NCBI RefSeq assembly: GCF_017357405.1 | Contig: NZ_CP071598.1 | Coordinates: 682,001 to 746,000 of the forward strand | Reading direction: 5' to 3' | Length of the DNA: 64,000 nt | Origin: Halomontanus rarus | GTDB taxonomy: Archaea; Halobacteriota; Halobacteria; Halobacteriales; Natrialbaceae | Shown: one piece after another, positions 1-64,000 of the stretch | How the letters are laid out: each line of letters begins with the position of its first letter | Numbering within the stretch: position 1 is the first letter of the stretch | Program-made: the position numbers and the translations under genes | Notes under the pieces: generated by a model | Database searches by the model: none | The model's input: the letters and a program-made list of their open reading frames with translations, nothing else | Told to the model about the DNA's origin: nothing

Positions 1-1236
1 CTGGTCCTGGTGGGTCGAAACCAGCCCGGTCTGTATCTCGGGCGTCGAGCCTTCCGGGTTGTACTGGGTGCCCACTGCTTCCCTATCGATGATGTGTGCG
101 AACGCCTTTCGAACGTTGACGTCCTGCCAGGCCTCGTCGCCCGCTGGGTCGCCGCTCTCGCCCCAGAGGTTCCACATCAAGCCGATGCCGTACAGCGACG
201 AGACGTTGATCAGTTCCATACCGGATGGCATCTGCTCCGCCTCCAGATCGCCGCCCGGGATACCGCCGGAGACATTGCCGCCGGTCCACTCCTGGGACAT
301 GCGTTGGTGGTCGGGTGCCCACTTGATGTGGACGGTCTCGAAATTGGGTCGTCCCCAGCCGGTGATGTCCTCGCCGATCGTGTCGCTGAACTGCTGTTGT
401 ACCTCCTCCCAGGGCCAGTCCTCGTACACCTCGAACTCGTATCGCTGTTCGGTTCGGTTGACCAGCTCCAGCGGACCGTTCGTCGTCGGATTGGGCTGGC
501 GGAACTCCAGGACATCACTTCGGACGTCCTGAATCTCGTCGTCGGACGACGCGTCCTCGAACCGCTCCCAATACTCCGCCCACTCGTCAGGATGCTGGTA
601 GAACGGTTCGAACAGGGACGTCGACAGGAAGGCGTTCTCCGAGACGCTCGTGTTCAGATTGTACTCGACGGTGTAGGTGTCGGCAACCTCCACGCTGTCG
701 GCGTAATCGTACACGGCGTAGTGCTTCCCAGCCTCCATGTATTGCGCCAGCTGGTGGGCGAACTGGACGTCCTCGGCGGTGAAGTCCTTGCCGTCGTGCC
801 AGGTGAAGGAGTCGTTGAGCTGGAGGCGAAAGACGTCGTCGTCGACCTCCCAGTCCTCTGCCACGATCGGCACCCACGTCGGATCCTCGCGCGTGTAGTG
901 GGTGAGGAAGATCGACATCGGACCGATGGTATGCCAGTCGCCGTTGGGGGTGAACGGATTGTAGTCGACCTCCGTCGGATTCCCGGCCGTGAGGGCGGTA
1001 AAGGTGGCATCGACGATTTCCGAGTCGTCGCCCGGTCCGTTTCCACCGTTTCCGCCGTTTCCTCCATTTCCTCCGTTTCCGCCGTTTCCTCCGTTTCCGC
1101 CGTTACCCTCATCATCTCCCCCCACACAACCAGCGATCAGCGTCGTAGTTCCGGCAACCGAAGCCATCTGTAAGGCTCGGCGTCGGGACACGGGGGTGTC
1201 GATACTGCTGTCATTTCGATTAGAATCCTTACTCAT
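1..1236 (-). CDS. ABC transporter substrate-binding lipoprotein (peptide/SBP_bac_5 type), 3' part cut off by window edge
   Basis: The frame is open from the ATG at 1236 to the window edge, so the C-terminus is missing. The N-terminus reads MSKDSNRN..., followed by a twin-arginine run (SRRRALQMAS) and a lipobox ending ...LIAGC, so the protein should be Tat-exported and lipid-anchored outside the membrane. A glycine/asparagine linker (GGN repeats) follows. The mature part contains segments typical of family 5 solute-binding proteins, such as FTWHDGKDFTAEDVQFA and DVNVRKAFAHIIDREA. The expected role is capture of peptides or oligosaccharides for an ABC importer whose other genes would lie to the left. 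It is the only transport component seen for the catabolic island. The specific ligand cannot be read from sequence. Confidence 0.88.
   Translation of the reverse strand, partial: MSKDSNRNDSSIDTPVSRRRALQMASVAGTTTLIAGCVGGDDEGNGGNGGNGGNGGNGGNGGNGGNGPGDDSEIVDATFTALTAGNPTEVDYNPFTPNGDWHTIGPMSIFLTHYTREDPTWVPIVAEDWEVDDDVFRLQLNDSFTWHDGKDFTAEDVQFAHQLAQYMEAGKHYAVYDYADSVEVADTYTVEYNLNTSVSENAFLSTSLFEPFYQHPDEWAEYWERFEDASSDDEIQDVRSDVLEFRQPNPTTNGPLELVNRTEQRYEFEVYEDWPWEEVQQQFSDTIGEDITGWGRPNFETVHIKWAPDHQRMSQEWTGGNVSGGIPGGDLEAEQMPSGMELINVSSLYGIGLMWNLWGESGDPAGDEAWQDVNVRKAFAHIIDREAVGTQYNPEGSTPEIQTGLVSTHQDQ
1036..1107. repeat. GGN-coding tandem repeat in the lipoprotein linker
   Basis: A 9-base unit (minus strand GGAGGAAAC/GGCGGAAAC) repeats about eight times and encodes the Gly-Gly-Asn linker between the lipid anchor and the binding domain. 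Such spacers are usual in haloarchaeal lipoproteins. Copy number is likely to vary between strains by slippage. Confidence 0.85.
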
Positions 1237-1383
1237 CAGTGGGTTTCCATATCAATAGGTGAAGTGAACCCACATAAATTTGTCTGTTATGAAAGTTTCT
1301 AAACGGTGTTGTATTAGATGTGTGTGTTCAGGATACTAAAGGGCTCGACGGGCGTTATTGAAGACTGGGAATAGAGCGAGTGA

Positions 1384-1614
1384 TCAATTTCGCGCTCGGC
1401 ACTTTCGAATGACGACTACGATGCCGATAATCGAGCAGCCGATCAGAACGAAGCTGAAAATGCTCACGTAGTAAGACGGAGAGCCGGTTTCAACGAACGG
1501 AAAGATACCGACGAGCGCAACCAAGAGAACGACGTTGAGAGCGAACAGAACTCCCAGTAGAGGGACTCCCGCACAGAGAACCTCCCAGACGTCGTCGATT
1601 GCTGAGTTTGACAT
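1384..1614 (-). CDS. Small two-helix membrane protein, unknown
   Basis: A 76-residue frame starting MSNSAIDDVWEV. It has two long hydrophobic stretches (about residues 15-39 and 47-68) and ends with a basic tail, RKCRARN. That pattern suits a two-transmembrane protein. No family is recognised. It lies between the ABC lipoprotein start and another small membrane protein on the opposite strand. It could be a real small gene or a spurious frame; the clean hydrophobic pattern and sensible N-terminus favour the former. Confidence 0.55.
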   Translation of the reverse strand: MSNSAIDDVWEVLCAGVPLLGVLFALNVVLLVALVGIFPFVETGSPSYYVSIFSFVLIGCSIIGIVVVIRKCRARN

Positions 1615-1856
1615 CGAGTCGCCATACGTACTGGATACGTATATCGATACGGATCACAGAACCGTCGATCCCGACAACGGATGCCGCCAGAACCGAATCA
1701 CTGCACCCGAAGCAATCGCTCGGGCGAACACTCGCTCGAGTGAGAATCGAACCTCCGACCGAGAGAATGGTCAACGTACGTATTGGTAAATGGACAGTAA
1801 AACCCTCCTCTTTCACTTCCCAAAAGTATATAGTGAACGAGCCACGTCGAATCAAT

Positions 1857-2075
1857 ATGCAAAGTGTCGCGATACCCAGAGGCGTCGAACTGGATGACCT
1901 GCCAGGGATATTCTGGCTGTTCATACTCGGCGTCGCAATACTCCTGTTCGGGTTCGCACTCGAGTGGATGGGATACGCGGTCGAGGCTGGCATCGCGGGT
2001 GCGCTCTCGTTATTTTTCCTCGGAGTCACTGTCCTCGGACAGCTATTAATCTGGGGGCTCGGAAAACTGGACTAA
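1857..2075 (+). CDS. Small two-helix membrane protein, unknown
   Basis: A 72-residue protein starting MQSVAIPRGVEL, with two hydrophobic segments (about residues 17-37 and 44-68). I chose the ATG at 1857 rather than an upstream in-frame start because a TATA-like AAGTATATAG lies about 25-30 bases before it, as in leaderless haloarchaeal transcripts, and because the upstream residues lack protein-like character. No family is recognised. It is followed by the decayed amidohydrolase remnant. Confidence 0.6.
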   Translation: MQSVAIPRGVELDDLPGIFWLFILGVAILLFGFALEWMGYAVEAGIAGALSLFFLGVTVLGQLLIWGLGKLD

Positions 2076-2089
2076 ATATCGAATCCGGT

Positions 2090-2421
2090 CGGACGCGAGA
2101 AGTAACGGAGCGAAAAGGTGTTGTTAGGCACAGCAAACGTTCCCCGAAGCGTTTCGATCGCGATTCCAACCGAGAGCGCGTTCGTGTCGTCGACGCCAAC
2201 GGTTCCGTCGGCCACTGGCCGTACCGAGAACTCGACGCCTCCGTCGAAACACTACTCGGTCACGTAGACGCCGCGGACGTCGATCGGGTGTTCGTCTCGT
2301 CGGTAGAGAGTGTCACCCACCGCAATCGTCAGGCTGTAAACTGCCGTCTCACAGCCACAGTCGATGGCTAGAGTACCGTCTCGCCCCATTCACTGCACTC
2401 AACCCGACGAACTCGGCCTGA
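2090..2421 (+). pseudogene. Decayed fragment of the tandem amidohydrolase, second-domain region
   Basis: The frame through 2147-2371 reads RFDRDSNRERVRVVDANGSV, then GHWPYREL...VDRVFVSSVES. This matches the domain junction of the intact amidohydrolases (there: SPREETIVDANAFVGNWPYR...KALVSSLD). After a stop at 2369-2371 the match continues in another frame from about 2367 with EYRLAPFTALNPT, equivalent to EDRLIPFATIDPT in the intact copies. Frameshift, internal stop and missing ends show a dead copy of roughly 110 codons. It extends the family to four copies in the window. Boundaries are approximate. Confidence 0.82.
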
Positions 2422-3464
2422 AACGGTCACGTATTCAGCGGTGAGGAGGTCGACCATTCCGGGCCTCCTCAATCGGTCTCCAACTCACGTCTCCCGACCG
2501 TCGGTTCTCGGTGACGATCGGGTCTCCGCGAGATGCAGCCGGTGAAATACGTGAATCGATTACCGAACTAACCAACGAATGAGCAGAAGAGTCGTCTTCG
2601 GCCGGCGGTTCGTTTAGACTCGTACGTTCGCACCCGGATATTGGCGAGAACGACGTATATGGTCCCGCCTCGAACTATTACTATAGTTGCAAAAACTTCG
2701 ACGACGAATCCGTTACGTCCATTTTCTCGCCACATCTGTCGACACAGTCGGTTTATCGATGTTGAACGGCGATCGACGTCCAGTAGAATGTATTATGTTA
2801 TTAAAGGGCATACCAGATAACCTCGGAATCGAAAGATCGAGCGAACGTCGTCGACAACAATACGACCGGAATTACGAACATCGTTTTATCACTCTAAACG
2901 AGGTTGTTATACGGTCCCATGCGACACAGAAATCATTGCGAAAACGGTTTACTGTCGTCTCTCGGACCGGCACAACGACCGATCGGTGCCAAAGCGCTGG
3001 AGTCGGTTATCCACCGCGTCGGTTGATCGAGGCATTACGATCGTACGAATGTAAGCATGCTCGAATATCACGAAAAATAAACGCGTATACGATCGTTTTA
3101 CCAGTATCGCCGTGATCGCCGTTTTCACACCAACCCTCACAGAACGTTTTTCGATACTAAACAATATCGTCCGAGATACGCGTTCGGACGGTGGCAGACA
3201 GGACGAAGAACGGACTCGTCGATAACAGAACGTCAGTAGTCGCCGTATAGGTGCCCAAATCCTGATTCTGTCCACTTCTGAATCCGTTTGGTGATACTAA
3301 CCACCGAGGAGGATTGATACCGTGACTCGTACCAAGAACACCCAATCCGATCCGAACACAGCAGTGGTAGCGTTCGTAGTTCCTCCGCCACGATCTCGAG
3401 TCGTGAACTGACGACGGATGATGGTCCTGTGGAACCAAAGAGAGGGAGACAGAAGCTCTCGAGT
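2422..3464. other. About 1 kb without a recognisable gene
   Basis: Frames on both strands here are short, basic or serine/arginine-rich and match no family I know. Base composition falls around 2690-3260. It follows directly after a decayed gene and so may be eroded sequence. Nothing else is supported. Confidence 0.5.
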
Positions 3465-5099
3465 TTAGCCCTCGAGGTCGAGTTCCGCGGTCGCACGAGC
3501 ACCGCGGGGCGTCGAACCGGTCAGGGTGAATCGAGCGCTCGACGGTGCGCGGACGATCCACTCGACAGACTCGCGTCCGCCGCGACCCTCGAGGTGACCG
3601 ACGGTGCGACGCGAACGACCCGAGACGATTTCGACGCCACCCTCGGTCTCGAGGTCGACGATCGGCTCTGCTCTCGTGTGGGTTTCGAGCCCTCGTTTCG
3701 TGAGGTTCGTTGGAAGTCGACCGCGGTTTTCCAGTTCCGCCGTGAGCCGGTACAGATCGTCGCCGATCGATTCGGCCTCGAACGAGACGTGCAGTTCGGG
3801 TGCTTGTTCGCTGAACTCGAGGACGAACGACGTGACGTCCGAGGCGACGTCCGGCAGGTCGTCTTTGGGCGGATTGCACCACAACACCGGATCCCAGCCG
3901 CCGATCTCGACGGTTCCGAGTTGCGGATGCTCGTGCGTTTCCCACTCGTCGAACAGGCCGTATTCGGGGTTTTCCTCGTGCCACTCGAGCAGGAGACGAT
4001 TCGACGTGCGCTCGTGTTCGGCAGTCGGGAGCGCGAGGTCTTCGGTGTCCATCCCGAGGTAGTTGTAGAACATACCGAGTTCGACGACGTAGGCGGGGAC
4101 GCCGTGGCGTTCGTACACGAAGTCCTTGAACGAGCCGGGGAGCGCGGTTTCGCGTTCTTCGCCCCTCACCTCGTCGTAACTGGAGAGGTACGGGAACGTC
4201 GTGAGTTCCTCGGCGCGGCGTCCGATCCGTTCGAGCAGCGTCTCGTCCTCGTCGTGACGATCGTCGCGTGTCATCGCGGACGGATAGAAGACCGCTGGAT
4301 TGCCGGTGTGGAGGTCCACGACACCCGTGATATTCGGACGGTCGTAGACGAACTCGGCCAGCGCTCGCGTCTCGGGTTCCGAGAGCGGGTATTTGCCGTG
4401 ACCGATCCAGTCGAACGTGTCCCAGGCCTTCGACGGGAAGTTCCGGTTGAAGTCCGATCGGGTGTCGGGCTCTCGCACGGGTCCCCCGGTGTACTCCGGA
4501 ACGACGCCTTCGACCGTCGATCGGTAGAACTCTCCCTCCACGTCGTCCGGTTCGCGCGAGACGAGCAGGTCCGTCCCTTCGAGACGTTTCTCGTCGCCGT
4601 CGCTGGCCCGCCAGCGCATCGTACGGATACGTCCGTCCCCGTCGACGTCGCGGGGATGGACCACGTCGGGCGCGTTCGCCTCTCGGTCTGTGAGTTCGAC
4701 GTTTCGACTTCTGACACCCCAGGTCCGCTTGTCGAGCACGTAGTCGGCGCCGTCCGGTGCGATCCGCGGAATCACGTACAGCGCTCGTTCGTCGAGCGCC
4801 TCGGTGACGGCCGGATCGTCACCGTAGGCGCTCACGAGATGATCGAGCAGGTGCAGCGAGACCCACGAACCGGCCACCTCTCGGGCGTGCATATTCGCCG
4901 TCACGAGCAGGGCGCTGCGCGTCTCGACCGCCGGTCCCACCGCCGTATTGGCCGCCTCGACGCACCACAACTCTCGTCCCTCGGGAGACGTTCCGATCGA
5001 CGACATCGACAATAGATCCGGGGCTGCATCGATTAGTCGGTGCAGTTTCTCGGTGAGCTCCTCGTGATCGTAGAAATCCGTTATGGGAATGACACTCAT
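3465..5099 (-). CDS. M14-family zinc carboxypeptidase
   Basis: A 544-residue protein starting MSVIPITDFYDHEELT. The zinc motif is His71-Ala-Arg-Glu74 (ANMHAREVAGSW). A later VVDLHTGNP supplies the third zinc ligand and YVVELGMFYNY the expected catalytic glutamate. Asp/Asn/Arg segments typical of the substrate pocket (DFNRNFPSKAW) lie between. A beta-rich C-terminal region of about 130 residues follows the peptidase domain. No signal peptide is seen, so it probably trims C-terminal residues from imported peptides or amide-linked compounds in the cytoplasm. The start was set at 5099 because residues encoded further upstream are arginine-rich and not family-like. Confidence 0.85.
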   Translation of the reverse strand: MSVIPITDFYDHEELTEKLHRLIDAAPDLLSMSSIGTSPEGRELWCVEAANTAVGPAVETRSALLVTANMHAREVAGSWVSLHLLDHLVSAYGDDPAVTEALDERALYVIPRIAPDGADYVLDKRTWGVRSRNVELTDREANAPDVVHPRDVDGDGRIRTMRWRASDGDEKRLEGTDLLVSREPDDVEGEFYRSTVEGVVPEYTGGPVREPDTRSDFNRNFPSKAWDTFDWIGHGKYPLSEPETRALAEFVYDRPNITGVVDLHTGNPAVFYPSAMTRDDRHDEDETLLERIGRRAEELTTFPYLSSYDEVRGEERETALPGSFKDFVYERHGVPAYVVELGMFYNYLGMDTEDLALPTAEHERTSNRLLLEWHEENPEYGLFDEWETHEHPQLGTVEIGGWDPVLWCNPPKDDLPDVASDVTSFVLEFSEQAPELHVSFEAESIGDDLYRLTAELENRGRLPTNLTKRGLETHTRAEPIVDLETEGGVEIVSGRSRRTVGHLEGRGGRESVEWIVRAPSSARFTLTGSTPRGARATAELDLEG

Positions 5100-5256
5100 G
5101 CGGGTCGTGCTCTCGTATCCCGGAGAGGTGTGCAAAAGCCTTTCGGCACGGAATCGGAGACGGCGTCGAAACGAGACGTGTCCGCAATCGACGGCGGAGT
5201 GCGTTCGGGAGGGACTCGAGGACGGAGAACCCTGCCACCGCTGCCCGGCTCGTCCG

Positions 5257-6153
5257 TCAGTGATTCCGCCCGTACGCGTCGGTAAACGTCGCGCCGTCGG
5301 CGTGATACGCGTCGAGTTCGGTCCGGTCGCGCGTGATCGTTCGATCAGCATCTAACGCCGCGTGGGCTGCGAGGAGGAGACCGGCACCGTCGAGGAGTCG
5401 CCGTCGATCGGTCGAGCCGCGCCGGACGGCCCGAACGAACGACTCCATGTACGAACGATACATTTGCTCCCGATCGCCGTCGTCACCTCCGACGAGCGCG
5501 AGGTCCGTGGTATCACCCACGCCCAGAAAGGCGAATCCGCCGCCCTCGTACGGCGGAACTCCGTCGAATCGAACGGTCGCGTACGTTTCGTTTTCGAAGA
5601 CCACGTCGACCGCCGTCCCCGGATCGTCCGCCGGTGTCACCGACCGCCAGTCGGCATCGGCGAAGTGGCGGGCGCTATGGACCACGTGTGCGCCGTAGTA
5701 GAACGGATCGTTGTAGCCGACGCAGTACAGCACGCGACCGCCGCCCGACGCGGGAAAGTCCGCGAGCGCCGGATGAAACGGAATCGACGAGCCGCCGAGC
5801 AGCGGCGTGGTACCGGCCGCATCCGCGATCGCCTCGAGGTCCGCGAGTCGACCTGCGATCGGCTTGTCGACGAACGTCGGAACGTCGGCGTCGAGAAACG
5901 TCGACGCGAGTCGTGCGTGGGTATCCCAGTTCACGGTTAGGATCATCGCGGCGTCCACGAGCGATACCATCTCTTCGGGTTCCTCGCACAGGGTCGCATC
6001 GTGCGTTTCACAGAACTCTCGTACGTACGACCGGTCCCGTACGTCACCGGAATCCCAGACGGCGCTGATGGTGGCGTGGTCGACGTCGTCGAGACTGCGT
6101 GCGAACGATTCGGGATGACTGGTGTCCAACCCGACGATTCCAATATCGATCAT
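5257..6153 (-). CDS. Gfo/Idh/MocA-family NAD(P)-dependent oxidoreductase
   Basis: A 298-residue protein starting MIDIGIVGLDTSHPESF, a Rossmann-fold N-terminus. Later come the family's lysine-proline motif (TFVDKPIAGRLADLE) and a C-terminal alpha/beta domain with YCVGYNDPFYYGAHVV. The family oxidises or reduces sugars, inositols and related polyols. It is divergent from the amidohydrolase at 6302. Its closest relative in the window is at 46005, also beside a tandem amidohydrolase, so the two gene pairs look like copies of one module. Substrate unknown. Confidence 0.85.
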   Translation of the reverse strand: MIDIGIVGLDTSHPESFARSLDDVDHATISAVWDSGDVRDRSYVREFCETHDATLCEEPEEMVSLVDAAMILTVNWDTHARLASTFLDADVPTFVDKPIAGRLADLEAIADAAGTTPLLGGSSIPFHPALADFPASGGGRVLYCVGYNDPFYYGAHVVHSARHFADADWRSVTPADDPGTAVDVVFENETYATVRFDGVPPYEGGGFAFLGVGDTTDLALVGGDDGDREQMYRSYMESFVRAVRRGSTDRRRLLDGAGLLLAAHAALDADRTITRDRTELDAYHADGATFTDAYGRNH

Positions 6154-6268
6154 CCTTCGTCGAGGGAAGTCACCAGTGCGTAAAAGTCGTTCCGGTCGTC
6201 GAACCGTCGGTACTGGTCGAACGAAGCGGTGATTTCCCCTCGCCCTTTGCATCCGGGCAGCGGGAGTA

Positions 6269-6278
6269 AGATATAAGT
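6269..6278 (+). promoter_or_regulatory. TATA box for the first tandem amidohydrolase
   Basis: AGATATAAGT lies 24-33 bases before the GTG at 6302, the archaeal TATA spacing for a leaderless transcript. It supports the GTG as the true start. Confidence 0.65.
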
Positions 6279-6301
6279 CCTCCGCTGACGCTGGCCGAGT
6301 C

Positions 6302-7987
6302 GTGATAGACTGTCACCAGCACATTAGAGCCGAGGATCTTTCGACGGCGGCGAAGCGACAGGAGTACGCCGACTGGACCCGGCGGGAGATGGAGCGCGTC
6401 GGCATCGAACGCTTCGCCCTGATGCCGTATCCGGGAGACGACCTCGAGGAGACCGTCGAACAAAACGAGCGCACGACGAGGCTCCTCGAAGAGCACCCCG
6501 ACCTCGGCTACGCCTGGGTATACATCGATCCGGAGTGGGGTGAAGGCGCCGTCGAGGAGTTCCGTCGCGCGGTCGAAGCGGACGGCTTCGTCGGGTTCAA
6601 GCACCACTCCAACCGATTCCATCACCCGCTCTCGGACCCGGTAGTCGACCCGTTGCTCGAGGCGGCCGACGAGATGGACGTGCCGGTCATCTCCCACGTC
6701 ACCCAGCGGACTCGCGAGCACCGGGAGGAGATCGCACCCTACGAAACCCAGACCGAACACGTCCGCGAGGTGGCCGACCGCTACCCCGATCTGGACCTCA
6801 TTTCCGGGCACATCGGCGCCGGCGGCGACTGGGAGCGTCGGGTGCGTAACCTGACCGATCTCGAGAACGTCTACCTCGACATCTCGGGGTCGGACTGTGA
6901 ACAGGGGCAGGTGGAGACGGCCGCCGAGTCCCTCGGCGTCGACCGACTCGTGTTCGGCACCGACGGGTGGCTCTTCCCGGACACCGGGAAGCTCATGGGG
7001 TGCGACCTGACCCCCGAGGAGAAGGCGGAGATTGCCTACAACTTCGAATCGCTCGTTCCCGAATCGACTCCGAACAAGCTCGAGACCAACGACCTCGAAG
7101 AGCGAAAGGTCGCCGCGATCGAGCGCTTCGAACGGTTCGAATCGCCCCGCGAGGAGACCATCGTCGACGCCAACGCCTTCGTCGGTAACTGGCCGTATCG
7201 CGACGTCGAGGGCAGTCCCGAGGAGTTGCTCGCACGAATGGACGCGGAGGGGATCGACAAGGCGCTGGTTTCTTCGCTCGACGCCGCCCACATGCGCAAC
7301 GTACCGAAGGCGAACCTGCAGCTCTTCGACCGTATCGACGGTCACGAGGACCGCCTCATCCCGGTCGCTACCGTCGACCCGACCTACAGCAAGTGGCGAG
7401 AGAACGTAGACGAGTGTATCGACCGGGGTGCGAAAGCCGTCAAGATGCTTCCGCTGTACCACGGGTACGCGCTCGACGAGGACCCGGCGCGGGAACTCGT
7501 GACCGCCGCCGGCGAGCGCGACCTCCCCGTCGTCGTCTGCTCGGTCCTCGAGGACCTCCGGAAGCAGCACCCGACGCACAAACCCGTCGGCTCCGAGGAG
7601 ATGTTCCGAGACCGGTGGAACGACGACCAGATCGACGCGCTCATCGACCTGCTCACGGAGTGTCCGGAGACCGACGTGATCCTCGACAACTGCTGGGCGA
7701 GCGCTCCCCGAATCCTCGAGGAGACCCGAAGCCGAATAGACCACCACTGGCTCCGCAACGAGAGTCACGACGCCGAGATACTCTTCAACATCGACGGGCT
7801 CTTCATCTACTACGATGTCCAGGCCGAAGCCGTCGCCAGGGACGTCGGCGCCGACCACCTCGCGTTCAGCGCACAACTCCCGTTCTCCGTCGTCCAGTCG
7901 TACTACAACTACGTCGAGTACCTGCCCGTCGACGAGGAAGCGAAGGATCGCGTTCGCGCCGGTAACGTACTCGATCTGCTCGGCTAG
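6302..7987 (+). CDS. Tandem-domain amidohydrolase (Amidohydro_2 type), copy 1
   Basis: A 561-residue protein with a GTG start. The N-terminal TIM-barrel domain (about 1-270) has the metal motif His5-x-His7 (MIDCHQHIRAED), further histidines (VISHVTQ, LISGHIGAGG) and the aspartate in LVFGTDGW. From about residue 285 a second barrel-like domain begins with VDANAFVGNWPYR. There HxH is replaced by Asn/Phe and the final aspartate site reads AFSAQLPF, so it probably does not bind metal. Members of the superfamily hydrolyse or decarboxylate small cyclic or amide substrates. Two full paralogues (8148, 44124) and one remnant (2090) share this layout. The reaction is unknown. Confidence 0.85.
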   Translation: MIDCHQHIRAEDLSTAAKRQEYADWTRREMERVGIERFALMPYPGDDLEETVEQNERTTRLLEEHPDLGYAWVYIDPEWGEGAVEEFRRAVEADGFVGFKHHSNRFHHPLSDPVVDPLLEAADEMDVPVISHVTQRTREHREEIAPYETQTEHVREVADRYPDLDLISGHIGAGGDWERRVRNLTDLENVYLDISGSDCEQGQVETAAESLGVDRLVFGTDGWLFPDTGKLMGCDLTPEEKAEIAYNFESLVPESTPNKLETNDLEERKVAAIERFERFESPREETIVDANAFVGNWPYRDVEGSPEELLARMDAEGIDKALVSSLDAAHMRNVPKANLQLFDRIDGHEDRLIPVATVDPTYSKWRENVDECIDRGAKAVKMLPLYHGYALDEDPARELVTAAGERDLPVVVCSVLEDLRKQHPTHKPVGSEEMFRDRWNDDQIDALIDLLTECPETDVILDNCWASAPRILEETRSRIDHHWLRNESHDAEILFNIDGLFIYYDVQAEAVARDVGADHLAFSAQLPFSVVQSYYNYVEYLPVDEEAKDRVRAGNVLDLLG

Positions 7988-8147
7988 TCGATCGTCGACG
8001 GGAATCGTTCCCGCGCCCGTTCGATTCGTCGACTCGTCCGCTCCGGAGAGAGTCTCGGTCGCGTCGTCGCTCGATCGCGCCCCGCTGTACAGACCCCTTC
8101 CACAGGAAGACTTTTGACCGTACTCTATCCTTACTACGCTAGGTCGA

Positions 8148-9833
8148 ATGATAGACTGTCACTTGCACGTGTGGACGGAAGACGAATCGACGCCCGAGAA
8201 ACGCGCAGAGCGTGCCGAACAGCTCCGCGGCGAGATGGATCGGCAGGGTGTCGACAGGATCGCCCTCATCGGCGAAGTCGGAAATACGATCGAGGAGTGT
8301 CGCCGCTACAACGAGATCGTCGCGAAGTACGTCGAAGAGTACCCCGACCTGTTCTACGGGTGGGCGCGCGTCGATCCTCGACTGGGCGACGCAGCCGTCG
8401 AAGAGTTCCGCCGTGCCGTCGAGGAGGACGGGCTCGTCGGCCTCAAACACCACTTCCACGGGACACCGGTGAACATCTCCGACGAGGAGTTCTTTCCGCT
8501 GGCCGAGGCGGCCGTCGATATGGACGTGCCGATCATCTCCCACGTCATGCAGCGGCTCCCGGCCGACTACCGCGACCCCAGCGAGGCGTTCACCGAGGAC
8601 GTCGTCGAACTGGCCGAACGGTACCCCGACCTGAAGCTCATCTCCGCGCACATCGTCGCGGGCGGCGACCCCGAGTACCGTATCAAGAACGTCGAGGACG
8701 TCGACAACGTCATTCTGGACATCAGCGGGAGCAACTGCGAGACGGGCAACGTCGAGATGGCCGCCGAGCGGCTGGGTACCGACCGCCTCGTGTTCGGCAC
8801 CGACACCTGGTTCCAACCCGGCGTCGGCAAGCTCGAGGGACTCGATCTCTCGCCGGCGGAGAAAACCGACATCGCCTACAACTTCGAGAATCTGCTCTCG
8901 GACGACGTGCCGAACCGGTACTCGGCCGACGAACTCGCGGAGCGGAAGGCAGAAACGAGGGCGCGCTTCGAGGCGCTCGAGCGACCGCGCGAGGAGACGA
9001 TCGTCGACGCGAACGCCTACGTCGGCAACTGGCCCTTCCGGAGCCTGGACGCCTCGCCGGAAGCGCTCGTCGATCGGATGGACGAGAAGGGCGTCGACGA
9101 GGCGATCGTCTCGGCTATCGACGCGCTGTTCTACCGGAACTGCCACCGGGCCAACCGAGAGCTCGTGGCGGACCTCGAAGGATACGAGGACCGGCTGATC
9201 CCCTTCGCCACGATCGACCCGACGTACGCGGCGTGGCGCAAGGACCTTCACGAGGCCGTCGAGGAGTTGGGAATGCGAGGCGTTCGGCTGTTTCCTTGCT
9301 ACCACGATTACGATCTCGACCAGTCGGCCGTCGCGGAGCTGCTACGCGAGTGCGCCGACCTCGACGTGCCGGTCATGATCGTCGCCGTCCTCCAGGACCA
9401 GCGCCAGCGCCATCCGCGAATGCAACTCCGCGGATTCGAGGACGGCGGGACGCGGAGCTTCACCGAAGAACACGTCGACCAGCTCGTCGAACTGCTCGAG
9501 GAGTGTCCGGACACCGACGTGATCGTCGGAAACCTCTGGAACAACGCCGAACGCGTCTACGAGGAGACCTGCGTCTCGAAGCCCTCCGGGGTCCGACTCG
9601 ACAACCAGGTGCGGTCGGGACGAACCCTGTTCGTCCTCGACGACCTGTTCTACTACTTCGGCTACCAGGGCGAGGAGCTGGTCGAAACCATCGGCACCGA
9701 ACACCTCGTCACCGGTCCGCGGCTTCCGTTTCACATCTTCGAGGCCTACTACAACTACACCGACAACCTCCCCGTCGACGAGGCCGAGAAGGACCGCGTT
9801 CGAAGCGAGAACGTCCTGTCACTGCTCGAGTGA
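8148..9833 (+). CDS. Tandem-domain amidohydrolase (Amidohydro_2 type), copy 2
   Basis: A 561-residue protein starting MIDCHLHVWTEDESTPEK. Domain 1 keeps His5-x-His7, PIISHVMQR, LISAHIVAGG and LVFGTDTW. Domain 2 begins with VDANAYVGNWPFR and ends TGPRLPFHIF in place of the usual GTD, again without a full metal site. It follows copy 1 on the same strand after a 160-base gap, so both may come from one tandem duplication. The region DIAYNFENLL near the domain junction is shared with the other copies. Same uncertain reaction as copy 1. Confidence 0.85.
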   Translation: MIDCHLHVWTEDESTPEKRAERAEQLRGEMDRQGVDRIALIGEVGNTIEECRRYNEIVAKYVEEYPDLFYGWARVDPRLGDAAVEEFRRAVEEDGLVGLKHHFHGTPVNISDEEFFPLAEAAVDMDVPIISHVMQRLPADYRDPSEAFTEDVVELAERYPDLKLISAHIVAGGDPEYRIKNVEDVDNVILDISGSNCETGNVEMAAERLGTDRLVFGTDTWFQPGVGKLEGLDLSPAEKTDIAYNFENLLSDDVPNRYSADELAERKAETRARFEALERPREETIVDANAYVGNWPFRSLDASPEALVDRMDEKGVDEAIVSAIDALFYRNCHRANRELVADLEGYEDRLIPFATIDPTYAAWRKDLHEAVEELGMRGVRLFPCYHDYDLDQSAVAELLRECADLDVPVMIVAVLQDQRQRHPRMQLRGFEDGGTRSFTEEHVDQLVELLEECPDTDVIVGNLWNNAERVYEETCVSKPSGVRLDNQVRSGRTLFVLDDLFYYFGYQGEELVETIGTEHLVTGPRLPFHIFEAYYNYTDNLPVDEAEKDRVRSENVLSLLE

Positions 9834-10037
9834 GCGCGTTCCCGGTCTCTCGAGTCTCCTCGAGTTCTCTCGAGGAGCCACTCTCGAACCGCAAGACGCG
9901 ATCCGACTCTCTCTGGTACGACCTCGAGCGTCGCGAGATCACCTCGATCGAAACGAGCGGCGGCGGTCCGCTACAGCTCTCGCGGAGTTCCACTCGAGCG
10001 CGACGACGTACGAGGGCCGGACGAGCCGTCGGCCGCC

Positions 10038-11048
10038 TCAGGCCGAGAGCCAGTCGCGGGTCATCATCTCGTAGCGCTCTCGAGGAACCGTATGCTGGAG
10101 CGGGTCGCCGCGATCGAACCGCTCGACCTCGGTGACGACGGCGTCGGCCAGGTGACGCCGGCAAGGATTTCCGGCCACGTGCGGCCCGAGGACGACGTTT
10201 TCGATGTCCCGAAGCGGATGGTCCTCGGGGAGCGGCTCCTCTTCGTACACGTCGAGCGCGGCCGAGATGCGACCGGTCTCGAGTTCGTCGACGAGCGCAT
10301 CCTCGTCGACGATGGCGCCGCGAGCTGCGTTCACGAGGAGGCAGCCGTCGGGCAGCGAGGCGAGGCGGTCGGTGTCGAGCATATGCAGCGTCTCGGGAGT
10401 TTTCGAGGCGTGAATCGACACCACGTCGGCGCCCTCGAGCGTCGACTCGAGGTCGGCCCGCGTCGCGAAATCGAACGGGGCCAGGTCGTCCCTCGAGATG
10501 TACGGATCGTACACGTCGACCGTCACGTCGAACGGCTCGAGAAGCTCCAGGAGCGTCCGACCGACCGTTCCGAGGCCGACGAAACCGACGGTGGCCCCGT
10601 AGAGGGAGTCGGTCGGATCCCCGGCCTTGCTCGGCCACTCGCCTCGTTTGACGGCTGTATCGAAGTCGATGACGGAACGGAACGACGACAACACGTACGA
10701 GAGGATCCCCTCGGCGACGAACGGGGCCATGACGTGGTTCGCGCTACAGACGGGGATTTCACGGTCGTACAGCGCCGGAGACGCGATGGACGCGACGCTT
10801 CCGCCCACGTGGGCGACCAACTCGAGCGAGCCGGCCTCGCCGAGCACGTATTCGGACAGTTCGTGCGTCCCCCAACCGGTGACGCAGACGTCGACGCCCT
10901 CGAGGCGGTCCCGGAGTTCGTCCCGGCTCAACTGTTCGTCGGAGTCGTTCCAGTCGACCTCGCCCAACGACTCGAGCCGGTCGACAACCGCGGGCGGATA
11001 GAGCGTTTCGTTGGATCGAGCGTTCGGGTAGGTCACGAGAATGTACAT
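10038..11048 (-). CDS. D-isomer-specific 2-hydroxyacid dehydrogenase
   Basis: A 336-residue protein starting MYILVTYPNARSNETL. It has a Rossmann motif (GATVGFVGLGTVGRTLLELL) near residues 150-170, VNAARGAIVDEDALVDEL and DVYEEEPLPEDHPLR, and a downstream GPHVAGNP in the place of the catalytic His segment. The family reduces 2-keto acids to D-2-hydroxyacids with NAD(P)H, or the reverse. The start at 11048 is preferred over an upstream in-frame one because the family normally begins at the MYILVTYP strand. It is divergent from the PHP-type gene. The likely role is handling of a keto or hydroxy acid released in the pathway. Confidence 0.87.
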   Translation of the reverse strand: MYILVTYPNARSNETLYPPAVVDRLESLGEVDWNDSDEQLSRDELRDRLEGVDVCVTGWGTHELSEYVLGEAGSLELVAHVGGSVASIASPALYDREIPVCSANHVMAPFVAEGILSYVLSSFRSVIDFDTAVKRGEWPSKAGDPTDSLYGATVGFVGLGTVGRTLLELLEPFDVTVDVYDPYISRDDLAPFDFATRADLESTLEGADVVSIHASKTPETLHMLDTDRLASLPDGCLLVNAARGAIVDEDALVDELETGRISAALDVYEEEPLPEDHPLRDIENVVLGPHVAGNPCRRHLADAVVTEVERFDRGDPLQHTVPRERYEMMTRDWLSA

Positions 11049-11442
11049 TCGTTGGAAGGTTTCGAGGGTCTCCGATATAGCTGTGTGGATCGGAAAGAGA
11101 AACGACCAGCCTGTCGGTGTTCGATTCGTCGGCGATGAGCCGAATGCGGACGAACCGATCGTTCTGACGGCGATTTCGACCGGCACACGCCGTACCTGGC
11201 GGGACTGTCGTCGGGACGATCAGAGCCAGCCTCGAGTTCGTCGCCGACAGGGAACAGCCGCGTCGAGTACTACCGCGAGTGAACTACTCGAGCCGCTCGG
11301 ACGGCGATCGCGAACGGGACGCCGATCGACCCCATCGGCCCCATCGGCCGAGCAAACTCGGCGACGCCGAAGGTGAGTTCGAGGGCGATCGGTCGTCGTG
11401 GGAGGCCCTATAAGTGAGTTGCCGACAGAGTGGCGCGTGAAC
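11049..11442. promoter_or_regulatory. Divergent intergenic region, promoters only
   Basis: It separates two divergent genes. CCTATAAGTG at 11407-11416 sits about 30 bases before the ATG at 11443 and is the likely TATA box of that gene. A short direct repeat (CCCATCGG twice) lies near 11333-11348. No gene is supported. Confidence 0.5.
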
Positions 11443-12441
11443 ATGCACAATCCGTACGCGGACCTCGAGTGGGAGTCCGCCCAACGGCTCCACTCGGTCA
11501 ATCACACGCACACGTTCTCCGCCAATCCTGGAGAGGGCGAGTGGGTGGTGACGACGGAACACCAGGACGGCCAGACGACGTTCGAGTCGATGTACGAAGA
11601 CGGGATCCGACACTTCGCGATCAGCAACTACTACCCGTCGAAACCGACCTATCCGCTCGAGGAGTACTTCGAGGACGTCCCGGACGACGCTCTCGGTTGT
11701 CCCAACGCGGAGATGAGTACGAACGACTCCCGCGGCCACTACTGTGCGGTCGGCAGCCGCTTCGACAACGGTGACGGATACGACGGGAACTGGCGGGACC
11801 TCTTCGAGGAAATCCTCGCCGAGCTCGCCTACGACGACGGCGGCGGCATCGTGATCAACCACCCCAAGCGGACGGGCCTCCCGATCGACGGGTTGCTCGA
11901 TCGCGTCGACTTCGATTCGCGCGTACTCGGCGTCGAGGCGTACAATCACAGGTGCGAAGCGAAGTACGGCGGGACCGGCGACTCGCTATCGATCTGGGAC
12001 GAACTACTCCTCACGGGACGGATGGTGTACGGGTTCTTCAACCCGGACTACCACGCTCCCTGGTATCCCGTTCCCGACTGGACCGACGACACGTACGGTA
12101 GAAACGTTCTGTTAGTTCCGTCGGCCACGGAGGAAGCCGCCGCTCTCGCCTACCGACGGGGACACTTCTACGGCGCCCTCCGGGGATCCGGACTGGCGTT
12201 CGAGCGTATCGCGGTGCGCGAGGGCGAGATCGCGGTCGAAACCAACGACGCCGACCGCATCGATTTTATCAGCGATCGGTGTCTCGTGCGGACCGAACGC
12301 GATCGCACCGCCGCCTACGCACTGAACGGGAAGGAAACGTACGTACGGATCGAGGCCGAAGACGAGGGAGGAGAACGAATCTTCTCGCAGCCGATTCTCC
12401 TCGAACACGACGAGCTGGGCGGAACCGAACGCCACACGTAA
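11443..12441 (+). CDS. PHP-type metal-dependent hydrolase
   Basis: A 332-residue protein starting MHNPYADLEWESAQRL. The N-terminus has His-x-His (SVNHTHTFSANPG). Later come GIVINHPKRTGLPIDG and GVEAYNHRCEAKYG, and GFFNPDYHAPWY, each offering a metal-ligand histidine or aspartate as in PHP (polymerase and histidinol phosphatase) domains. About 80 C-terminal residues are beta-rich. A GTG two codons upstream (11437) is an alternative start. It faces, convergently, the DUF3604 gene, which is also PHP-like. Substrate unknown; a phosphoesterase or amidohydrolase role is inferred from fold only. Confidence 0.68.
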   Translation: MHNPYADLEWESAQRLHSVNHTHTFSANPGEGEWVVTTEHQDGQTTFESMYEDGIRHFAISNYYPSKPTYPLEEYFEDVPDDALGCPNAEMSTNDSRGHYCAVGSRFDNGDGYDGNWRDLFEEILAELAYDDGGGIVINHPKRTGLPIDGLLDRVDFDSRVLGVEAYNHRCEAKYGGTGDSLSIWDELLLTGRMVYGFFNPDYHAPWYPVPDWTDDTYGRNVLLVPSATEEAAALAYRRGHFYGALRGSGLAFERIAVREGEIAVETNDADRIDFISDRCLVRTERDRTAAYALNGKETYVRIEAEDEGGERIFSQPILLEHDELGGTERHT

Positions 12442-12610
12442 TCGCGACGACGACGGTTTTTCGCTCGACGGAACTGCATCGGCTTCGACGTGGGTACGTT
12501 TCCCGTTCGGTACGACCGCCGATCTGGATGACCGGTCGCCGGGCGTATCTTACGAGATCGGGCGATCGGACCCGTCGTACTCGACGGGTGAACCTGTTCG
12601 AGGCACCGCC

Positions 12611-14548
12611 TCACTCGAGGAACCAGACCGGACTGGCCCAGGCCCGATGTCGGTCGGCCTGCGTGACCCTGACGTAGTAGAACGCGGAGTCGCGCCCGTC
12701 GGGGTGATCTCGCGGCTGCAACACGTCGTCTAGGAGGTCGTCGTCGGTCCACTCGACCGTCGCGTCCCGTTCCTCGGGTTCGAACGTCGCAACCACCTCG
12801 CCGTTCCGGATCACGTCGATCGCGGTCACGGGGGCGGTACCGACCGTCCGGGCGGTGACGGTGCGGGAGTGACGATCGGCGTCAGTCGCCGACCGCTCCG
12901 CGCCCATCCGGAGACCGTTACAGTCGGTCTTCAGCAGGATTCGCGGACCCGTCGTCGCGTAGGTCCGGCGTTCGGCGAGCGCCTCGAAGACGCCGTCGCG
13001 AGTCAGTTCGTCCGCGTATATCGCCGTTTTCCCCGCGCCCTTGCCGAACTCGTGGGTTCCGGTTCCAGGCTGCCCCTCGTGCGTATCGGTTCCGCCAGTG
13101 AAGCCGACGCGGTGGCCCCTGCGGAGGCCCGCCCGTACCGACCACGGCCCGCCCGCTTCGGAGTCGCCCCACGCGGAGTAGATCTCGACCAGTCTCTGGT
13201 ACTCGTCGTGGAAGCGGTCCCAGCTCGTTCGACCCGGCCCGCAAAACTTCGGGTGATGGGGGAACGCTAGCGCCTCGCCGTCGTACGCGTCCAACATCGT
13301 CCACAGCTCCTCCATCGTGTCGGCCTCCTCGTAGTGGGACGTCGTTCCCGACGACCCGAAGAAAGCTCCCTCGTCGTCGCGGAAATAGACGTTCCGATGG
13401 CCGTACTCACCGCTCCACTCGTAGCTGATCAGTGCGGCGAACTCCCCGGGCTCGTCGTATCGGTTGCTGGCCTCGACCACTCGGTTCCAGACCGCTGGCG
13501 TGACCTCGTACCGTCCCCCGTAGTGGTTCGCCGTCGCACAGAAGTCCAGCGCCTCGACGTTTCGCCCCCACTCGAACATCTCCGCGGCGGTCCCGACGCC
13601 GATGCTATCGTATCCCTGGACGTGGATATCACCCCAGTAGACGTCCCGCTCCGACCAGCCGGTTGCCACGGGATTACTCTGACCGAAGATCCCGTTCTCG
13701 CGGTCGATCGTGGCGAACGTTCCGCACCCGTCGGCGCTCGCGGTCGCCTCGAACGAGTAGGTGTCGTCTAGCAACGCCTCTCGAGCGCGCGCGACGAGCG
13801 TCTCTCCGGCGGCGGCGAACGCGAGGTCGGGCGGCGCGTCGACGAATTCCGGCGCCTCGAGTAGCGCCGTTCCGTCGTACTCCGCGGCCGGATTGTGGTT
13901 GTATTCGTCGGCGGGGAAGACGTCGACGTCGAAGGACTCGCCGACCTCGACGGTCGAGGGAGCGACGACGCGATGCGACTTCGCGGCCGCCCCGTGGACG
14001 TCGACGACCGGCTCAGCGGCGAGCGGACGGTAGGTACCGTCCCCGCCTCGACTGACCCCGGTGGCGAACCGAAATCGCTGCGAGAACGACGGCGCCCTGA
14101 GTCGGCTGCTTCCCTCGTCTCCCAGGGTTATCGTTAGCGCATCTCCGACTTGGATCGCGCCGACCTCGACTTCGACGTCGAGGATACTCACACGACTCGT
14201 GTGAGTGATCGCGAAGCGCAGTTCCACGTTGTCCGACGGCGTCTCGACGTCGACGGCGGCCGCGTACCCAGGGTTCGCGTCGTCGACGTGTTCGACGTGT
14301 GTCGTCCCGACCGGGTACGGTCGGCCGTGATCGAGCCGGAAGTACAGCGGGATCTCCATCGCCACGTGATCGCCCGCGCGTAGCGGTTCTTCGCGAACCT
14401 CGTAGGTCACGTGCCACTCGCGGGGTGCTCGGTGGGCCTCGACTCGGTCGGGATCGATCGTCGCCACGTCGTCGACCGGTGGAGTGTGCTGCAGTGTTCT
14501 CGTCTGTTCGTACCAGTGGTCGTTGTCCTCGAACCGACGGGGAGCCAT
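12611..14548 (-). CDS. DUF3604-family PHP-like protein with N-terminal beta domain
   Basis: A 645-residue protein. Residues 1 to about 300 are beta-rich. The DUF3604-type domain starts with DVYWGDIHVQGYDSIGVGT and continues with LDFCATANHYGG, ALAFPHHPKFCG and GFTGGTDTHEGQPGTG, all histidine/aspartate-rich metal-site segments of PHP relatives. It ends with another short beta domain (DRHRAWASPVWFLE). No signal peptide is present. The TATA-like CACTTAAACC (14569-14578, minus strand) lies 21-30 bases upstream of the ATG. DUF3604 proteins are common beside sulfatases and ceramidase-like genes in catabolic clusters, but no reaction is established. Confidence 0.78.
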   Translation of the reverse strand: MAPRRFEDNDHWYEQTRTLQHTPPVDDVATIDPDRVEAHRAPREWHVTYEVREEPLRAGDHVAMEIPLYFRLDHGRPYPVGTTHVEHVDDANPGYAAAVDVETPSDNVELRFAITHTSRVSILDVEVEVGAIQVGDALTITLGDEGSSRLRAPSFSQRFRFATGVSRGGDGTYRPLAAEPVVDVHGAAAKSHRVVAPSTVEVGESFDVDVFPADEYNHNPAAEYDGTALLEAPEFVDAPPDLAFAAAGETLVARAREALLDDTYSFEATASADGCGTFATIDRENGIFGQSNPVATGWSERDVYWGDIHVQGYDSIGVGTAAEMFEWGRNVEALDFCATANHYGGRYEVTPAVWNRVVEASNRYDEPGEFAALISYEWSGEYGHRNVYFRDDEGAFFGSSGTTSHYEEADTMEELWTMLDAYDGEALAFPHHPKFCGPGRTSWDRFHDEYQRLVEIYSAWGDSEAGGPWSVRAGLRRGHRVGFTGGTDTHEGQPGTGTHEFGKGAGKTAIYADELTRDGVFEALAERRTYATTGPRILLKTDCNGLRMGAERSATDADRHSRTVTARTVGTAPVTAIDVIRNGEVVATFEPEERDATVEWTDDDLLDDVLQPRDHPDGRDSAFYYVRVTQADRHRAWASPVWFLE

Positions 14549-14713
14549 GGCGATAGATGTCGTAGTAGTGGTTTAAGTGTTGTTTCGGCTCGTCGAATCC
14601 TTCCGAGCAGAACGGGGCGAAGAACCCCGACCTCGAGCCTCGAGGGTCGGGGTATTCTCCTCGACCGTCGATAAGTACGCGACCGACGGCTCGGTTCTCG
14701 GGCGCCGCGTTGG

Positions 14714-16084
14714 CTACGCGTCTTCGAGTCGCACTTTTTCGGCGGTAACGTCGGAGGGCGTCACCGTCGAATCGGACGCATCGAGGAGGTCGCGAATCGC
14801 GTTCGTGAGCGGCGCCTCGGCGTCGGACGCGACGAGCGAGCCGGTGTCGACCTCGTAACCGCCCATCGGATACGCGTCCTCGGTACCGATGTACATCGGA
14901 CCGAGGTCGCCGTAGGCCGCCATCGCGACGGTCAGATCCGGGCGCATCCGCTTGGCCGCAATCTGATATTCGACGAAGAGTTCTCCGGGCGCGTGCACGA
15001 TGCGAGTGTCGCCGAGGCCGAGGCAGGTAACCGGAATTTCGTGCCCGCGTTCACAGCGGGAGAGCCAGGCCAGTTTTCGAGCCGTTCGATAGTCGGGCTC
15101 CTCCGCGAGGTCGGAAGCCAGTTCGTCCGCGACGAGCTTCGCGGCCGGCGGCAATCCGACTCGTTCGACTCCCCACGAGACGTCGGCGACGGTGACCGGT
15201 ACCGGCGTCACGTCGTTCCAGGCTCGAACGAGTCCGTCCGCGAGTCGTCGAGCTAGAACCGGCCGGTTCTCCGGCGAGCCGTCGTTGTACTTCCCGGCGG
15301 TGACGTTGCCGGCGGCCCCGCAGAAGTGCACCAGCGGAACGCCGATTTCGTCCGAAACCGTTCCGCGGGCGATGCCCGGAAAGTCGCAGGTCACCCGCTC
15401 GTCGCGGTAGTAACTCTGCGGATGACAGGCGTAGTAACTCAACGCCGCGACCGGCGTGTCCTCCCTCCAGAAACTCACCAAGGAGACGGTCGGATCGATC
15501 AGGCCTTCGGGCGCGTCGCGCCACTCGGCTTCCGATTCGGAGCTGAAGCGAACGCGAGCGATTCGGTCGTCGCCGTCGATCAACTGACGGTTCGATGCGA
15601 CGTTCTCCACTGCCGCGGTGCCGACGCCGACGTGCGTGACGGGTTCGGCTTTCGTCACCGCAGTCTCGACGGCGGCGGCCACCCGTTCGACGGTCTCTCG
15701 AGCGTAGGACGGATCGATGCGGTACACCCGGGCGCCGTGGGCGAGCACCATTCCGATCGCGTCGTAGTCGAACCACGGGGTCTGGTGCTGGTGAACCGTG
15801 TGGACGGCGACTCGTTCGGGCGACGTCCCCGCCGCGTCGGCGAGTCGTTCCCGCCACGCGTCGTAACCGGCGTTGCCGTTGCCGATCCAGTCGACACTCG
15901 CGAGTACGATGGGCGCGTCATGGCCGGTCAGGACGATTCCACGGGCGCGGAGCGGATCGTCGATTCCCGCGGCCTCGCCGTACGCGATCGGATCACCGAT
16001 CTCCGGTGTGACGTCCACGTCGAACCGACCGATTCGAACGTCATCCGCAGATGTGCTCTCTCTCGGTGTGGAAACGTCTTCCAT
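14714..16084 (-). CDS. Neutral/alkaline ceramidase-like hydrolase, copy 1
   Basis: A 456-residue protein. The N-terminal strand RIGRFDVDVTPEIGDPI, the zinc-type histidine cluster VAVHTVHQHQTP, the SYYACHPQSYY segment and FCGAAGNVT are hallmarks of the neutral/alkaline non-lysosomal ceramidase N-terminal domain. The sequence is much shorter than true ceramidases and lacks their C-terminal immunoglobulin-like domain and signal peptide. It is therefore likely a cytoplasmic amide hydrolase on a different substrate. Two relatives, at 18721 and 41676, are more like each other than like this one. Confidence 0.75.
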   Translation of the reverse strand: MEDVSTPRESTSADDVRIGRFDVDVTPEIGDPIAYGEAAGIDDPLRARGIVLTGHDAPIVLASVDWIGNGNAGYDAWRERLADAAGTSPERVAVHTVHQHQTPWFDYDAIGMVLAHGARVYRIDPSYARETVERVAAAVETAVTKAEPVTHVGVGTAAVENVASNRQLIDGDDRIARVRFSSESEAEWRDAPEGLIDPTVSLVSFWREDTPVAALSYYACHPQSYYRDERVTCDFPGIARGTVSDEIGVPLVHFCGAAGNVTAGKYNDGSPENRPVLARRLADGLVRAWNDVTPVPVTVADVSWGVERVGLPPAAKLVADELASDLAEEPDYRTARKLAWLSRCERGHEIPVTCLGLGDTRIVHAPGELFVEYQIAAKRMRPDLTVAMAAYGDLGPMYIGTEDAYPMGGYEVDTGSLVASDAEAPLTNAIRDLLDASDSTVTPSDVTAEKVRLEDA

Positions 16085-16405
16085 GAGCCTATCTTTCAGG
16101 ACCGACCCAAAGGTGTTTCGCCGGTCGCTCGCGCACTCGGTACCGTCCGTGAACGAGTACGAACGAGAGCGGGCGGAGACTCGACCTCGGAAAGAGCGTC
16201 GTCGATACGTCTCGGTTCCGGACGTTACAGCGATCTCGAGTCGACGGACCCCTCACCGGTAACGACGCGATCGCGGGTGCGGTCGAACACCGTTTGGACC
16301 GGTCGGTACCCGCCGCCGACATCGGTGCGAACCGCGAACGATCCGCGCGCGGAACTCGAGTGCTCGGGGGATAGAACGAAGTAGCGTCCGACACAACTCG
16401 AGCCT
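16085..16405. promoter_or_regulatory. Divergent intergenic region
   Basis: About 320 bases between divergent genes (14714-16084 minus and 16406 plus). No clear TATA box at the usual spacing and no gene could be supported here. Confidence 0.4.
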
Positions 16406-17311
16406 ATGTCGTCGAGAGACCTCGAGTTCGGAGCGTTCCTTCCGCGATGGGATCGGTACGCGACACCCGACGGATGGCGTCGAATCGCAACGGCGGCCGA
16501 AGACGCGGGATTCGCCTGGGTCGGCAGGGGCGACCGTGTCGTCTTTCCCGAACCCGAGTACCGCTCTCGCCCCGCCTCGGAGCTGTTCTCCGTCCTCGCG
16601 TCCGTCGCGAACGAGACGGACGAAATCGCGATCGGGACGAACGTCTGCGTCGTCCCGTATCGCCACCCGATCCATCTCGTCAAGGAGGTGTTCACGCTCG
16701 ATACGCTCACGGACGGGCGCTTCGAGTTCGGCGTCGGTGCCGGCTGGCTGGAGGAAGAGTTCGACGCGCTCGGCGTCCCCTACGAGGAACGCGGCCCGCG
16801 GACCGACGAGTTCCTCGAGATTTACGACGCGGCCTGCGAGCGGGGATCGGTGTCGTTCGATGGACGCCATCACTCGTTCGACGCCGTGGGGTTCTACCCT
16901 CGTCCGGAACGGGACGGTGGGCCGCCGCTGTGGGCCGGCGGCAGCGCGAGTCCGGCGTTCAGGCGAGCGGCGGAGTACGGCGTCGGGTGGACGATCAGCG
17001 GCGTCTCACCCGAAGACGTCCGAGACGGGCGGAGTCGGCTGCTGAACGCGTGGGACGACTACGACCGCGACGGGGACCCCGAAATCGCCGTTAACGTAGA
17101 CGGGTACGTGACCGACGAGTCGACCGAATCTGACGAGCCGCTGGTCGGAACCGTCGACTCGGTGCTCGACGGGGTCGAGGCCTATCGCGAAGCGGGGGCG
17201 ACACGGATCAATCTCACGCTCTCGTCGACCCCCGCGGGGGACGCGATGACGATAGAAGAACGACTCGAGCAAATCGAACGGTTCGAGGACGAAATTCGTT
17301 CGGCGCTCTGA
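16406..17311 (+). CDS. LLM-class (luciferase-like) F420- or flavin-dependent oxidoreductase
   Basis: A 301-residue protein starting MSSRDLEFGAFLPRWDRY. It shows the TIM-barrel signatures of the luciferase-like family: AEDAGFAWVGRGDR, IAIGTNVCVVPYRHPIHLVKE, the LTDGRFEFGVGAGWLEEEFDALG motif and GGPPLWAGGSASPAFRRAA. In haloarchaea most of these use coenzyme F420. Oxidation of an alcohol or ring carbon in the island's substrate is a reasonable inference. It stands alone on this strand between divergent neighbours. Confidence 0.88.
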   Translation: MSSRDLEFGAFLPRWDRYATPDGWRRIATAAEDAGFAWVGRGDRVVFPEPEYRSRPASELFSVLASVANETDEIAIGTNVCVVPYRHPIHLVKEVFTLDTLTDGRFEFGVGAGWLEEEFDALGVPYEERGPRTDEFLEIYDAACERGSVSFDGRHHSFDAVGFYPRPERDGGPPLWAGGSASPAFRRAAEYGVGWTISGVSPEDVRDGRSRLLNAWDDYDRDGDPEIAVNVDGYVTDESTESDEPLVGTVDSVLDGVEAYREAGATRINLTLSSTPAGDAMTIEERLEQIERFEDEIRSAL

Positions 17312-17429
17312 TCGAAATCGCTTCTCTCCGAACACGACCGACTCCGTGTTCCCTCGCAGGTCTTCCCGTGTCGTTCACGCCACGGACAGCCGCTACTGAA
17401 ACAGTACCTCGCGTCTCGGCGATCGTGAG

Positions 17430-17493
17430 AACTGAAACGGTTTACACACAGATCGCACAGTAGTCGTGTGAACAGGTGTGCATCGGCTTTCAG
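17430..17493. repeat. Dispersed 64-base palindromic element, copy A
   Basis: This 64-base stretch runs from AACTGAAACGGTTTACACAC to GGTGTGCATCGGCTTTCAG. It matches the stretch at 25393-25456 at about 55 of 64 positions by hand count, with no gaps. The two ends form an imperfect inverted repeat (CTGAAA...TTTCAG with GTGTG/CACAC inside). It sits between two convergent genes, downstream of both. A MITE-like element or a transcription terminator are both possible. Confidence 0.7.
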
Positions 17494-17545
17494 TGGCTCC
17501 GAGATCCTTCGACCGAAGCGATCGTCGATCCTCGATGACGTTCGA

Positions 17546-18424
17546 TCAATCGGCCGCCGAACGCGCACGCTCGATCGTCCGCTCGAGCGCCTCGAGTTCC
17601 CGCCTGGCGACGTCGATGTCGCCGTCCTCGCCGTCGGGAGTGACGGAACACTCGTCGGTGAGGTATCCGTCGTACCCCGCCTCGACCAGAGCGGTGAACA
17701 GCGGCAAGTGGTCGACGTCTCCCTCGCCCAGCGGTCGGAACTGGAAGCTCTCCTCGCCGCGGTTCGTCTCGGTCTCGAACGCGTCGGGGAGCGTGGGATC
17801 GTCGACCCGTTGGAGGTCCTTGACGTGGACGTGGACGAGGGCATCGGCCAGCCGCTCGATCGACGCTCGACCGTACTCAGCATCCACGATACACATGTTT
17901 CCTGCATCGTGGATAACGCCGACATTCTGTCTGTCGATCAGGTCCAGGAGCTCCATCGTGGAGTCGGCCGTTTCCACCAGCCGGCCCGCGTGAATCTCGA
18001 TACCGATGGTACGACCGTACTCGGCGGCGACGTCCGCGGCCCGTCGAACGTAGCCGGCGGCACGCTCGAAGTCGTCGTCCGTCGCGTCCCGTAGAGGCGG
18101 TCCGCCGGGCTTGTGGCGGACGAGTTTGCAGTCGAGGATCTCCGCCAACGCCGCGTACTGTTCGAGCGTCTCGAGTTCCGCCTCGGCCTCGGAGTCGGTC
18201 AACTGATCGTAATATCCGGTGTAGGTCGCGAGGCAGGGAACCGAGAGACCGGCTTCGTCGAGGCGATTCCGTATCGTCTCGGCGCGCTCGTGGGAGGTGT
18301 CCGGCGGAAGGTGCGGTTCGCTGGCCTGGATTTCGATGCCGCCGTAGCCGAGTTCCCCTGTCAGGTCGATGGCCGATTCGAGGGATCTGTCGTCCAGTAT
18401 CTTGCTGAATAGTGCAGGTTTCAT
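17546..18424 (-). CDS. Sugar-phosphate isomerase/epimerase-like TIM-barrel protein (AP endonuclease 2 fold), copy 1
   Basis: A 292-residue protein starting MKPALFSKILDDRSLE. It has typical family segments: GYGGIEIQASEPHLP, a YGRTIGIEIHAGRLVET metal-site strand, VGVIHDAGNM, VHVHVKDL and a C-terminal GYDGYLTDECS. The His/Glu/Asp residues on these strands form the metal site of xylose-isomerase-like enzymes. The family isomerises or epimerises sugars, inosose or hydroxypyruvate-type compounds. It is about 30 residues longer than the copies at 24631 and 35181. The repeat element at 17430 lies 50 bases past its stop. Confidence 0.85.
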   Translation of the reverse strand: MKPALFSKILDDRSLESAIDLTGELGYGGIEIQASEPHLPPDTSHERAETIRNRLDEAGLSVPCLATYTGYYDQLTDSEAEAELETLEQYAALAEILDCKLVRHKPGGPPLRDATDDDFERAAGYVRRAADVAAEYGRTIGIEIHAGRLVETADSTMELLDLIDRQNVGVIHDAGNMCIVDAEYGRASIERLADALVHVHVKDLQRVDDPTLPDAFETETNRGEESFQFRPLGEGDVDHLPLFTALVEAGYDGYLTDECSVTPDGEDGDIDVARRELEALERTIERARSAAD

Positions 18425-18720
18425 TGGTCTGAGAGTGTGGTCGAACGATCGTCGGTGTTGTCGCCGTACTACCGATACCTCGGCGGAATCAGCGCGAGCA
18501 GGTAAGTCCTTCGCCTCTACTACTAGCTCGTAACGTAACGATACCGATCGACGAGGTCCGACCGTCCGAATTACAGACGCTCTAACCGTCGAAATCGGTT
18601 CTCTCGAGTGTGATCGACGAAGAGACACGATAGTAACACGCGAACCGACGAGCTCACCGCGTCGAGGGAAGGGAGCACACTTATCGTCACGCTCGAGAGT
18701 AGTCGACACGAACGAGACCG

Positions 18721-20067
18721 ATGACGCCTAACGACGGATCGGACACGGATACCGAGCAGAACCGAACAGAGTGGCGGGTCGGAACGGCGACTCGAGTGAT
18801 CACGCCCGAGCGACTGATACTGCTGTCCGGGTACGGCGATCGGACCGAGCCGTCCACGGGAACGGCGATGGAACTCCACGCGAAGGCCGTCGCCCTCGAG
18901 GACGAGAAGGGGTCGGTCGCCGTCATCGTCGGAGTCGACGTACTCGGCGTGACACGCGACTTGCACGCGGCGGTCGTCCGACGGTGCCGGCAGGAGTACG
19001 GACTCGAGTCGGCCGAGCTACTGGTAAACGCCTCCCACACTCATCACGGGCCGGAATACCGCGTGGACGACAGTCGTCTCTGGGATACCGCGGGCACGAA
19101 CGACCAACGCGCACGGGAGTACCGCGAGCGCCTGGAAGACGAGATCGTCGACGTCGTCGGAGCAGCGCTCGAAGCGCGGTCTGACGCCGATCTTCGGTAC
19201 AGCCACGGACGGTGTGGCTTCGGCATGAATCGGCGTCGTCCCGGACCCGACGGCTTCGATCTGGCGTCGTATCCCGACGGGGTCGTCGACACCGACGTCC
19301 CCGTCCTCGTGGCGACGAGCGACGACACGGTTCGAGCCATCCTGTTCGGATACGCGTGTCACCCGACGTCGCACCCGAAGATGCGGGAGTTCCATCCCGA
19401 CTGGCCCGGCGTGGCGACGGCTGCACTCGAGGAGCGGTTCCCGGACGCGACGGCCGTCTTCCTGCAGGGCTGTGCCGCCGACCAGAACCCGGTTCCGCGG
19501 CGGGAACGAGAGCAGACCGTCCAGCACGGGCAGACGGCCGCCAACGCCGTCGAGGCCGCCATCGGAGCACGGGGGAAGTCCGTCCGTGGTCCCCTACGGA
19601 CCCTGACCGAGGAGACGACCCTCGAGTTCGAGGAGCAGCCGGACCGAGCCGAACTGGAGCGTCGGCTGGCCGACGCCGACGGCGAGGACAGGTACGCCAA
19701 CCGACTCCTCGACGTGCTCGATCGCGATGGGGAGATCCGGACGGAGTTCCCCTACCTCGTACAGGCCATCGGATTCGGATCGGACCTGACGCTCGTGAGC
19801 CTCCCGGGTGAAGTACCCGTGAGATACGCCCACCGGATCACGGACGCGCTCGCGGGAGACACGTGGGTCGCGGCGTACTCGAACCACGGCTACGTCTACG
19901 TGCCGACCGACAGACAACTGTACGAAGGGGGGTACGAGCCGACGTGGGTGTTCATCTACTGGGACTACCCCGCGCCGGTGAAACCGTCCACCGAGGATCG
20001 GATCGCGGAAACCGCGCTCGCCCTCGCTCAGAGAGCGGGAGCGACCCGTCGCGACGAGCGCGAGTAA
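18721..20067 (+). CDS. Neutral/alkaline ceramidase-like hydrolase, copy 2
   Basis: A 448-residue protein. WRVGTATRVITPERLILLSGYG at the N-terminus, NASHTHHGPEYR (histidine cluster), FGYACHPTSHPK, FLQGCAADQNPVPRRE and a C-terminal VAAYSNHGYVYVPTDRQLYEGGYEP follow the neutral ceramidase-like fold in order. The same ordered motifs occur in the copy at 41676. No signal peptide, so cytoplasmic. It is divergent from the isomerase at 17546 and faces the gluconolactonase remnant and creatininase gene. Confidence 0.78.
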   Translation: MTPNDGSDTDTEQNRTEWRVGTATRVITPERLILLSGYGDRTEPSTGTAMELHAKAVALEDEKGSVAVIVGVDVLGVTRDLHAAVVRRCRQEYGLESAELLVNASHTHHGPEYRVDDSRLWDTAGTNDQRAREYRERLEDEIVDVVGAALEARSDADLRYSHGRCGFGMNRRRPGPDGFDLASYPDGVVDTDVPVLVATSDDTVRAILFGYACHPTSHPKMREFHPDWPGVATAALEERFPDATAVFLQGCAADQNPVPRREREQTVQHGQTAANAVEAAIGARGKSVRGPLRTLTEETTLEFEEQPDRAELERRLADADGEDRYANRLLDVLDRDGEIRTEFPYLVQAIGFGSDLTLVSLPGEVPVRYAHRITDALAGDTWVAAYSNHGYVYVPTDRQLYEGGYEPTWVFIYWDYPAPVKPSTEDRIAETALALAQRAGATRRDERE

Positions 20068-20192
20068 CCCGATAGCGTCGTGGGGTTGGGTCGGGAGCCG
20101 TACGCGAGGGTGAGATTCGGTACCGCACGATTCGATCGTCCCCGGACTCTGAGAGTGACCGTATGACGGTCGCAATGGCATATCGCACACAT

Positions 20193-20388
20193 ATGAGGTG
20201 GACGTTCGAACGGAGAGCGGGTCCCTACGAGTTCACCGAAGGGCCGGTCCGAGACGGTGAGGGCGTGGTGTTCACGGACGTTCCGAACGGTCGGATTACG
20301 TGGGTAACAGGCGCAAAACCTCGCATTGAGGGCGGGAAGGATGTCGACACCGGCGGACTCGTTCTCGAGGAGGACGGTCGGATTCACA
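20193..20388 (+). pseudogene. Truncated SMP-30/gluconolactonase N-terminus
   Basis: From the ATG at 20193 the frame reads MRWTFERRAGPYEF, then TEGPVRDGEGVVFTDVPNGR, the conserved N-terminal blade of SMP-30/gluconolactonase/LRE-like proteins, and later GGLVLEEDGRIHI, the next blade's core. After about 65 codons the similarity stops where the opposite-strand creatininase gene ends. The rest of the usual ~290-residue propeller is absent. A sugar-lactone hydrolase was therefore probably once part of the island. Confidence 0.62.
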
Positions 20389-21192
20389 TCAGGCGTTTCG
20401 CTCGTGTATCTCGGTCAGCAGTGCCTCCAGTTCGTCGCCGATGCGTTCGGCGATCCGTTCGCCCGTCTCGGCCGTCGCGAGTTCCGGGGCGCCGATCGCA
20501 CCGCTGTGGGAGTACTCCTCGAAGCCCCGGTAGACGGAGAGCGGGCCGCCCTCGTGGAGGTCCTTCGTACCGAGTTCGTACGGCTCGTCGTACATCTGCG
20601 CCTCCATGTCGTCTTCCCGAACGAGTTCGGGGCGCAGGTGAAGCAAGAGCGACGTCTCGAACTCCCCGCCGTGGGCCATCCCGCCGATCTCGCTCTCTCT
20701 GATGTCGTCGACGAACTGACTCGCGAGTTCGAAGTACGTCAGCCCGAGCACCTCCACGTCCGACTGATCCTCGCCGATCGTGCTGACCGCAGCCGAGATG
20801 AGCGACCTGTTCCCCCCGTGGCCGTTCAGGAGCAACAGTGCGTCGAACCCGTTCTCGAGCGCGCTGTCGCAGATGTTTTCTAGCGCCTCGAGCATGACGT
20901 CGAAGTCGAGCGTGATCGTCCCGCCGAACGAGCGGTGATGGGGCGAAAACCCGGACCAGAACGGCGGGGTTACCAGTATCGGTACGTCGTCGACGAGGCG
21001 CTCCGCCCCGAGGTGAGCGATCGCATCGACGAGGATCGTGTCCGTCGCGACCGGGAGATGGTTGCCGTGCTGTTCGATACTGCCAACGGGAACGACGAGG
21101 ATGGAGCCGTCTCGCTCTCCAATCGTCCGGATATCGTCGGCGGTCTTGCCGGCCCAGTCGAGTGCACTCGAGCCGATAGAGTCGAATACCAT
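20389..21192 (-). CDS. Creatininase-family amidohydrolase
   Basis: A 267-residue protein starting MVFDSIGSSALDWAG. The family's metal motif is present as VPVGSIEQHGNHLPVATD (Glu, His, Asp ligands), with FSPHHRSFGGTITLD, LLNGHGGN and AHGGEFETSLLL further on. Relatives hydrolyse cyclic amides (creatinine) or formamides (FAPy deformylase, mycofactocin MftE). The start at 21192 is set by a TATA box at 21215-21224; an in-frame start at 21216 would fall inside that box. It has its own promoter, downstream of the sulfatase operon. Confidence 0.85.
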   Translation of the reverse strand: MVFDSIGSSALDWAGKTADDIRTIGERDGSILVVPVGSIEQHGNHLPVATDTILVDAIAHLGAERLVDDVPILVTPPFWSGFSPHHRSFGGTITLDFDVMLEALENICDSALENGFDALLLLNGHGGNRSLISAAVSTIGEDQSDVEVLGLTYFELASQFVDDIRESEIGGMAHGGEFETSLLLHLRPELVREDDMEAQMYDEPYELGTKDLHEGGPLSVYRGFEEYSHSGAIGAPELATAETGERIAERIGDELEALLTEIHERNA

Positions 21193-21214
21193 AGGATGAC
21201 TCTCTACTATACCC

Positions 21215-21224
21215 ACTTATACTT
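21215..21224 (-). promoter_or_regulatory. TATA box of the creatininase-like gene
   Basis: On the minus strand AAGTATAAGT lies 23-32 bases before the ATG at 21192, which fits a leaderless transcript and decides the start. Confidence 0.65.
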
Positions 21225-21538
21225 CGATGATCGCGACGAAATGGCGGATTCCCCGGTCTCCGATCGCCGTCCCCGTCGCGGCGGCGAGCGAATCGCGCCA
21301 CTTCGACCGATCGGATCCTCGAGCGACTGCGGTCGGTGTCCGATAGACAGGTCACCGGTCCCGGCACTGCGTTCCCGGCCGTCGACGGTCGACGTCGAAT
21401 TTCGGACCGTCACGTTCCGTACCTCGACTCCGAACCCGACTCGAGTCGCCCCCTCGTACTCGTCTCCCGACCCGGTCCCCACGATTTGAGCACTCGATGG
21501 AACCGATGCGGTCGAACGGGAAAGTCGGCCGCAATCCC
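21225..21538. other. Intergenic stretch without a gene
   Basis: About 310 bases between the creatininase promoter and the 3' end of the sulfatase gene. Nothing beyond low-information frames is seen. Confidence 0.4.
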
Positions 21539-23107
21539 CTACGAGGACGGGTTACGAGTCGGTCGCGGAAACGCGGCCATCGTCCGAGTGAGGGCCTCGA
21601 TCTGGGCGTCCGATCGGTCGTGTTCGCGGTACAGTTCGAGAAGTTCGTCGGGGTCCGCGTAGAGGTACGGCCCGGTCGACGCCGTCCGTGCGAGCGGGTC
21701 CCGGCCGCGGGACTCCACAGGTTGCTGGGCGTGCCACTCGTCCGAGAGTTGCGAGACGAGCCAGCGGTCCAAGAGCCCACGCATCTCGGCCGTCCGTTCG
21801 GGCTCCGAGGCGACGAGATTGCGGGTCATGTGCGGATCTGCCTCGAGGTCGTGGAGGAGTTCGAGTCCGTCGTTTGGGAGGTCAGGATCGTTGTACAACC
21901 CGGGATAGGAGAAGACGCCGGGGTGGACGAGCCGGACGTACATCCACTGGTCGCGGTACACCGCCCGACCGAACGTGTAGATACCTTGGCCAGAGACGAG
22001 GAACTCTCGTCCCTCGAACCGATCGCCGCTCAGCGCCGGCGTGAACGCCTCGGCGTCCCAGCCGGAGGGAATCGGTACGTCGGCGAGCTCGCAGATCGTC
22101 GGGAGGAGGTCGAACTGGTAGACCTGTGCGTCCGTCGCCTCGCCCTCGGCGTCGTCGGTCACGCCCGGCCAGGAGACGATCAGTGGAACCTGCTGGCACG
22201 CCGGATGCGGGAAGGCGTGTTCCGCGTAAATGCCGTGCTCGCCGAACGCCTCGCCGTGGTCCGCGGTAACGATGACCGCGGTCTCTTCGCGGATTCCGTT
22301 GCGCTCGAGCGTCTCGAGGAGTGTCGCGATTTCCCCGTCGACGCGACGGATGCTGGCGTCGTAGCCGTCGACGAGCTGTTCGAAGTCGTCGCGGTCGGTT
22401 ATCGACTCCGGCATCGGCCAATCGTAGAAGTCCAGCCAGTCCGGGCCGTATTGGTCGGCGCTGGGCCACAGGTCGGCACAGCGGACGCCGGTCATCCCCT
22501 GTTGGTCGTCGATAGCCGCCTGATCGGGCCACTCCGGGGCGGACCCGGAGTCACGAACCGAGTCGACGACGTCCTCGATCCCGAGATAGGGGTGGTGAAC
22601 GTCCCAGTAGTTGACGTGGAGCAGCCAATCGTCGTCGTCGGCGTGGCGGTCGAGCCACGACTGAGCCACCGGCGTGACGTCCGAGCAGTCCTCGATCGCC
22701 GGTCCGCCCGCAGTCGCCGTCGGCATGATCGACTCCTGAAAGGACGCGCCGAAGTGATAGGCGAGGTGGCGCTGCGTGAATTGACTCACAGAGGCCGTGT
22801 AGATGCCGTTCTCGGCGAGTTGCCGGAACGCCAGCATGCGGTCGGCGTCCGGATCGTGACCGTTGCCGGGTTCGTCGTACCGCTGGCCCTCGCCGTGGTG
22901 GGTGACGACGCCGGAGTTCAGCCCGTGGCGACAGGTCGCGAGCGCAGTCCGACTGGGGAGACAGGGTGCGTCCGAGACGAAACAGCGGTCGAATCGGACG
23001 CCGCGCTCGGCGATGGCGTCGATCGTCGGCGACGTGTCCCGGTCGTAGCCGTAACAGCCCAGGTGGTCCGGTCGTAGCGAATCGATGTCGATAATGAGGA
23101 TGTTCAT
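21539..23107 (-). CDS. Type I sulfatase, copy 1
   Basis: A 522-residue protein starting MNILIIDIDSLRPDHLGCYG, where the aspartates bind the active-site metal. The formylglycine signature is Cys49-Leu-Pro-Ser-Arg (SDAPCLPSRTAL). IVTADHGEAFGEHGIYAEH supplies the later Asp/His metal ligands. No signal peptide is seen, so it acts inside the cell on imported sulfate esters. It follows the oxidoreductase at 23141 after 33 bases on the same strand, so the two are probably one transcript. It most resembles the sulfatase at 36090. Confidence 0.88.
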   Translation of the reverse strand: MNILIIDIDSLRPDHLGCYGYDRDTSPTIDAIAERGVRFDRCFVSDAPCLPSRTALATCRHGLNSGVVTHHGEGQRYDEPGNGHDPDADRMLAFRQLAENGIYTASVSQFTQRHLAYHFGASFQESIMPTATAGGPAIEDCSDVTPVAQSWLDRHADDDDWLLHVNYWDVHHPYLGIEDVVDSVRDSGSAPEWPDQAAIDDQQGMTGVRCADLWPSADQYGPDWLDFYDWPMPESITDRDDFEQLVDGYDASIRRVDGEIATLLETLERNGIREETAVIVTADHGEAFGEHGIYAEHAFPHPACQQVPLIVSWPGVTDDAEGEATDAQVYQFDLLPTICELADVPIPSGWDAEAFTPALSGDRFEGREFLVSGQGIYTFGRAVYRDQWMYVRLVHPGVFSYPGLYNDPDLPNDGLELLHDLEADPHMTRNLVASEPERTAEMRGLLDRWLVSQLSDEWHAQQPVESRGRDPLARTASTGPYLYADPDELLELYREHDRSDAQIEALTRTMAAFPRPTRNPSS

Positions 23108-23140
23108 GTGTTTGTATGGGTGTCGTCTCGTCTGTACGTT

Positions 23141-24235
23141 TCAGAGCGTCATCTCGGTCATCTCCTCGTGTCCGTCGACGACGACCCACTCGTCGGTCTC
23201 GGCCGATTCGTAGGCCGCGTCGAGGACTCGAAGGACGGTCAGGGCGTCCTCGAGAGTCGCCGGTACGGGGATGTCCTCGGAGACGCGGGCGTCGAGGAAC
23301 TGTTGCATGAAGTCGAGACCGTAGCTGCCGCCGTAGCCCGGCGTCGAGTCGTAGTCGTACGTGAGGTACCGGCGGGGCGCGCTCGCGTACTCGTCGCGAC
23401 AGGACTCGAGTTCCACCGTCGTCTCGTCGTCGAAGCCGAAGTAGTCGCCCATCGGATCCCACGAAACTCGGCCGTCCATACCGGTGATCGAAATCTCGGT
23501 GTCGTACCGGCCCTCCCGCAGGTAGTAGCCACACTGAAGCGAGCCGATCGCACCAGATGCGAGCTCGAACTGGACGACGGCACCGTCTTCGACGTCGACG
23601 GCCGGTGTACCGTGGGTCGTGCTCGCGTTGACGCGAACGACGTCGTCGTCGAGGATCCACGGCAGGAGGTCGATCCAGTGGATGCCGAGCCACTGGAGGA
23701 TGCCGCCGCGGCTCGCCGCCGACTCGAACAGGAAGTGGTCGGCGTCCCGGTAGGCCAGCTGCGACGCGATAAAGCGCGCGTCGACCGACCGCACGTCGCC
23801 GAAGAAGCCGGTCGCGGCGAGGTCGCGGAGTTTCCGTGCGGCCGGGTGGCCGCGCCACGTGTACGAGACGCCGACGGTCGCGTCGGCGCCCGAGACCGTC
23901 TCGAGGAGCGCCTCGAGTTCGGCGGCGGTTCTGGCGGCCGGTTTCTCGGTGTAGACGTCGATCCCTCGCTCGACCGCCGCCTCGATCGCCGCGGGCGTAT
24001 CGCGATTCGAGAGGGAGATCCAGACGACGTCCGGCGCCTCGTCATCGAACAGGTCTACGGGATCGGCGTAGATGGGAACGTCGCCCAGCCCGTCGACGCC
24101 GTCGGCGTCGAAGCTCTCGTCCGGTTCGCACGCGGCCGTCACCGAGACCGGGAGTTCGGCGAGTGTCGCCAGGTACGGTTCCGCGTGGTGGTGGTTCAAT
24201 CCAACGTATCCGACTGTCGGTTCCGGTTCAGTCAT
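23141..24235 (-). CDS. Gfo/Idh/MocA-family oxidoreductase
   Basis: A 364-residue protein starting MTEPEPTVGYVGLNHHHAEP. The Rossmann fold, DVYTEKPAARTAAELEALL (EKP motif) and the C-terminal substrate domain with GGILQWLGIHWIDLLPW (catalytic His region) are typical of dehydrogenases acting on sugars or cyclitols. Its ATG overlaps the stop of a 39-codon frame (24232-24351) as ATGA, so translation is probably coupled. It precedes the sulfatase at 21539 by 33 bases. It is more distant from the 5257 and 46005 oxidoreductases than those are from each other. Confidence 0.87.
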   Translation of the reverse strand: MTEPEPTVGYVGLNHHHAEPYLATLAELPVSVTAACEPDESFDADGVDGLGDVPIYADPVDLFDDEAPDVVWISLSNRDTPAAIEAAVERGIDVYTEKPAARTAAELEALLETVSGADATVGVSYTWRGHPAARKLRDLAATGFFGDVRSVDARFIASQLAYRDADHFLFESAASRGGILQWLGIHWIDLLPWILDDDVVRVNASTTHGTPAVDVEDGAVVQFELASGAIGSLQCGYYLREGRYDTEISITGMDGRVSWDPMGDYFGFDDETTVELESCRDEYASAPRRYLTYDYDSTPGYGGSYGLDFMQQFLDARVSEDIPVPATLEDALTVLRVLDAAYESAETDEWVVVDGHEEMTEMTL

Positions 24236-24351
24236 AGTCGTTGACCGTCGAGAGTGTTCTCACGGACGTCGATCAGTTCGATCGTGTCGCCGTCGAAAAC
24301 GCCGAGCGTCGGCGTCGATTCGTCTACTGTCGCACACCTGCAAACATGCAT
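24232..24351 (-). CDS. 39-residue leader frame, resembles an FAH-type N-terminus
   Basis: The frame starts MHVCRCATVDESTPTLGVFD and continues GDTIELIDVRE. Its stop overlaps the next ATG (ATGA). A TATA-like TATTATATC (24375-24383, minus strand) lies 24-32 bases before its ATG, so the transcript should begin at this small frame. The residues resemble the first strands of fumarylacetoacetate-hydrolase-family proteins, whose remaining ~200 residues are absent. Either a truncated relic or a functioning leader peptide that couples translation to the oxidoreductase. Confidence 0.5.
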   Translation of the reverse strand: MHVCRCATVDESTPTLGVFDGDTIELIDVRENTLDGQRL

Positions 24352-24463
24352 TGTCCATTCGATGGTAGCAAGAGGATATAATAGTGCGGGACTGACGATT
24401 GTCGAAAAACCACACACTGGAGATTGCCGACAGTATAAGTAACTGGCCGAAGCGGGTACAGAC
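24352..24463. promoter_or_regulatory. Divergent promoter pair
   Basis: Two TATA boxes point outward. GATATAATA (24375-24383) serves the minus-strand leader, oxidoreductase and sulfatase genes. AGTATAAGT (24432-24440) lies 24-32 bases before the plus-strand ATG at 24464. The 48 bases between the boxes would be the natural place for a shared regulator site, but no operator-like palindrome was identified. Confidence 0.6.
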
Positions 24464-24634
24464 ATGAACCAACCGACAATCACGGGTCGCCCGGCCGCGA
24501 CGAATAGCCGCCTCGAGACCCACCACGGAGCCAGGTTCGAACTGGTACCGTCGACCCCGAAGACGAGAACCGACGACGCCGAAACCACAGACGCGAACGC
24601 GAGGGCAGCACCCGCCGGAGGGAACACGGAATGA
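24464..24634 (+). CDS. 56-residue leader frame, unknown
   Basis: The frame starts MNQPTITGRPAATNSRLE and ends ...APAGGNTE. It begins at the expected leaderless start for the TATA box at 24432-24440. Its stop overlaps the ATG of the isomerase gene as ATGA. It is hydrophilic, with no membrane segment and no family match. It mirrors the 39-residue frame on the opposite strand. A real small protein, a translation-coupling leader, or a chance frame are all possible; promoter spacing and ATGA overlap favour translation. Confidence 0.5.
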   Translation: MNQPTITGRPAATNSRLETHHGARFELVPSTPKTRTDDAETTDANARAAPAGGNTE

Positions 24635-25398
24635 ACCTTGGACTCTGTACCATCGCACTTCGGGACGAACCGGTCGAGGACGCGCTGGCGATCGCCGCCG
24701 ACGCCGGCTACGACGGTGTCGAAATCTGGGGGAAAGACCACGTCGGCGACGCTCCCGAGCGGTGTCGCGAGATCCGGGAGACCGCCGCCGACCTGGGTCT
24801 CGAGATCCCCGTCTACGGCTCGTACCTGCGACCCGGCACCCCCGAGTACGACGAGGAAGTGACGGACGAACTCGAGATCGCCGAGGCTCTCGGCGCGTCC
24901 CTGATCCGCGTGTGGGCCGGCCAGGAGGAGTACCGGGACGCGACCGACGACCACTGGGAGGACGTCGTGACCGACACGACCGACCTCGCCGACCGGGCCG
25001 CCGACCGCGGACTCGCGGTCACCGTGGAGAAACACGAGGGGACGGTGACCAACACGGAAGCGGGCGCTCGGGAACTCGTCGAGCGCGTCGACCGGGAGAA
25101 CTGCGGGCTCAACTGGCAACCGCTGTTCGAGCTCTCCGCCGAGACGATACTCGAAGAGGCCCGGTCGCTCGCTCCGCTCTCGAACAACGTCCACCTGCAG
25201 GCGGTCGCGGAACGCGGCGACTCGTGGCACGACCGTTCGCTCCTCGAAGACGCCTACTTCGACGTCCCGGCGATCCTCGAGATCTTCGAGGAGGCCGGTT
25301 TCGACGGCTTCGTCGAGGTGGAGTTCGTCACCGACGACCTCGAGGTCGAAGCGGCGATCGAGCGCGACCGCGAGTTCCTCGACTATAGTAACAACTGA
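24631..25398 (+). CDS. Sugar-phosphate isomerase/epimerase-like TIM-barrel protein, copy 2
   Basis: A 255-residue protein starting MNLGLCTIALRDEPVEDALA. Family segments: AGYDGVEIWGKDHVGD, LAVTVEKHEGTVTNT, NCGLNWQPLFEL, NNVHLQAV and GFDGFVEVEFV, with Glu/His/Asp metal ligands on the strands. The ATG overlaps the stop of the 56-residue leader. The last residues (DYSNN) and the TGA stop lie inside the palindromic repeat at 25383-25467, so the element may have supplied the C-terminus. Confidence 0.85.
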   Translation: MNLGLCTIALRDEPVEDALAIAADAGYDGVEIWGKDHVGDAPERCREIRETAADLGLEIPVYGSYLRPGTPEYDEEVTDELEIAEALGASLIRVWAGQEEYRDATDDHWEDVVTDTTDLADRAADRGLAVTVEKHEGTVTNTEAGARELVERVDRENCGLNWQPLFELSAETILEEARSLAPLSNNVHLQAVAERGDSWHDRSLLEDAYFDVPAILEIFEEAGFDGFVEVEFVTDDLEVEAAIERDREFLDYSNN

Positions 25399-25467
25399 AA
25401 CGGTTTACACACCGATCGTGCAGCCGTCGTGCGATCGGGTGTGCATCGACTTTCAGTGCTACTATAG
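25383..25467. repeat. Dispersed palindromic element, copy B, overlapping a stop codon
   Basis: The 64-base core 25393-25456 matches copy A at 17430-17493. Here it is further bracketed by an inverted 8-mer, CTATAGTA (25383-25390) and TACTATAG (25460-25467). The whole can fold into a long imperfect hairpin. It begins inside the last codons of the isomerase gene and covers the stop. It could end transcription or be a non-autonomous mobile element. Confidence 0.7.
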
Positions 25468-25635
25468 ATCGGGTCCACTCGAGAGACGATGGCTGTCGAC
25501 CGCGGATCGGTCGTCGACCGGTCGTCGTGCCGTTCTCCTCCCCCCTCCCCCAAAATGTGTGTATTTATTCACGTTCGGCGAGCTGGCGCTCTGGCGGCCG
25601 AAACACGGCTGACGAACAGCGGTACGCCTATAGGA

Positions 25636-25643
25636 GGTGAGAA
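25636..25643 (+). promoter_or_regulatory. Shine-Dalgarno site GGAGGTGA
   Basis: An 8-base match to the haloarchaeal anti-Shine-Dalgarno 16S tail lies 13 bases before the ATG at 25657. Most genes in the window lack such a site, so this gene is probably transcribed with a leader. TGTATTTATTC near 25559-25569 is a possible TATA box. Confidence 0.6.
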
Positions 25644-25656
25644 GAAATAACCAGTA

Positions 25657-26448
25657 ATGACCGACACCATCGCGCGGGCGGGGATCGTCATGGACCTCCG
25701 GGCCCTCGGGCTCAAGTCCGGAGACGAGCTCGTCGTCCACAGCTCGCTGTCGAGTCTCGGCCGGGTTGAAGGTGGAGCGGAGACCGTCGTCGACGCCTTG
25801 CTCGACGTCGTCGGCGATAAGGGAACCATCGTCGCTCCAACGTTCACCTCGGGAGTCGTAGAATCGGAACCGTTCGACCCCGAGACGACGGCGTCGCAGA
25901 CGGGTGCGGTGACGGAGGCCCTGCGGACGCGCGCCGACGCGGTCCGGAGCGAACACCCCACCCACTCCGTCGCCGCCATCGGACCGGCCGCGGAGACGCT
26001 CACCGCGAACCACGCGTACGATCGGTCGCTCGGGCGAAATAGCCCGCTCCACCGGCTCGCCAGACGCGACGGACAGATCCTCCTGCTCGGCGTCGGTCAC
26101 GATCGAAACTCCTCGATCCACGTCGCCGAGGCGCTCGCCAGCCTCGCCTACAGGACGGGAACGAAGGAGGTCCTCGTCAGCGGAGACGACGGGACGGCGA
26201 CGACCGTCGAGGTCTCCCGCGTCGGCTGCGGCCGCGGGTTTCCGGTCCTCGAACCGGTCGCCGAGCAGGCCGGGCTTCTCACGCACGGGAGGGTCGGCGA
26301 GGCGGACGCCCAGTTGATGGACGGGGAAGACATCCTCCGCGTCGCGTACGGGCTCGTCAAAAAGAAGCCCGGGGCACTCCTCTGTGACGATCCCGACTGC
26401 TGGTGGTGTCCCGAGGCGCGCCAGATCCTCGAGAGTGCGAGTGAATAA
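25657..26448 (+). CDS. AAC(3)-family N-acetyltransferase-like protein
   Basis: A 263-residue protein, the usual length for the family. Segments matching aminoglycoside 3-N-acetyltransferases are GDELVVHSSLSSLGRVEGGA near the N-terminus, GTIVAPTFTSG, the EHPTHSVAAIGPAAE motif, SPLHRLARRDGQILLLGVGHDRNSS, and a C-terminal cysteine-rich tail, CDDPDCWWCPEA. In archaea these proteins probably acetylate an amino sugar or similar amine rather than an antibiotic. It sits between the isomerase and the AbgB-like gene. It is the only gene here with a strong Shine-Dalgarno site. Confidence 0.82.
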   Translation: MTDTIARAGIVMDLRALGLKSGDELVVHSSLSSLGRVEGGAETVVDALLDVVGDKGTIVAPTFTSGVVESEPFDPETTASQTGAVTEALRTRADAVRSEHPTHSVAAIGPAAETLTANHAYDRSLGRNSPLHRLARRDGQILLLGVGHDRNSSIHVAEALASLAYRTGTKEVLVSGDDGTATTVEVSRVGCGRGFPVLEPVAEQAGLLTHGRVGEADAQLMDGEDILRVAYGLVKKKPGALLCDDPDCWWCPEARQILESASE

Positions 26449-26481
26449 GAGGAGAAGCGAGAAGACGGCGACCCACGACAC

Positions 26482-27900
26482 TCAGTCCAAAACGACGTCG
26501 AACGGCGGCTCGGTATCCGCGGGCAACGGCGACACGTAGCTCCGATCATCGGTACTCTCGTCGAATTCGACCTGTGCCGTCTCGAGAACGGACGGCTTCG
26601 AGAGCAAGGTGTGGGCAGTACCGCCGAGCACCTTCGCGGCGTATACGGCACCGGCGATCCCGAAGTCACCGTTCGCGGCGACCGCCTGCCAACTGTGGCC
26701 GGGGGTACCGACCGCCCAGGTCGTCGCCCGGAACTGCCCGGTCGGAACGAGCCAACTGACATCACCGACGTCGCTCGAGCCACCGCCGACGTCGCCCTCG
26801 TCGAATGTGGGAACGGGCTCGTCGTAGAGGCTCTCTTCTCGTACCCCGTCGGCGTGGTCCTCGGGAACGTCCTCGAGACGCGCGACGATCCGCTCGTCTG
26901 GAACGGTGTCCCGAAGCTCACTGGCGAACGCCCGATCTTCGTCGGTGTAGCCGACGGTTCCGAGGTCCTGCATCGTCTCCCAGATGACGTCGGTCACGGT
27001 CCGGTTCGGAAGGTAGTCCCAGCAGCCGGTTACGTACCGCCGCTCTACCTCGGTCCGGGTCATCGCCGCGGCGGCGTCGGCGATATCGGTCAGCCAGTCG
27101 CTGATGTGGTCGACTTCGGTCCGGGTCGGCGCGCGGACGTAGTACCAGACGGTCGCCGTCGCGGGGACGACGTTCGGCGCATCCCCGCCGTCTGTGATCA
27201 CGTAGTGGACGCGTGCCGACTCGGGGATGTGCTCGCGCAGGTACTCCACGCCGGTGTTGGCGAGTTCGACGGCGTCGAGCGCGCTTCGGCCGGACTCCGG
27301 GGACGCGGCGGCGTGCGCGGACACGCCGTCGAAGGTGAACTGAATCGAGTCGAGCGCGAGCGTCCGGCCGAGACGGGGCGTGGTCAGATCCGACGGGTGC
27401 CACGTGATGGCCGCGTCGAGGTCGTCGAACGCACCGTCGCGAGCCATGAAGACTTTCCCGACGAGGGTCTCCTCGGCCGGACAGCCGTAGAACTCGACGG
27501 TCCCCGCGAGGTCACCGCGCTCGATCGCTCGTTTGACGGCGATGGCAGCACCGACGCCGGCGACTCCGAAGAGATTGTGGCCGCAGCCGTGGCCCGGGCC
27601 ACCCGCCTCGAGCGGCTCGCGTTCGGCCGTCACCCGCTGGGAGAGGCCGGGCAAGGCGTCGTACTCGCCGAGAATTCCGACCGTGGGCCCGCCGTCACCG
27701 TAGCTCGCGACGAACGCGGTCGGCATGCCTCCGATTCCGACCTCGAGATCGAACCCCGCCTCGCGCAAACGGTCGATCAGAATCTGGGCGGATTCCTCCT
27801 CGTGAAGGCCGAGTTCGGGCGTCTCCCAGATCCGGCGGGCCATCTCCTCGAGGCGTGTTCGCTGGACGTCGACGTCGTCGTAGACGGCTGAATTGCTCAT
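26482..27900 (-). CDS. M20-family amidohydrolase, AbgB-like
   Basis: A 472-residue protein. GEYDALPGLSQ, PGHGCGHNLFGVAG, FYGCPAEETLVGKV and SAHAAASPESGRSALDAVEL are signature segments of M20D amidohydrolases, with His, Cys/His and Glu-Glu metal ligands, and the layout follows p-aminobenzoyl-glutamate hydrolase subunit B. ACATTATAAACG (27922-27933) gives a TATA box about 24-32 bases before the ATG. The family cleaves N-acyl amino acid or acyl-aromatic amide bonds in the cytoplasm. It adds to the amide-hydrolase theme of the island. Confidence 0.87.
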   Translation of the reverse strand: MSNSAVYDDVDVQRTRLEEMARRIWETPELGLHEEESAQILIDRLREAGFDLEVGIGGMPTAFVASYGDGGPTVGILGEYDALPGLSQRVTAEREPLEAGGPGHGCGHNLFGVAGVGAAIAVKRAIERGDLAGTVEFYGCPAEETLVGKVFMARDGAFDDLDAAITWHPSDLTTPRLGRTLALDSIQFTFDGVSAHAAASPESGRSALDAVELANTGVEYLREHIPESARVHYVITDGGDAPNVVPATATVWYYVRAPTRTEVDHISDWLTDIADAAAAMTRTEVERRYVTGCWDYLPNRTVTDVIWETMQDLGTVGYTDEDRAFASELRDTVPDERIVARLEDVPEDHADGVREESLYDEPVPTFDEGDVGGGSSDVGDVSWLVPTGQFRATTWAVGTPGHSWQAVAANGDFGIAGAVYAAKVLGGTAHTLLSKPSVLETAQVEFDESTDDRSYVSPLPADTEPPFDVVLD

Positions 27901-28038
27901 GGCTGTAACTCACACGCGAACATTATAAACGTTCGAACCCTCGACCGAGGACGCCCCGAGAACGCGTCAACCTGCTCGGACTCGAGGGCGAATCGCCCGA
28001 GAGGTTCGGTTCCGAGAACGCCAGCGCACGCTGCGGTC

Positions 28039-29511
28039 TCAGCGGGAACTCGAGGGAGCCGACGAGCAACCGCTCGCCCCGCCATCGTCGAGCGTCCCGA
28101 CCGTCACGTCGCCGTCGGCGACGATCCGCCGGCCGGTGACGTCGACCGACGACGCGTCGATCGTTCCGTCCGCACTCGTGAGGTGGAGACCGTCCCTGTT
28201 CGCGCCGGTCTGGCGGAGACAGAGGTTTTCAATCGCGACGTCCCGTCCCGTGACGGTGATCGCTGGGCCGTCGCCCGCCTCGCCGACGATGGAGACGTTC
28301 TCGAGGGAGAGCGGGCCCTCGGCAGCGTGGGCGCGGACGACCTCCGAACCGTCCGCGTGGAACTCGAGGCGACAGTCCGCGACGGTGATCGGCCCGGTTT
28401 GACTCGGGTCGGTGTAGATCCCCATGCCGCGAGGGTGATCGCTCGTGATGTCGATATCCTGTAGCGTGCCGTCGAAGTCGTACCAGAGCCAGACGGCTCG
28501 GCTGGCGAGGCCGCCCCACGGGAGCACCGGCACTTCGTCCCGTTCGATGACGACCGTGCAGTGTTTCGCGTAGCTGCCGGAGGTCCCCAGACGGATCGCC
28601 GAGACGTTGTTGTTTCGGAAGGTGCAGTGTTCGACGCGGACCGAGCCGTCGCCGGGGCCCGGGCCGGAGCCGTAGATGCCGTTGTCCGAGAACTGCGAGA
28701 ACGTCGACTCCTCGATCAACAGATCCCCCTCGTGGAGTTCGTTGACCCAACAGCCGACTTTCCGGTGGTAGGGAATGCTCCCGTCGGGTGCCCGAACGTT
28801 CGAGACGCGGGCCTTCCCGTCGGGACCGAGCGCGCCGACGATGATCGCCGCCGGCCCCTCCTCGGCGTCGGCGGGCGAATCGACGACCTCCGACGGACCG
28901 TCGCCGACGCCCTCGAGAGCGACGTCGCGGACGACGAGATCCTCCTCGGCGACGACCGACACGCCGGTCGACGTGTCGCGGGCGGTCTGGTCGATCCGAA
29001 CGTTCTCGAGCCGAACCCGCTCGCCCCACAGCGTCAGGAGCGGTTCGTTCGTTCCCTGCGTCGGTCGGAGGGTGACGTCGCCGTCACCGACGAGCGCGAC
29101 GTTCGACACCTCCTCGCTCGCCGCGCCCTCCCCGAACCGCCAGCGTTCGAAGCCGTCGGCTGCGATCCGGTAGGTCCCCTCGGGAAGGTCGATCCGGACG
29201 TCGTCGAGCGCGACGGCCTCGGCGAGCGCGTCGTCGATCGGCTCCTCGCCGGTGTCGTCCGCGCCGAAGTCGTCGACGAGGTCGACGACGGATCGGTACT
29301 CTCCCGTCGCGGTCGCCGCCGCCCCGACGGAGAGTCCCGCGACCGCCGCGGCGGTTCCGGCTGTCGCGCGAAGGAACCCGCGCCTGGTAGCCGTCGTCGC
29401 CGAAAGCGGGTCGCCTTCAGCACTAGCACCAGTACCAACACCGGCATCGGCACCAGCACCACCATCCTCCCGGTTCGCGTCGTTCGGTCGTCCGCGTGGC
29501 CCTCGAGTCAT
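28039..29511 (-). CDS. Tat-exported right-handed beta-helix protein, copy 1
   Basis: A 490-residue protein. A twin-arginine signal (TTATRRGFLRATAGTAAAV) follows about 40 low-complexity residues. The mature part starts near VDLVDDFGADDTGEEPIDDA, a pectate-lyase-like entry motif, and continues with parallel beta-helix repeats (CTFRNNNVSAIRLGTSGSYA). It should be secreted and either binds or cleaves polysaccharide. The twin at 31900 matches it along its whole length. PIG-L lies 122 bases upstream on the same strand. Confidence 0.8.
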   Translation of the reverse strand: MTRGPRGRPNDANREDGGAGADAGVGTGASAEGDPLSATTATRRGFLRATAGTAAAVAGLSVGAAATATGEYRSVVDLVDDFGADDTGEEPIDDALAEAVALDDVRIDLPEGTYRIAADGFERWRFGEGAASEEVSNVALVGDGDVTLRPTQGTNEPLLTLWGERVRLENVRIDQTARDTSTGVSVVAEEDLVVRDVALEGVGDGPSEVVDSPADAEEGPAAIIVGALGPDGKARVSNVRAPDGSIPYHRKVGCWVNELHEGDLLIEESTFSQFSDNGIYGSGPGPGDGSVRVEHCTFRNNNVSAIRLGTSGSYAKHCTVVIERDEVPVLPWGGLASRAVWLWYDFDGTLQDIDITSDHPRGMGIYTDPSQTGPITVADCRLEFHADGSEVVRAHAAEGPLSLENVSIVGEAGDGPAITVTGRDVAIENLCLRQTGANRDGLHLTSADGTIDASSVDVTGRRIVADGDVTVGTLDDGGASGCSSAPSSSR

Positions 29512-29633
29512 GGTCTGGACGGCCGGACACAGCCACCTCTTATCAACTTGCTGTTGTCGAAAATAACTGCTCGAGTGAGTGTCTCCGCGCGTGACGTCAG
29601 TCGGGTACCGCCGGGCGAAACGAGGAGAGGCGA

Positions 29634-30476
29634 CTAGAACGGAAACAGGAGCTCCTCGTGTTCGGGCGTCATGGTGCCGCCGTACTCGCACTCCTGGAAC
29701 GCCTCGGCGTACTGGACCTCCGAACCGCGCTCTTCGCCGTAGCGGTCGATCAGCCCGTCGCGGAATCGGTCGGCGACCGCCTCGAACTCGCCGGATCGGG
29801 TCTCGACGAGCCACTCGCGGCGGTCGTCCTCGTCCTCGGGCACCTCGTCGAGAATATTCTGGTTGAAGGGCAACCACTCGTACATCTGCGAGGTGTGCTG
29901 GTGGAGCATGTCGAACTTCGACTCGATCACGTCGTCGATGTCGACGGCGACGTCGGGCTCGAGCGGGTACGGTTTCTCGAAGTCGTCGTGCATGTAGCAG
30001 ATGATCGGGTTGTAATCGAGGTGGGGCGTGTCCGGACAGATCGCGGGCACGGTCACCATGTAGGCGGCGTCCTGGACGAGATCGGAGCCGTAGCGGTGGT
30101 CCGGGTGGTAGTCGTTGGGTCGGTGACAGAGCACGAGGTCGGGTTCGAACTCGCGGATCAGTCGGATCACCTTGTTGCGGTTCTCGATGGTCGGCTCGAG
30201 TTTCCCCTCTATGATGTCGAGCGACTCGAACTCGACGCCGATCAGGTCCGCCGCGGCCTGCCCTTCGGCGCGGCGGGTGCGGGTGAGCTCGAGGCCGCCG
30301 ATCTCGTGGTGGCCGGCCTCGCCGTTGGTCAGCGAGACGAACTTCACGTTGTCGCCCCGGTCGGCCCACTTCTTCGCGGTTCCGCCGGTCTTGATGTCGC
30401 AGTCGTCGATGTGCGCGCCGATGACGAGGACGTTGATCGGTCCGTCAGCTAGGTCGTCGATGGCAGCCGTTGACAT
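29634..30476 (-). CDS. PIG-L/LmbE-family deacetylase
   Basis: A 280-residue protein starting MSTAAIDDLADGPINVLVIG. The zinc motif appears as GAHIDDCDIKTGGTA (usual AHPDD), with LCHRPNDYHPDHRYGSDLVQDA supplying the later histidines. The family removes acetyl groups from N-acetylglucosamine-type sugars. GAATTAACCG at about 30503 is a candidate TATA box. Its position beside a secreted beta-helix protein suits deacetylation of an amino-sugar breakdown product. Confidence 0.87.
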   Translation of the reverse strand: MSTAAIDDLADGPINVLVIGAHIDDCDIKTGGTAKKWADRGDNVKFVSLTNGEAGHHEIGGLELTRTRRAEGQAAADLIGVEFESLDIIEGKLEPTIENRNKVIRLIREFEPDLVLCHRPNDYHPDHRYGSDLVQDAAYMVTVPAICPDTPHLDYNPIICYMHDDFEKPYPLEPDVAVDIDDVIESKFDMLHQHTSQMYEWLPFNQNILDEVPEDEDDRREWLVETRSGEFEAVADRFRDGLIDRYGEERGSEVQYAEAFQECEYGGTMTPEHEELLFPF

Positions 30477-30697
30477 GGTCGGTGCAGGGTTTCGGGGCGA
30501 GGGAATTAACCGTTGCGCCTCCGGCGGGTTCGAGAGCAGGTAATCTTCGAGTTCGGTGTGTCGAGTTCGGTCCTCGAGTCCTGTTCTGAATCCCCGTCTC
30601 TCGAGTCGGCATCCGCGGATCGGTATCGCAGATCTGTCGGCCGCGAAGAACTAGAGTTAATTGGACCCCACCGGAAGGAGTGAACGGTTGACAGACA

Positions 30698-31792
30698 ATG
30701 ACAGCGACAGCCGGCGTAACCGTCCACGACCCGGAGCGATGCTACGAGGGGTACACGCTCCTCGCCGAAACGTACCAGTTTCCGGAGGACGCACCCGACG
30801 GAAAAGGGAAGATCTACCTCGTCGATATGGAGGGCGAGCCCGTCCACCGGTGGGAGACCGAGACCGCCGTCCAGTCGTTCTGTACGCTGCTCCCCGACGG
30901 GAACCTCCTCTACCCGACTCGAGACCGATCCGACATCACGGAGGCCGGCCTGCGCGAACTCGATCCCGAGAGCGAGGTCGTCTGGTCCTACCACTGTCGG
31001 ATCGATCACGACTTTCAGGTCAAAGACGACGGGAATCTGCTGTTACACACGATCGACGACCACATGGTCCCCGAGATCGGTCCCGAACTGATCCGAAACC
31101 CGTACATCGTCGAGATCGACCGCGAGAAGACCCTCCACTGGGAGTGGCGCGGCGAGGATCACTACGACGACCTCCGCGAGCAACTCTCCGCGGAGGACTG
31201 GGCGTACGTCGAGGACCGGATCGAGAGTGAGTTCAGTTTCGACTGGGCCCACAACAATACCCTTCAACTGATCCCGCCGAACGAGACCGCCGAGAGAGAG
31301 CGCGAGAACGGCGGCGCAGTCCGGTTCGAACCGGGGAACATCGTCTTCTCCTACCGGAGCGTCGACGTCGTCGGCGTCATCGACTACCCCAGCGGCGACA
31401 TCGTCTGGGCGTGGGGGCCGGGCGAACTCGACGGCCAGCACCTCCCGCACGTCCTCGAGAACGGCAACCTCCTGATCTTCGACAACGGAACCGAGCGCGG
31501 CTGGTCGCGCGTGCTCGAACTCGACCCGCTGACCGAGGAGATCGTCTGGGAGTACACCGGCTCGCCGAAGGAGGACTTCTTCAGCAAGTACATCGCCGGC
31601 GCTCGACGCCTCCCCAACGGCAACACGCTGATCTGCGAGGGCTGGAAGGCCCACTGTTTCGAGGTCACGCCCGACGGCGAGATCGTCTGGGACTTCGTCA
31701 GTCCGTTCGGCGAGAAGGGGTCGATGGGGAACATTTACCGGTGTCAGCGCTACTCGCCCGAGTACGTCGAGCCGCTACTCGAGTCTCTATGA
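30698..31792 (+). CDS. Arylsulfotransferase (ASST)-like beta-propeller protein
   Basis: A 364-residue protein. It shows recurring propeller strands (GKIYLVDMEGEPVHRWE, LPDGNLLYPTR, DIVWAWGPGELDGQHLPHVL, NGNLLIFDNGTERGWSRVLE, LPNGNTLICEGWKAHCFEV) typical of ASST/PQQ-like proteins. Histidines in DWAHNNTLQ and QHLPHVL match ASST-type active-site positions. No signal peptide, unlike bacterial periplasmic ASST. It may move sulfate between phenols or simply bind a ligand. It sits between two exported beta-helix genes and near sulfatases, which makes a sulfate-related role plausible. Confidence 0.72.
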   Translation: MTATAGVTVHDPERCYEGYTLLAETYQFPEDAPDGKGKIYLVDMEGEPVHRWETETAVQSFCTLLPDGNLLYPTRDRSDITEAGLRELDPESEVVWSYHCRIDHDFQVKDDGNLLLHTIDDHMVPEIGPELIRNPYIVEIDREKTLHWEWRGEDHYDDLREQLSAEDWAYVEDRIESEFSFDWAHNNTLQLIPPNETAERERENGGAVRFEPGNIVFSYRSVDVVGVIDYPSGDIVWAWGPGELDGQHLPHVLENGNLLIFDNGTERGWSRVLELDPLTEEIVWEYTGSPKEDFFSKYIAGARRLPNGNTLICEGWKAHCFEVTPDGEIVWDFVSPFGEKGSMGNIYRCQRYSPEYVEPLLESL

Positions 31793-31899
31793 GAGAGGCT
31801 TCGAGGCGTGACGAACGGAAGTCGAATCGGGGAGAGTGAGGCGCTCGAAAAGGCCGAAGCGGCCGAAAAGCCCGAGAAGCGTCCGACCGATCGACCGTA

Positions 31900-33387
31900 C
31901 TACGACAGCGGGTGACGACCTCGAGCCGACGGACAGTTCGCGCGTTCGAGGAGGTTGCGGACGGTCACGTCGCTGTCGTCGTCCGCGACGATTCGCTGGC
32001 CGGTGACGTCGATCGCGGCGTTTCGAATCGAGCCGGTCGCGTTCGAGAGACTGATACCGTCTCTGTCGTCGCCGGTCTGGGAGAGACAGAGGTTCTTCAC
32101 GTCGATATCGGCGTTTCCGAGGACCAGCGCGGTGCCGTCGCCCGCCTCGCCCGTGACGCTCACGTTCTTCGCCGAGAGGCGTTCGACGCCGGGGTCGGAA
32201 AAGCGGATGGCGGTCGCACCGTCGCCGTTCAACTCGAATCGGCAGTTCTTCACCTCGAGGGCGACGTCTCGCGTATCGTCGTTGTGGTCGAGGATGCCCT
32301 GACCGGCGGGATGGTTGTGGACGACGTCGACGTTCTCGTAGGAGCCGTCGAAGGTGTACCAGACCCAGCCGGCGCGACTCGTGATCGCGCCCCACGGTGT
32401 CGCCGGAACCTCGCCGGCTTCGGTGACGACGGTGCAATTTTTCGCGTAGCTTCCCGGCGTTCCCAGTCGGATCGCCGTGACGTTGTTGTTCTCGAAGTAG
32501 CAGTTCTCGACGCGGACGGAGCCCTGCTGCCCGAGCCCGGACTGGCCCGGGGGCGACCCGTAGAGCGCGTTGTCCGAAAAGTTCGAGAACTCACAGCGGT
32601 CGAACAGGAGGTCGCCCGCGTGCAAGAAGTTGACCCAGACACCGCCTTTCCGGCTGAACGATTCGACGCCGTCGGGCGCGCGAACGTTCTCGATCAGGCC
32701 CGTGCCGTCCTCCTCGAGGAGGCCGGGGATGAGACAGGTCGGGTCCTCCGGGATCCGCTCGTCGCCCGGTGCGGGGACCTCGACGTAGTCGCCGGTCACT
32801 GTCCCGTCGTAATGGATGTCGCGGACGACGAGCCTGTCCTCTGCGACGGCCGTGATTCCGGTCGAGGTGTCGTGGGCGGTCTGATCTACCCTGAAGTTCT
32901 CGATTCGCAGGTCCCGACCCCAGATGGTGAGGACGTTGTGTCGGCCGCCGTCCGGCGGCGTGAGCGTGACGTCCCCGTCGCCGACGAGGGCGAGGTCGCC
33001 GACGCGTCCGACCTCGTCGCCGGTCCCGAAGTCCCAGCGGGCGAACCCGTCCCCGCCCGGCCCGTTCTCGATCAGGTACTCGCCGTCGGGGAAGACGACC
33101 TTCACGCTGTCGTACTCGACGGCCTTGGCGAGCGCGTCGTTGATCGGCTCCTCGCCGGTCGGATCCGCCCCGAGGTCGTCGACGATGTCGAGGACGACGT
33201 CGTAGTCGTAGTCGGCCCCATCGGCCGCACTCACACCGCTCGAGAGACCGAATCCGGCCGTGACCGCCGCCGCTCCTGCCGCGCCTCGGAGGAACTGCCG
33301 CCTATTCGGGGGATTCGACCGCCTTCGTCGACTCTCGAACCGATTTCGGTTCGACTGACCGTCGGTCTTTCGTGACTTACGTGGCAT
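31900..33387 (-). CDS. Tat-exported right-handed beta-helix protein, copy 2
   Basis: A 495-residue protein starting MPRKSRKTDGQ. Tat signal NRRQFLRGAAGAAAVTAGFG, followed by YDVVLDIVDDLGADPTGEEP and helix coils such as CYFENNNVTAIRLGTPGSYA, which closely parallels copy 1 at 28039. Both end with DVTG-R-IVAD coils. TATA-like CGGATATAAAG (33414-33424) lies about 27-37 bases before the ATG. Secreted polysaccharide lyase or binding protein is inferred; no catalytic residues could be assigned. Confidence 0.8.
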   Translation of the reverse strand: MPRKSRKTDGQSNRNRFESRRRRSNPPNRRQFLRGAAGAAAVTAGFGLSSGVSAADGADYDYDVVLDIVDDLGADPTGEEPINDALAKAVEYDSVKVVFPDGEYLIENGPGGDGFARWDFGTGDEVGRVGDLALVGDGDVTLTPPDGGRHNVLTIWGRDLRIENFRVDQTAHDTSTGITAVAEDRLVVRDIHYDGTVTGDYVEVPAPGDERIPEDPTCLIPGLLEEDGTGLIENVRAPDGVESFSRKGGVWVNFLHAGDLLFDRCEFSNFSDNALYGSPPGQSGLGQQGSVRVENCYFENNNVTAIRLGTPGSYAKNCTVVTEAGEVPATPWGAITSRAGWVWYTFDGSYENVDVVHNHPAGQGILDHNDDTRDVALEVKNCRFELNGDGATAIRFSDPGVERLSAKNVSVTGEAGDGTALVLGNADIDVKNLCLSQTGDDRDGISLSNATGSIRNAAIDVTGQRIVADDDSDVTVRNLLERANCPSARGRHPLS

Positions 33388-33568
33388 GCTACCAGTTAGC
33401 GCAACAGTGTGTTCGGATATAAAGATATTGTAGTGGTAATCACCGATCTCGTTGATAGTAAGTCGAGAGCGTGAGAAACGACTCGAATCGACGAGCCGAG
33501 AAGCGAGGTTCGGTACAGACTCGAGCCGAATAACGCGAGCACGAGGCGGCTGCGACGAGTGAAGGTAG

Positions 33569-33578
33569 AACTATATGC
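33569..33578 (+). promoter_or_regulatory. TATA box of sulfatase copy 2
   Basis: AACTATATGC lies 22-31 bases before the ATG at 33600. It supports that start over an in-frame GTG at 33591. Confidence 0.55.
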
Positions 33579-33599
33579 CCGGGTAGACAGGTGGAAGGT

Positions 33600-35072
33600 A
33601 TGTCGGACAGACCAAACATCCTGTTCGTGGTGACTGACCAGCACCGCGGCGACTGCATCGGCGCCGATCCCGATTCGCCGCGGGACGCCGACGGCCGCTC
33701 GCTCGTCCACACGCCGAATATCGACAGTTTCATTCGAAACGGAGCGATGTTCACGCGGGCGTACACGCCGGCCCCGTCGTGCATCCCGGCGCGTCGGAGC
33801 ATGCTCACGGGACAGACGCCAGCCACCAACGGCGCTCCAGGCTGGGTGACGACCCCCTGGGAGTTCGAGCACACCTTGCCCGGAGAGCTTCGTGACGCCG
33901 GCTACCAGACGAAGCTCACCGGCAAGATCCACTCGATCCCGCCGCGAAACCACGTCGGCTTCGAGAGCATGGACCAACACGAGGCGCTGTTCGCCCACCC
34001 CGACGACGACTACACCCGGTGGCTCGAGACCGAGAGCGACGGCAACTACGACGAACTCTCCCACGGACTCGGGCGTAACTCCTGGGACCCGCGACCGTGG
34101 CACCGCGAGGAGTACGAACACCCGACGAACTGGACGACGAACCGGGCGCTCGACTTCTTAGACCAGCGCGACGAGACGCGGCCGTTCTTCCTCAACCTCT
34201 CGTACGTCCGCCCGCACACGCCGTTCGACCCGCCACAGGCCTACTGGGACATGTATATCGACCGCGAGACGCCCGATCCGTACGTGGGCGACTGGGTCGA
34301 CGACGTCCACGGCGACAAGATCCCGGCGTACCCGGCGATCAACGCCTGGCTGGCCGACCTCCCGCCGACGATCGTCCACCGGGCTCGAGCGGCGTACTAC
34401 GGCCTGATCACCCACATCGACCACCAGCTCAAACGCGTCTTCGACAAGCTCACGACGATCGGCGAACTCGAGAACACGCTCGTCGTCTTCTGCTCGGACC
34501 ACGGCGAGATGCTCGGCGACCACCACATGTGGCGCAAGACCTACGCCTACGAAGGGTCGGCTCGCGTGCCCCTCCTGGTGCAGTTCCCCGAGTCGATGGA
34601 GGCCCCGCGACGACAGCTCATCGACCGGCCGGTCGGCCTCGAGGATCTCATGCCGACGCTGCTCTCGGTTGCGGGCGTCGAAGTTCCCGAGACCGTCGAG
34701 GGGCGAAACCTCTTCGACCTGATCGAGGAACCGGAGCGAGAGGACTGGCGCGAGTGGTACCACGGCGAGCACGCCGCCGGCAGTTATGACCCCGAAAACG
34801 GCACCCAGTACCTGATCGACGGGACGATGAAGTACGTCTGGAACCCCGTTACCGGCCGCGAACTACTCTTCGACCTCGACGAGGATCCGGGTGAAGAGCG
34901 GGATCTGACGACCGACGGCGAGTACGAGACCGACCTCGAGCGCGGCCGCTCGGCGATGGTCGACCGCCTCTCGGGCCGATCCGAGGGGTTCGTCGAGGAC
35001 GGGGAACTCGTTCCGACGGACGCGGGACCGGAGGGTCTCGGCGATCCGGACGACTGTCAGTCGTCGAGTTGA
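33600..35072 (+). CDS. Type I sulfatase, copy 2
   Basis: A 490-residue protein starting MSDRPNILFVVTDQHRGDCI. The active-site signature is Cys61-Ile-Pro-Ala-Arg (PAPSCIPARRSMLTG), the alanine variant found in many archaeal and planctomycete sulfatases. FCSDHGEMLGDHHMWRK gives the later metal ligands and FLNLSYVRPHTPFDPP the substrate-side region. There is no signal peptide. It is followed by an isomerase gene 108 bases downstream on the same strand, so a sulfatase plus isomerase pairing recurs (compare the 21539-25398 locus). Confidence 0.88.
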   Translation: MSDRPNILFVVTDQHRGDCIGADPDSPRDADGRSLVHTPNIDSFIRNGAMFTRAYTPAPSCIPARRSMLTGQTPATNGAPGWVTTPWEFEHTLPGELRDAGYQTKLTGKIHSIPPRNHVGFESMDQHEALFAHPDDDYTRWLETESDGNYDELSHGLGRNSWDPRPWHREEYEHPTNWTTNRALDFLDQRDETRPFFLNLSYVRPHTPFDPPQAYWDMYIDRETPDPYVGDWVDDVHGDKIPAYPAINAWLADLPPTIVHRARAAYYGLITHIDHQLKRVFDKLTTIGELENTLVVFCSDHGEMLGDHHMWRKTYAYEGSARVPLLVQFPESMEAPRRQLIDRPVGLEDLMPTLLSVAGVEVPETVEGRNLFDLIEEPEREDWREWYHGEHAAGSYDPENGTQYLIDGTMKYVWNPVTGRELLFDLDEDPGEERDLTTDGEYETDLERGRSAMVDRLSGRSEGFVEDGELVPTDAGPEGLGDPDDCQSSS

Positions 35073-35180
35073 GACCACCGAGAGAGTCGGGATTCGAGCG
35101 GGGACGGTCGCGGTCGTGCTCGATAGTATCCACGCGACGCGGACAAAAGGGCTAAACCCCTCGCTCGTATCACGTTCGAT

Positions 35181-35954
35181 ATGGTACAAACGGCCATACA
35201 GCTGTTCACACTTGCGGACGTCGAGGAGCCGCTGCCGGAACTCGTCGCCCGCGTCGGTGAGACCACGTTCGACGGCGTCGAGTTCTACGACGCGCACTTC
35301 GACGCGCTCGCGGACGAGGAGACCCGAACTCGAACGCGCACCGCGCTCGAGGACGCCGACCTCGAGGTGGCGGGTGCGCACGTGAGTATCGACCGACTCG
35401 AGTCGAACGTCGAGAGCCTCGTCTCGGTCTGTCGAGACGTCGGGTGTTCGACGCTGGTCATCCCGACCTACGAGGCGGAGGCGTTCGCGACCCGGGAGGG
35501 CGTCGAGGCCGCCGCCGACCGGATCGCCGGGCTGGCGACCGACCTCGAGAGCCACGACGTCGACCTGCTCTATCACAACCACACGTTCGAGTTCGAGAGC
35601 GTCGGCGGTGACGGCGAAGTCGCGTTCGAGCGGTTCGTCGATCACGCCGACGGAAGGTTCGGATTCGAACCCGACGTCGGTCTCGCGACCCACGCGGGCT
35701 ACGACGCCCTCTCGCTACTCGAGCAGGTCGCTGGAGCGGCACCGATCGTCCACCTGACCGATACGGTTCCTGACGACGACGAGAAACTCCACGCCGACGT
35801 CGGCGACGGGGTCGTCGATATCGAGGCGTGTGCGGACCGGGCCGCGGAGGGAGGCGCCGACTGGATCGTCTGCGAGAACGGCCGGACCGACGACCCGCTG
35901 GCGTCGCTCGAGCACGGCAGCGAGGCGTTCGCCGACCTCCGCGACCGGGTGTGA
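35181..35954 (+). CDS. Sugar-phosphate isomerase/epimerase-like TIM-barrel protein, copy 3
   Basis: A 257-residue protein starting MVQTAIQLFTLADVEEPLPE. Segments: FDGVEFYDAHFDAL, LEVAGAHVSIDRLES, VDLLYHNHTFEFESVG (metal-site His), FGFEPDVGLATHAGYD, IVHLTDT and DWIVCENGRTDDP. This is the family subtype often annotated as inosose isomerase/dehydratase-like. GGCTAAACC about 30 bases upstream is a weak TATA candidate. A decayed relative sharing GAHVSL-E-L lies at 41455. Confidence 0.85.
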   Translation: MVQTAIQLFTLADVEEPLPELVARVGETTFDGVEFYDAHFDALADEETRTRTRTALEDADLEVAGAHVSIDRLESNVESLVSVCRDVGCSTLVIPTYEAEAFATREGVEAAADRIAGLATDLESHDVDLLYHNHTFEFESVGGDGEVAFERFVDHADGRFGFEPDVGLATHAGYDALSLLEQVAGAAPIVHLTDTVPDDDEKLHADVGDGVVDIEACADRAAEGGADWIVCENGRTDDPLASLEHGSEAFADLRDRV

Positions 35955-36089
35955 GCGGAGAACGATCGCGCGCAAGCGATCGTCGGTTCGGCGCGGTCCC
36001 GAGTCGGCTGGGCACAGGACGTTCCCGTTCTCGTTCTCGTTCGGCGGGAGTCGGTGTGTTTCGGAGTGAGAGAGGAAACTCGAGCCCGA

Positions 36090-37592
36090 TCAGGCGTCGA
36101 CGTCGAGATCGTACCTCGCTTCGATCTCCGCGGCTTGCTCCTCGCGACCTTCGCTACGGAGGTACTCGGCGTACGGGCCGAGGTGATCGCGGGCGTGCAA
36201 CGGACCGCCCTCACGGATGGTGTCCCACATCGGATCGACGACGCCGTCGGGCGTCTCCGGATTGCCGCCGTTCTCGCCGCGGGCTGCTTCGATCATCCGG
36301 TCGTCGTGCCAGCGCTGGAGGATCGACAGTCCCTTCTCGGTCACGTCGGGGCGCTCGGCCGAGAGATCCGTCGTCTGGTGAGGATCGGTCGCGACGTCGA
36401 ACAGCATCACGTCGTCGAACGCCGGCTTGCCGCCGTCGTGGTAGGTGCGGACGAGCAGCCAGTCGTCCCACCGCGCCGCGCGCTGGCAGGCCCAGGCACC
36501 CTGACTGACGACGAGGGACGGTCGACCCGCGTGCTCGCCGTCGGTGAGAGAGGGTGCGAACGACCGCCCGTCCCACCCCGTCGGCGGCTCCGCGCCGACG
36601 AGTTCGCTCACGGTCGGCGCGAGGTCGACCTGATAGTGGAGGTCCTCGTCGACGCCCGGCTCCACCTCGGGACCGGAGACGATCAGCGGAACCCGACAGG
36701 TGGCCAGATCGGCGCACTGATGGTCGCCGTAGACGTTGAACTCACCCAGGGCCTCACCGTGGTCCGCGCTGACGACGATCAGCGTCTCTTCGAACACGCC
36801 CTTCTCCCGCAGCAGGTCGCAGATCTTTCCGACGTGGTCGTCCATGAAGCGGATGCCGGTGTCGTAGCCGTCGACCCAGGTTTTGAAATCCTCGCGGTCG
36901 GCGATCTCATCGGGCATCCGCTCGAGGTTCCACGACCTGCTCCAGTCGAAACTCGCGCTCTCGGGGTTGAACGCGCTGTGGGGCCCGTAGCTCTCGTAAT
37001 GCGCCTCGATGGTCTCCTCGTCGGGCCACTCCGGGGCCGGTTCGTCCTCGAACGGGTTGCCGTACTCGAGGGGCGTGTTGTACTCGGTGTGGGGATCCCA
37101 GAAGTTGACGTGGAGGAACCAGTCGTCGTCGGCGGCATTGTCCTCGAGCCACTCTTCCGCGTAGGGGTAGATGTCCGCCGCGTGAGCGTGGCTGTCCCGC
37201 GGATCGTGGAACTCGACGAAGCCCTCGAGGACCTGCCAGGTGTCGTGACGGGACGGGAACGGACTCACCGACGCGGTGTGGATATCGTTCTCGGCGAGGA
37301 CGGTCATCCACGAGCGGAACTTCTCGGGATAGTTGAACCCGCGTTGGCGACCGTACCGTCGAGGATCGCCGTTCAGGCCGCCGTGGTTGACGACGCCCGT
37401 GTGTATCCCGAAGCGGCTGAGAAAGAGTGCGGTTCGGGAGGGTCCACACGGGGCGTCCGAGGCGTAGTAGTTCGTGAACCGCCGTCCGTCCGCGGCGAGC
37501 GCGTCGACGTTCGGCGACGTATCGCGGTGGTAGCCGTAACAGCCGAGATGGTCCGGACGCAGCGAGTCGACGTCGATGTACAGTATTCGCAT
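36090..37592 (-). CDS. Type I sulfatase, copy 3
   Basis: A 500-residue protein starting MRILYIDVDSLRPDHLGCYG. The signature is Cys49-Gly-Pro-Ser-Arg (SDAPCGPSRTALFL), and VVSADHGEALGEFNVYGDHQ supplies the later ligands. It closely parallels copy 1 at 21539 in N-terminal and active-site segments. No signal peptide. CGTATAATAA (37619-37628) is a TATA box 27-36 bases before the ATG. Confidence 0.88.
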   Translation of the reverse strand: MRILYIDVDSLRPDHLGCYGYHRDTSPNVDALAADGRRFTNYYASDAPCGPSRTALFLSRFGIHTGVVNHGGLNGDPRRYGRQRGFNYPEKFRSWMTVLAENDIHTASVSPFPSRHDTWQVLEGFVEFHDPRDSHAHAADIYPYAEEWLEDNAADDDWFLHVNFWDPHTEYNTPLEYGNPFEDEPAPEWPDEETIEAHYESYGPHSAFNPESASFDWSRSWNLERMPDEIADREDFKTWVDGYDTGIRFMDDHVGKICDLLREKGVFEETLIVVSADHGEALGEFNVYGDHQCADLATCRVPLIVSGPEVEPGVDEDLHYQVDLAPTVSELVGAEPPTGWDGRSFAPSLTDGEHAGRPSLVVSQGAWACQRAARWDDWLLVRTYHDGGKPAFDDVMLFDVATDPHQTTDLSAERPDVTEKGLSILQRWHDDRMIEAARGENGGNPETPDGVVDPMWDTIREGGPLHARDHLGPYAEYLRSEGREEQAAEIEARYDLDVDA

Positions 37593-37728
37593 TAGTCAGT
37601 TCGATTGGTTGTGTGGCGCGTATAATAATAATTCGTGTGATCGCTCGAGAGCCGGTCAGACCGATCCACAGACAGATATCGCTATGACACGGTGGCTCGA
37701 GACCCGTTCAAACGATTACTACGCCGAG

Positions 37729-38718
37729 TCACCACTCGAGGACGACGCCGAGCGCCTGCGTCCGATCCTCGAGGAGGGACTCGTACACCTCGGGAGCGTT
37801 CTCGACGGGTTCGCGGTGAGTGACGAGATCCGAAACTGAGAGGCGGCCGCTGGCGAGCAGTTCGAAGAAGAGTTCGACGTGGCGTCCTCTCGTCCACGGG
37901 TCCGCCGTCGTCGCGTGACTCGGATGGGTCCGGTTGTGGGCACCGATGATAGTGTAACCGGGGTCGTGACAGGCGCGGTTGAAGTCGAACTCGGAGGTCC
38001 CGCGGGGGCTGCCGAGGACGACGAACCGACCGCCCTCGCGCAGGGCCTCGAACTCGTCCGGAATGACCGACGGGTTCCCCGTCACCTCGAAGACGACGTC
38101 CGCGAGACGGCCGTCGGTCGCGTCCTCGAACCGGCCGCTCCAGTCGTCAGCCCGTGGATTCATTCCGACGACTCCCGGCAGGTCCGGGAGGTGTGCGAGT
38201 CGAGCGGACGCGATGTCCAGAGCGACGACCGGGTGCGCGCCGGCGAGGTGCGCCACGCGAGCGGTCAGCTGTCCGAGGAGACCGAGACCGTACACCGCGA
38301 CGCTCTCGCCGAAGGCGAGGTCGCCCCGCCGGACGCCGTTCATGACGATTTCGCCGATCGTAAAGAAGGCTGCATCCTCGTCTGCGAGGCCGTCGGGGAC
38401 CGGATAACAGCTCTCGTACGCCGGCGTCGTATACCGCTGGTGGGCGCCGTAGGTCGCGACGCGCTCGCCGATCACGCCGTCGTCGACCGCCTCGCCGACC
38501 TCGACGACGACGCCGATATTGTTGTACCCGGGCTCGAACGGCAGCGATCTCCCCTCGCGCGGGTGAGAGTCGGTGAGCATCGTCAGTTCCGTGCCGGTGC
38601 TGACGAGCGTCCGTCGCGTCTCGACGAGTACCTCGTCGGGCCCCGGTTCCGGCATCGGCTTCGATTCCACGACGACCTCGTTCGCACTCGCGAACAGGAT
38701 TCCCCTGTTTTCGCGCAT
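37729..38718 (-). CDS. Medium-chain dehydrogenase lacking catalytic zinc ligands, copy 1
   Basis: A 329-residue protein starting MRENRGILFASANEVVVESK. The MDR fold is shown by GESVAVYGLGLLGQLTARVAHLAGA (Rossmann motif) and VFEVTGNPSVIPDEFEALREGGRFVVLGS. The usual zinc ligands are missing: LVSTGTELTML stands where CGTD-H is normal, and PGYNNIGVV replaces GHE. An in-frame ATG at 38745 is an alternative start; alignment with the next copy favours 38718. It probably oxidises a polyol or sugar alcohol. It follows copy 2 on the same strand after 168 bases. Confidence 0.83.
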   Translation of the reverse strand: MRENRGILFASANEVVVESKPMPEPGPDEVLVETRRTLVSTGTELTMLTDSHPREGRSLPFEPGYNNIGVVVEVGEAVDDGVIGERVATYGAHQRYTTPAYESCYPVPDGLADEDAAFFTIGEIVMNGVRRGDLAFGESVAVYGLGLLGQLTARVAHLAGAHPVVALDIASARLAHLPDLPGVVGMNPRADDWSGRFEDATDGRLADVVFEVTGNPSVIPDEFEALREGGRFVVLGSPRGTSEFDFNRACHDPGYTIIGAHNRTHPSHATTADPWTRGRHVELFFELLASGRLSVSDLVTHREPVENAPEVYESLLEDRTQALGVVLEW

Positions 38719-38886
38719 AGGGACACTCTCGAAGACAGGCCCCATGTACGTGTCCGATGGACCACCTATGTGCCGGTGTCCTAAACCATTACCCGAAGGG
38801 GGACGAGTACCGCGCGCGACATGGACGTCACCGAGGACGCTTCGCCCGCTCGAGAAATCGACCCCCGTGAGGCCGATACCCTGCGC

Positions 38887-39897
38887 CTACCACTCGAGGA
38901 CGACGCCCATCGCGTCGGTCCGATCGGCGAGCAACGTCTCGTAGAGCCCCGGCGCCTCGTCGGCGGCTTCGCGGTGACTGACGAGCGACTCGACCTCGAG
39001 CGAACCGTCCGCGACCAACTCGAAGAAGAGGGCCGCGTGACGCTGCTGGGTCCACGGTGTGGCGGGCGTCGCGACCGGCGGATGCGAGGAGTTGTGCGCG
39101 CCGACGATGGTGTAACTCGGCGAGTTGCAGTGATCGTGGAAGTCGAAGGTCGTCTCGCCGCGTGGACTGCTCAGCACGACGAACCGTCCCTGCTCGCGCA
39201 GGACGTCGAGTTCGTCGGTGATGACGTCCGGATTGCCCGTCACCTCGAAGACGACGTCCGCGAGAGACCCGCCGGCGGCCTCTCGGACGACCTCCTCGGC
39301 GTCGTCCTCGATCGGGTTCGCGCCGGCGACGCCGGGGACGTCGGGTAGATACTCGAGGCGCGACTCGGCGACGTCGAGTCCCACGACGGGGCGAGCGCCG
39401 GCCGTCTGGGAGACGCGGACGGCGAGTTGGCCGAGCAATCCGAGTCCGTAGACCGCCGCGCGTTCGCCCCAGGTCAGGTCGCTCCGACGGACGCCGTTCA
39501 TGACGATCTCGGCGATGGTGAAGAAGACCGCTTCGTCGTCGCTCACGCCGTCGGGAACGGGGCGACACGCCTCGGCGTCCGCGCAGACGTACGCCGCGTG
39601 CGAGCCGTAGGTCGCCACCCGCTGGCCCTCCGTGATATCCTCGACGTTCGAGCCGACTTCGACGACCGTCCCCACGTTGTTGTAGCCCGGCGTGAACGGG
39701 TACTCGATGTGATCGTCCCACGCGGAGCCCTGCGGAACGTCCCCGGAGAGGACGGTGAGTTCCGTTCCGGTGCTGACGAGCGTCCGGTCCGTGCTGATCA
39801 GCACCTGATCCGGTTCCGGTTCGGGAACCGCGCGATTCTCGATTTCGACCGTCTCGACGTCGGTGAAGACGACGGTTGGATTCTGTGTTTGCGTCAT
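38887..39897 (-). CDS. Medium-chain dehydrogenase lacking catalytic zinc ligands, copy 2
   Basis: A 336-residue protein starting MTQTQNPTVVFTDVETVEIE. It runs in parallel with copy 1: RTLVSTGTELTVLSG, PGYNNVGTVVEVGSN, EIVMNGVRRSDLTWGE, YGLGLLGQLAVRVSQTAGA and VVLSSPRGETTFDFHDHC. It too lacks the CGTD-H and GHE zinc-ligand motifs. It follows ilvA after 25 bases on the same strand, so the two are probably co-transcribed. Confidence 0.83.
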   Translation of the reverse strand: MTQTQNPTVVFTDVETVEIENRAVPEPEPDQVLISTDRTLVSTGTELTVLSGDVPQGSAWDDHIEYPFTPGYNNVGTVVEVGSNVEDITEGQRVATYGSHAAYVCADAEACRPVPDGVSDDEAVFFTIAEIVMNGVRRSDLTWGERAAVYGLGLLGQLAVRVSQTAGARPVVGLDVAESRLEYLPDVPGVAGANPIEDDAEEVVREAAGGSLADVVFEVTGNPDVITDELDVLREQGRFVVLSSPRGETTFDFHDHCNSPSYTIVGAHNSSHPPVATPATPWTQQRHAALFFELVADGSLEVESLVSHREAADEAPGLYETLLADRTDAMGVVLEW

Positions 39898-39922
39898 GTG
39901 TATCGTACTCTCTCTCAACGAC

Positions 39923-41179
39923 TCAGTTCACCCGCTGTACCTCGTACCCGCGCTCGGTGATCGTCTCTCGAATGGCGTCGGCGTGGCCGCGACCGCTCGT
40001 CTCGACGACGAACTCGAGGAACGCCTGCCCCACGTCGAGTCGGTCGTCCGACCGCACGTGCTCGACGGTCCGGATGTTGGCGCCCTGGTCTGCGATGATC
40101 CCCGAGAGCTCCTGCATCACGCCCGGTTCGTCCTGAATCCGCACCTCGAGTCGGATGTGCTGGCTGCGCGCCGTGAGCTCGTAGGTCAGGAGCGTATCGA
40201 GCATCGTCAGATCCAGGTTGCCCCCCGAGAGGACGGCGACGGCCGTCTCGTCGGCGACGTCGATCCGGCCGCTCAACAGCGCCGCGACGGGGGCCGCGCC
40301 GGCACCCTCGACGAGCTGTTTGGCCCGCTCGAGCAGGACGAGGATGCCGTGGGCGAGTTCCTCGTCGGTCACCGTCACGACCTCGTCGACGTGGGCGTCG
40401 ATCAACTCGAAGGTCAGCGACGAGATGCCGCCGGTCGCGATGCCGTCAGCGATGGTGGTGCCCTCCTCGAGTGACTGCGGACGCCCCTTCTGGAGGCTGT
40501 CGGGAACCGTCGCCACCGACTCGGCCTGAACGCCGATCAGGCGGACGTCGGGTCTGGCCGCCGCGAGCGCGGCACCCATTCCGCCGATCAGTCCGCCGCC
40601 GCCGATGGGGACGATCACCGTCTCCATCTCCGGGACGTCCTCGAGGAGTTCGAGGGCGACGGTCCCGTTACCCGCGACGATCGCGGGATCGTCGAAGGCG
40701 TGGACGAACACCGATCCCTCGCGGTCGGCGAGCGTTCGCGCGTGCTCGACGGCGGCCGGGAAATCGATCCCCTCGAGGACGACGTCGGCGCCGTAGCCGC
40801 GCGTGGCGTCGATCTTCGTCTGCGGGGCGTTCTTCGGCATGACGATCGTCGCGGGGAGGCCGGTCTTTCGGGCGGCCAGTGCGACCCCCTGCGCGTGGTT
40901 GCCGGCGCTCGCGGCTACGACGTGCTCGACGTCGTCGCGGCCGGCGAGGGCCTGAAGCTTGTTGTAAGCCCCGCGGGGTTTGAACGAGCCGGTGCGCTGG
41001 AGGTGTTCCATCTTGAGTCGGACGTCGCCGTCGACCGTTCGACTGAGCGAGCGACTGGTCTCGATCGGCGTTCGCTGGACGATCGAATCGTCGTCGAACC
41101 GCTCGGCAGCCGCTCGAACGTCGTCCGCCGTGACTCGAGGAGCCGAGTCGTCGTCTGCGTTCACGTTCGTCTCGCTCAT
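39923..41179 (-). CDS. ilvA: Threonine ammonia-lyase with C-terminal ACT domain
   Basis: A 418-residue protein. The PLP lysine is in TGSFKPRGAYNK (about Lys67). ASAGNHAQGVALAA, VIVPIGGGGLIGGMG and VAVLSGGNLDLTML are hallmark segments of type II PLP threonine/serine dehydratases. Residues after about 335 form an ACT-like domain (IRLEVRIQDEPGVMQELSG). It converts threonine to 2-oxobutanoate and ammonia. It could belong to isoleucine synthesis or to the island's amino-acid catabolism; its neighbours favour the latter, but the single ACT domain layout is also seen in catabolic TdcB-like forms. Confidence 0.88.
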   Translation of the reverse strand: MSETNVNADDDSAPRVTADDVRAAAERFDDDSIVQRTPIETSRSLSRTVDGDVRLKMEHLQRTGSFKPRGAYNKLQALAGRDDVEHVVAASAGNHAQGVALAARKTGLPATIVMPKNAPQTKIDATRGYGADVVLEGIDFPAAVEHARTLADREGSVFVHAFDDPAIVAGNGTVALELLEDVPEMETVIVPIGGGGLIGGMGAALAAARPDVRLIGVQAESVATVPDSLQKGRPQSLEEGTTIADGIATGGISSLTFELIDAHVDEVVTVTDEELAHGILVLLERAKQLVEGAGAAPVAALLSGRIDVADETAVAVLSGGNLDLTMLDTLLTYELTARSQHIRLEVRIQDEPGVMQELSGIIADQGANIRTVEHVRSDDRLDVGQAFLEFVVETSGRGHADAIRETITERGYEVQRVN

Positions 41180-41454
41180 CTCTCTCCACCGTCGACGTCC
41201 CGAAGCCAGTTATACCGTGTCTCGTCCTCGTCGCCGTTCAGACAGCGACGCTGACCGTCCCTCGAGGAGTCACCGTACAGTACCCGCATGGGAAAGGAAC
41301 GCACACCAACCCCTATAGCTGTTTTCCTTCGGGAAGACCCCAACATCGACGAGCGATACCGATCTCTCGTCCCCCGGGTGGGCGGGATACCGTTATCTTC
41401 CCCGCTCGTCTCGCTACCGAAACGGAACACGATTCGCACCGCAATGCAACTGCA

Positions 41455-41649
41455 GACGGTACGGTCTCTCTCGGGGAGTTCCCGGAGAGGATCTCCCGGT
41501 CCCGGGTCGGCGCTACGGCACTCGAGGCGGCGAATCTCGAGGCGGTCGGCGCACACGTCTCACTCGAACACCTCGGAAACGAATGGACATCGGGACCCAC
41601 AGACCCACGGTACCGGGCGCGCGCCAGAGATCCACAAACGCACATTTAA
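41455..41649 (+). pseudogene. Decayed isomerase/epimerase fragment
   Basis: The frame reads SRSRVGATALEAANLEAVGA then HVSLEHLGNEW, matching the isomerase at 35181 (TALEDADLEVAGAHVSIDRLES). A nearby AMQLQT in another frame recalls its TAIQLFT start. The match ends after about 30 codons and the frame stops at 41647-41649. No intact metal-site strands remain. It sits just upstream of the ceramidase-like gene's promoter. Confidence 0.62.
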
Positions 41650-41675
41650 TAGTCGGGCGGAACACGGTGATATCC

Positions 41676-42959
41676 ATGGCGACGGACCGAGAGAGCGACG
41701 ACGGGACCGCCCCCGAGTGGGCGGTCGGCACAGCGACGGCTGACATCACCCCCGATCCGGAGGACCCCCACCACCTCATCGGCTTCAGCGCCCGCGAGGG
41801 GGCGATGGACGGCGTCGAATCGACCATCCACGCGAGGGCGATCGCCCTCGAGGACCGGACGGGACGGCGACTCGTCGTCCTCTCGTTCGAACTGCTGTTC
41901 CTCTTCGAGACCCAGCGCGAGTTCCTCGAGCGCGAGTGCGCCGAGCGATGGGACCTCGAGCCCGAATCGCTGTTCGTCGTGCCGAGTCACACCCACTACG
42001 GCCCGGACTACGACGTCCATCGCGAGGGCCTGCAAGAGGAATACGGCCGCGACGAGGAACTCGTCGCCGACTACCGCGAGTCGGTCGACCGAGCGTTACT
42101 CGAGGTGATCGGCGGAGCACTCGAGGACCTCGAGCCCGCCTCGCTGTCGTACAACTACGCCCAGTGTGCGATCGCGCTGAGCCGCCGTCGCCCCCGGGAG
42201 GACGGGATCAGTTTCGATCCGCGACCGGACGGCCCCGTCGACCACGACCTGCCCGTGCTCACCGCCGAGGCCGAGGACGGGACGACGAAGGCGATCCTCT
42301 TCGGCTACGCCTGCCACCCGACCGCCGGGATGGCCCACAACGAGGTCAGCGGCGACTGGCCGGGGTACGCGATGGACCTCCTCGAGGAGTCGTACCCGGA
42401 GGCGACGGCCGTCTTCGTCATCGGCTGTGCGGGCGACCAGAAGGCCTACCCGCAGGGGACGCGCGACCTCGTGAAAGGGCACGCGCGGACGGTGGCGACC
42501 GCGGTCGAACGCGCGCTGGTCACCGAATCCCGGCCGGTTCGCGGGCCGCTGAAGCTCGCAGCGGGGGAGACCGCGCTCGAGATCGAGAGTCCGATCGACG
42601 GCGACGAGCGTGAAAATAGGGACGTACCCGACGGCGTCGGCAAGACGGTCACCGACCACCGACCGTACCCGATACAGGCCGTCGGGTTCGGGACGGACCT
42701 GACGATCCTGTCGCTGTCGGGCGAGGTCGTCGCCGACTTCGCCGTCCGACTGAAGGAGAGCCTCGCCGCGCCGCTGTGGGTCGCGGCCTACGCGAACAAC
42801 ACCGGCTACCTCCCCACGAAACGGATCCTCGCCGAGGGCGGTTACGAGTCCTGGCAGTCCTTCGAGGACGGGCTCTACGCCCCGACGACCGAGGAGCGAA
42901 TTCTGACGAAAGCCACGGCCCTGGCCGAACGTGTCGGCGCACGACGGAGGGACGCATGA
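41676..42959 (+). CDS. Neutral/alkaline ceramidase-like hydrolase, copy 3
   Basis: A 427-residue protein starting MATDRESDDGTAPEWAVGTA. WAVGTATADITPDPEDPHHL, VVPSHTHYGPDY, FGYACHPTAGMAHNE, FVIGCAGDQKAYPQ and VAAYANNTGYLPTKRILAEG follow the same order as copy 2 at 18721. The ATG at 41676 sits 25-34 bases after the TATA-like ACATTTAATA (41642-41651). Its stop overlaps the next gene's ATG (ATGA), so it forms an operon with the mutarotase-like gene. It is cytoplasmic by lack of signal. Confidence 0.78.
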   Translation: MATDRESDDGTAPEWAVGTATADITPDPEDPHHLIGFSAREGAMDGVESTIHARAIALEDRTGRRLVVLSFELLFLFETQREFLERECAERWDLEPESLFVVPSHTHYGPDYDVHREGLQEEYGRDEELVADYRESVDRALLEVIGGALEDLEPASLSYNYAQCAIALSRRRPREDGISFDPRPDGPVDHDLPVLTAEAEDGTTKAILFGYACHPTAGMAHNEVSGDWPGYAMDLLEESYPEATAVFVIGCAGDQKAYPQGTRDLVKGHARTVATAVERALVTESRPVRGPLKLAAGETALEIESPIDGDERENRDVPDGVGKTVTDHRPYPIQAVGFGTDLTILSLSGEVVADFAVRLKESLAAPLWVAAYANNTGYLPTKRILAEGGYESWQSFEDGLYAPTTEERILTKATALAERVGARRRDA

Positions 42960-44044
42960 GCGAGAGCGGACTCCGCGGGACGACCGGTCCTCGCATCTCG
43001 ACGGACTTCGCGTACCGCGGGATCGAGACCGCGATCCTCGAGAACGAGGCCCTGCGCGTGATGGTGCTGACCGGCAAGGGCGGCGACATCGTCGAGTTCC
43101 GCGACAAGCGCACGGACGTCGACGTCCTCTGGCGGACCCCACACGAGTGGACGCCGCCGCGCGAGCGGTACGTCCCCACCGCCTCGGAGACGGCCTGGAA
43201 CGAGCACTACCCGGGCGGCTGGCAGGTCAACCTCCCTGTCGCCGGCGGCGGCTGGGAGATCGACGGCAGCGCCTACGGCATCCACGGCGAGAGCGCCTTG
43301 CTCCCCTGGGACGCCAAAGTCGTCCGTGAGGATAGCGAGGCCGTGACGCTCCGGCTGACCGTCGACCTCGTCCGCTACCCGTTCACCGTCGAACGCGAGC
43401 TGACCCTCCCCGCCGGCGAATCCAGACTCGAGATCGACGAGTCGGTGACGAACCTCGGGGAGGTTCCCCTGGAGTACGTCTGGCAACAGCACGTCACCCT
43501 CGGACGGCCGCTCCTGTCGGCCGACGCGCGGCTGGACTTCCCGAGCGCCACCGGCGTCAACGCCCAGTACGGCGCGGACTTCCCGAACGCGCGACTCGAG
43601 GGCGACGCGACCTACGACTGGCCGCATTCCCCGGGTCGAGACGGCGGCACCGTCGACCTCCGCGAGATCCCCGGTCCCGACTCGACGATCCACGACCAGT
43701 CGTTCCTCGTCGACCTCGACGAGGGGTGGTACGCGCTGACCAACCCCGATCTGGACCTCGGGTTCGCACTCACCTTCCCGCTCGAGCCCTTCGAGTGCGT
43801 CTGGTACTGGCAAGCGCTGGGCGGCTACCACGAGTCGCCCTGGTTCAACCGCAACTACAACGTCGGCCTCGAGCCGACGACCGCCTACCCCGGCGGCGAC
43901 GTCCCCGACGCCCAGCGCGCGAACGGGACGATGAAGGTGATCGAGCCCGGCGAGACGATCGACGCGTCGTTCACGGCGACGACCTACGGCGGTCTCGAGT
44001 CCGTTTCGTCGGTCGACGAGGACGGGACGGTCGAGGGCGAGTAG
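42956..44044 (+). CDS. DUF4432/aldose-1-epimerase-like protein
   Basis: A 362-residue protein starting MSESGLRGTTGPRISTDFAY. It has beta-sandwich segments of the galactose-mutarotase superfamily: LENEALRVMVLTGKGGDIVE, GIHGESALLPW (His), YVWQQHVTLGRPLL (His) and a C-terminal acidic strand. The length and order fit DUF4432 proteins, which are thought to bind or interconvert sugars. The start codon overlaps the ceramidase-like stop, so translation is coupled and the two proteins likely act together. Confidence 0.75.
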   Translation: MSESGLRGTTGPRISTDFAYRGIETAILENEALRVMVLTGKGGDIVEFRDKRTDVDVLWRTPHEWTPPRERYVPTASETAWNEHYPGGWQVNLPVAGGGWEIDGSAYGIHGESALLPWDAKVVREDSEAVTLRLTVDLVRYPFTVERELTLPAGESRLEIDESVTNLGEVPLEYVWQQHVTLGRPLLSADARLDFPSATGVNAQYGADFPNARLEGDATYDWPHSPGRDGGTVDLREIPGPDSTIHDQSFLVDLDEGWYALTNPDLDLGFALTFPLEPFECVWYWQALGGYHESPWFNRNYNVGLEPTTAYPGGDVPDAQRANGTMKVIEPGETIDASFTATTYGGLESVSSVDEDGTVEGE

Positions 44045-44123
44045 GCGATCCGGTTTCGCGAGTGAGAACGGCCGTTCGTGAAGTGAGGGCGGCGCGGATT
44101 CGGAAAATTCGACGTTCGATCGA

Positions 44124-45827
44124 CTACGACTCGAGCAGTTCTAGCACGTTCTCGCTGCGAACGCGATCTTTCTCCTCCTCGCCGACCGGGAGGTGTTTCG
44201 TGTAGTTGTAGGTGGACTCGAACGTCTTGAACGGCAGTTGCGGACCCATCACGAGGTGATCGACGCCGATCTCGTCGGCGATCTGCCGGCCCTGGGTCTG
44301 GGTCCAGTAACAGAACAGGTCGTCGACGACGAGCAGCGTCTTCCCCGTCCGAACCGTGTTGTTGAGCCAGACGTCCTGTCGGTCGACGGTCGTCGTCTCC
44401 CGGATAATTCGAGCGCCCGAGGACCACGCGCCGGCGACGATCACGTCGGTCTCGGGGACCGCCAGCAGGAGGTCGATCACGTCGTCGATCTTCCCCTCGT
44501 TCTCGCGCCAGTGGTTCGCCTGCCCCATCCCGTCGAAGTGACGGAGGAACACGCGCGGGTGGCGGCCGCGCTGGTCCTCGAGAGCCGGCACGAGCATCGC
44601 CGGGACCTCGAGGTCGGCGCAGGCGCGGAGCAACTCCTTCGCCTCGGGCGCGTCGATCTCGTAGTCGTGGTAGGCGGGTAACAGCCGAACGCCCTGCATG
44701 TCGAGGGTCTCGACGCAGTGGCGGAGGTCGTCCTCCCAGCCGGGAAACGTCGGGTCGATCGTCGCGAACGGGACGAGGCGGTCCTCGTAGCCCGCGATGT
44801 CGTCGAGGAGTTCGCGATTGCCGTGCTGTGGGTTCCGGTAGAAGACCGAGCCGAGCGAGGAGACGATCGCCCGGTCGACGCCCTTGCGATCCATCGTCTC
44901 GATCAACTCCTCGGCGGAGGAGTCGAACGGATAAAACGGCCACTGCCCCACGTAGGCGTTGGCGTCGACGATGTACTCTTCCCGGGGTTCCTCGAGCGAT
45001 TCGAACCGTTTTCGTGCCGCCTCGATTCGGGATTCGCGCTCGTCGGGCTCGAGTCGGTTCTCGACGCCGTCGTGGAGTAGGTGTTCGAAGTTGTACGCGA
45101 TTTTCGCCTTGTCTTCGGCCGGGATATCCGCGCCGTCGAGTTTCCCCGCGCACACCGAGAGCCAGGTGTCGGTCCCGAAGAGGAGGCGGTCGACGCCGAG
45201 GGTTTCGGCGGCGAGTTCGATCTGGCCGACCTCGCAGTTGCTCCCGCTGAGGTCGAGATAGACGTTGTCGTGGTCGGCGATGTTCCTGATGCGGTGCTCC
45301 CAGTTACCGCCGGCGCTGATGTGCGCCGAGATCAGTTTCAGGTCGGGGTACCGGCTCGCGAGTTCGGCGACGTCCTCCGACCGCGCCTCGCTCGGGCGCT
45401 CGGTCGGGTACGGCTCCTCGTTTTGCATCACGTGGGCGATGATCGGGACGTCCATGTCGACGGCCGCCTCGGCGATCGGCGCGAACTCGGGATCGGTGAT
45501 GTTGACCTCGGTCCCGACGAAGTGGTGTTTGAATCCCACGAGCCCGTCCTCCTCGACGGCCCGGCGGAATTCCGCGACGGCGTCGTCTCCCCACTCGGGA
45601 TGGGCGCGCGCCCACCCGTAGAAGAGATCGGGGTGTTCGTCGGTGAACGCGGCGACGTCCTCGTTGTGTTCTCGACACTCCTCGAGGGACTCCCCGAGCT
45701 CTCCGATGAGACACGTTCGGTCGATACCGAGAGCGTCCGCCTCCCGACGGAACTGTTCGGCGCGTTGGGCTCGCCGCTCCGGCGTCGAAACGTCCTGCGT
45801 CCAGACGTGAAAATGGCAATCGATCAT
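44124..45827 (-). CDS. Tandem-domain amidohydrolase, copy 3
   Basis: A 567-residue protein starting MIDCHFHVWTQDVSTPERRA. Domain 1 keeps His-x-His, PIIAHVMQN, LISAHISAGG and LLFGTDTW. Domain 2 starts YIVDANAYVGQWPFYPFD and ends VMGPQLPFKTF in place of GTD, so its metal site is incomplete as in the other copies. It is closest to copy 2 at 8148. A start five codons upstream (45842) is possible, but TATA GCTATAAGT (45856-45864, minus strand) fits 45827. It lies beside the oxidoreductase at 46005 on the same strand. Confidence 0.85.
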   Translation of the reverse strand: MIDCHFHVWTQDVSTPERRAQRAEQFRREADALGIDRTCLIGELGESLEECREHNEDVAAFTDEHPDLFYGWARAHPEWGDDAVAEFRRAVEEDGLVGFKHHFVGTEVNITDPEFAPIAEAAVDMDVPIIAHVMQNEEPYPTERPSEARSEDVAELASRYPDLKLISAHISAGGNWEHRIRNIADHDNVYLDLSGSNCEVGQIELAAETLGVDRLLFGTDTWLSVCAGKLDGADIPAEDKAKIAYNFEHLLHDGVENRLEPDERESRIEAARKRFESLEEPREEYIVDANAYVGQWPFYPFDSSAEELIETMDRKGVDRAIVSSLGSVFYRNPQHGNRELLDDIAGYEDRLVPFATIDPTFPGWEDDLRHCVETLDMQGVRLLPAYHDYEIDAPEAKELLRACADLEVPAMLVPALEDQRGRHPRVFLRHFDGMGQANHWRENEGKIDDVIDLLLAVPETDVIVAGAWSSGARIIRETTTVDRQDVWLNNTVRTGKTLLVVDDLFCYWTQTQGRQIADEIGVDHLVMGPQLPFKTFESTYNYTKHLPVGEEEKDRVRSENVLELLES

Positions 45828-46004
45828 GCGATGAATTGCCAATGATCGACGGCGGACTTATAGCTTGTGCGATGGACGTCCCGAACCGGTACTGCCGGCC
45901 GGCGAGCGCGTGCGACGCGGTCGCTCGAGCGGGGGAGTCGATTCGACAGTCCGGAAATTCCGAAACGGATCCGGCGTCGCGAACGGAACCGAGATCGAAC
46001 CGTA

Positions 46005-46895
46005 TCAGTAGTACGGCCGATACTCTTCGAGGAATGCCGCTCCGTCGACGGCGTACTCGGAGAGGACCCGACACTCCGGAGTGATCGGTCGGTCGTGTTC
46101 GAGGGCCGCGACGACGCCGAGGAGGAGTGCCGCGGCGTCGAACACACGCTCGCTCGGGTCGATCTCCCCGGCGACTACGTCGAGGACGGTTTCGATGTAC
46201 GCCCGGTACATGTCGGTCATGTCGGCCGGCGTGCTGCCGACGTCGACGGCGGTCGTCCGGTTTCCGATGCTGAGAAACGAGAACTGGTTCTCGTCTTCCG
46301 GACTGTCGAGTCGAAGGGTGGCGTACGTACCGTCGGTGAAGACCACGTTGACGGTCTGCCCGGGATCGTCGGCCGGCGAGACGCACGCCCACGGGGAGTC
46401 GACGATGCGACAGACGGTGTCGACGAGGTGGACACCGTAGTAGAACGGATCGTCGTAGCCGACGCAGTACAGCGTCCGGTCGTCGGACTCGAGATCGGCC
46501 GACCGAACCGCGGAGTGGTACGGCACCGCCGACCCGCCGAAAAAGGGCGTCCCGCCCGCGGCCGCCTCGAGTTCGCGAATATCCGCGAGATTCCCCGCGA
46601 TCGGTTTGTCGATCACCGTCGGTACCCCGCGCTCGAGAAACGGAACGGCGAGTTCGCGATGCGTGTCCCAGTCGACGGTGAGAATCATCACGGCGTCGAC
46701 GCGGTCGGCCATCTCGAGCGGTTCGTCGTACCGGTTCGCGCCGTGAGTGTCGCAGTATTCCTCCGTATACGATTCACTTCGAACGGCTCCCCCGTCCCAC
46801 ACCGCAGTGAGACTCGTAGACGGGTGTCCAGCCAGCGTGTCGGCGAACGCCTCGGCGTGACTGGTATCCAACCCAACGATTCCGATATCGACCAT
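46005..46895 (-). CDS. Gfo/Idh/MocA-family oxidoreductase, partner of amidohydrolase copy 3
   Basis: A 296-residue protein starting MVDIGIVGLDTSHAEAFADT. It parallels the protein at 5257 throughout: PTVIDKPIAGNLADI, GGSAVPYHSA, YCVGYDDPFYYGVHLV and VSPADDPGQTVNVVF. AAGTATAAGT (46921-46930, minus strand) is a TATA box 26-35 bases before the ATG. It is 177 bases upstream of amidohydrolase copy 3. This is the last recognisable gene of the catabolic island. Confidence 0.85.
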   Translation of the reverse strand: MVDIGIVGLDTSHAEAFADTLAGHPSTSLTAVWDGGAVRSESYTEEYCDTHGANRYDEPLEMADRVDAVMILTVDWDTHRELAVPFLERGVPTVIDKPIAGNLADIRELEAAAGGTPFFGGSAVPYHSAVRSADLESDDRTLYCVGYDDPFYYGVHLVDTVCRIVDSPWACVSPADDPGQTVNVVFTDGTYATLRLDSPEDENQFSFLSIGNRTTAVDVGSTPADMTDMYRAYIETVLDVVAGEIDPSERVFDAAALLLGVVAALEHDRPITPECRVLSEYAVDGAAFLEEYRPYY

Positions 46896-47608
46896 CTACT
46901 GCTCAGTCACTCCTTCGGACACTTATACTTTGACCAACATCGGGTGCGAGCGCGCTTGTGTCCCTCGTAAGCAGACAATCGTACAGTTGCGTGTCGGAAA
47001 ACGCGTGAGCGGAACCCACGTATAAGGGTCCCACACATACACACTCGCCAGTTGACGCATTCGAATACTTGACTCGCCGTCCGGACAGTAGTCGACGTTT
47101 CCTCTGGGGAAACGACGTGGGACGGTTCGTCGCTCGAACGACACCTCGAGATGACGGTTCGAAGAAGTGGGTACGCTGCATATGGTTAAGTTTCACTGAA
47201 TAACCCCACACATTTAAGATGCCACGGCGTCGATCGTCATGCATCCTCGTTTGAGGATAGCAAACGCAGGACGGATCACCATCTTCCGTGACGAGTCCGA
47301 CCGAGTCAGTCGTCGATCGGTGACCGGAGAGAGCATGCTGGCGCTCGGTCGAGTTCTCGGACCTCGGGGAGTACCGTTCGGTGGCGCCTCTCGAGACGAT
47401 TCCGTCGGGGTATAACCGCCGTCCCCTGAAAGCGTACACTCGACCGATTTCGGTCGTGATCGGCGGATCCGAAGGCCAGAGTTGTGGTAATCGATACCCC
47501 ACTGTGAGTCGAGGAACCCCAACCTCGTTTTGTGCTGATAAACGCGATAGACGCGAACGGTCCCAGAGAAGTCAAAGTTTTTATCGCCGATAGACCCATA
47601 TACTATCG
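46896..47608. other. About 700 bases without a supported gene, boundary of the island
   Basis: It contains the TATA box of the 46005 gene at its left end and, at 47577-47587, AGTTTTTATCG about 25 bases before rdfA as a likely TATA box. CACATACACACTC near 47031-47043 is a simple dinucleotide-like run. The frames present are basic and match no family. Confidence 0.45.
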
Positions 47609-48235
47609 ATGAAACGGCAGCAGAGAGAGGGTGAATCGTGCGGATGCAAGGTGGGGAGAATGATCTATTCGTACGAGCTTACGGGCTCGAACCAGCAGCT
47701 GATCGAGTGGTGGACAGCAGACGATGCCAAAGAGAGCCTCCGCGACATCGCCGACTACTTCAACCAGAATTTGCTTCGTGCGGAACTACAACGCAACGGA
47801 TACAGCCCGCTCGACGGAGAAATTGCGAACATCTACCGACTCCTGACCGACGACGGCGTCAGTCGCGGCATGGAAACACAGACGCGAAAGCGACTCGAGC
47901 GCCAAGGGCTCGACGTCGAGTCGCTAACAGACGACTTCGTCTCCTACCAGTCGATCTATCGACACCTGAACGAGTGTCTAGATACGGAGTACGTCGAAGA
48001 GACGCAGTCGGTCGAGACCAGACGACAGACCGGCAAAGAACGTATTTTCGCCCTCGAGAACCGGACCGAAACCGTGACGGTCGATACGCTGTCTCAGTTG
48101 GTCGATCACGATGCACTCGCGCTCGAAGAGTTCGACGTTCTCGTCGACGTATCAGTAACGTGTCTCCACTGCCATCGCCAGCACACCATCGACGAACTGA
48201 TCGAGAACGAAGGGTGTCAGTGCCGCCAGTCGTAA
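47609..48235 (+). CDS. rdfA: Rod-determining factor RdfA homologue
   Basis: A 208-residue protein starting MKRQQREGESCGCKVGRMIY. The pattern CGCKVGR, SLRDIADYFNQNLL, SPLDGEIANIYRLLTDDGVS and TQTRKRLERQGLDVESLTDD is that of haloarchaeal RdfA, a factor known from Haloferax volcanii to be needed for rod-cell formation. The C-terminus has a CLHCHRQHTIDE...CQCRQS cysteine set that may bind zinc. It is a soluble, probably DNA- or partner-binding protein. Multiple rdfA paralogues per genome are common, so this one's exact role is open. Confidence 0.8.
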   Translation: MKRQQREGESCGCKVGRMIYSYELTGSNQQLIEWWTADDAKESLRDIADYFNQNLLRAELQRNGYSPLDGEIANIYRLLTDDGVSRGMETQTRKRLERQGLDVESLTDDFVSYQSIYRHLNECLDTEYVEETQSVETRRQTGKERIFALENRTETVTVDTLSQLVDHDALALEEFDVLVDVSVTCLHCHRQHTIDELIENEGCQCRQS

Positions 48236-49134
48236 CTTCTGTAACGACCATAGTATTGTTACAATGAACGAACCGTCCGATTCGATCGTCGAACCGAATG
48301 TAACAGCCATACACCTGTTACAAGAGGGTGCGGTAAGTCAGGCGACTGACGACACGGGGGGATAGCAGAGCCGAAGCGGCCGACCCGACTACTGGTGGTT
48401 AAGGTCAGTAGAGTTTCGAGTACCACGTCGTCGTCTCTTCCGAAGAGCAAACCATCTCTAATTCAGATTGTTATTGGATGATACCATATTTTTGATATTC
48501 GATCGAGAGACGATGGGGATATTTATGAAGGAGACGTATGTCTGGAGGTAGAGCTAATTAGGTACTGAATTCGTAGTAATACGAGAGAATACAGAGGACA
48601 GTAGTAGCTCGATCTCGGTAAGGAGTAGTATACGTCGATCAGATCTACAGTTCGAAATATATCGGGAATAATTGCAAACTAGTCCCATGAACGTCCAATA
48701 GATGGTTCTATATCGGATGGATAGAGTAGTAAAGAGAAGATTAGCCGTCAAACAGTCACAACTACACTTGGAGTCGAGTTCGAGTAGAGTGATAATGAAT
48801 AAATTATCATATTATCCATTCATATTGGTACTCTATCTATAGTTACGGTAACAGAACTGTCTCGAGGTATCGCAGTCTTCCAACCTGCACTCGAGACGAG
48901 TACACTGAGCGTACGGACGATCCGACCGCAGGATAATGTGAATTTTCTGAGTGAAGTTGCTGAAGCCGCTACTGGACGCAGGTGGTATACGCGGTCGATC
49001 ACGACGCCACGGCCGGTAACGCGAACGAAAACGGCCGGGACGTTGCACGGTGTTTCGAGAGCGAGAGAACACAGTTGCGACCGGAAAGAGAGGGAGAATC
49101 CAGCGGAGAGGTCGTCGAAAGAGAGCGGTCCAAG
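48236..49134. other. AT-rich non-coding stretch beside orc1
   Basis: About 900 bases, clearly richer in A and T than the surroundings (for example 48466-48540 and 48780-48845). No frame here resembles a known protein. A frame running into the orc1 3' end from 48982 is hydrophilic and not convincing. It may hold degenerate sequence or part of the replication locus. Confidence 0.5.
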
Positions 49135-50406
49135 TTACGGCAAATTGTCGAGTCGACTATCCCGAAGGACCGATTTCAACACGATATCCGTATCCTGCAC
49201 GAGTCGATGTTCGAGGTAGCTTCCCTGCCCCCGACCGCCGCCGGTTCGCGTCGACTCGACGACGCCGAGGAAGGCCTGTTCTTTGAGCAACTCGTACACG
49301 CGGTGCTCGCTGAGAACGCTCGCCTCGAGGCGTTCGGTAGTCCGTTTGTATCGCTCGTAAATCCGACTGGTCGAAAACTCGTCTTCGGCGTGTTCCTCGG
49401 TGAGCATCGCCAGCGAGTACAGAATGAACTTGACCTGCGTCGTCGACCCGCGAAGCAGTTCCTCGAACCGGTCGATCTCCGCCCACTCCTGTGCGTCGCG
49501 GACGTGTTTCTCCTGGACTAGGTCGGCGCCCTGGCGTTCGGCGAGCTCGCCGGCGTGACGGAGGATCTCGATGGCTTTCCGCGCGTCACCGTGTTCCTGC
49601 GCCGCGAACGCTGCAGTGAGCGGAATGACGTCCTCGGTGAGTACATCGTCGCGAAACGCGTCACGACGATGGTTCATGATCTCGCGTAGCTGATTTGCGT
49701 CGTAAGGCTGGAAAACGAACTCCTCCTCGCGAAGGCTGCTTTTGACCCGCTCGTTGAGTTCGTCACGATACTCGATCTTGTTACTGATCGCGATAATCCC
49801 GAGGTGACAGTCGGCCTTTCCGGACTCGCGTGCGCGTGAGAGTTGCATGAGAACGTCGTCGTCCTCGAGGCGATCGACTTCGTCGAGGACGATGATGACC
49901 GCGTCGTACACCCCGTCGAGGATCTCCCAGAGGTAATCGTAGTACTCACCGCTACCGATACCGGACCGGGGGATATCGAATCCGGTGTTCGCGCTTTCGT
50001 TGAGCGATCGCGTAATCGACCGTGCGACGCGAGTCTGGGTGTTGTGTTGTGCACAGTCGACGTACACCGTCCCGACGGCGACGCCCTGTGCTTCGGCTGC
50101 TCGACGCGCCCGCTCTGTTACGTGCTGGGCGACGAGAGATTTTCCGGTCCCCGTCTTGCCGTAGATCATCGTATTGTTCGGCGGTTGCTGTTGGACGATC
50201 GGACGAAGCTCCGTCGCTACGGCTTCGATCTCCTCGTCGCGGCCGACGATCCGTGTGCTCTCCGGGACGTGGCCGACCTTCAGCAACTCCTTTCGGGTGA
50301 AAATGTGTCCGTGCGAGGTATCCTCGTCGAAGTTGAACAGCGGATCTTCGGACGGATCCTCGAGTCGTTCGTCGAAGTCGGAGAGCTGAGTCGACTCGTC
50401 GGCCAT
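49135..50406 (-). CDS. orc1: Orc1/Cdc6 replication initiator
   Basis: A 423-residue protein. Walker A is GKTGTGKS (residues 83-90), Walker B VIIVLDEVDRLEDDD, sensor 1 IIAISNKIEYRDELNERVKS, and the arginine-rich sensor 2 region lies near HGDARKAIEILRHAGELAE. The C-terminal winged helix (after about 330) ends GSYLEHRLVQDTDIVLKSVL. It binds origin recognition boxes and opens the origin. It is transcribed away from the box-bearing intergenic region, the usual arrangement. GTACTTATG at about 50432 is a possible TATA box (minus strand CATAAGTAC). Confidence 0.93.
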   Translation of the reverse strand: MADESTQLSDFDERLEDPSEDPLFNFDEDTSHGHIFTRKELLKVGHVPESTRIVGRDEEIEAVATELRPIVQQQPPNNTMIYGKTGTGKSLVAQHVTERARRAAEAQGVAVGTVYVDCAQHNTQTRVARSITRSLNESANTGFDIPRSGIGSGEYYDYLWEILDGVYDAVIIVLDEVDRLEDDDVLMQLSRARESGKADCHLGIIAISNKIEYRDELNERVKSSLREEEFVFQPYDANQLREIMNHRRDAFRDDVLTEDVIPLTAAFAAQEHGDARKAIEILRHAGELAERQGADLVQEKHVRDAQEWAEIDRFEELLRGSTTQVKFILYSLAMLTEEHAEDEFSTSRIYERYKRTTERLEASVLSEHRVYELLKEQAFLGVVESTRTGGGRGQGSYLEHRLVQDTDIVLKSVLRDSRLDNLP

Positions 50407-50769
50407 GTATACACTATCAACACGCTTCCAGTACTTATGTTTGTTCTTCCCCGACCAGAGTGTATTTCATCCGTAAAAGGGATTCAGAACCGCCCTCGAG
50501 TCGATATCAGATCGGTGTGCTATCGACCGCGAACAAAGTGTATCGGAGGGAGCGTGTTCTCGGTTCCGTCCCACGGAAGACTATCGCGCGATCCCGAATC
50601 TTCGACTGGAGAGACGAGAGTGAGAACAGTCCGACGAGCAGTGTATCGACAATCCCGCCCTCGAGGGGCCGAACGAACACAGAGTCCCGTGTGAAGGGAA
50701 CACCGTGCGAAAGGAGAGAGTGGAAAGTACCACGTTGGGTGTAAGTGTGACCGACCCGTGGAACTCTCG

Positions 50770-51725
50770 TTGTATACTTTAGACGCGAGTTCGGGCGATA
50801 CTATTCGACGCTGAACTCCTCCCCTTCGAGTCGGAGGTGGACTCTATACACCCCTCATCCAAAGTGAAAACGAACGGGAGGAAAACGGTGGTACACCCCT
50901 CATCCAGAGTGTAACTGTCTGATCGGAGATGAAAGACGAGTGACTCCCACCCCTGGTCCAGAGTGTAACGAGGTCGCGTATGAAAGGCGATCACGTTCTT
51001 TCAACCTGTAAAACGGTGAGCCGAAGGTGACCAGTGATCGTGACCTGTACCGGCACTACTCGTCGTCAAGCCCGAGTATCCGTCGGTGCCCGTGTTGGGC
51101 ACTGATCGATAGTATAATGATTACGATGCAGGCCCACACCCCTCGTCAAGAGTGTAACAGCGACGAAGCGACGGGCTTTGAATTTACCTTCTCGAGTGTG
51201 GTCGACGCGATGGGATTGGACCGTCGTCGATAGACACACACCCCTGATCAAGAGTGTATTCCAGTGAGAGAAGGGGCCGGAAACGAGCGAGATGGAGCCG
51301 AGACCGGACGACAATTTGGCGGATTCATTGGAAGGAGAAGCGTTGACTGTCCGTTAGAAGTGCTGACTATCCATTAGAAGCTATCTAATCGTTCGATCTT
51401 TCGTCTGGTCCAGCTTCCCCCTAGACACTCCACCCTAGAATCTAACACTAACCTAGTGGTTTTATAACTATTGCAGACCAAAAGTTAACCAAGTGCATTT
51501 TAAGCGACTAGGAGGACGAAGGCGGCATTCGTCCGGTCACTGTCGAACTGCAACTGTAATAAATCGATCATTCGCATCTCTTTTTCGGCGGATATCTAAC
51601 GTATTAGCTGATCTACTGGTCTAATTCGTCTTTCCTCGAGTGTCCCAAACCCCCGTTTCAACTGCAACCGCTCGCACCTTCGGACCAATACACTCTGGAC
51701 GAGGGGTGTGTGTGTTCTTTTCTTG
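50770..51725. other. Replication origin with origin recognition boxes
   Basis: Five boxes of the form ACACCCCTC-TC-AGAGTGTAAC lie at 50848-50866, 50893-50915, 50946-50969, 51136-51158 and 51236-51262. One inverted box (ACACTCTGGACGAGGGGTG) lies at 51690-51708. Each has a run of four or more C/G bases and a GTGTA core, as in haloarchaeal boxes bound by the adjacent Orc1. Between the two orientations, 51381-51640 is AT-rich and is the likely duplex-unwinding element. A 20-base-period direct repeat (TGACTGTCCGTTAGAAG and TGACTATCCATTAGAAG) lies at 51344-51380. Confidence 0.88.
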
Positions 51726-52008
51726 TATTCACAGTGTCCCGATCATCGGACGGTCATTCGATGATACGAATTACCCTCGTTCACACTGTTGGTGCTTCGC
51801 TCTCCGTCGTCGCCTGGCACTCGCGTGACCTCACCAGCACAGAACACCGATGCCAAAACAGTATCCGACACTCGAGAACCAGAACCAACATCAGAACCCG
51901 TTTAACATATCGTTTGTATCCGGTAAGATCAGCTAATCGTCTCTCCGTCTCCCCAAATATTTTAGTGACCACACTTATCCCTGCAATATCCCACTCTAGT
52001 CCTATTCA
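51726..52008. promoter_or_regulatory. Non-coding right flank of the origin
   Basis: Lower-GC sequence between the inverted box and the response-regulator gene. ACACTTATCC near 51970 is a possible TATA-like motif, but its spacing to the ATG at 52009 is somewhat long. No gene seen. Confidence 0.4.
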
Positions 52009-52458
52009 ATGGCCGTACCTCGCCAGCGAAATATAAATATACTAGTAGTCGAACCCGATTCCGACGATGCACAGATATTTCGAGACTCCTTTCGTGACAG
52101 CGAATCCGTCAACAGTGTTTACGTCACTTCGGATGGGGACGACGCGCTAGATTTCGTTTATCAACGTGGTGATCACGACACGGTTTCTCGGCCGAATTTC
52201 GTCGTTCTCGATCCACGACTGCCACAGTCGGAGTCCAGCGGCTACGATGTCCTTTCCGAACTCAAATCGGAACCCAAACTGCGTCAGATTCCCGTCATCG
52301 TCCTCACGAGTTCGGATACGGAAGCGGACTTGTTGCGATCGTATACGCTTCACGCGAACGCGTATCTCCGGAAACCCGACGACCCGGAGTCGTTCGCAAA
52401 TCTCGTCGATTCGCTCAAACGGTTCTGGCTATCCGCCGTCAGGTTGCCACCTTCCTGA
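52009..52458 (+). CDS. Single-domain response regulator receiver protein
   Basis: A 149-residue protein with one REC domain and no output domain. The acidic pair is in VVEPDSDD (Glu15, Asp17), the phospho-acceptor is Asp68 (FVVLDPRLP), the Thr is in VIVLTSSD and the conserved lysine is Lys122 (AYLRKPDD). It resembles the Rcp1-like receivers common in haloarchaea, which pass a phosphate from a histidine kinase to a partner. No kinase gene is nearby. It follows the origin on the right side. Confidence 0.88.
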   Translation: MAVPRQRNINILVVEPDSDDAQIFRDSFRDSESVNSVYVTSDGDDALDFVYQRGDHDTVSRPNFVVLDPRLPQSESSGYDVLSELKSEPKLRQIPVIVLTSSDTEADLLRSYTLHANAYLRKPDDPESFANLVDSLKRFWLSAVRLPPS

Positions 52459-52667
52459 ACTCGTTCACTCGAACACTGTCAATGCCGATGGACCCGCTCG
52501 TCTCTCGAGCGGCCTCGAAAGCGAACCCGGAAAGCCCCGTTTATTGCGCTCGAGTACGTACCTCCGCTAATGAGACGACGATCGATCGGGGACGGCAGTC
52601 TGGGGCAGACCCGATGGGTTTTCCGGTCACTGATGGTGGTCGATTCGGTCAGTACTGGTGATCGGCT
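52459..52667. other. Short intergenic region
   Basis: About 200 bases between the receiver protein and the P-type ATPase. No clear promoter could be assigned. Confidence 0.3.
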
Positions 52668-55460
52668 GTGACTGCAGGTCCATATTCTTCGGCGTCCGGT
52701 ACCGACACCGACGCCGATACTGAGACTGACACCTGTGATTTCTGTGGGCAGGAATTCTCTGGTCGCCCGATCGAAGACGACAGCGGTCCAGAGGAAGCCG
52801 ACGAAGACGAAGCGAAGACGTTCTGCTCGAGCGGTTGTCGAGTCGTCCAGACGACGCTCGGAGACGCGGACTTCGAGACGCCGGCCGACCCGGAATCTGT
52901 GGCACACGAGGTGTTTCCAGAGAGCGAGGAATCGACGACCAGCGAGCAGAACGGTGACATTCCCAGCGATTCTGGACTCGGTGAGCGTGACGGCGCCGGT
53001 ACTGACACCGCTAGTGATGACGCCGATACCGAAACCGGTGGTGACGACATCGACATCGACACCGACACCGGTGACCGCAACGGCGAAATCACCGACGAAA
53101 AGAAGGGGGACGGTCACGCGGTCACCCCCACGCGAACGTTTCTCCGAATCGACGGCATGCACTCCGCGACGTGTGAGGCGTTCCTCGAGTCCGTCGCCAC
53201 CGACCAGGACGGCGTCACCGCCGCGGAGGCGAGTTACGTTACTGAATCGATCCGTGTCGACTACGACCGAACCCGAACCTCGCCGTCAGAGCTTCGGGAC
53301 GCCTTGAGTACCGTCGGGTACACCGCGTATCTCCGCGACGATGCGGCCGGGTCCGAAATCGACGGGAACGATGCGGAGGCGACAGGATCGACGCGCCGGT
53401 CGCGGGAGATGTCCGGGATCCGAAAGCGGCGGGCCGACGACATGATGGACGCGCGGTACATTCTCGGCGTCGTCTTCGGGGCGTTCCTGATGATTCCCTA
53501 CGTCGCCTTGCTGTATCCGTCCCACCTCGCGTCGGTGTACAGCGGCGGTCCGTTACAGCACTTCGAGGGATCGTTCGTGGACGGCGGCGGCCTGCTGTTC
53601 ATGCGCGTCTACCTCGTCCTGACGGGAATCGTCCTCTACGTCACCGGAATGCCCCTGCTTCGGGGGGCGTACGTCAGTCTGAAGATGCGGCGACCGAACA
53701 CGGATCTCCTCGCCGCGATCACCATCGTCAGCGCCTACCTCTACAGTACGATCGCCGTCTTCGTCGGCGACGGCGACATTTACTACGATCTGGTGCTCGT
53801 GATCGCCGCCGTCGTGATGGGCGCAATCTTCTACGAATCGTCGATCAAACAGCGCGCGATGGATCGACTCACGGAGCTCACGATCTCGCAGGTCGACAGC
53901 GCTCGACGATACGACGCCGACGGAACGACGACCGAGGTCGACGTCGACGACCTCGAGTCGGGTGATCGCGTCCTCGTCCGGCAGGGCGAACGGATTCCAG
54001 TCGACGGCGTGCTCGCGGACGGTGGGTGTACGGTCGACGAAGCGGTCGTGACGGGCGAGTCCCTCCCGGTCTCCAAGCAGGCGGGCGACGACGTCGTCGG
54101 CGGTTCTGTCGTCACGGCCGACGCGGCCGTCGTGCGAGTCGGTGACAGGACCTCGAGCAGTATCGACCGTCTCACGACGACCGTCTGGAACCTCCAGAGT
54201 GCGGATCACGGGATTCAGCGACGGGCCGATCGACTCGCCGGGAGGGTCGCACCGGGTATCGTGGCCGGCGCTGCCCTCGTCGGTGCCGTTGCGTTCGGGC
54301 TCGGAACGAGTCCCGTCGGCTCCGTGCTGGCATCGCTGACCGTTCTCGTCGTCGCCTGCCCGTGGGCGCTCGGATTCGCGACGCCGCTGTCGATCGCGAC
54401 GAGTATCGAAGCGGCGATGGAACGCGGGATCGTCGTCTTCGACGAGACCATCTTCGAACGCCTTCGAGGTATCGACGTCGTCGTCTTCGACAAGACGGGG
54501 ACCCTGACACGAGGGCAGATGGAGGTCCTCGAGGCCGACGGACCCGACGAGCTGCTGGCGGCTGCGGGACTCCTCGAGCGTCGGGCGTCACACCCCGCTG
54601 CGGAGGCGATCGTCTCCGCGTTCGGCGAGCCGGCGACGGGAGTGGACGGGGACGTGGACGTGGGGTCCGACGGCGGCGAGAACCGAGCGGACGGCGCCGT
54701 AATAACGGACGGAGACCGGATCAGTGACTTCGAGAGCCACTCGAACGGCGTCGAGGGAACCGTCGGCGGAGAACGGATCCTCGTCGGTCACCCGGATCTC
54801 TTCGCTGAACGGGGATGGTCGGTCGACGAAGCTATCGAAACGCAGGTGCTCGAGGCTCGCGGCTTCGGCCGGTTGCCGATCGTCGTCGGTCGAAACGGGA
54901 ACGCCGAGGGGGTCGTCGTCATCGGAGACGAGCCACGAGAGGGGTGGGAAGAGACCGTCACGAGACTCCGCGAGCGCGGGATCGAGGTGATCGTGTTGAC
55001 CGGCGACGACGAGGAGGCGACGGACTTCTTCAATCGCCAGTCCGCCGTCGAGCACGTGTTCGCGGGCGTCCCGCCCGCTGGAAAGACGGCGACGATCCGG
55101 CGGTTGCGAGTCGACAATCGTGTCACGATGGTCGGTGACGGGACGAACGACGCACCAGCACTCGCCGAATCGGATCTCGGGATCTCGCTCGGCAGCGGGG
55201 CCGCACTGGCCTCCGACGCCGCCGATATCGCGATCGTCGACGACGACCTCTCGGGCGTCGAGACGGCGTTCGATCTGGCGAGTGCGGCCCGGCGCCGCGT
55301 CGATCAAAACACGGCGCTGGCGCTGGTTTACAATGCAGTCGCGATTCCACTCGCGCTCGCCGGACTGTTGAATCCCCTGTTCGCGATGGCGGCGGTCGCC
55401 GTGACCGGTCTTCTCGTCGGGGTAAACTCTTCGCGGAGTCTACTCGAGGACGAGGACTAG
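52668..55460 (+). CDS. Heavy-metal P1B-type ATPase with atypical metal motifs
   Basis: A 930-residue protein with a GTG start. An N-terminal CDFCGQEF...FCSSGC set (Cys23, 26, 53, 57) looks like a zinc-ribbon/TRASH-type metal site, then an Asp/Thr-rich linker, then a heavy-metal-associated domain at about 155-225. The pump core shows TGESLPVSK, DKTGTLT (Asp608), RRASHPAAE (HP motif) and VGDGTNDAPAL. Membrane spans flank ACPWALGFATP. The transport motif is Cys564-Pro-Trp rather than Cys-Pro-Cys, and the HMA motif is GMHSATC, missing its first cysteine. Cu-type export is the family norm, but the ion is uncertain here. Confidence 0.88.
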   Translation: MTAGPYSSASGTDTDADTETDTCDFCGQEFSGRPIEDDSGPEEADEDEAKTFCSSGCRVVQTTLGDADFETPADPESVAHEVFPESEESTTSEQNGDIPSDSGLGERDGAGTDTASDDADTETGGDDIDIDTDTGDRNGEITDEKKGDGHAVTPTRTFLRIDGMHSATCEAFLESVATDQDGVTAAEASYVTESIRVDYDRTRTSPSELRDALSTVGYTAYLRDDAAGSEIDGNDAEATGSTRRSREMSGIRKRRADDMMDARYILGVVFGAFLMIPYVALLYPSHLASVYSGGPLQHFEGSFVDGGGLLFMRVYLVLTGIVLYVTGMPLLRGAYVSLKMRRPNTDLLAAITIVSAYLYSTIAVFVGDGDIYYDLVLVIAAVVMGAIFYESSIKQRAMDRLTELTISQVDSARRYDADGTTTEVDVDDLESGDRVLVRQGERIPVDGVLADGGCTVDEAVVTGESLPVSKQAGDDVVGGSVVTADAAVVRVGDRTSSSIDRLTTTVWNLQSADHGIQRRADRLAGRVAPGIVAGAALVGAVAFGLGTSPVGSVLASLTVLVVACPWALGFATPLSIATSIEAAMERGIVVFDETIFERLRGIDVVVFDKTGTLTRGQMEVLEADGPDELLAAAGLLERRASHPAAEAIVSAFGEPATGVDGDVDVGSDGGENRADGAVITDGDRISDFESHSNGVEGTVGGERILVGHPDLFAERGWSVDEAIETQVLEARGFGRLPIVVGRNGNAEGVVVIGDEPREGWEETVTRLRERGIEVIVLTGDDEEATDFFNRQSAVEHVFAGVPPAGKTATIRRLRVDNRVTMVGDGTNDAPALAESDLGISLGSGAALASDAADIAIVDDDLSGVETAFDLASAARRRVDQNTALALVYNAVAIPLALAGLLNPLFAMAAVAVTGLLVGVNSSRSLLEDED

Positions 55461-55538
55461 CAGTTCACTCACCAGCGTCGTCTCGCCTACTCTCCTGCGT
55501 CGTCTTCTCCGGTTTACTTCTCTCGCTCATCGCTCGCC

Positions 55539-56915
55539 TCACGCGTGCGCGCGCTCGTCCATCATGGCTGCGGCCGTCTCGGCCCAGCCGCCCCAGTGGA
55601 ACCCGACGACGACCACGGCGGCCCAGCAGATGTAACTGAGCACGATTCCCACGTAGATGCCCGGCAATCCGTAGCCGAGCGGAATACTCGCGACGTACGA
55701 AAAACCGAGCATGAACGCGAAGGTACCGACGAAACGGGCGTAGAACGGCGTCCGGGTATCGCCCGCGCCCCGCAAGGTCCCGGCGAGCGGGAAGAAGATC
55801 CCGAAGCAGACCATCGAGACGCCGAAGACGCGAGTGAAGTCGACGGCGTATCCGATCGTGGTCGGATCTTGCGTGAAGATTCGAACCAGTGGCTCGGCGG
55901 CGACGACCAGGGCGACGCCGGCACAGCCGAGCGTGATAACGCCGAGGACCAGGATGGCCTGTCCGGCCGAACGAGCGCCCTCCGGGTCGCCTTCACCCAA
56001 TGTCTGTCCGACGATGATGCTCGCGGCGGTACTGAACGACCGGTAGAGGGGGCCGGTGAGCTGTTGGTAGATCCGCCGACCGATGTGGTAGGCCGCGTTG
56101 ACTTCGGTTCCGAAGAGCAACAACAGGGCGTTGAACGGAAAGTTCGCGATCGAGGTGCTCATTCCCTCGGCGAAGTTCGGCACGCTGACCGCGACGAGCT
56201 GTCGGGTGATGGTGAGGTCCCTCGAGCGAGCGAGTGACGCGAGCGAGAGGTCCGTTCGATCGCTCGCGATCGCCGCCGTTATCGCGATCGCTTCGACCGT
56301 TCGGCTGATCGCGGTGGCGATTCCGACGCCGACGATGCCGAGTTCTGGGAGCGTCCAGACGCCGAGACCCAGTCCGACGGTCGTCAGGATGTTGAGCACG
56401 TTCGCGCCCCCGTTGACGAGCATCGGGGTCTGCGTGTCGCCGGTTCCCTGTAACGAGCGCGCGCCGACGAGGCCGACGATCCGCATCGGTGCCGCGACGA
56501 AGACGATCGTCAGGTACGCGCCGCCGAGGCGGACGACCTCGGATTCGGCACCGAGGGCTGCGACGAGGGTCGGCCCGAACAGGAGGCCGACGAGGACGAA
56601 CGGTATCCCGCAGCAAAATCCGATCAGGAGCGCCTGCGTGATCGCCCGATCGCGGGTCAATTCCGCTCCGCGGCCGGTGTCCTGACTGGAGAGAGCGATC
56701 GCTCCGGTCCCGAGCCCCAGCCCGATCCGCAACGGAATCTGTGCGTAGAGATCGGCGAGGCCAACTGCGGCGACCGCCGCCGGCGAGAACAGCCCGGTGA
56801 CGACGATGTCGACGGTTCGCATCAGCGTGTTGAGCGTCTGCTGAACCGCGATCGGCCAGCCGAGCGAGATCGTTCGTCCCCAGATTTCGATTAAGCGCTC
56901 TCTACATCCGGTCAT
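55539..56915 (-). CDS. MATE-family multidrug/sodium efflux protein
   Basis: A 458-residue membrane protein with about twelve hydrophobic segments. LGWPIAVQQTLNTLMRTVDI at the N-terminus, GARSLQGTGDTQTPMLVNGG and, in the second half, GTLRGAGDTRTPFYARFVG are the paired MATE signatures from its internal duplication. It exports organic cations or drugs against a Na+ or H+ gradient. It is convergent with the P-type ATPase gene. Confidence 0.9.
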   Translation of the reverse strand: MTGCRERLIEIWGRTISLGWPIAVQQTLNTLMRTVDIVVTGLFSPAAVAAVGLADLYAQIPLRIGLGLGTGAIALSSQDTGRGAELTRDRAITQALLIGFCCGIPFVLVGLLFGPTLVAALGAESEVVRLGGAYLTIVFVAAPMRIVGLVGARSLQGTGDTQTPMLVNGGANVLNILTTVGLGLGVWTLPELGIVGVGIATAISRTVEAIAITAAIASDRTDLSLASLARSRDLTITRQLVAVSVPNFAEGMSTSIANFPFNALLLLFGTEVNAAYHIGRRIYQQLTGPLYRSFSTAASIIVGQTLGEGDPEGARSAGQAILVLGVITLGCAGVALVVAAEPLVRIFTQDPTTIGYAVDFTRVFGVSMVCFGIFFPLAGTLRGAGDTRTPFYARFVGTFAFMLGFSYVASIPLGYGLPGIYVGIVLSYICWAAVVVVGFHWGGWAETAAAMMDERAHA

Positions 56916-57064
56916 CTATCCGTTCGAACGGGTACCGGACACAGGTACAATTGTGTGCCGATCGGAAGTACTCGGTGCCGGTTGTGTCGGACCTTCTCCG
57001 TCTTCACCGTCTCCCCGGACCGGTTGACAGTCCGTACTATCGTGTAGGGAGTTCTTACGGAAAA

Positions 57065-57675
57065 TCAAGGAGAAAGCCCCGTGCTTTAGCGCGGGGATGA
57101 ATCCAACAACTCCTCAACAACCGACATTATCATGTAGTCCGGCATCGAACGTAGTAGTAAGCCAATCGCGTAAAGTATCAATCGGAAGACTCGGGGTCTC
57201 TTCCCGCCGATACGGACGGTTTCACGCCCACCACCTCGGTTCACAACGAAGTGGGGAATACGTGGTTGAGACTCGTTCGCCGTCCTCACAGAACCCGTAG
57301 CCCCGCTGGAATCGGGTGGTAACGCTCGTGTACGGGAGGGGGTGACGGCTTAACCAAAACACGCCCCATTCGCGGTTGCACTTCGCCACACTCGGCGTGG
57401 CGGAGTACGGTCGATGGCACGGCCCGTGTCGTCCCCGTCGAAACGATGGGGGCGAATCTCCGCGTTCGCACAGTCCGTTTAGGACTGGGCGTGGGGAGCG
57501 CCACAAGCAGGGGCGACTCGCAAGGAGTCGGCGTCACCACGCGCTCACCTCCCTGACGTGGAGCGCACGAACCCGGTACTCCCTTCATGGGAGGAAGTTG
57601 CCCTCAGGGGTTTGGGAACGACCCGATGCCCCACGCGGGAATCCTCGCCCTTCAGGGCGGGGAGGATGTCAATGG
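57065..57675. mobile_element. Eroded IS200/IS605-family element
   Basis: Two subterminal hairpins in the same orientation bound the region: GCCCCGTGCTTTAGCGCGGGG at its left end (about 57075) and CTCGCCCTTCAGGGCGGGGAG at its right end (about 57647). These are the palindromes typical of haloarchaeal IS605/IS1341-type ends. The stretch before the right end (57480-57672) resembles the non-coding guide-RNA (reRNA) region found downstream of tnpB genes. No intact tnpA or tnpB remains; frames inside are broken. Probably a non-autonomous or decayed copy. Confidence 0.65.
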
Positions 57676-57992
57676 TCGCAGGACGATTTCGGTTCCGGAT
57701 TTGGATTCGGATTCGGACGCATCGTCTCGAGGCCCGCCGAGACCGATGGAGAGCCGTTCGAGCCGATGCCAGCGCGGTGATGCGTCTCCCGTTCGGTCGG
57801 TGGTACCGAGACCGTGATCGGCGGCGATGAACGTGGCGGAGACGGCCTGTCTGGGGTACGTCGAGATATACGGTCGCACCGATCGCGCGGCCACACGAGT
57901 TGTTCGCATCTACAGTGGACGGCCAACGAGTCGGCCGGATCCGGCCGTCGAATTCGGTGAGCCAGAGCCACGCGGCTTACGACCGGCTCTCG
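57676..57992. other. Intergenic stretch without a gene
   Basis: About 320 bases between the IS remnant and the PadR gene. A short run TTCGGATTCGGATTCGG type repeat occurs near 57689-57718. No gene is supported. Confidence 0.4.
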
Positions 57993-58268
57993 TCAGAAGT
58001 CGACGTACTGAGACTCCCACTCGCGCCGCTCGTGAATGCGCGCTTCTCCGGCGTCCGTAATCGCGTAGTAATTGGTTCGCCGGTCGAGTTGCCCCTTCTC
58101 GACGAGTTCCTTGTTGACCAAGGTATCGAGGTTCGGATAGAGTCGACCGTGATTGATCTCGGAATCGTAGTACTTCTCGGCTTCCTCTTTGACTGTTTGG
58201 CCAGACGGTTGGTCGGCACCTGCGATGACGTACAGCAGGTCTCGCTGAAACCCGGTCAGATCCTCCAT
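57993..58268 (-). CDS. PadR-family transcriptional regulator
   Basis: A 91-residue winged-helix protein: LTGFQRDLLYVIAGADQPSG, then SEINHGRLYPNLDTLVNKEL and RRTNYYAITDAGEARI, the order and length of haloarchaeal PadR-like regulators. It likely binds its own promoter in the AT-rich 58269-58515 stretch. No linked target gene is obvious. The nearby MATE exporter, across the IS remnant, is a possible target by analogy with PadR control of efflux genes. Confidence 0.87.
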   Translation of the reverse strand: MEDLTGFQRDLLYVIAGADQPSGQTVKEEAEKYYDSEINHGRLYPNLDTLVNKELVEKGQLDRRTNYYAITDAGEARIHERREWESQYVDF

Positions 58269-58515
58269 ATTTCAATCACACGCACAATGCATCTGTCCGA
58301 CTATTTGTTATCCATCTCGTACAATTCGTTCGCGTTGCGTACCGTTCTTTGTCGCATTTCATACTCCGATTGCGACATATTTTCAACTGATAATTTGGAA
58401 CTATGAGAGTCTGACGAGAAACGGTCCAGCCGCATTCGACTCGAGGACTTCCGACGCCGACGGCGATCCGTGGAACCGATAGCAGATCGGGTGCCTCCGA
58501 CGATTCGGGACGGAC

Positions 58516-59613
58516 TCAGTTCTCCGACCGTCGATCGAGGTACGACGATAGTGCTTCCGGATCTCCCGTCTCGGCCGTCTCGACGTAGTACGTCGCACAG
58601 AGATTACCGAGTGCGAGCGCTTCGGTCCAGTCCCACTCGCGTGCCCGTGCGACCGCGACGGCGGCACTGAACCGATCACCGGCACCCGTTCGTCGACGTG
58701 GTTCCGCCGCGTCGAGGGTAGGGACGACGATTTCGTCCCCGGATTCGGTCTTCGTCTCGGTTTCAACCTCGGTCTCGATCTCGGTCTCGATCTCTGTCTC
58801 AATTTCGGCTTCGGCCGGCGCGACGACCGCCCTGTCTGACGCGTGCAGGACGGCACCCGAAATATCGGCCACAGTGCGTACCTCGGCGAGGCGCTCGCGA
58901 TCGGTCTTCGCTTCGATATCGGTGGCCTCCGCCGTATATTCGAGTTCTTCGGGGTTGACGCTGTAGACGACGTCGAACGCCGACTCGAGCTCGCCGAGCG
59001 TCTCGAGTAGTTCCGAGACGGCTCCTCGAGATCGATTTTTCACCGGCCCCGGATCGAGGACGAAGGTTCCGCCGTCGACCGTCTCGACCGCGAGTTCGGA
59101 GAGCGCAGCCGTCAGTCCCTCGAGTGACGCCCAGTTACCACAGCAGACGACGTCGGCCGACAGCGGATCTCGAGCCGACGGGCTCACGGTCCGGAGGTCG
59201 GCCAGCGACCAGCTGTCGATGTCGGCCGACGTGCGAGCGAAGACGAGATCGTCGTCGTCGAACGGATACACGTCGATCCGTGAGGGCTCACCCATCGACA
59301 GGGTTTCGAACGGGAGTTCGTCGAACACCGGATCGTCGAGGTGGCCGACGACCGTCGTCTCCTCCCCGAGCGCGTGTGTCTGGATGGCCATGTTGGGTGC
59401 CTGACCGCCCGGTTCTCGCGACTCGCGCTCGATCGAAATCGACGTGAGGTCGCCGCTCGCGATCAGTTTCCCGAACGTTTCACGGTCGGTGATCCGCTCG
59501 CCGTGTTCGTCGAAGACGGTGTAGTAGGTATCGACGCTCCCGTCGGGAAACGTCGTCACGCGCACCTGCGTGTCGTCGCTCGTGAATCGGTCGACGAGCC
59601 TACCGTATGCCAT
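58516..59613 (-). CDS. PfkB-family (ribokinase-like) sugar kinase
   Basis: A 365-residue protein starting MAYGRLVDRFTSDDTQVRVT. Family segments are EPGGQAPNMAIQTHALGEET (sugar site), DVVCCGNWASLEGLT, the anion-hole/catalytic GAGDRFSAAVAVARA and a helical C-terminus. A Glu-Ile-Glu-Thr repeat (about residues 270-290) lies before the active-site motif. The start at 59613 was chosen over an in-frame one at 59646 because the family starts near this point. It phosphorylates a sugar or nucleoside; substrate unknown. Confidence 0.83.
   Translation of the reverse strand: MAYGRLVDRFTSDDTQVRVTTFPDGSVDTYYTVFDEHGERITDRETFGKLIASGDLTSISIERESREPGGQAPNMAIQTHALGEETTVVGHLDDPVFDELPFETLSMGEPSRIDVYPFDDDDLVFARTSADIDSWSLADLRTVSPSARDPLSADVVCCGNWASLEGLTAALSELAVETVDGGTFVLDPGPVKNRSRGAVSELLETLGELESAFDVVYSVNPEELEYTAEATDIEAKTDRERLAEVRTVADISGAVLHASDRAVVAPAEAEIETEIETEIETEVETETKTESGDEIVVPTLDAAEPRRRTGAGDRFSAAVAVARAREWDWTEALALGNLCATYYVETAETGDPEALSSYLDRRSEN
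58753..58810. repeat. In-frame hexamer-type repeat in the kinase gene
   Basis: Units of CTCGGT/CTCGAT repeat about nine times and encode a Glu-Ile/Val-Glu-Thr run in the kinase. Being a multiple of three, slippage would change length without breaking the frame. Confidence 0.75.
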
Positions 59614-59716
59614 ATTCAACGAAACGAGTACACGGGCAAAAATCACCTGTTTGCAACGTCCGTCACTCGAGTCGACCGGCGGGGAACTCGTTCTCCTGCG
59701 TTCTCTTTCTCGCCGA

Positions 59717-59762
59717 TTACACTCTTGATGAGGGGTGTGCTTTCACTCTTGAGCGGGGGTGT
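59717..59762. promoter_or_regulatory. Pair of origin-recognition-box-like repeats away from the origin
   Basis: TTACACTCTTGATGAGGGGT (59717-59736) matches the inverted box sequence of the origin at 50.8-51.7 kb. A second, weaker copy TTTCACTCTTGAGCGGGGGT follows directly (59741-59760). They lie in a non-coding gap about 8 kb from the last box, and an AT-rich stretch lies 300 bases further on (60045-60085). Confidence 0.7.
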
Positions 59763-60164
59763 TTCGGTCGTTGCGTCTGACGGTGTCTCTCGACACACCA
59801 CCCTTCGAGAGACGGTCGAGTGCTACCGCTTCGGTCGCACTCTGCTCGATTCGTCTGTGGTTCGAGACAGGGGCCCCGTCCCCAGATTTCGGAATTCCTC
59901 CCGTAAACCCCGCTCTCTTGTCGCCGATACTGATGTGAACACTGTCGAGTCGTCCCTCTCTCGTCTCTCCCGATGAACGTACTCGATCCCCACGAACCGA
60001 GCGGTGAATCCGATGTCGTATCTCTCTAGTATAGCCTGTCATTCATGAACCAATGAATACAATCAGAATATATTAAAAATACCATGAACGTCCACTCCAG
60101 CCCTTAATCAGTATGTGAAATTCGGCAAAATACGGAAATACCTTTGATCGTGTTTATAGATTAA
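59763..60164. promoter_or_regulatory. Intergenic region with an AT-rich stretch
   Basis: The right half is AT-rich, with ATATATTAAAAATA near 60067-60080 and an inverted repeat ATTCATGAACCAATGAAT at about 60041-60058. TTTATAGATTAA at 60151-60162 directly abuts the ATG at 60165, too close for a TATA box, so the promoter is probably further up. No gene. Confidence 0.45.
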
Positions 60165-61268
60165 ATGGGACAGCGAACTGTCAGCAGCACTCGGTCGAAC
60201 ACTGATCTGAACGTCGCCGAGACGGTCCGGACGATTTCGGAAACGCAATCCGGCCTCGAGGTGAACGTCGCCGAGACGATCACCGCAGTGAACAAATCCC
60301 AGTGGAACGGAGTCGTCGACCGATCGACCCGCGGCAGCGTCTTCCATCGATACGAGTGGATCGACGCGATCGAAACCGGATTGGATTCCGCGCCGAAACA
60401 TATCGTCGTCAAAAAGGACGGGAACACCATCGGCGTGTTCCCGAACTTCGTCGTCGGAATCGAAAACACGCCGTTTCGTCGCCTCACGTCTATCTATCCC
60501 GGTTTCGGGGGGCCGCTGGTGACGACGGACGTCTCGGAGGCGCTCCCGCTCCTGATCGATGCCGTTCCGAAGCTCTGTTCCGGACGAACGATCCTCCACG
60601 AGATCCGGGCGCTCGACATGAGTTATCTTCGATACAACGACGCGATTCAGCGCCACGGCTATCGACCGATCCGGACGGGGTGTCGGTTCCAGCTAAATCT
60701 CGATAAGGGGTACGACGCGATACTCGACGGGATGAGTTCCTCTCGACGACGGGGCATCGAAAAGGGGCGCGAACACGACTACGAACTCGTCGAAGAAGAA
60801 CCGACGGTCGCGAACTTCGAACGATTCCACCGGGTGTACGAACAGCACATGGACCGCGTCGGCGGGCAGGCGTTTCCGATGGCCTTCTTCGAGAAGTTAC
60901 TCGAAATGAAATCGAAACTCCTGTTGGTCACCCTTCGGATCGACGGCGAGTACGCCGGTGGGATGCTCGAGTTGTGCAACGACGAGCAGTCGGCCGTCCA
61001 CGGATTCATCGCTTCGATCCCCCAGGAGTACTTCGAGTACCACGCGTCGGAACTCCTCTACGATTACGTAATCCGGTGGGGAATCGAGAACGGCTACGAG
61101 ACCTACGACCTCGGAGACACGGGAACGGACTTCGAAGACGGGGTGTTCCGGTTCAAGGAAGGCTTCGGCGGACAACTGGTCCCCAACCTCTTCTGGGAGC
61201 GTGGGTTCGGCATCAGATGGAAACTGTTCCAGGCCGGTCGATCGATGTACTGGCGACACTACAAGTAG
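60165..61268 (+). CDS. FemAB/BioF2-like GNAT-fold acyltransferase
   Basis: A 367-residue protein. After a hydrophilic N-terminus come two GNAT-like halves: SVFHRYEWIDAIETGLDSAP, PNFVVGIENTPFRRLTSIYP and YPGFGGPLV, then MSSSRRRGIEKGREHDYELV, LRIDGEYAGGMLELCNDEQS, GFIASIPQEYFEYHASELLY and DLGDTGTDFEDGVFRFKEGF. This order is that of FemAB/BioF2-like proteins, which attach amino acids or other acyl groups in cell-surface or exopolysaccharide assembly. Its acceptor is unknown. There are no membrane segments. Confidence 0.78.
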   Translation: MGQRTVSSTRSNTDLNVAETVRTISETQSGLEVNVAETITAVNKSQWNGVVDRSTRGSVFHRYEWIDAIETGLDSAPKHIVVKKDGNTIGVFPNFVVGIENTPFRRLTSIYPGFGGPLVTTDVSEALPLLIDAVPKLCSGRTILHEIRALDMSYLRYNDAIQRHGYRPIRTGCRFQLNLDKGYDAILDGMSSSRRRGIEKGREHDYELVEEEPTVANFERFHRVYEQHMDRVGGQAFPMAFFEKLLEMKSKLLLVTLRIDGEYAGGMLELCNDEQSAVHGFIASIPQEYFEYHASELLYDYVIRWGIENGYETYDLGDTGTDFEDGVFRFKEGFGGQLVPNLFWERGFGIRWKLFQAGRSMYWRHYK

Positions 61269-61317
61269 CAGCGGACGCCTCGAGTCGGCTTCCGGATGGT
61301 GCGGCAGGTCACGTTCG

Positions 61318-61382
61318 CACTCATACTTACACTCACACTCACACTCATACTTACTTTCACATTTACACTCACATTCACACTC
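61318..61382. repeat. CACTCA hexamer microsatellite
   Basis: About eleven imperfect units of CACTCA/CACTTA/CATTCA lie between the 3' ends of two convergent genes. It stops five bases before the stop codon of the regulator at 61387. It may be a slippage-prone spacer. Confidence 0.85.
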
Positions 61383-61386
61383 TCGA

Positions 61387-62082
61387 CTACGTGCTAAACA
61401 GCAACGAGAGGAGTTTGCGTTCGGCGGTTCGCAGATGTTGGAAGAAGGTCGCGGGCGTGACGTCGAGTTCCTCCGCGAGTTCGTCGCCGGATTTCTCGCG
61501 GGGCCAGTCGTAGTACCCTCGCATGTAGGCCAGCATGAGGACCTCGTGTTGACGGGTCGTCAGCATGTGAACGGTCATCTCCCGAAGTTCGTGACACTGA
61601 AATCGTGGCATTGGGTAGTCTTTCTGCCGACGGGCGACCATCTCCATCGACGGATACGCGTCCTGAAATCGATCGATAACCGTGCTCGCGGAGTATCCCG
61701 CCGGGATTTCGGCGACGATGTGAGCGACGCCATCTTCGCTCCCCAGCTCCGTCGGGATGGCTCCAGCGTCGGTCAAACTGACGACGAAAAACGCTCCCGA
61801 ACCGCTGATGCGGAATTCGACGATCACGCTTTCGTCGGTCTCGCTGACGACTCGCGCGTCGTATCCCTCGTAGCCGCGAGCGAACTCGAGAATCTCTGTC
61901 GAGGAGGCACCGGTAATCCGTTGAAAGACGGTGTAGGCGTCGTCGCTGCGCGGTAGTATCTGCAGGAGTTCCGCTTTACACCCCGTCTCCGATGAAAGCG
62001 CGGCTAACGGGTACTGTGAATCGTCGACCAGAAACTCGACTTCGACTATCTGTTCGGTGGCGGTTCCATCAGACGAACTCAC
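61387..62082 (-). CDS. Bat-type HTH-10 transcriptional regulator
   Basis: A 231-residue protein. The C-terminal part LTTRQHEVLMLAYMRGYYDW followed by PREKSGDELAEELDVTPATF and FQHLRTAERKLL is the HTH-10 (bacterio-opsin-activator type) DNA-binding domain. The N-terminal 160 residues form the usual non-catalytic sensor-like domain of short Bat-like regulators, without PAS or GAF signatures. It regulates transcription; target and signal are unknown. It is convergent with the FemAB-like gene. Confidence 0.88.
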   Translation of the reverse strand: MSSSDGTATEQIVEVEFLVDDSQYPLAALSSETGCKAELLQILPRSDDAYTVFQRITGASSTEILEFARGYEGYDARVVSETDESVIVEFRISGSGAFFVVSLTDAGAIPTELGSEDGVAHIVAEIPAGYSASTVIDRFQDAYPSMEMVARRQKDYPMPRFQCHELREMTVHMLTTRQHEVLMLAYMRGYYDWPREKSGDELAEELDVTPATFFQHLRTAERKLLSLLFST

Positions 62083-62251
62083 GGTCGAGGAGACGAGAGC
62101 GGTAGGTTTACGTATTACCGTCTAATACCCGCACGCGAATCAAGCAAATAAGTAACTCCCTTCCCCATACAGTTTTTCGAGACACGCTGACCACGGCGCT
62201 CTCCAAAGTAACAGAACGAGATACAAGTAATTAAGCGCGTGCGACGACTCG

Positions 62252-62677
62252 TTGCTGTACATCGATGGCTTCGTCCCGACCACCGTGGTATTGTCGTTCC
62301 TGTTCGTGAGTGCGTTACTCGTCACGATCATCATTCACGTTCGCTTCGTTCCCGAATTCTTCCCCGACGACGTGTTCACGGCGATACTCTTTCTACTGGC
62401 AGGGTGGGTCACGTTCACGCTCGTCTTCTACGTTCTCGGCCGTCTCTTTTCGGAACCCGGTCCGATTCCGAGTATGCGCTCGGGCGACATCGGTACCGCC
62501 CTCTTTCTCGTCTCGCTCCTGCTCAGTCTGTTCCTCGATACGCTCGGATTCACGGTCGAACTGGTCCTCGAGGCACACGTCCTTCCCGCGCTCGGAATCT
62601 ACGCCGGACTGGCCTTGATCGGTTGGTCGATCGGCCAACGGACGACGGCGATCAATCGGATAGCCGCCGACGAGTGA
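62252..62677 (+). CDS. Four-helix membrane protein, unknown
   Basis: A 141-residue protein with four hydrophobic segments (about 9-29, 40-62, 79-99, 108-127) and a conserved-looking FDDV/DTLG acidic spacing. The only plausible start is the TTG at 62252, placed 24-30 bases after the TATA-like AAGTAATTAAG (62225-62235). No family is recognised. It runs convergently into the universal stress protein gene, with only 5 bases between stops. Confidence 0.62.
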   Translation: MLYIDGFVPTTVVLSFLFVSALLVTIIIHVRFVPEFFPDDVFTAILFLLAGWVTFTLVFYVLGRLFSEPGPIPSMRSGDIGTALFLVSLLLSLFLDTLGFTVELVLEAHVLPALGIYAGLALIGWSIGQRTTAINRIAADE

Positions 62678-62682
62678 CCCAG

Positions 62683-63126
62683 TCACTCCGTCTCGGAGCG
62701 GTGCTTCGCGATGAACACTTGGATATCGCCGAACCTGATCACGTGATCGGCGACACTGCCGACTGCCATCCGGTGGATTCCACCCCGTCCTCGCGTCCCC
62801 ATCACGATCAGATCCGCATCGATCTCCTCGCCGTACTCGAGGATCTCCGTCTCCGGCGGTCCGTCACGAACGACTGTCGTCACCTCGAGGTCGTACGATT
62901 GGGCGCGCTCTGCGATCCGCGAGACGAACCGTTCGGCCCGTCCGCGAATCGCCTCTTTCGCGCTCGCGGCGTCTCCCGGCAAGCGGATATCGCCCAGTGG
63001 CCCCGTTTCGGTGACGCAGATGACGTGGACGGTCGCATCGTGGTAGCTCGCGAGCTCGAGGCCGGTTTCGGCGGCCGATTCGGCGTACTCGCTACCGTCG
63101 GTTGGGATGAGAATCGTCTCGAACAC
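62683..63126 (-). CDS. UspA-family universal stress protein
   Basis: A 147-residue protein starting MFETILIPTDGSEYAESAAE. The ATP-binding signature G-x2-G-x9-G-S is present as GTRGRGGIHRMAVGSVADHV, and the N-terminal PTDGSE matches the family. These cytoplasmic proteins bind ATP and respond to stress in archaea. It is a typical single-domain member, immediately upstream of the rRNA promoter region on the opposite strand. Confidence 0.9.
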   Translation of the reverse strand: MFETILIPTDGSEYAESAAETGLELASYHDATVHVICVTETGPLGDIRLPGDAASAKEAIRGRAERFVSRIAERAQSYDLEVTTVVRDGPPETEILEYGEEIDADLIVMGTRGRGGIHRMAVGSVADHVIRFGDIQVFIAKHRSETE

Positions 63127-63309
63127 GAGTGGTAGTTGGACGCCATCGCACGTGAATCCATTCGCCGTTTCCGATGGTCGTCGACGGTTCCGAGCCGAAG
63201 CGGGACAGACGAATTCACAACTCGAGCTGGGGCTCTCCGTTCTGATGTTATCAGTCTCACCGATCAGTGCAAAACCGTGCCATGGTAGCGCCTTCCGCGG
63301 CGACTATCG

Positions 63310-63720
63310 TTCGACGGCCTTATGTAGGAACCCGGTCCTCGTATTGAATGCGAACGACGTGGCCCACGCTGCCACGTCCCCTCTGGCCGGATTCCGGCAC
63401 GGAGGTTGACACACATCCCTCGTGCACCCGTCGTCGGTCCGATCCAACGACCTTAAGTGTGCGAGTCCACTCGGATTGGACGTGATTCCGGTCGTCGCCG
63501 AGACGGCCGGTCCAAGACGACGCCCTTATATGTAAAGGGGGTCTATGATTGGGTACGCGAAACCCTCCGCCGGATGCGGTTTTCGGCGGGGATCACGATC
63601 CGAAGCCCTTAAGTGTAATAGGGCAGTTGGATGTGAACGCAAAGAACGCGTATTCGACGGGGCGTTCAACTCGCTCCGTCAGCCGGACTCGCCTTCGAAG
63701 GGGTTAAGTACTCCTCGGGG
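63310..63720 (+). promoter_or_regulatory. Multiple rRNA operon promoters
   Basis: Five TATA-like boxes point toward the 16S gene: CCTTATGTAGG (63318-63328), GACCTTAAGTGTGCG (63449-63463), GCCCTTATATGTAAA (63522-63536), GCCCTTAAGTGTAATAG (63605-63621) and GGTTAAGTACT (63702-63712). Spacing is about 70-130 bases. Tandem promoters with TTAAGTG-like boxes are characteristic of haloarchaeal rRNA operons and allow high expression. Confidence 0.82.
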
Positions 63721-63909
63721 CTTACAAAGAAGTCCGAAGGAGATGAGGATTCCACCCCTGCGGTCCGCCGTTAAGATGGGATCTGATGTTAGCCTTGATA
63801 GTTCGGTGACGCTCGATCGGTCGATACGATCTGGGTCACCGAACGGACCAAGTTACGTGTGAGTATGACATCATACTCCGCCAACTCCCCGGCTCTGCCG
63901 GGGAATAGC
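63721..63909 (+). ncRNA. 16S rRNA precursor leader
   Basis: Transcribed spacer between the last promoter and mature 16S. A GC hairpin CTCCCCGGCTCTGCCGGGGA lies at about 63884-63903, just before the mature 5' end, with a stem strand GTGAGTATGACATCATACTC before it (about 63860-63879), which is likely part of the 16S processing stem. Confidence 0.6.
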
Positions 63910-64000
63910 ATTCCGGTTGATCCTGCCGGAGGTCATTGCTATTGGAGTCCGATTTAGCCATGCTAGTTGCACGAGTTTAGACTCGTAGCAGATAGCTCAG
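63910..64000 (+). rRNA. rrs: 16S ribosomal RNA, 5' end
   Basis: The sequence begins ATTCCGGTTGATCCTGCCGG, the archaeal 16S 5' end, followed by the haloarchaeal continuation AGGTCATTGCTATTGG. Only 91 bases are inside the window; the rest of the operon lies to the right. Confidence 0.97.

Follow-up and report, generated by a model that had tools for sequence, protein, structure and literature searches.

A putative two-part amidohydrolase of haloarchaea and bacteria that pairs a metal-bearing domain with a metal-less paralogue

Introduction

Gamma-resorcylate decarboxylase and 5-carboxyvanillate decarboxylase are dimers of like subunits. The wider amidohydrolase superfamily also includes LigI and other metal-independent amidohydrolases, i.e., members that work without a metal, and LigI keeps HxH-like residues. 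ACMSD is likewise described as a dimer of like subunits, and Arg239 from the adjacent subunit enters its active site (PMC11650718). Two described systems join unlike chains. AibH1H2 (2-aminoisobutyrate hydroxylase, PDB 8FUN) is a two-chain heteromer in which an auxiliary subunit accompanies the catalytic one, the latter belonging to PF04909 (PMC12141560, PMC10401708). In the ATCase-pseudo-dihydroorotase complex of P. aeruginosa, the partner needs an inactive chain of the amidohydrolase superfamily for its activity (PMC7053772).

A stretch of 64,000 nucleotides from Halomontanus rarus (contig NZ_CP071598.1, positions 682,001 to 746,000; hereafter the window) encodes three intact fused proteins of 561-572 aa. 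Each consists of an Amidohydro_2 domain with the ligand pattern HxH...H...H...D (d1) and a second Amidohydro_2 domain in which those ligands are missing (d2), an order that we call forward, the opposite order being reverse. AibH1H2 and the ATCase-pseudo-dihydroorotase complex are the closest precedents, and the present proteins fit neither. AibH1 retains a metal, and the site of AibH2 is a dinuclear Mn/Fe one that uses other ligands (D25, H27, etc.; PMC12141560). At the D25-x-H27 place, d1 has HxH. Profile searches with d1 reached the AibH 8FU* chains only at E of about 0.6, and searches with forward and reverse d2 did not reach them at E<=1; membership of the AibH1H2 family was rejected on the profile scores and the ligand pattern. 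In the P. aeruginosa complex the active partner is an ATCase, whereas here it is the metal-bearing paralogue itself. Gamma-resorcylate decarboxylase, ACMSD, and 5-carboxyvanillate decarboxylase are homologous to both d1 and d2, and d1 keeps the ligand set; unlike the ACMSD dimer, however, the present pair has one partner without ligands and is fixed in the genome. When ACMSD Arg239 was mapped by eye onto d2, no counterpart was recognised. LigI differs in that the HxH place of d2 is mostly taken by N and an aromatic residue. No description of such an amidohydrolase/metal-less pair was found in searches of open-licence PMC papers.

Results

Domain make-up of the fused proteins

The initial annotation described an active Amidohydro_2 domain joined to a metal-site-less twin in two adjacent proteins and in a copy at 44124, and counted three intact copies and one relic. 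Both descriptions are borne out by the ORFs, which lie exactly at the coordinates in Table 1, by Pfam, and by the ligand residues. The relic, a stretch of d2, sits near 2135-2371. A fourth intact copy lies outside the window (C2:648530-650215, 31.8 kb ahead of it), adjoined by a protein of opposite domain order. We would like to note that a start at M6 (45827) would make the length of copy 3 match that of the other copies.

Table 1. Features of the window; residue numbers refer to fused copy 2, and paired counts are conservation among homologues.
Feature	Position	Strand	Remarks
Relic of a further copy	~2057-2418	+	d2 piece only, in-frame TAG, no d1 match
Gfo/Idh/MocA oxidoreductase, divergent neighbour	5257..6252	-	
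Fused copy 1, 561 aa	6302..7987	+	d1 metal domain ~6302-7087, d2 metal-less ~7148-7984; FSAQ at GTD place
d2 motif of fused copy 1	within ~7148-7984	+	DANAFVGNWPYR
Fused copy 2, 561 aa	8148..9833	+	d1 ~8148-8933, d2 ~8994-9830; GPR at GTD place
d1 H5 and H7 (HxH)	8160..8168	+	predicted metal ligands; 113/113 and 107/113
d1 H132	8541..8543	+	predicted ligand; 113/113
d1 H168	8649..8651	+	113/113
d1 D219 (GTD)	8802..8804	+	predicted ligand; 113/113
d2 motif of fused copy 2	within ~8994-9830	+	DANAYVGNWPFR
d2 N289	9012..9014	+	replaces first His of HxH; 109/113 haloarchaeal, 34/39 bacterial, 11/11 standalone
d2 YHDY, residues 385-388	9300..9311	+	H386 111/113, 33/39, 11/11; Y388 113/113, 30/39, 11/11
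d2 residues 416-422 (D417, R419, H422)	9393..9413	+	H422 112/113, 33/39, 11/11
d2 residue 525, Arg in copy 2	9720..9722	+	position of metal-binding Asp
Fused copy 3, 572 aa as listed	44124..45842	-	d1 then d2 (44127-44972); GPQ at GTD place
Gfo/Idh/MocA oxidoreductase near copy 3	46005..46895	-	

Pfam Amidohydro_2 (PF04909) matches two stretches in all three proteins. The d1 matches exceed the gathering score, the best-matching segments being residues 2-222, 2-225, and 7-226, and so do the metal domains of two further loci, L005 and L046. Searched alone, as had been proposed for each half, d2 also passes the cutoff of 26.4 bits in all three (53.1, 41.2, and 36.1 bits). The gathering score was passed by 7/8 metal-less domains tried, including those of the window, while L072 gave no match. 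Profile searches place d1 as homologous to the solved protein 3s4t (E 7e-18) and d2 to 3nur (E 9e-10); among solved family members, 4igm aligned with d2 over profile positions 22-258 of 259. Compared with each other as profiles, d1 and d2 gave hhalign probabilities of 98.2 to 99.6%, and this similarity, together with conservation over 113 homologues, makes chance implausible. Annotations of the genes seen read 'amidohydrolase family protein' or 'predicted TIM-barrel fold metal-dependent hydrolase'. With the three fused proteins, none of the NCBIfam models passed its cutoff (a single noise match had E 0.22), and the d2, reverse-order, and bacterial members tried gave no match at E<=0.01. The class is thus uncharacterised, as first proposed.

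Metal ligands of d1 and their loss in d2

Conservation was read from 113 full-length fused homologues, retained from 119 matches after four of other lengths and two of reverse order were dropped. H5, H132, H168, and D219 of d1 are each present in all 113; H7 is present in 107 and replaced by Ala in six, so the complete ligand set is found in 107/113. We take H168 as the counterpart of the ACMSD catalytic His. The HxH, His, His, and Asp are present in 38/38 metal-type rows of the hand-picked tree alignment.

In contrast, d2 reads DANA[FY]VG[NQ]WP[FY] where HxH is expected and SAQ, GPR, or GPQ where GTD is expected, and the column equivalent to D219 holds D in 0/113 fused homologues. Across the 34 metal-less rows of the tree alignment, His occurs in none at the H5 column, one at H7, two at H132, and none at H168, and Asp in none at the D219 column.

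Residues that d2 keeps

The forward d2 alignment has 163 rows (113 haloarchaeal, 39 bacterial, and 11 standalone), the bacterial rows having been taken without a filter favouring N289. D417, R419, and N336 are invariant in 163/163 rows. In the d1-d2 alignment, the H132 ligand place precedes D417-H422 and the K100 place precedes Y385-Y388, which would presumably put both stretches at the catalytic face of the barrel. N336 is not specific to d2, since the Asn aligned with it in d1 (N55) is kept there too. Six reverse-order d2 that were aligned, one row with wrong coordinates having been left out, are without the DxRxxH set of forward d2.

The claim that the second domain is a pseudo-enzyme therefore holds in part: the standard metal ligands are lost, but pseudo-enzyme status is not proven, and since d2 retains an invariant Asp and Arg of its own, a metal-independent active or binding site is possible. 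In forward d2, D417 and R419 resemble a separate site rather than a helper interface, which counts against the partner reading that we favor below.

Taken further, these residues could mean that the fused protein is bifunctional, with d2 a metal-independent enzyme (e.g., a lactonase, isomerase, or lyase) working through its Asp/Arg/His/Tyr/Asn set, and d1 and d2 catalyzing successive steps. The invariance of D417, R419, and N336 and the position of the two stretches behind the H132 and K100 places, on the presumed catalytic side, agree with such an enzyme. However, N336 matches an Asn kept by d1 too, and the six reverse-order d2 do without the DxRxxH set although 28/30 reverse loci are paired. 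We regard bifunctionality as unlikely.

We consider it quite improbable that d2 instead binds a different metal, structural or catalytic, through H386, D417, and H422. AibH1, which keeps Mn in AibH1H2, offers a precedent (PMC12141560; PMC10401708), and the three residues are nearly constant in haloarchaeal d2 (111/113, 113/113, and 112/113, respectively), but H386 and H422 are each found in only 33/39 bacterial rows, and none of the six aligned reverse-order d2 showed the set. Similarly improbable is a regulatory or purely scaffolding d2 that binds an effector or holds an oligomer together away from the d1 active site: the inactive dihydroorotase chain needed by the P. aeruginosa ATCase is a precedent in the wider superfamily (PMC7053772), and the short gene overlaps described below agree with subunit stoichiometry, but the d2-specific invariant residues fall in two short stretches behind ligand positions, which by alignment looks site-like rather than surface-like.

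Separate gene pairs in bacteria and fusions in Halobacteria

One bacterial phylum (including Armatimonadetes UBA5352) encodes the two domains as separate genes. We read the best-scoring loci only, i.e., forward loci from 23 of 46 matching genomes in addition to those collected earlier, and reverse-order loci from 30 of 75 matching genomes; a gene was counted as 'metal-type' when it showed HxH, except at L042 and L044, where the gene start is cut off and typing was by profile score. A metal-type gene lies upstream in 37/39 forward-type loci read, and 28 overlap by 1-7 nt. It is directly upstream in 8/8 named forward loci (its first part lost at the contig end in L042 and L044), and in 23/23 loci of the 23 further genomes it lies upstream in the same orientation, with 21 of these pairs spaced -7 to +34 nt; at L064-L071, 6/8 are paired, one is cut by the contig end, and one has no partner within 1.5 kb. 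Reverse-order loci are paired in 28/30 cases, 7 as fusions. In Halobacteria, 14/14 forward d2 places (E<=1e-12) are fusions, found in 10/292 genomes. Gene distances were taken from the nearest start codon, so single values may be off by a few codons, and those for L043 and L045-L049 were taken from ORF ends.

The pairing has exceptions. No partner lies within 1.5 kb at L069, L137, or L138; the gap is wide at L106 (118 nt) and L099 (533 nt); and some d2 proteins stand alone without readable neighbours (e.g., P0121, P0122, and P0124-P0136). At L135, L136, and L155, the last being cut at a contig end, a pattern search of the metal partner did not find the C-terminal Asp motif. No pathway was recognised by eye in the ORFs around the bacterial pairs L043 and L046-L049. 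Two plasmid matches were dropped: the Niallia protein has DAHVH, and the Klebsiella match spans the metal half only.

An enrichment of complex subunits is described among gene pairs spaced -8 to +10 nt (PMC10666635). That one group carries fusions and another adjacent genes, in both orders, constitutes Rosetta-Stone evidence for a complex. The initial annotation's specialised, uncharacterised enzyme class thus stands as uncharacterised, but not as a haloarchaeal oddity with a spare domain: it is a paired two-protein system in its fused state, and this system also occurs as separate genes and in reverse order.

Descent and correlated divergence

For the tree, 34 pairs were hand-picked from 233 extracted domains, and outgroup rows were reduced from 10 to 4. 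With the ligand columns removed, all 34 metal-less domains fall on one side of a branch with support 100/99, recovered in 100% of 200 bootstrap trees; the split thus persisted without the metal columns, which had been considered as its sole driver. The distances within d1 and d2 correlate across the 34 pairs (r=0.88; 0 of 5000 permutations) and among 13 bacterial pairs (r 0.75; 0 of 5000 permutations), a correlation that is partly owed to common species descent.

Discussion

Domain make-up, ligand loss, pairing, the one-sided grouping of the metal-less domains, and correlated divergence are established at the level of sequence. From these we propose, with moderate confidence, that the fused proteins are a heteromeric amidohydrolase of two old paralogues in which d2 is an obligate partner; the contact, the composite site, the reaction, and the substrate are what we infer. 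In such an enzyme, d1 would be the catalytic metal subunit, of the ACMSD/gamma-resorcylate-decarboxylase type (Amidohydro_2) and probably mononuclear, and d2 an obligate partner subunit that lost its metal site. The two would pack as a pseudo-two-fold dimer, with d2 standing in for the second subunit of an ancestral homodimer, where it may supply residues or a pocket that completes the d1 active site, or may hold the substrate, the pair thereby supporting one metal-catalysed reaction. The haloarchaeal proteins would likely take part in the catabolism of sulfated or amino sugars.

The fused archaeal form, together with the adjacent and usually overlapping bacterial genes, suggests an old, overlooked two-part enzyme that needs its 'dead' half. 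Because the six reverse d2 aligned are without the forward D417/R419 set, the forward and reverse families may work differently. A fuller history is possible but doubtful: these would be ancient, widespread two-subunit amidohydrolases of archaea and bacteria, in which one paralogue lost its metal site early and then became a permanent partner, the forward partner gained a metal-free site (DxRxxH with YHxY) to give a composite or two-step enzyme, and at least two fusions arose in opposite orders.

Current annotations of these genes mask the metal-less members. Should those members prove to be obligate partners, testing a metal subunit by itself may fail or give misleading results, and catabolic genes of haloarchaea and of little-studied bacteria could be reassigned to two-subunit enzymes. 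The separate pairs and the pairs fused in both orders would amount to a natural experiment in how a homodimeric enzyme may become a pair of enzyme and pseudo-enzyme; with the fused proteins of haloarchaea, that question could be tested within one polypeptide.

The fused proteins and their genome

The window was placed at G000:C2:682001-746000, C2 being a 1.14-Mb contig of a haloarchaeal genome of two contigs (G000), and an alignment with plasmid NZ_CP119797.1 of Halomontanus rarus (Natrialbaceae) covers much of the window's first 29 kb, at 96-98% identity. The initial annotation had described three fused proteins joining a complete amidohydrolase domain (the metal-type domain, d1) to a metal-less one (d2), and their ORF positions, domain matches and motifs all agree with that description; the relic of a further copy is likewise real and consists of a d2 fragment only. 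A fourth copy with the same forward order, i.e., d1 followed by d2, lies elsewhere in the genome beside a protein of opposite order (see table), and in H. rarus two such genes are likewise neighbours. The homology of d1 and d2 was shown by profile comparison: within one chain they share 23-29% identity (four copies), and d2 alone exceeds the Pfam Amidohydro_2 cutoff in all three window copies. Since identity between the four copies is 53-66% for d1 and 41-56% for d2, they are diverged paralogues and not fresh duplicates.

Features in the window and around the fourth copy
Feature	Location	Strand	Remark
Neutral ceramidase N-terminal domain relative	window 14714-16084	-	below Pfam's cutoff
Neutral ceramidase N-terminal domain relative	window 18721-20067	+	
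Neutral ceramidase N-terminal domain relative	window 41583-42959	+	
Orc1/Cdc6 gene	window 49135-50406		
Fourth forward copy	C2:648530-650215		same genome, outside window
541-aa opposite-order protein	73 bases before fourth copy		metal-less domain first, metal domain second

Distribution and gene arrangement

A search of 292 Halobacteria genomes (E<=1e-12, at which weaker standalone d2 could escape) located forward d2 at 14 sites, spread over 10 genomes, and every one is fused, lying in a frame of 564-612 aa; two more matches represent a 543-aa reverse-order frame. The two-domain profile has some match in 170 of the same 292 genomes, and because most of the partial matches listed span only about residues 20-222, which is the d1 part, amidohydrolases of the same fold without d2 are common in Halobacteria.

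When a standalone metal-less protein, labelled Armatimonadota by its source, served as the query, eight loci were retrieved whose titles name Candidatus Zipacnadia, Armatimonadetes UBA5352 or candidate division WS1, and a metal-type gene lies immediately upstream of the metal-less gene in all eight. Among 201 genomes searched from the phylum of one titled locus (the UBA5352 genome being among those drawn), the forward d2 profile matches 46 at E<=1e-25, the weakest perhaps of the reverse type. Every one of 23 newly fetched forward loci, from 23 genomes among the best-scoring of the 46, has a same-strand metal-type gene upstream, with 16 pairs overlapping by 1-7 nt, five spaced at +1 to +34, and the others at +118 and +533. 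Six of the eight loci L064-L071 are paired, five of these with a 4-nt overlap; one of the remaining two is cut by a contig end, and L069 has no partner within 1.5 kb. Over all forward loci read, 37 of 39 are thus paired and 28 of 39 overlapping. Some bacterial loci in L064-L071 carry two metal-type amidohydrolase genes before one metal-less gene, most clearly L067 and L070, where all three genes overlap by 4 nt.

The reverse-order proteins make up a separate family, with P0118, P0119 and P0159 as distant members. The reverse profile matches 75 of the 201 genomes at E<=1e-25, and in the best 30 loci (one per genome, out of the 75) an HxH domain lies downstream or within the same chain in 28, seven of them fused. 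No HxH domain was found in the 1.5-kb stretch examined at L137 and L138; both contigs have another amidohydrolase match about 2 kb from the metal-less gene. In a record named Subdoligranulum (Bacillota), the two ORFs of such a reverse pair overlap. Compared with the window, where it is missing at 18629-18635, H. rarus carries an additional gene of roughly 1.9 kb (L050:30565-32475) that encodes P0156, a 636-aa fused pair of reverse order; since P0156 has an apparent Tat signal (RRSVLAATGL), such pairs are perhaps exported.

Residue conservation and descent

Over 113 full-length fused homologues (residue numbers from the second window copy), the d1 ligand set is complete in 107, the other six lacking H7 only (Ala), and K100 is invariant. 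The d1 ligand pattern is absent from d2 in these homologues, and d2 is nearly as conserved (mean commonest-residue frequency 0.63 versus 0.68 for d1). D417, R419 and N336 occur in 163/163 forward d2 rows (113 haloarchaeal, 39 bacterial without Asn filter, 11 standalone). In the same three groups, H422 is found in 112/113, 33/39 and 11/11, H386 in 111/113, 33/39 and 11/11, N289 in 109/113, 34/39 and 11/11, and Y388 in 113/113, 30/39 and 11/11. N336 has N55 as its d1 counterpart; D417 and R419 lack a ligand counterpart. Such conservation would not be expected of a decaying domain. At d1 K100 (window 8445-8447 in the second copy), Lys is present in 38/38 metal-type rows, and the same column in metal-less rows holds Arg in 24/34 and Lys in 7/34; K100 could be a substrate Lys or the carboxylated Lys of a binuclear site.

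In a tree of 72 domains (34 hand-picked pairs and four outgroup rows, ligand columns removed), all 34 metal-less domains fall on one side of a branch supported at 100/99 and by 100% of 200 bootstrap trees, and a quick tree with ligand columns kept gives the same split (support 98). Distances among d1 and among d2 covary. As the root was not inferred, a single early loss of the metal site is the simplest reading, not proof. Both trees place L072, a locus of reversed order, within the forward rows, and its weak support and long branch make a further gene-order flip only a hint.

Proposed mechanism and likely role

A complex is classically indicated when two proteins are fused in one group and encoded by short-overlap gene pairs in another. 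Subunits of complexes are overrepresented among gene pairs spaced -8 to +10 nt (PMC10666635), and in the dimer of ACMSD, a relative of solved structure, Arg239 reaches into the active site from the neighbouring subunit (PMC11650718). The fusions and short-overlap pairs, together with the Arg239 precedent, argue for d2 as a replacement subunit contributing to the d1 site: most likely, it would take over the position of the second subunit in an ancestral homodimer and would add to d1's composite active site or substrate pocket. Alternatively, d2 may have a metal-free activity of its own, a reading for which the invariance of D417 and R419 speaks most strongly. It might instead hold another metal site, or serve as a scaffold or regulator. 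As AibH1H2 demonstrates, a PF04909 enzyme can function in a heteromer together with an auxiliary chain (PMC12141560, PMC10401708), but that auxiliary chain retains a metal. Profile searches found no significant similarity of d1 or d2 to the AibH1H2 chains, and no description of such a d1-d2 pair was found in the open-licence PMC papers searched.

On a Niallia sp. Man26 plasmid (L055, 475-6669), a small metal-type amidohydrolase lies beside DUF6379, a sugar isomerase and two Gfo/Idh genes, a set which we take to resemble a C-glycoside deglycosidase cluster. Ceramidase-type proteins also occur near fused genes on other haloarchaeal plasmids. In the 15-20 kb around the fused gene in five named haloarchaeal plasmids, read without control for background gene frequencies, Gfo/Idh oxidoreductases, sulfatases and sugar-isomerase-like or TIM-barrel proteins are present in 5/5, aminotransferases in 4/5, ceramidase-like proteins and ABC transporters in 3/5 each, and RidA in 2/5. 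These neighbours point to a role in the breakdown of sulfated or amino sugars.
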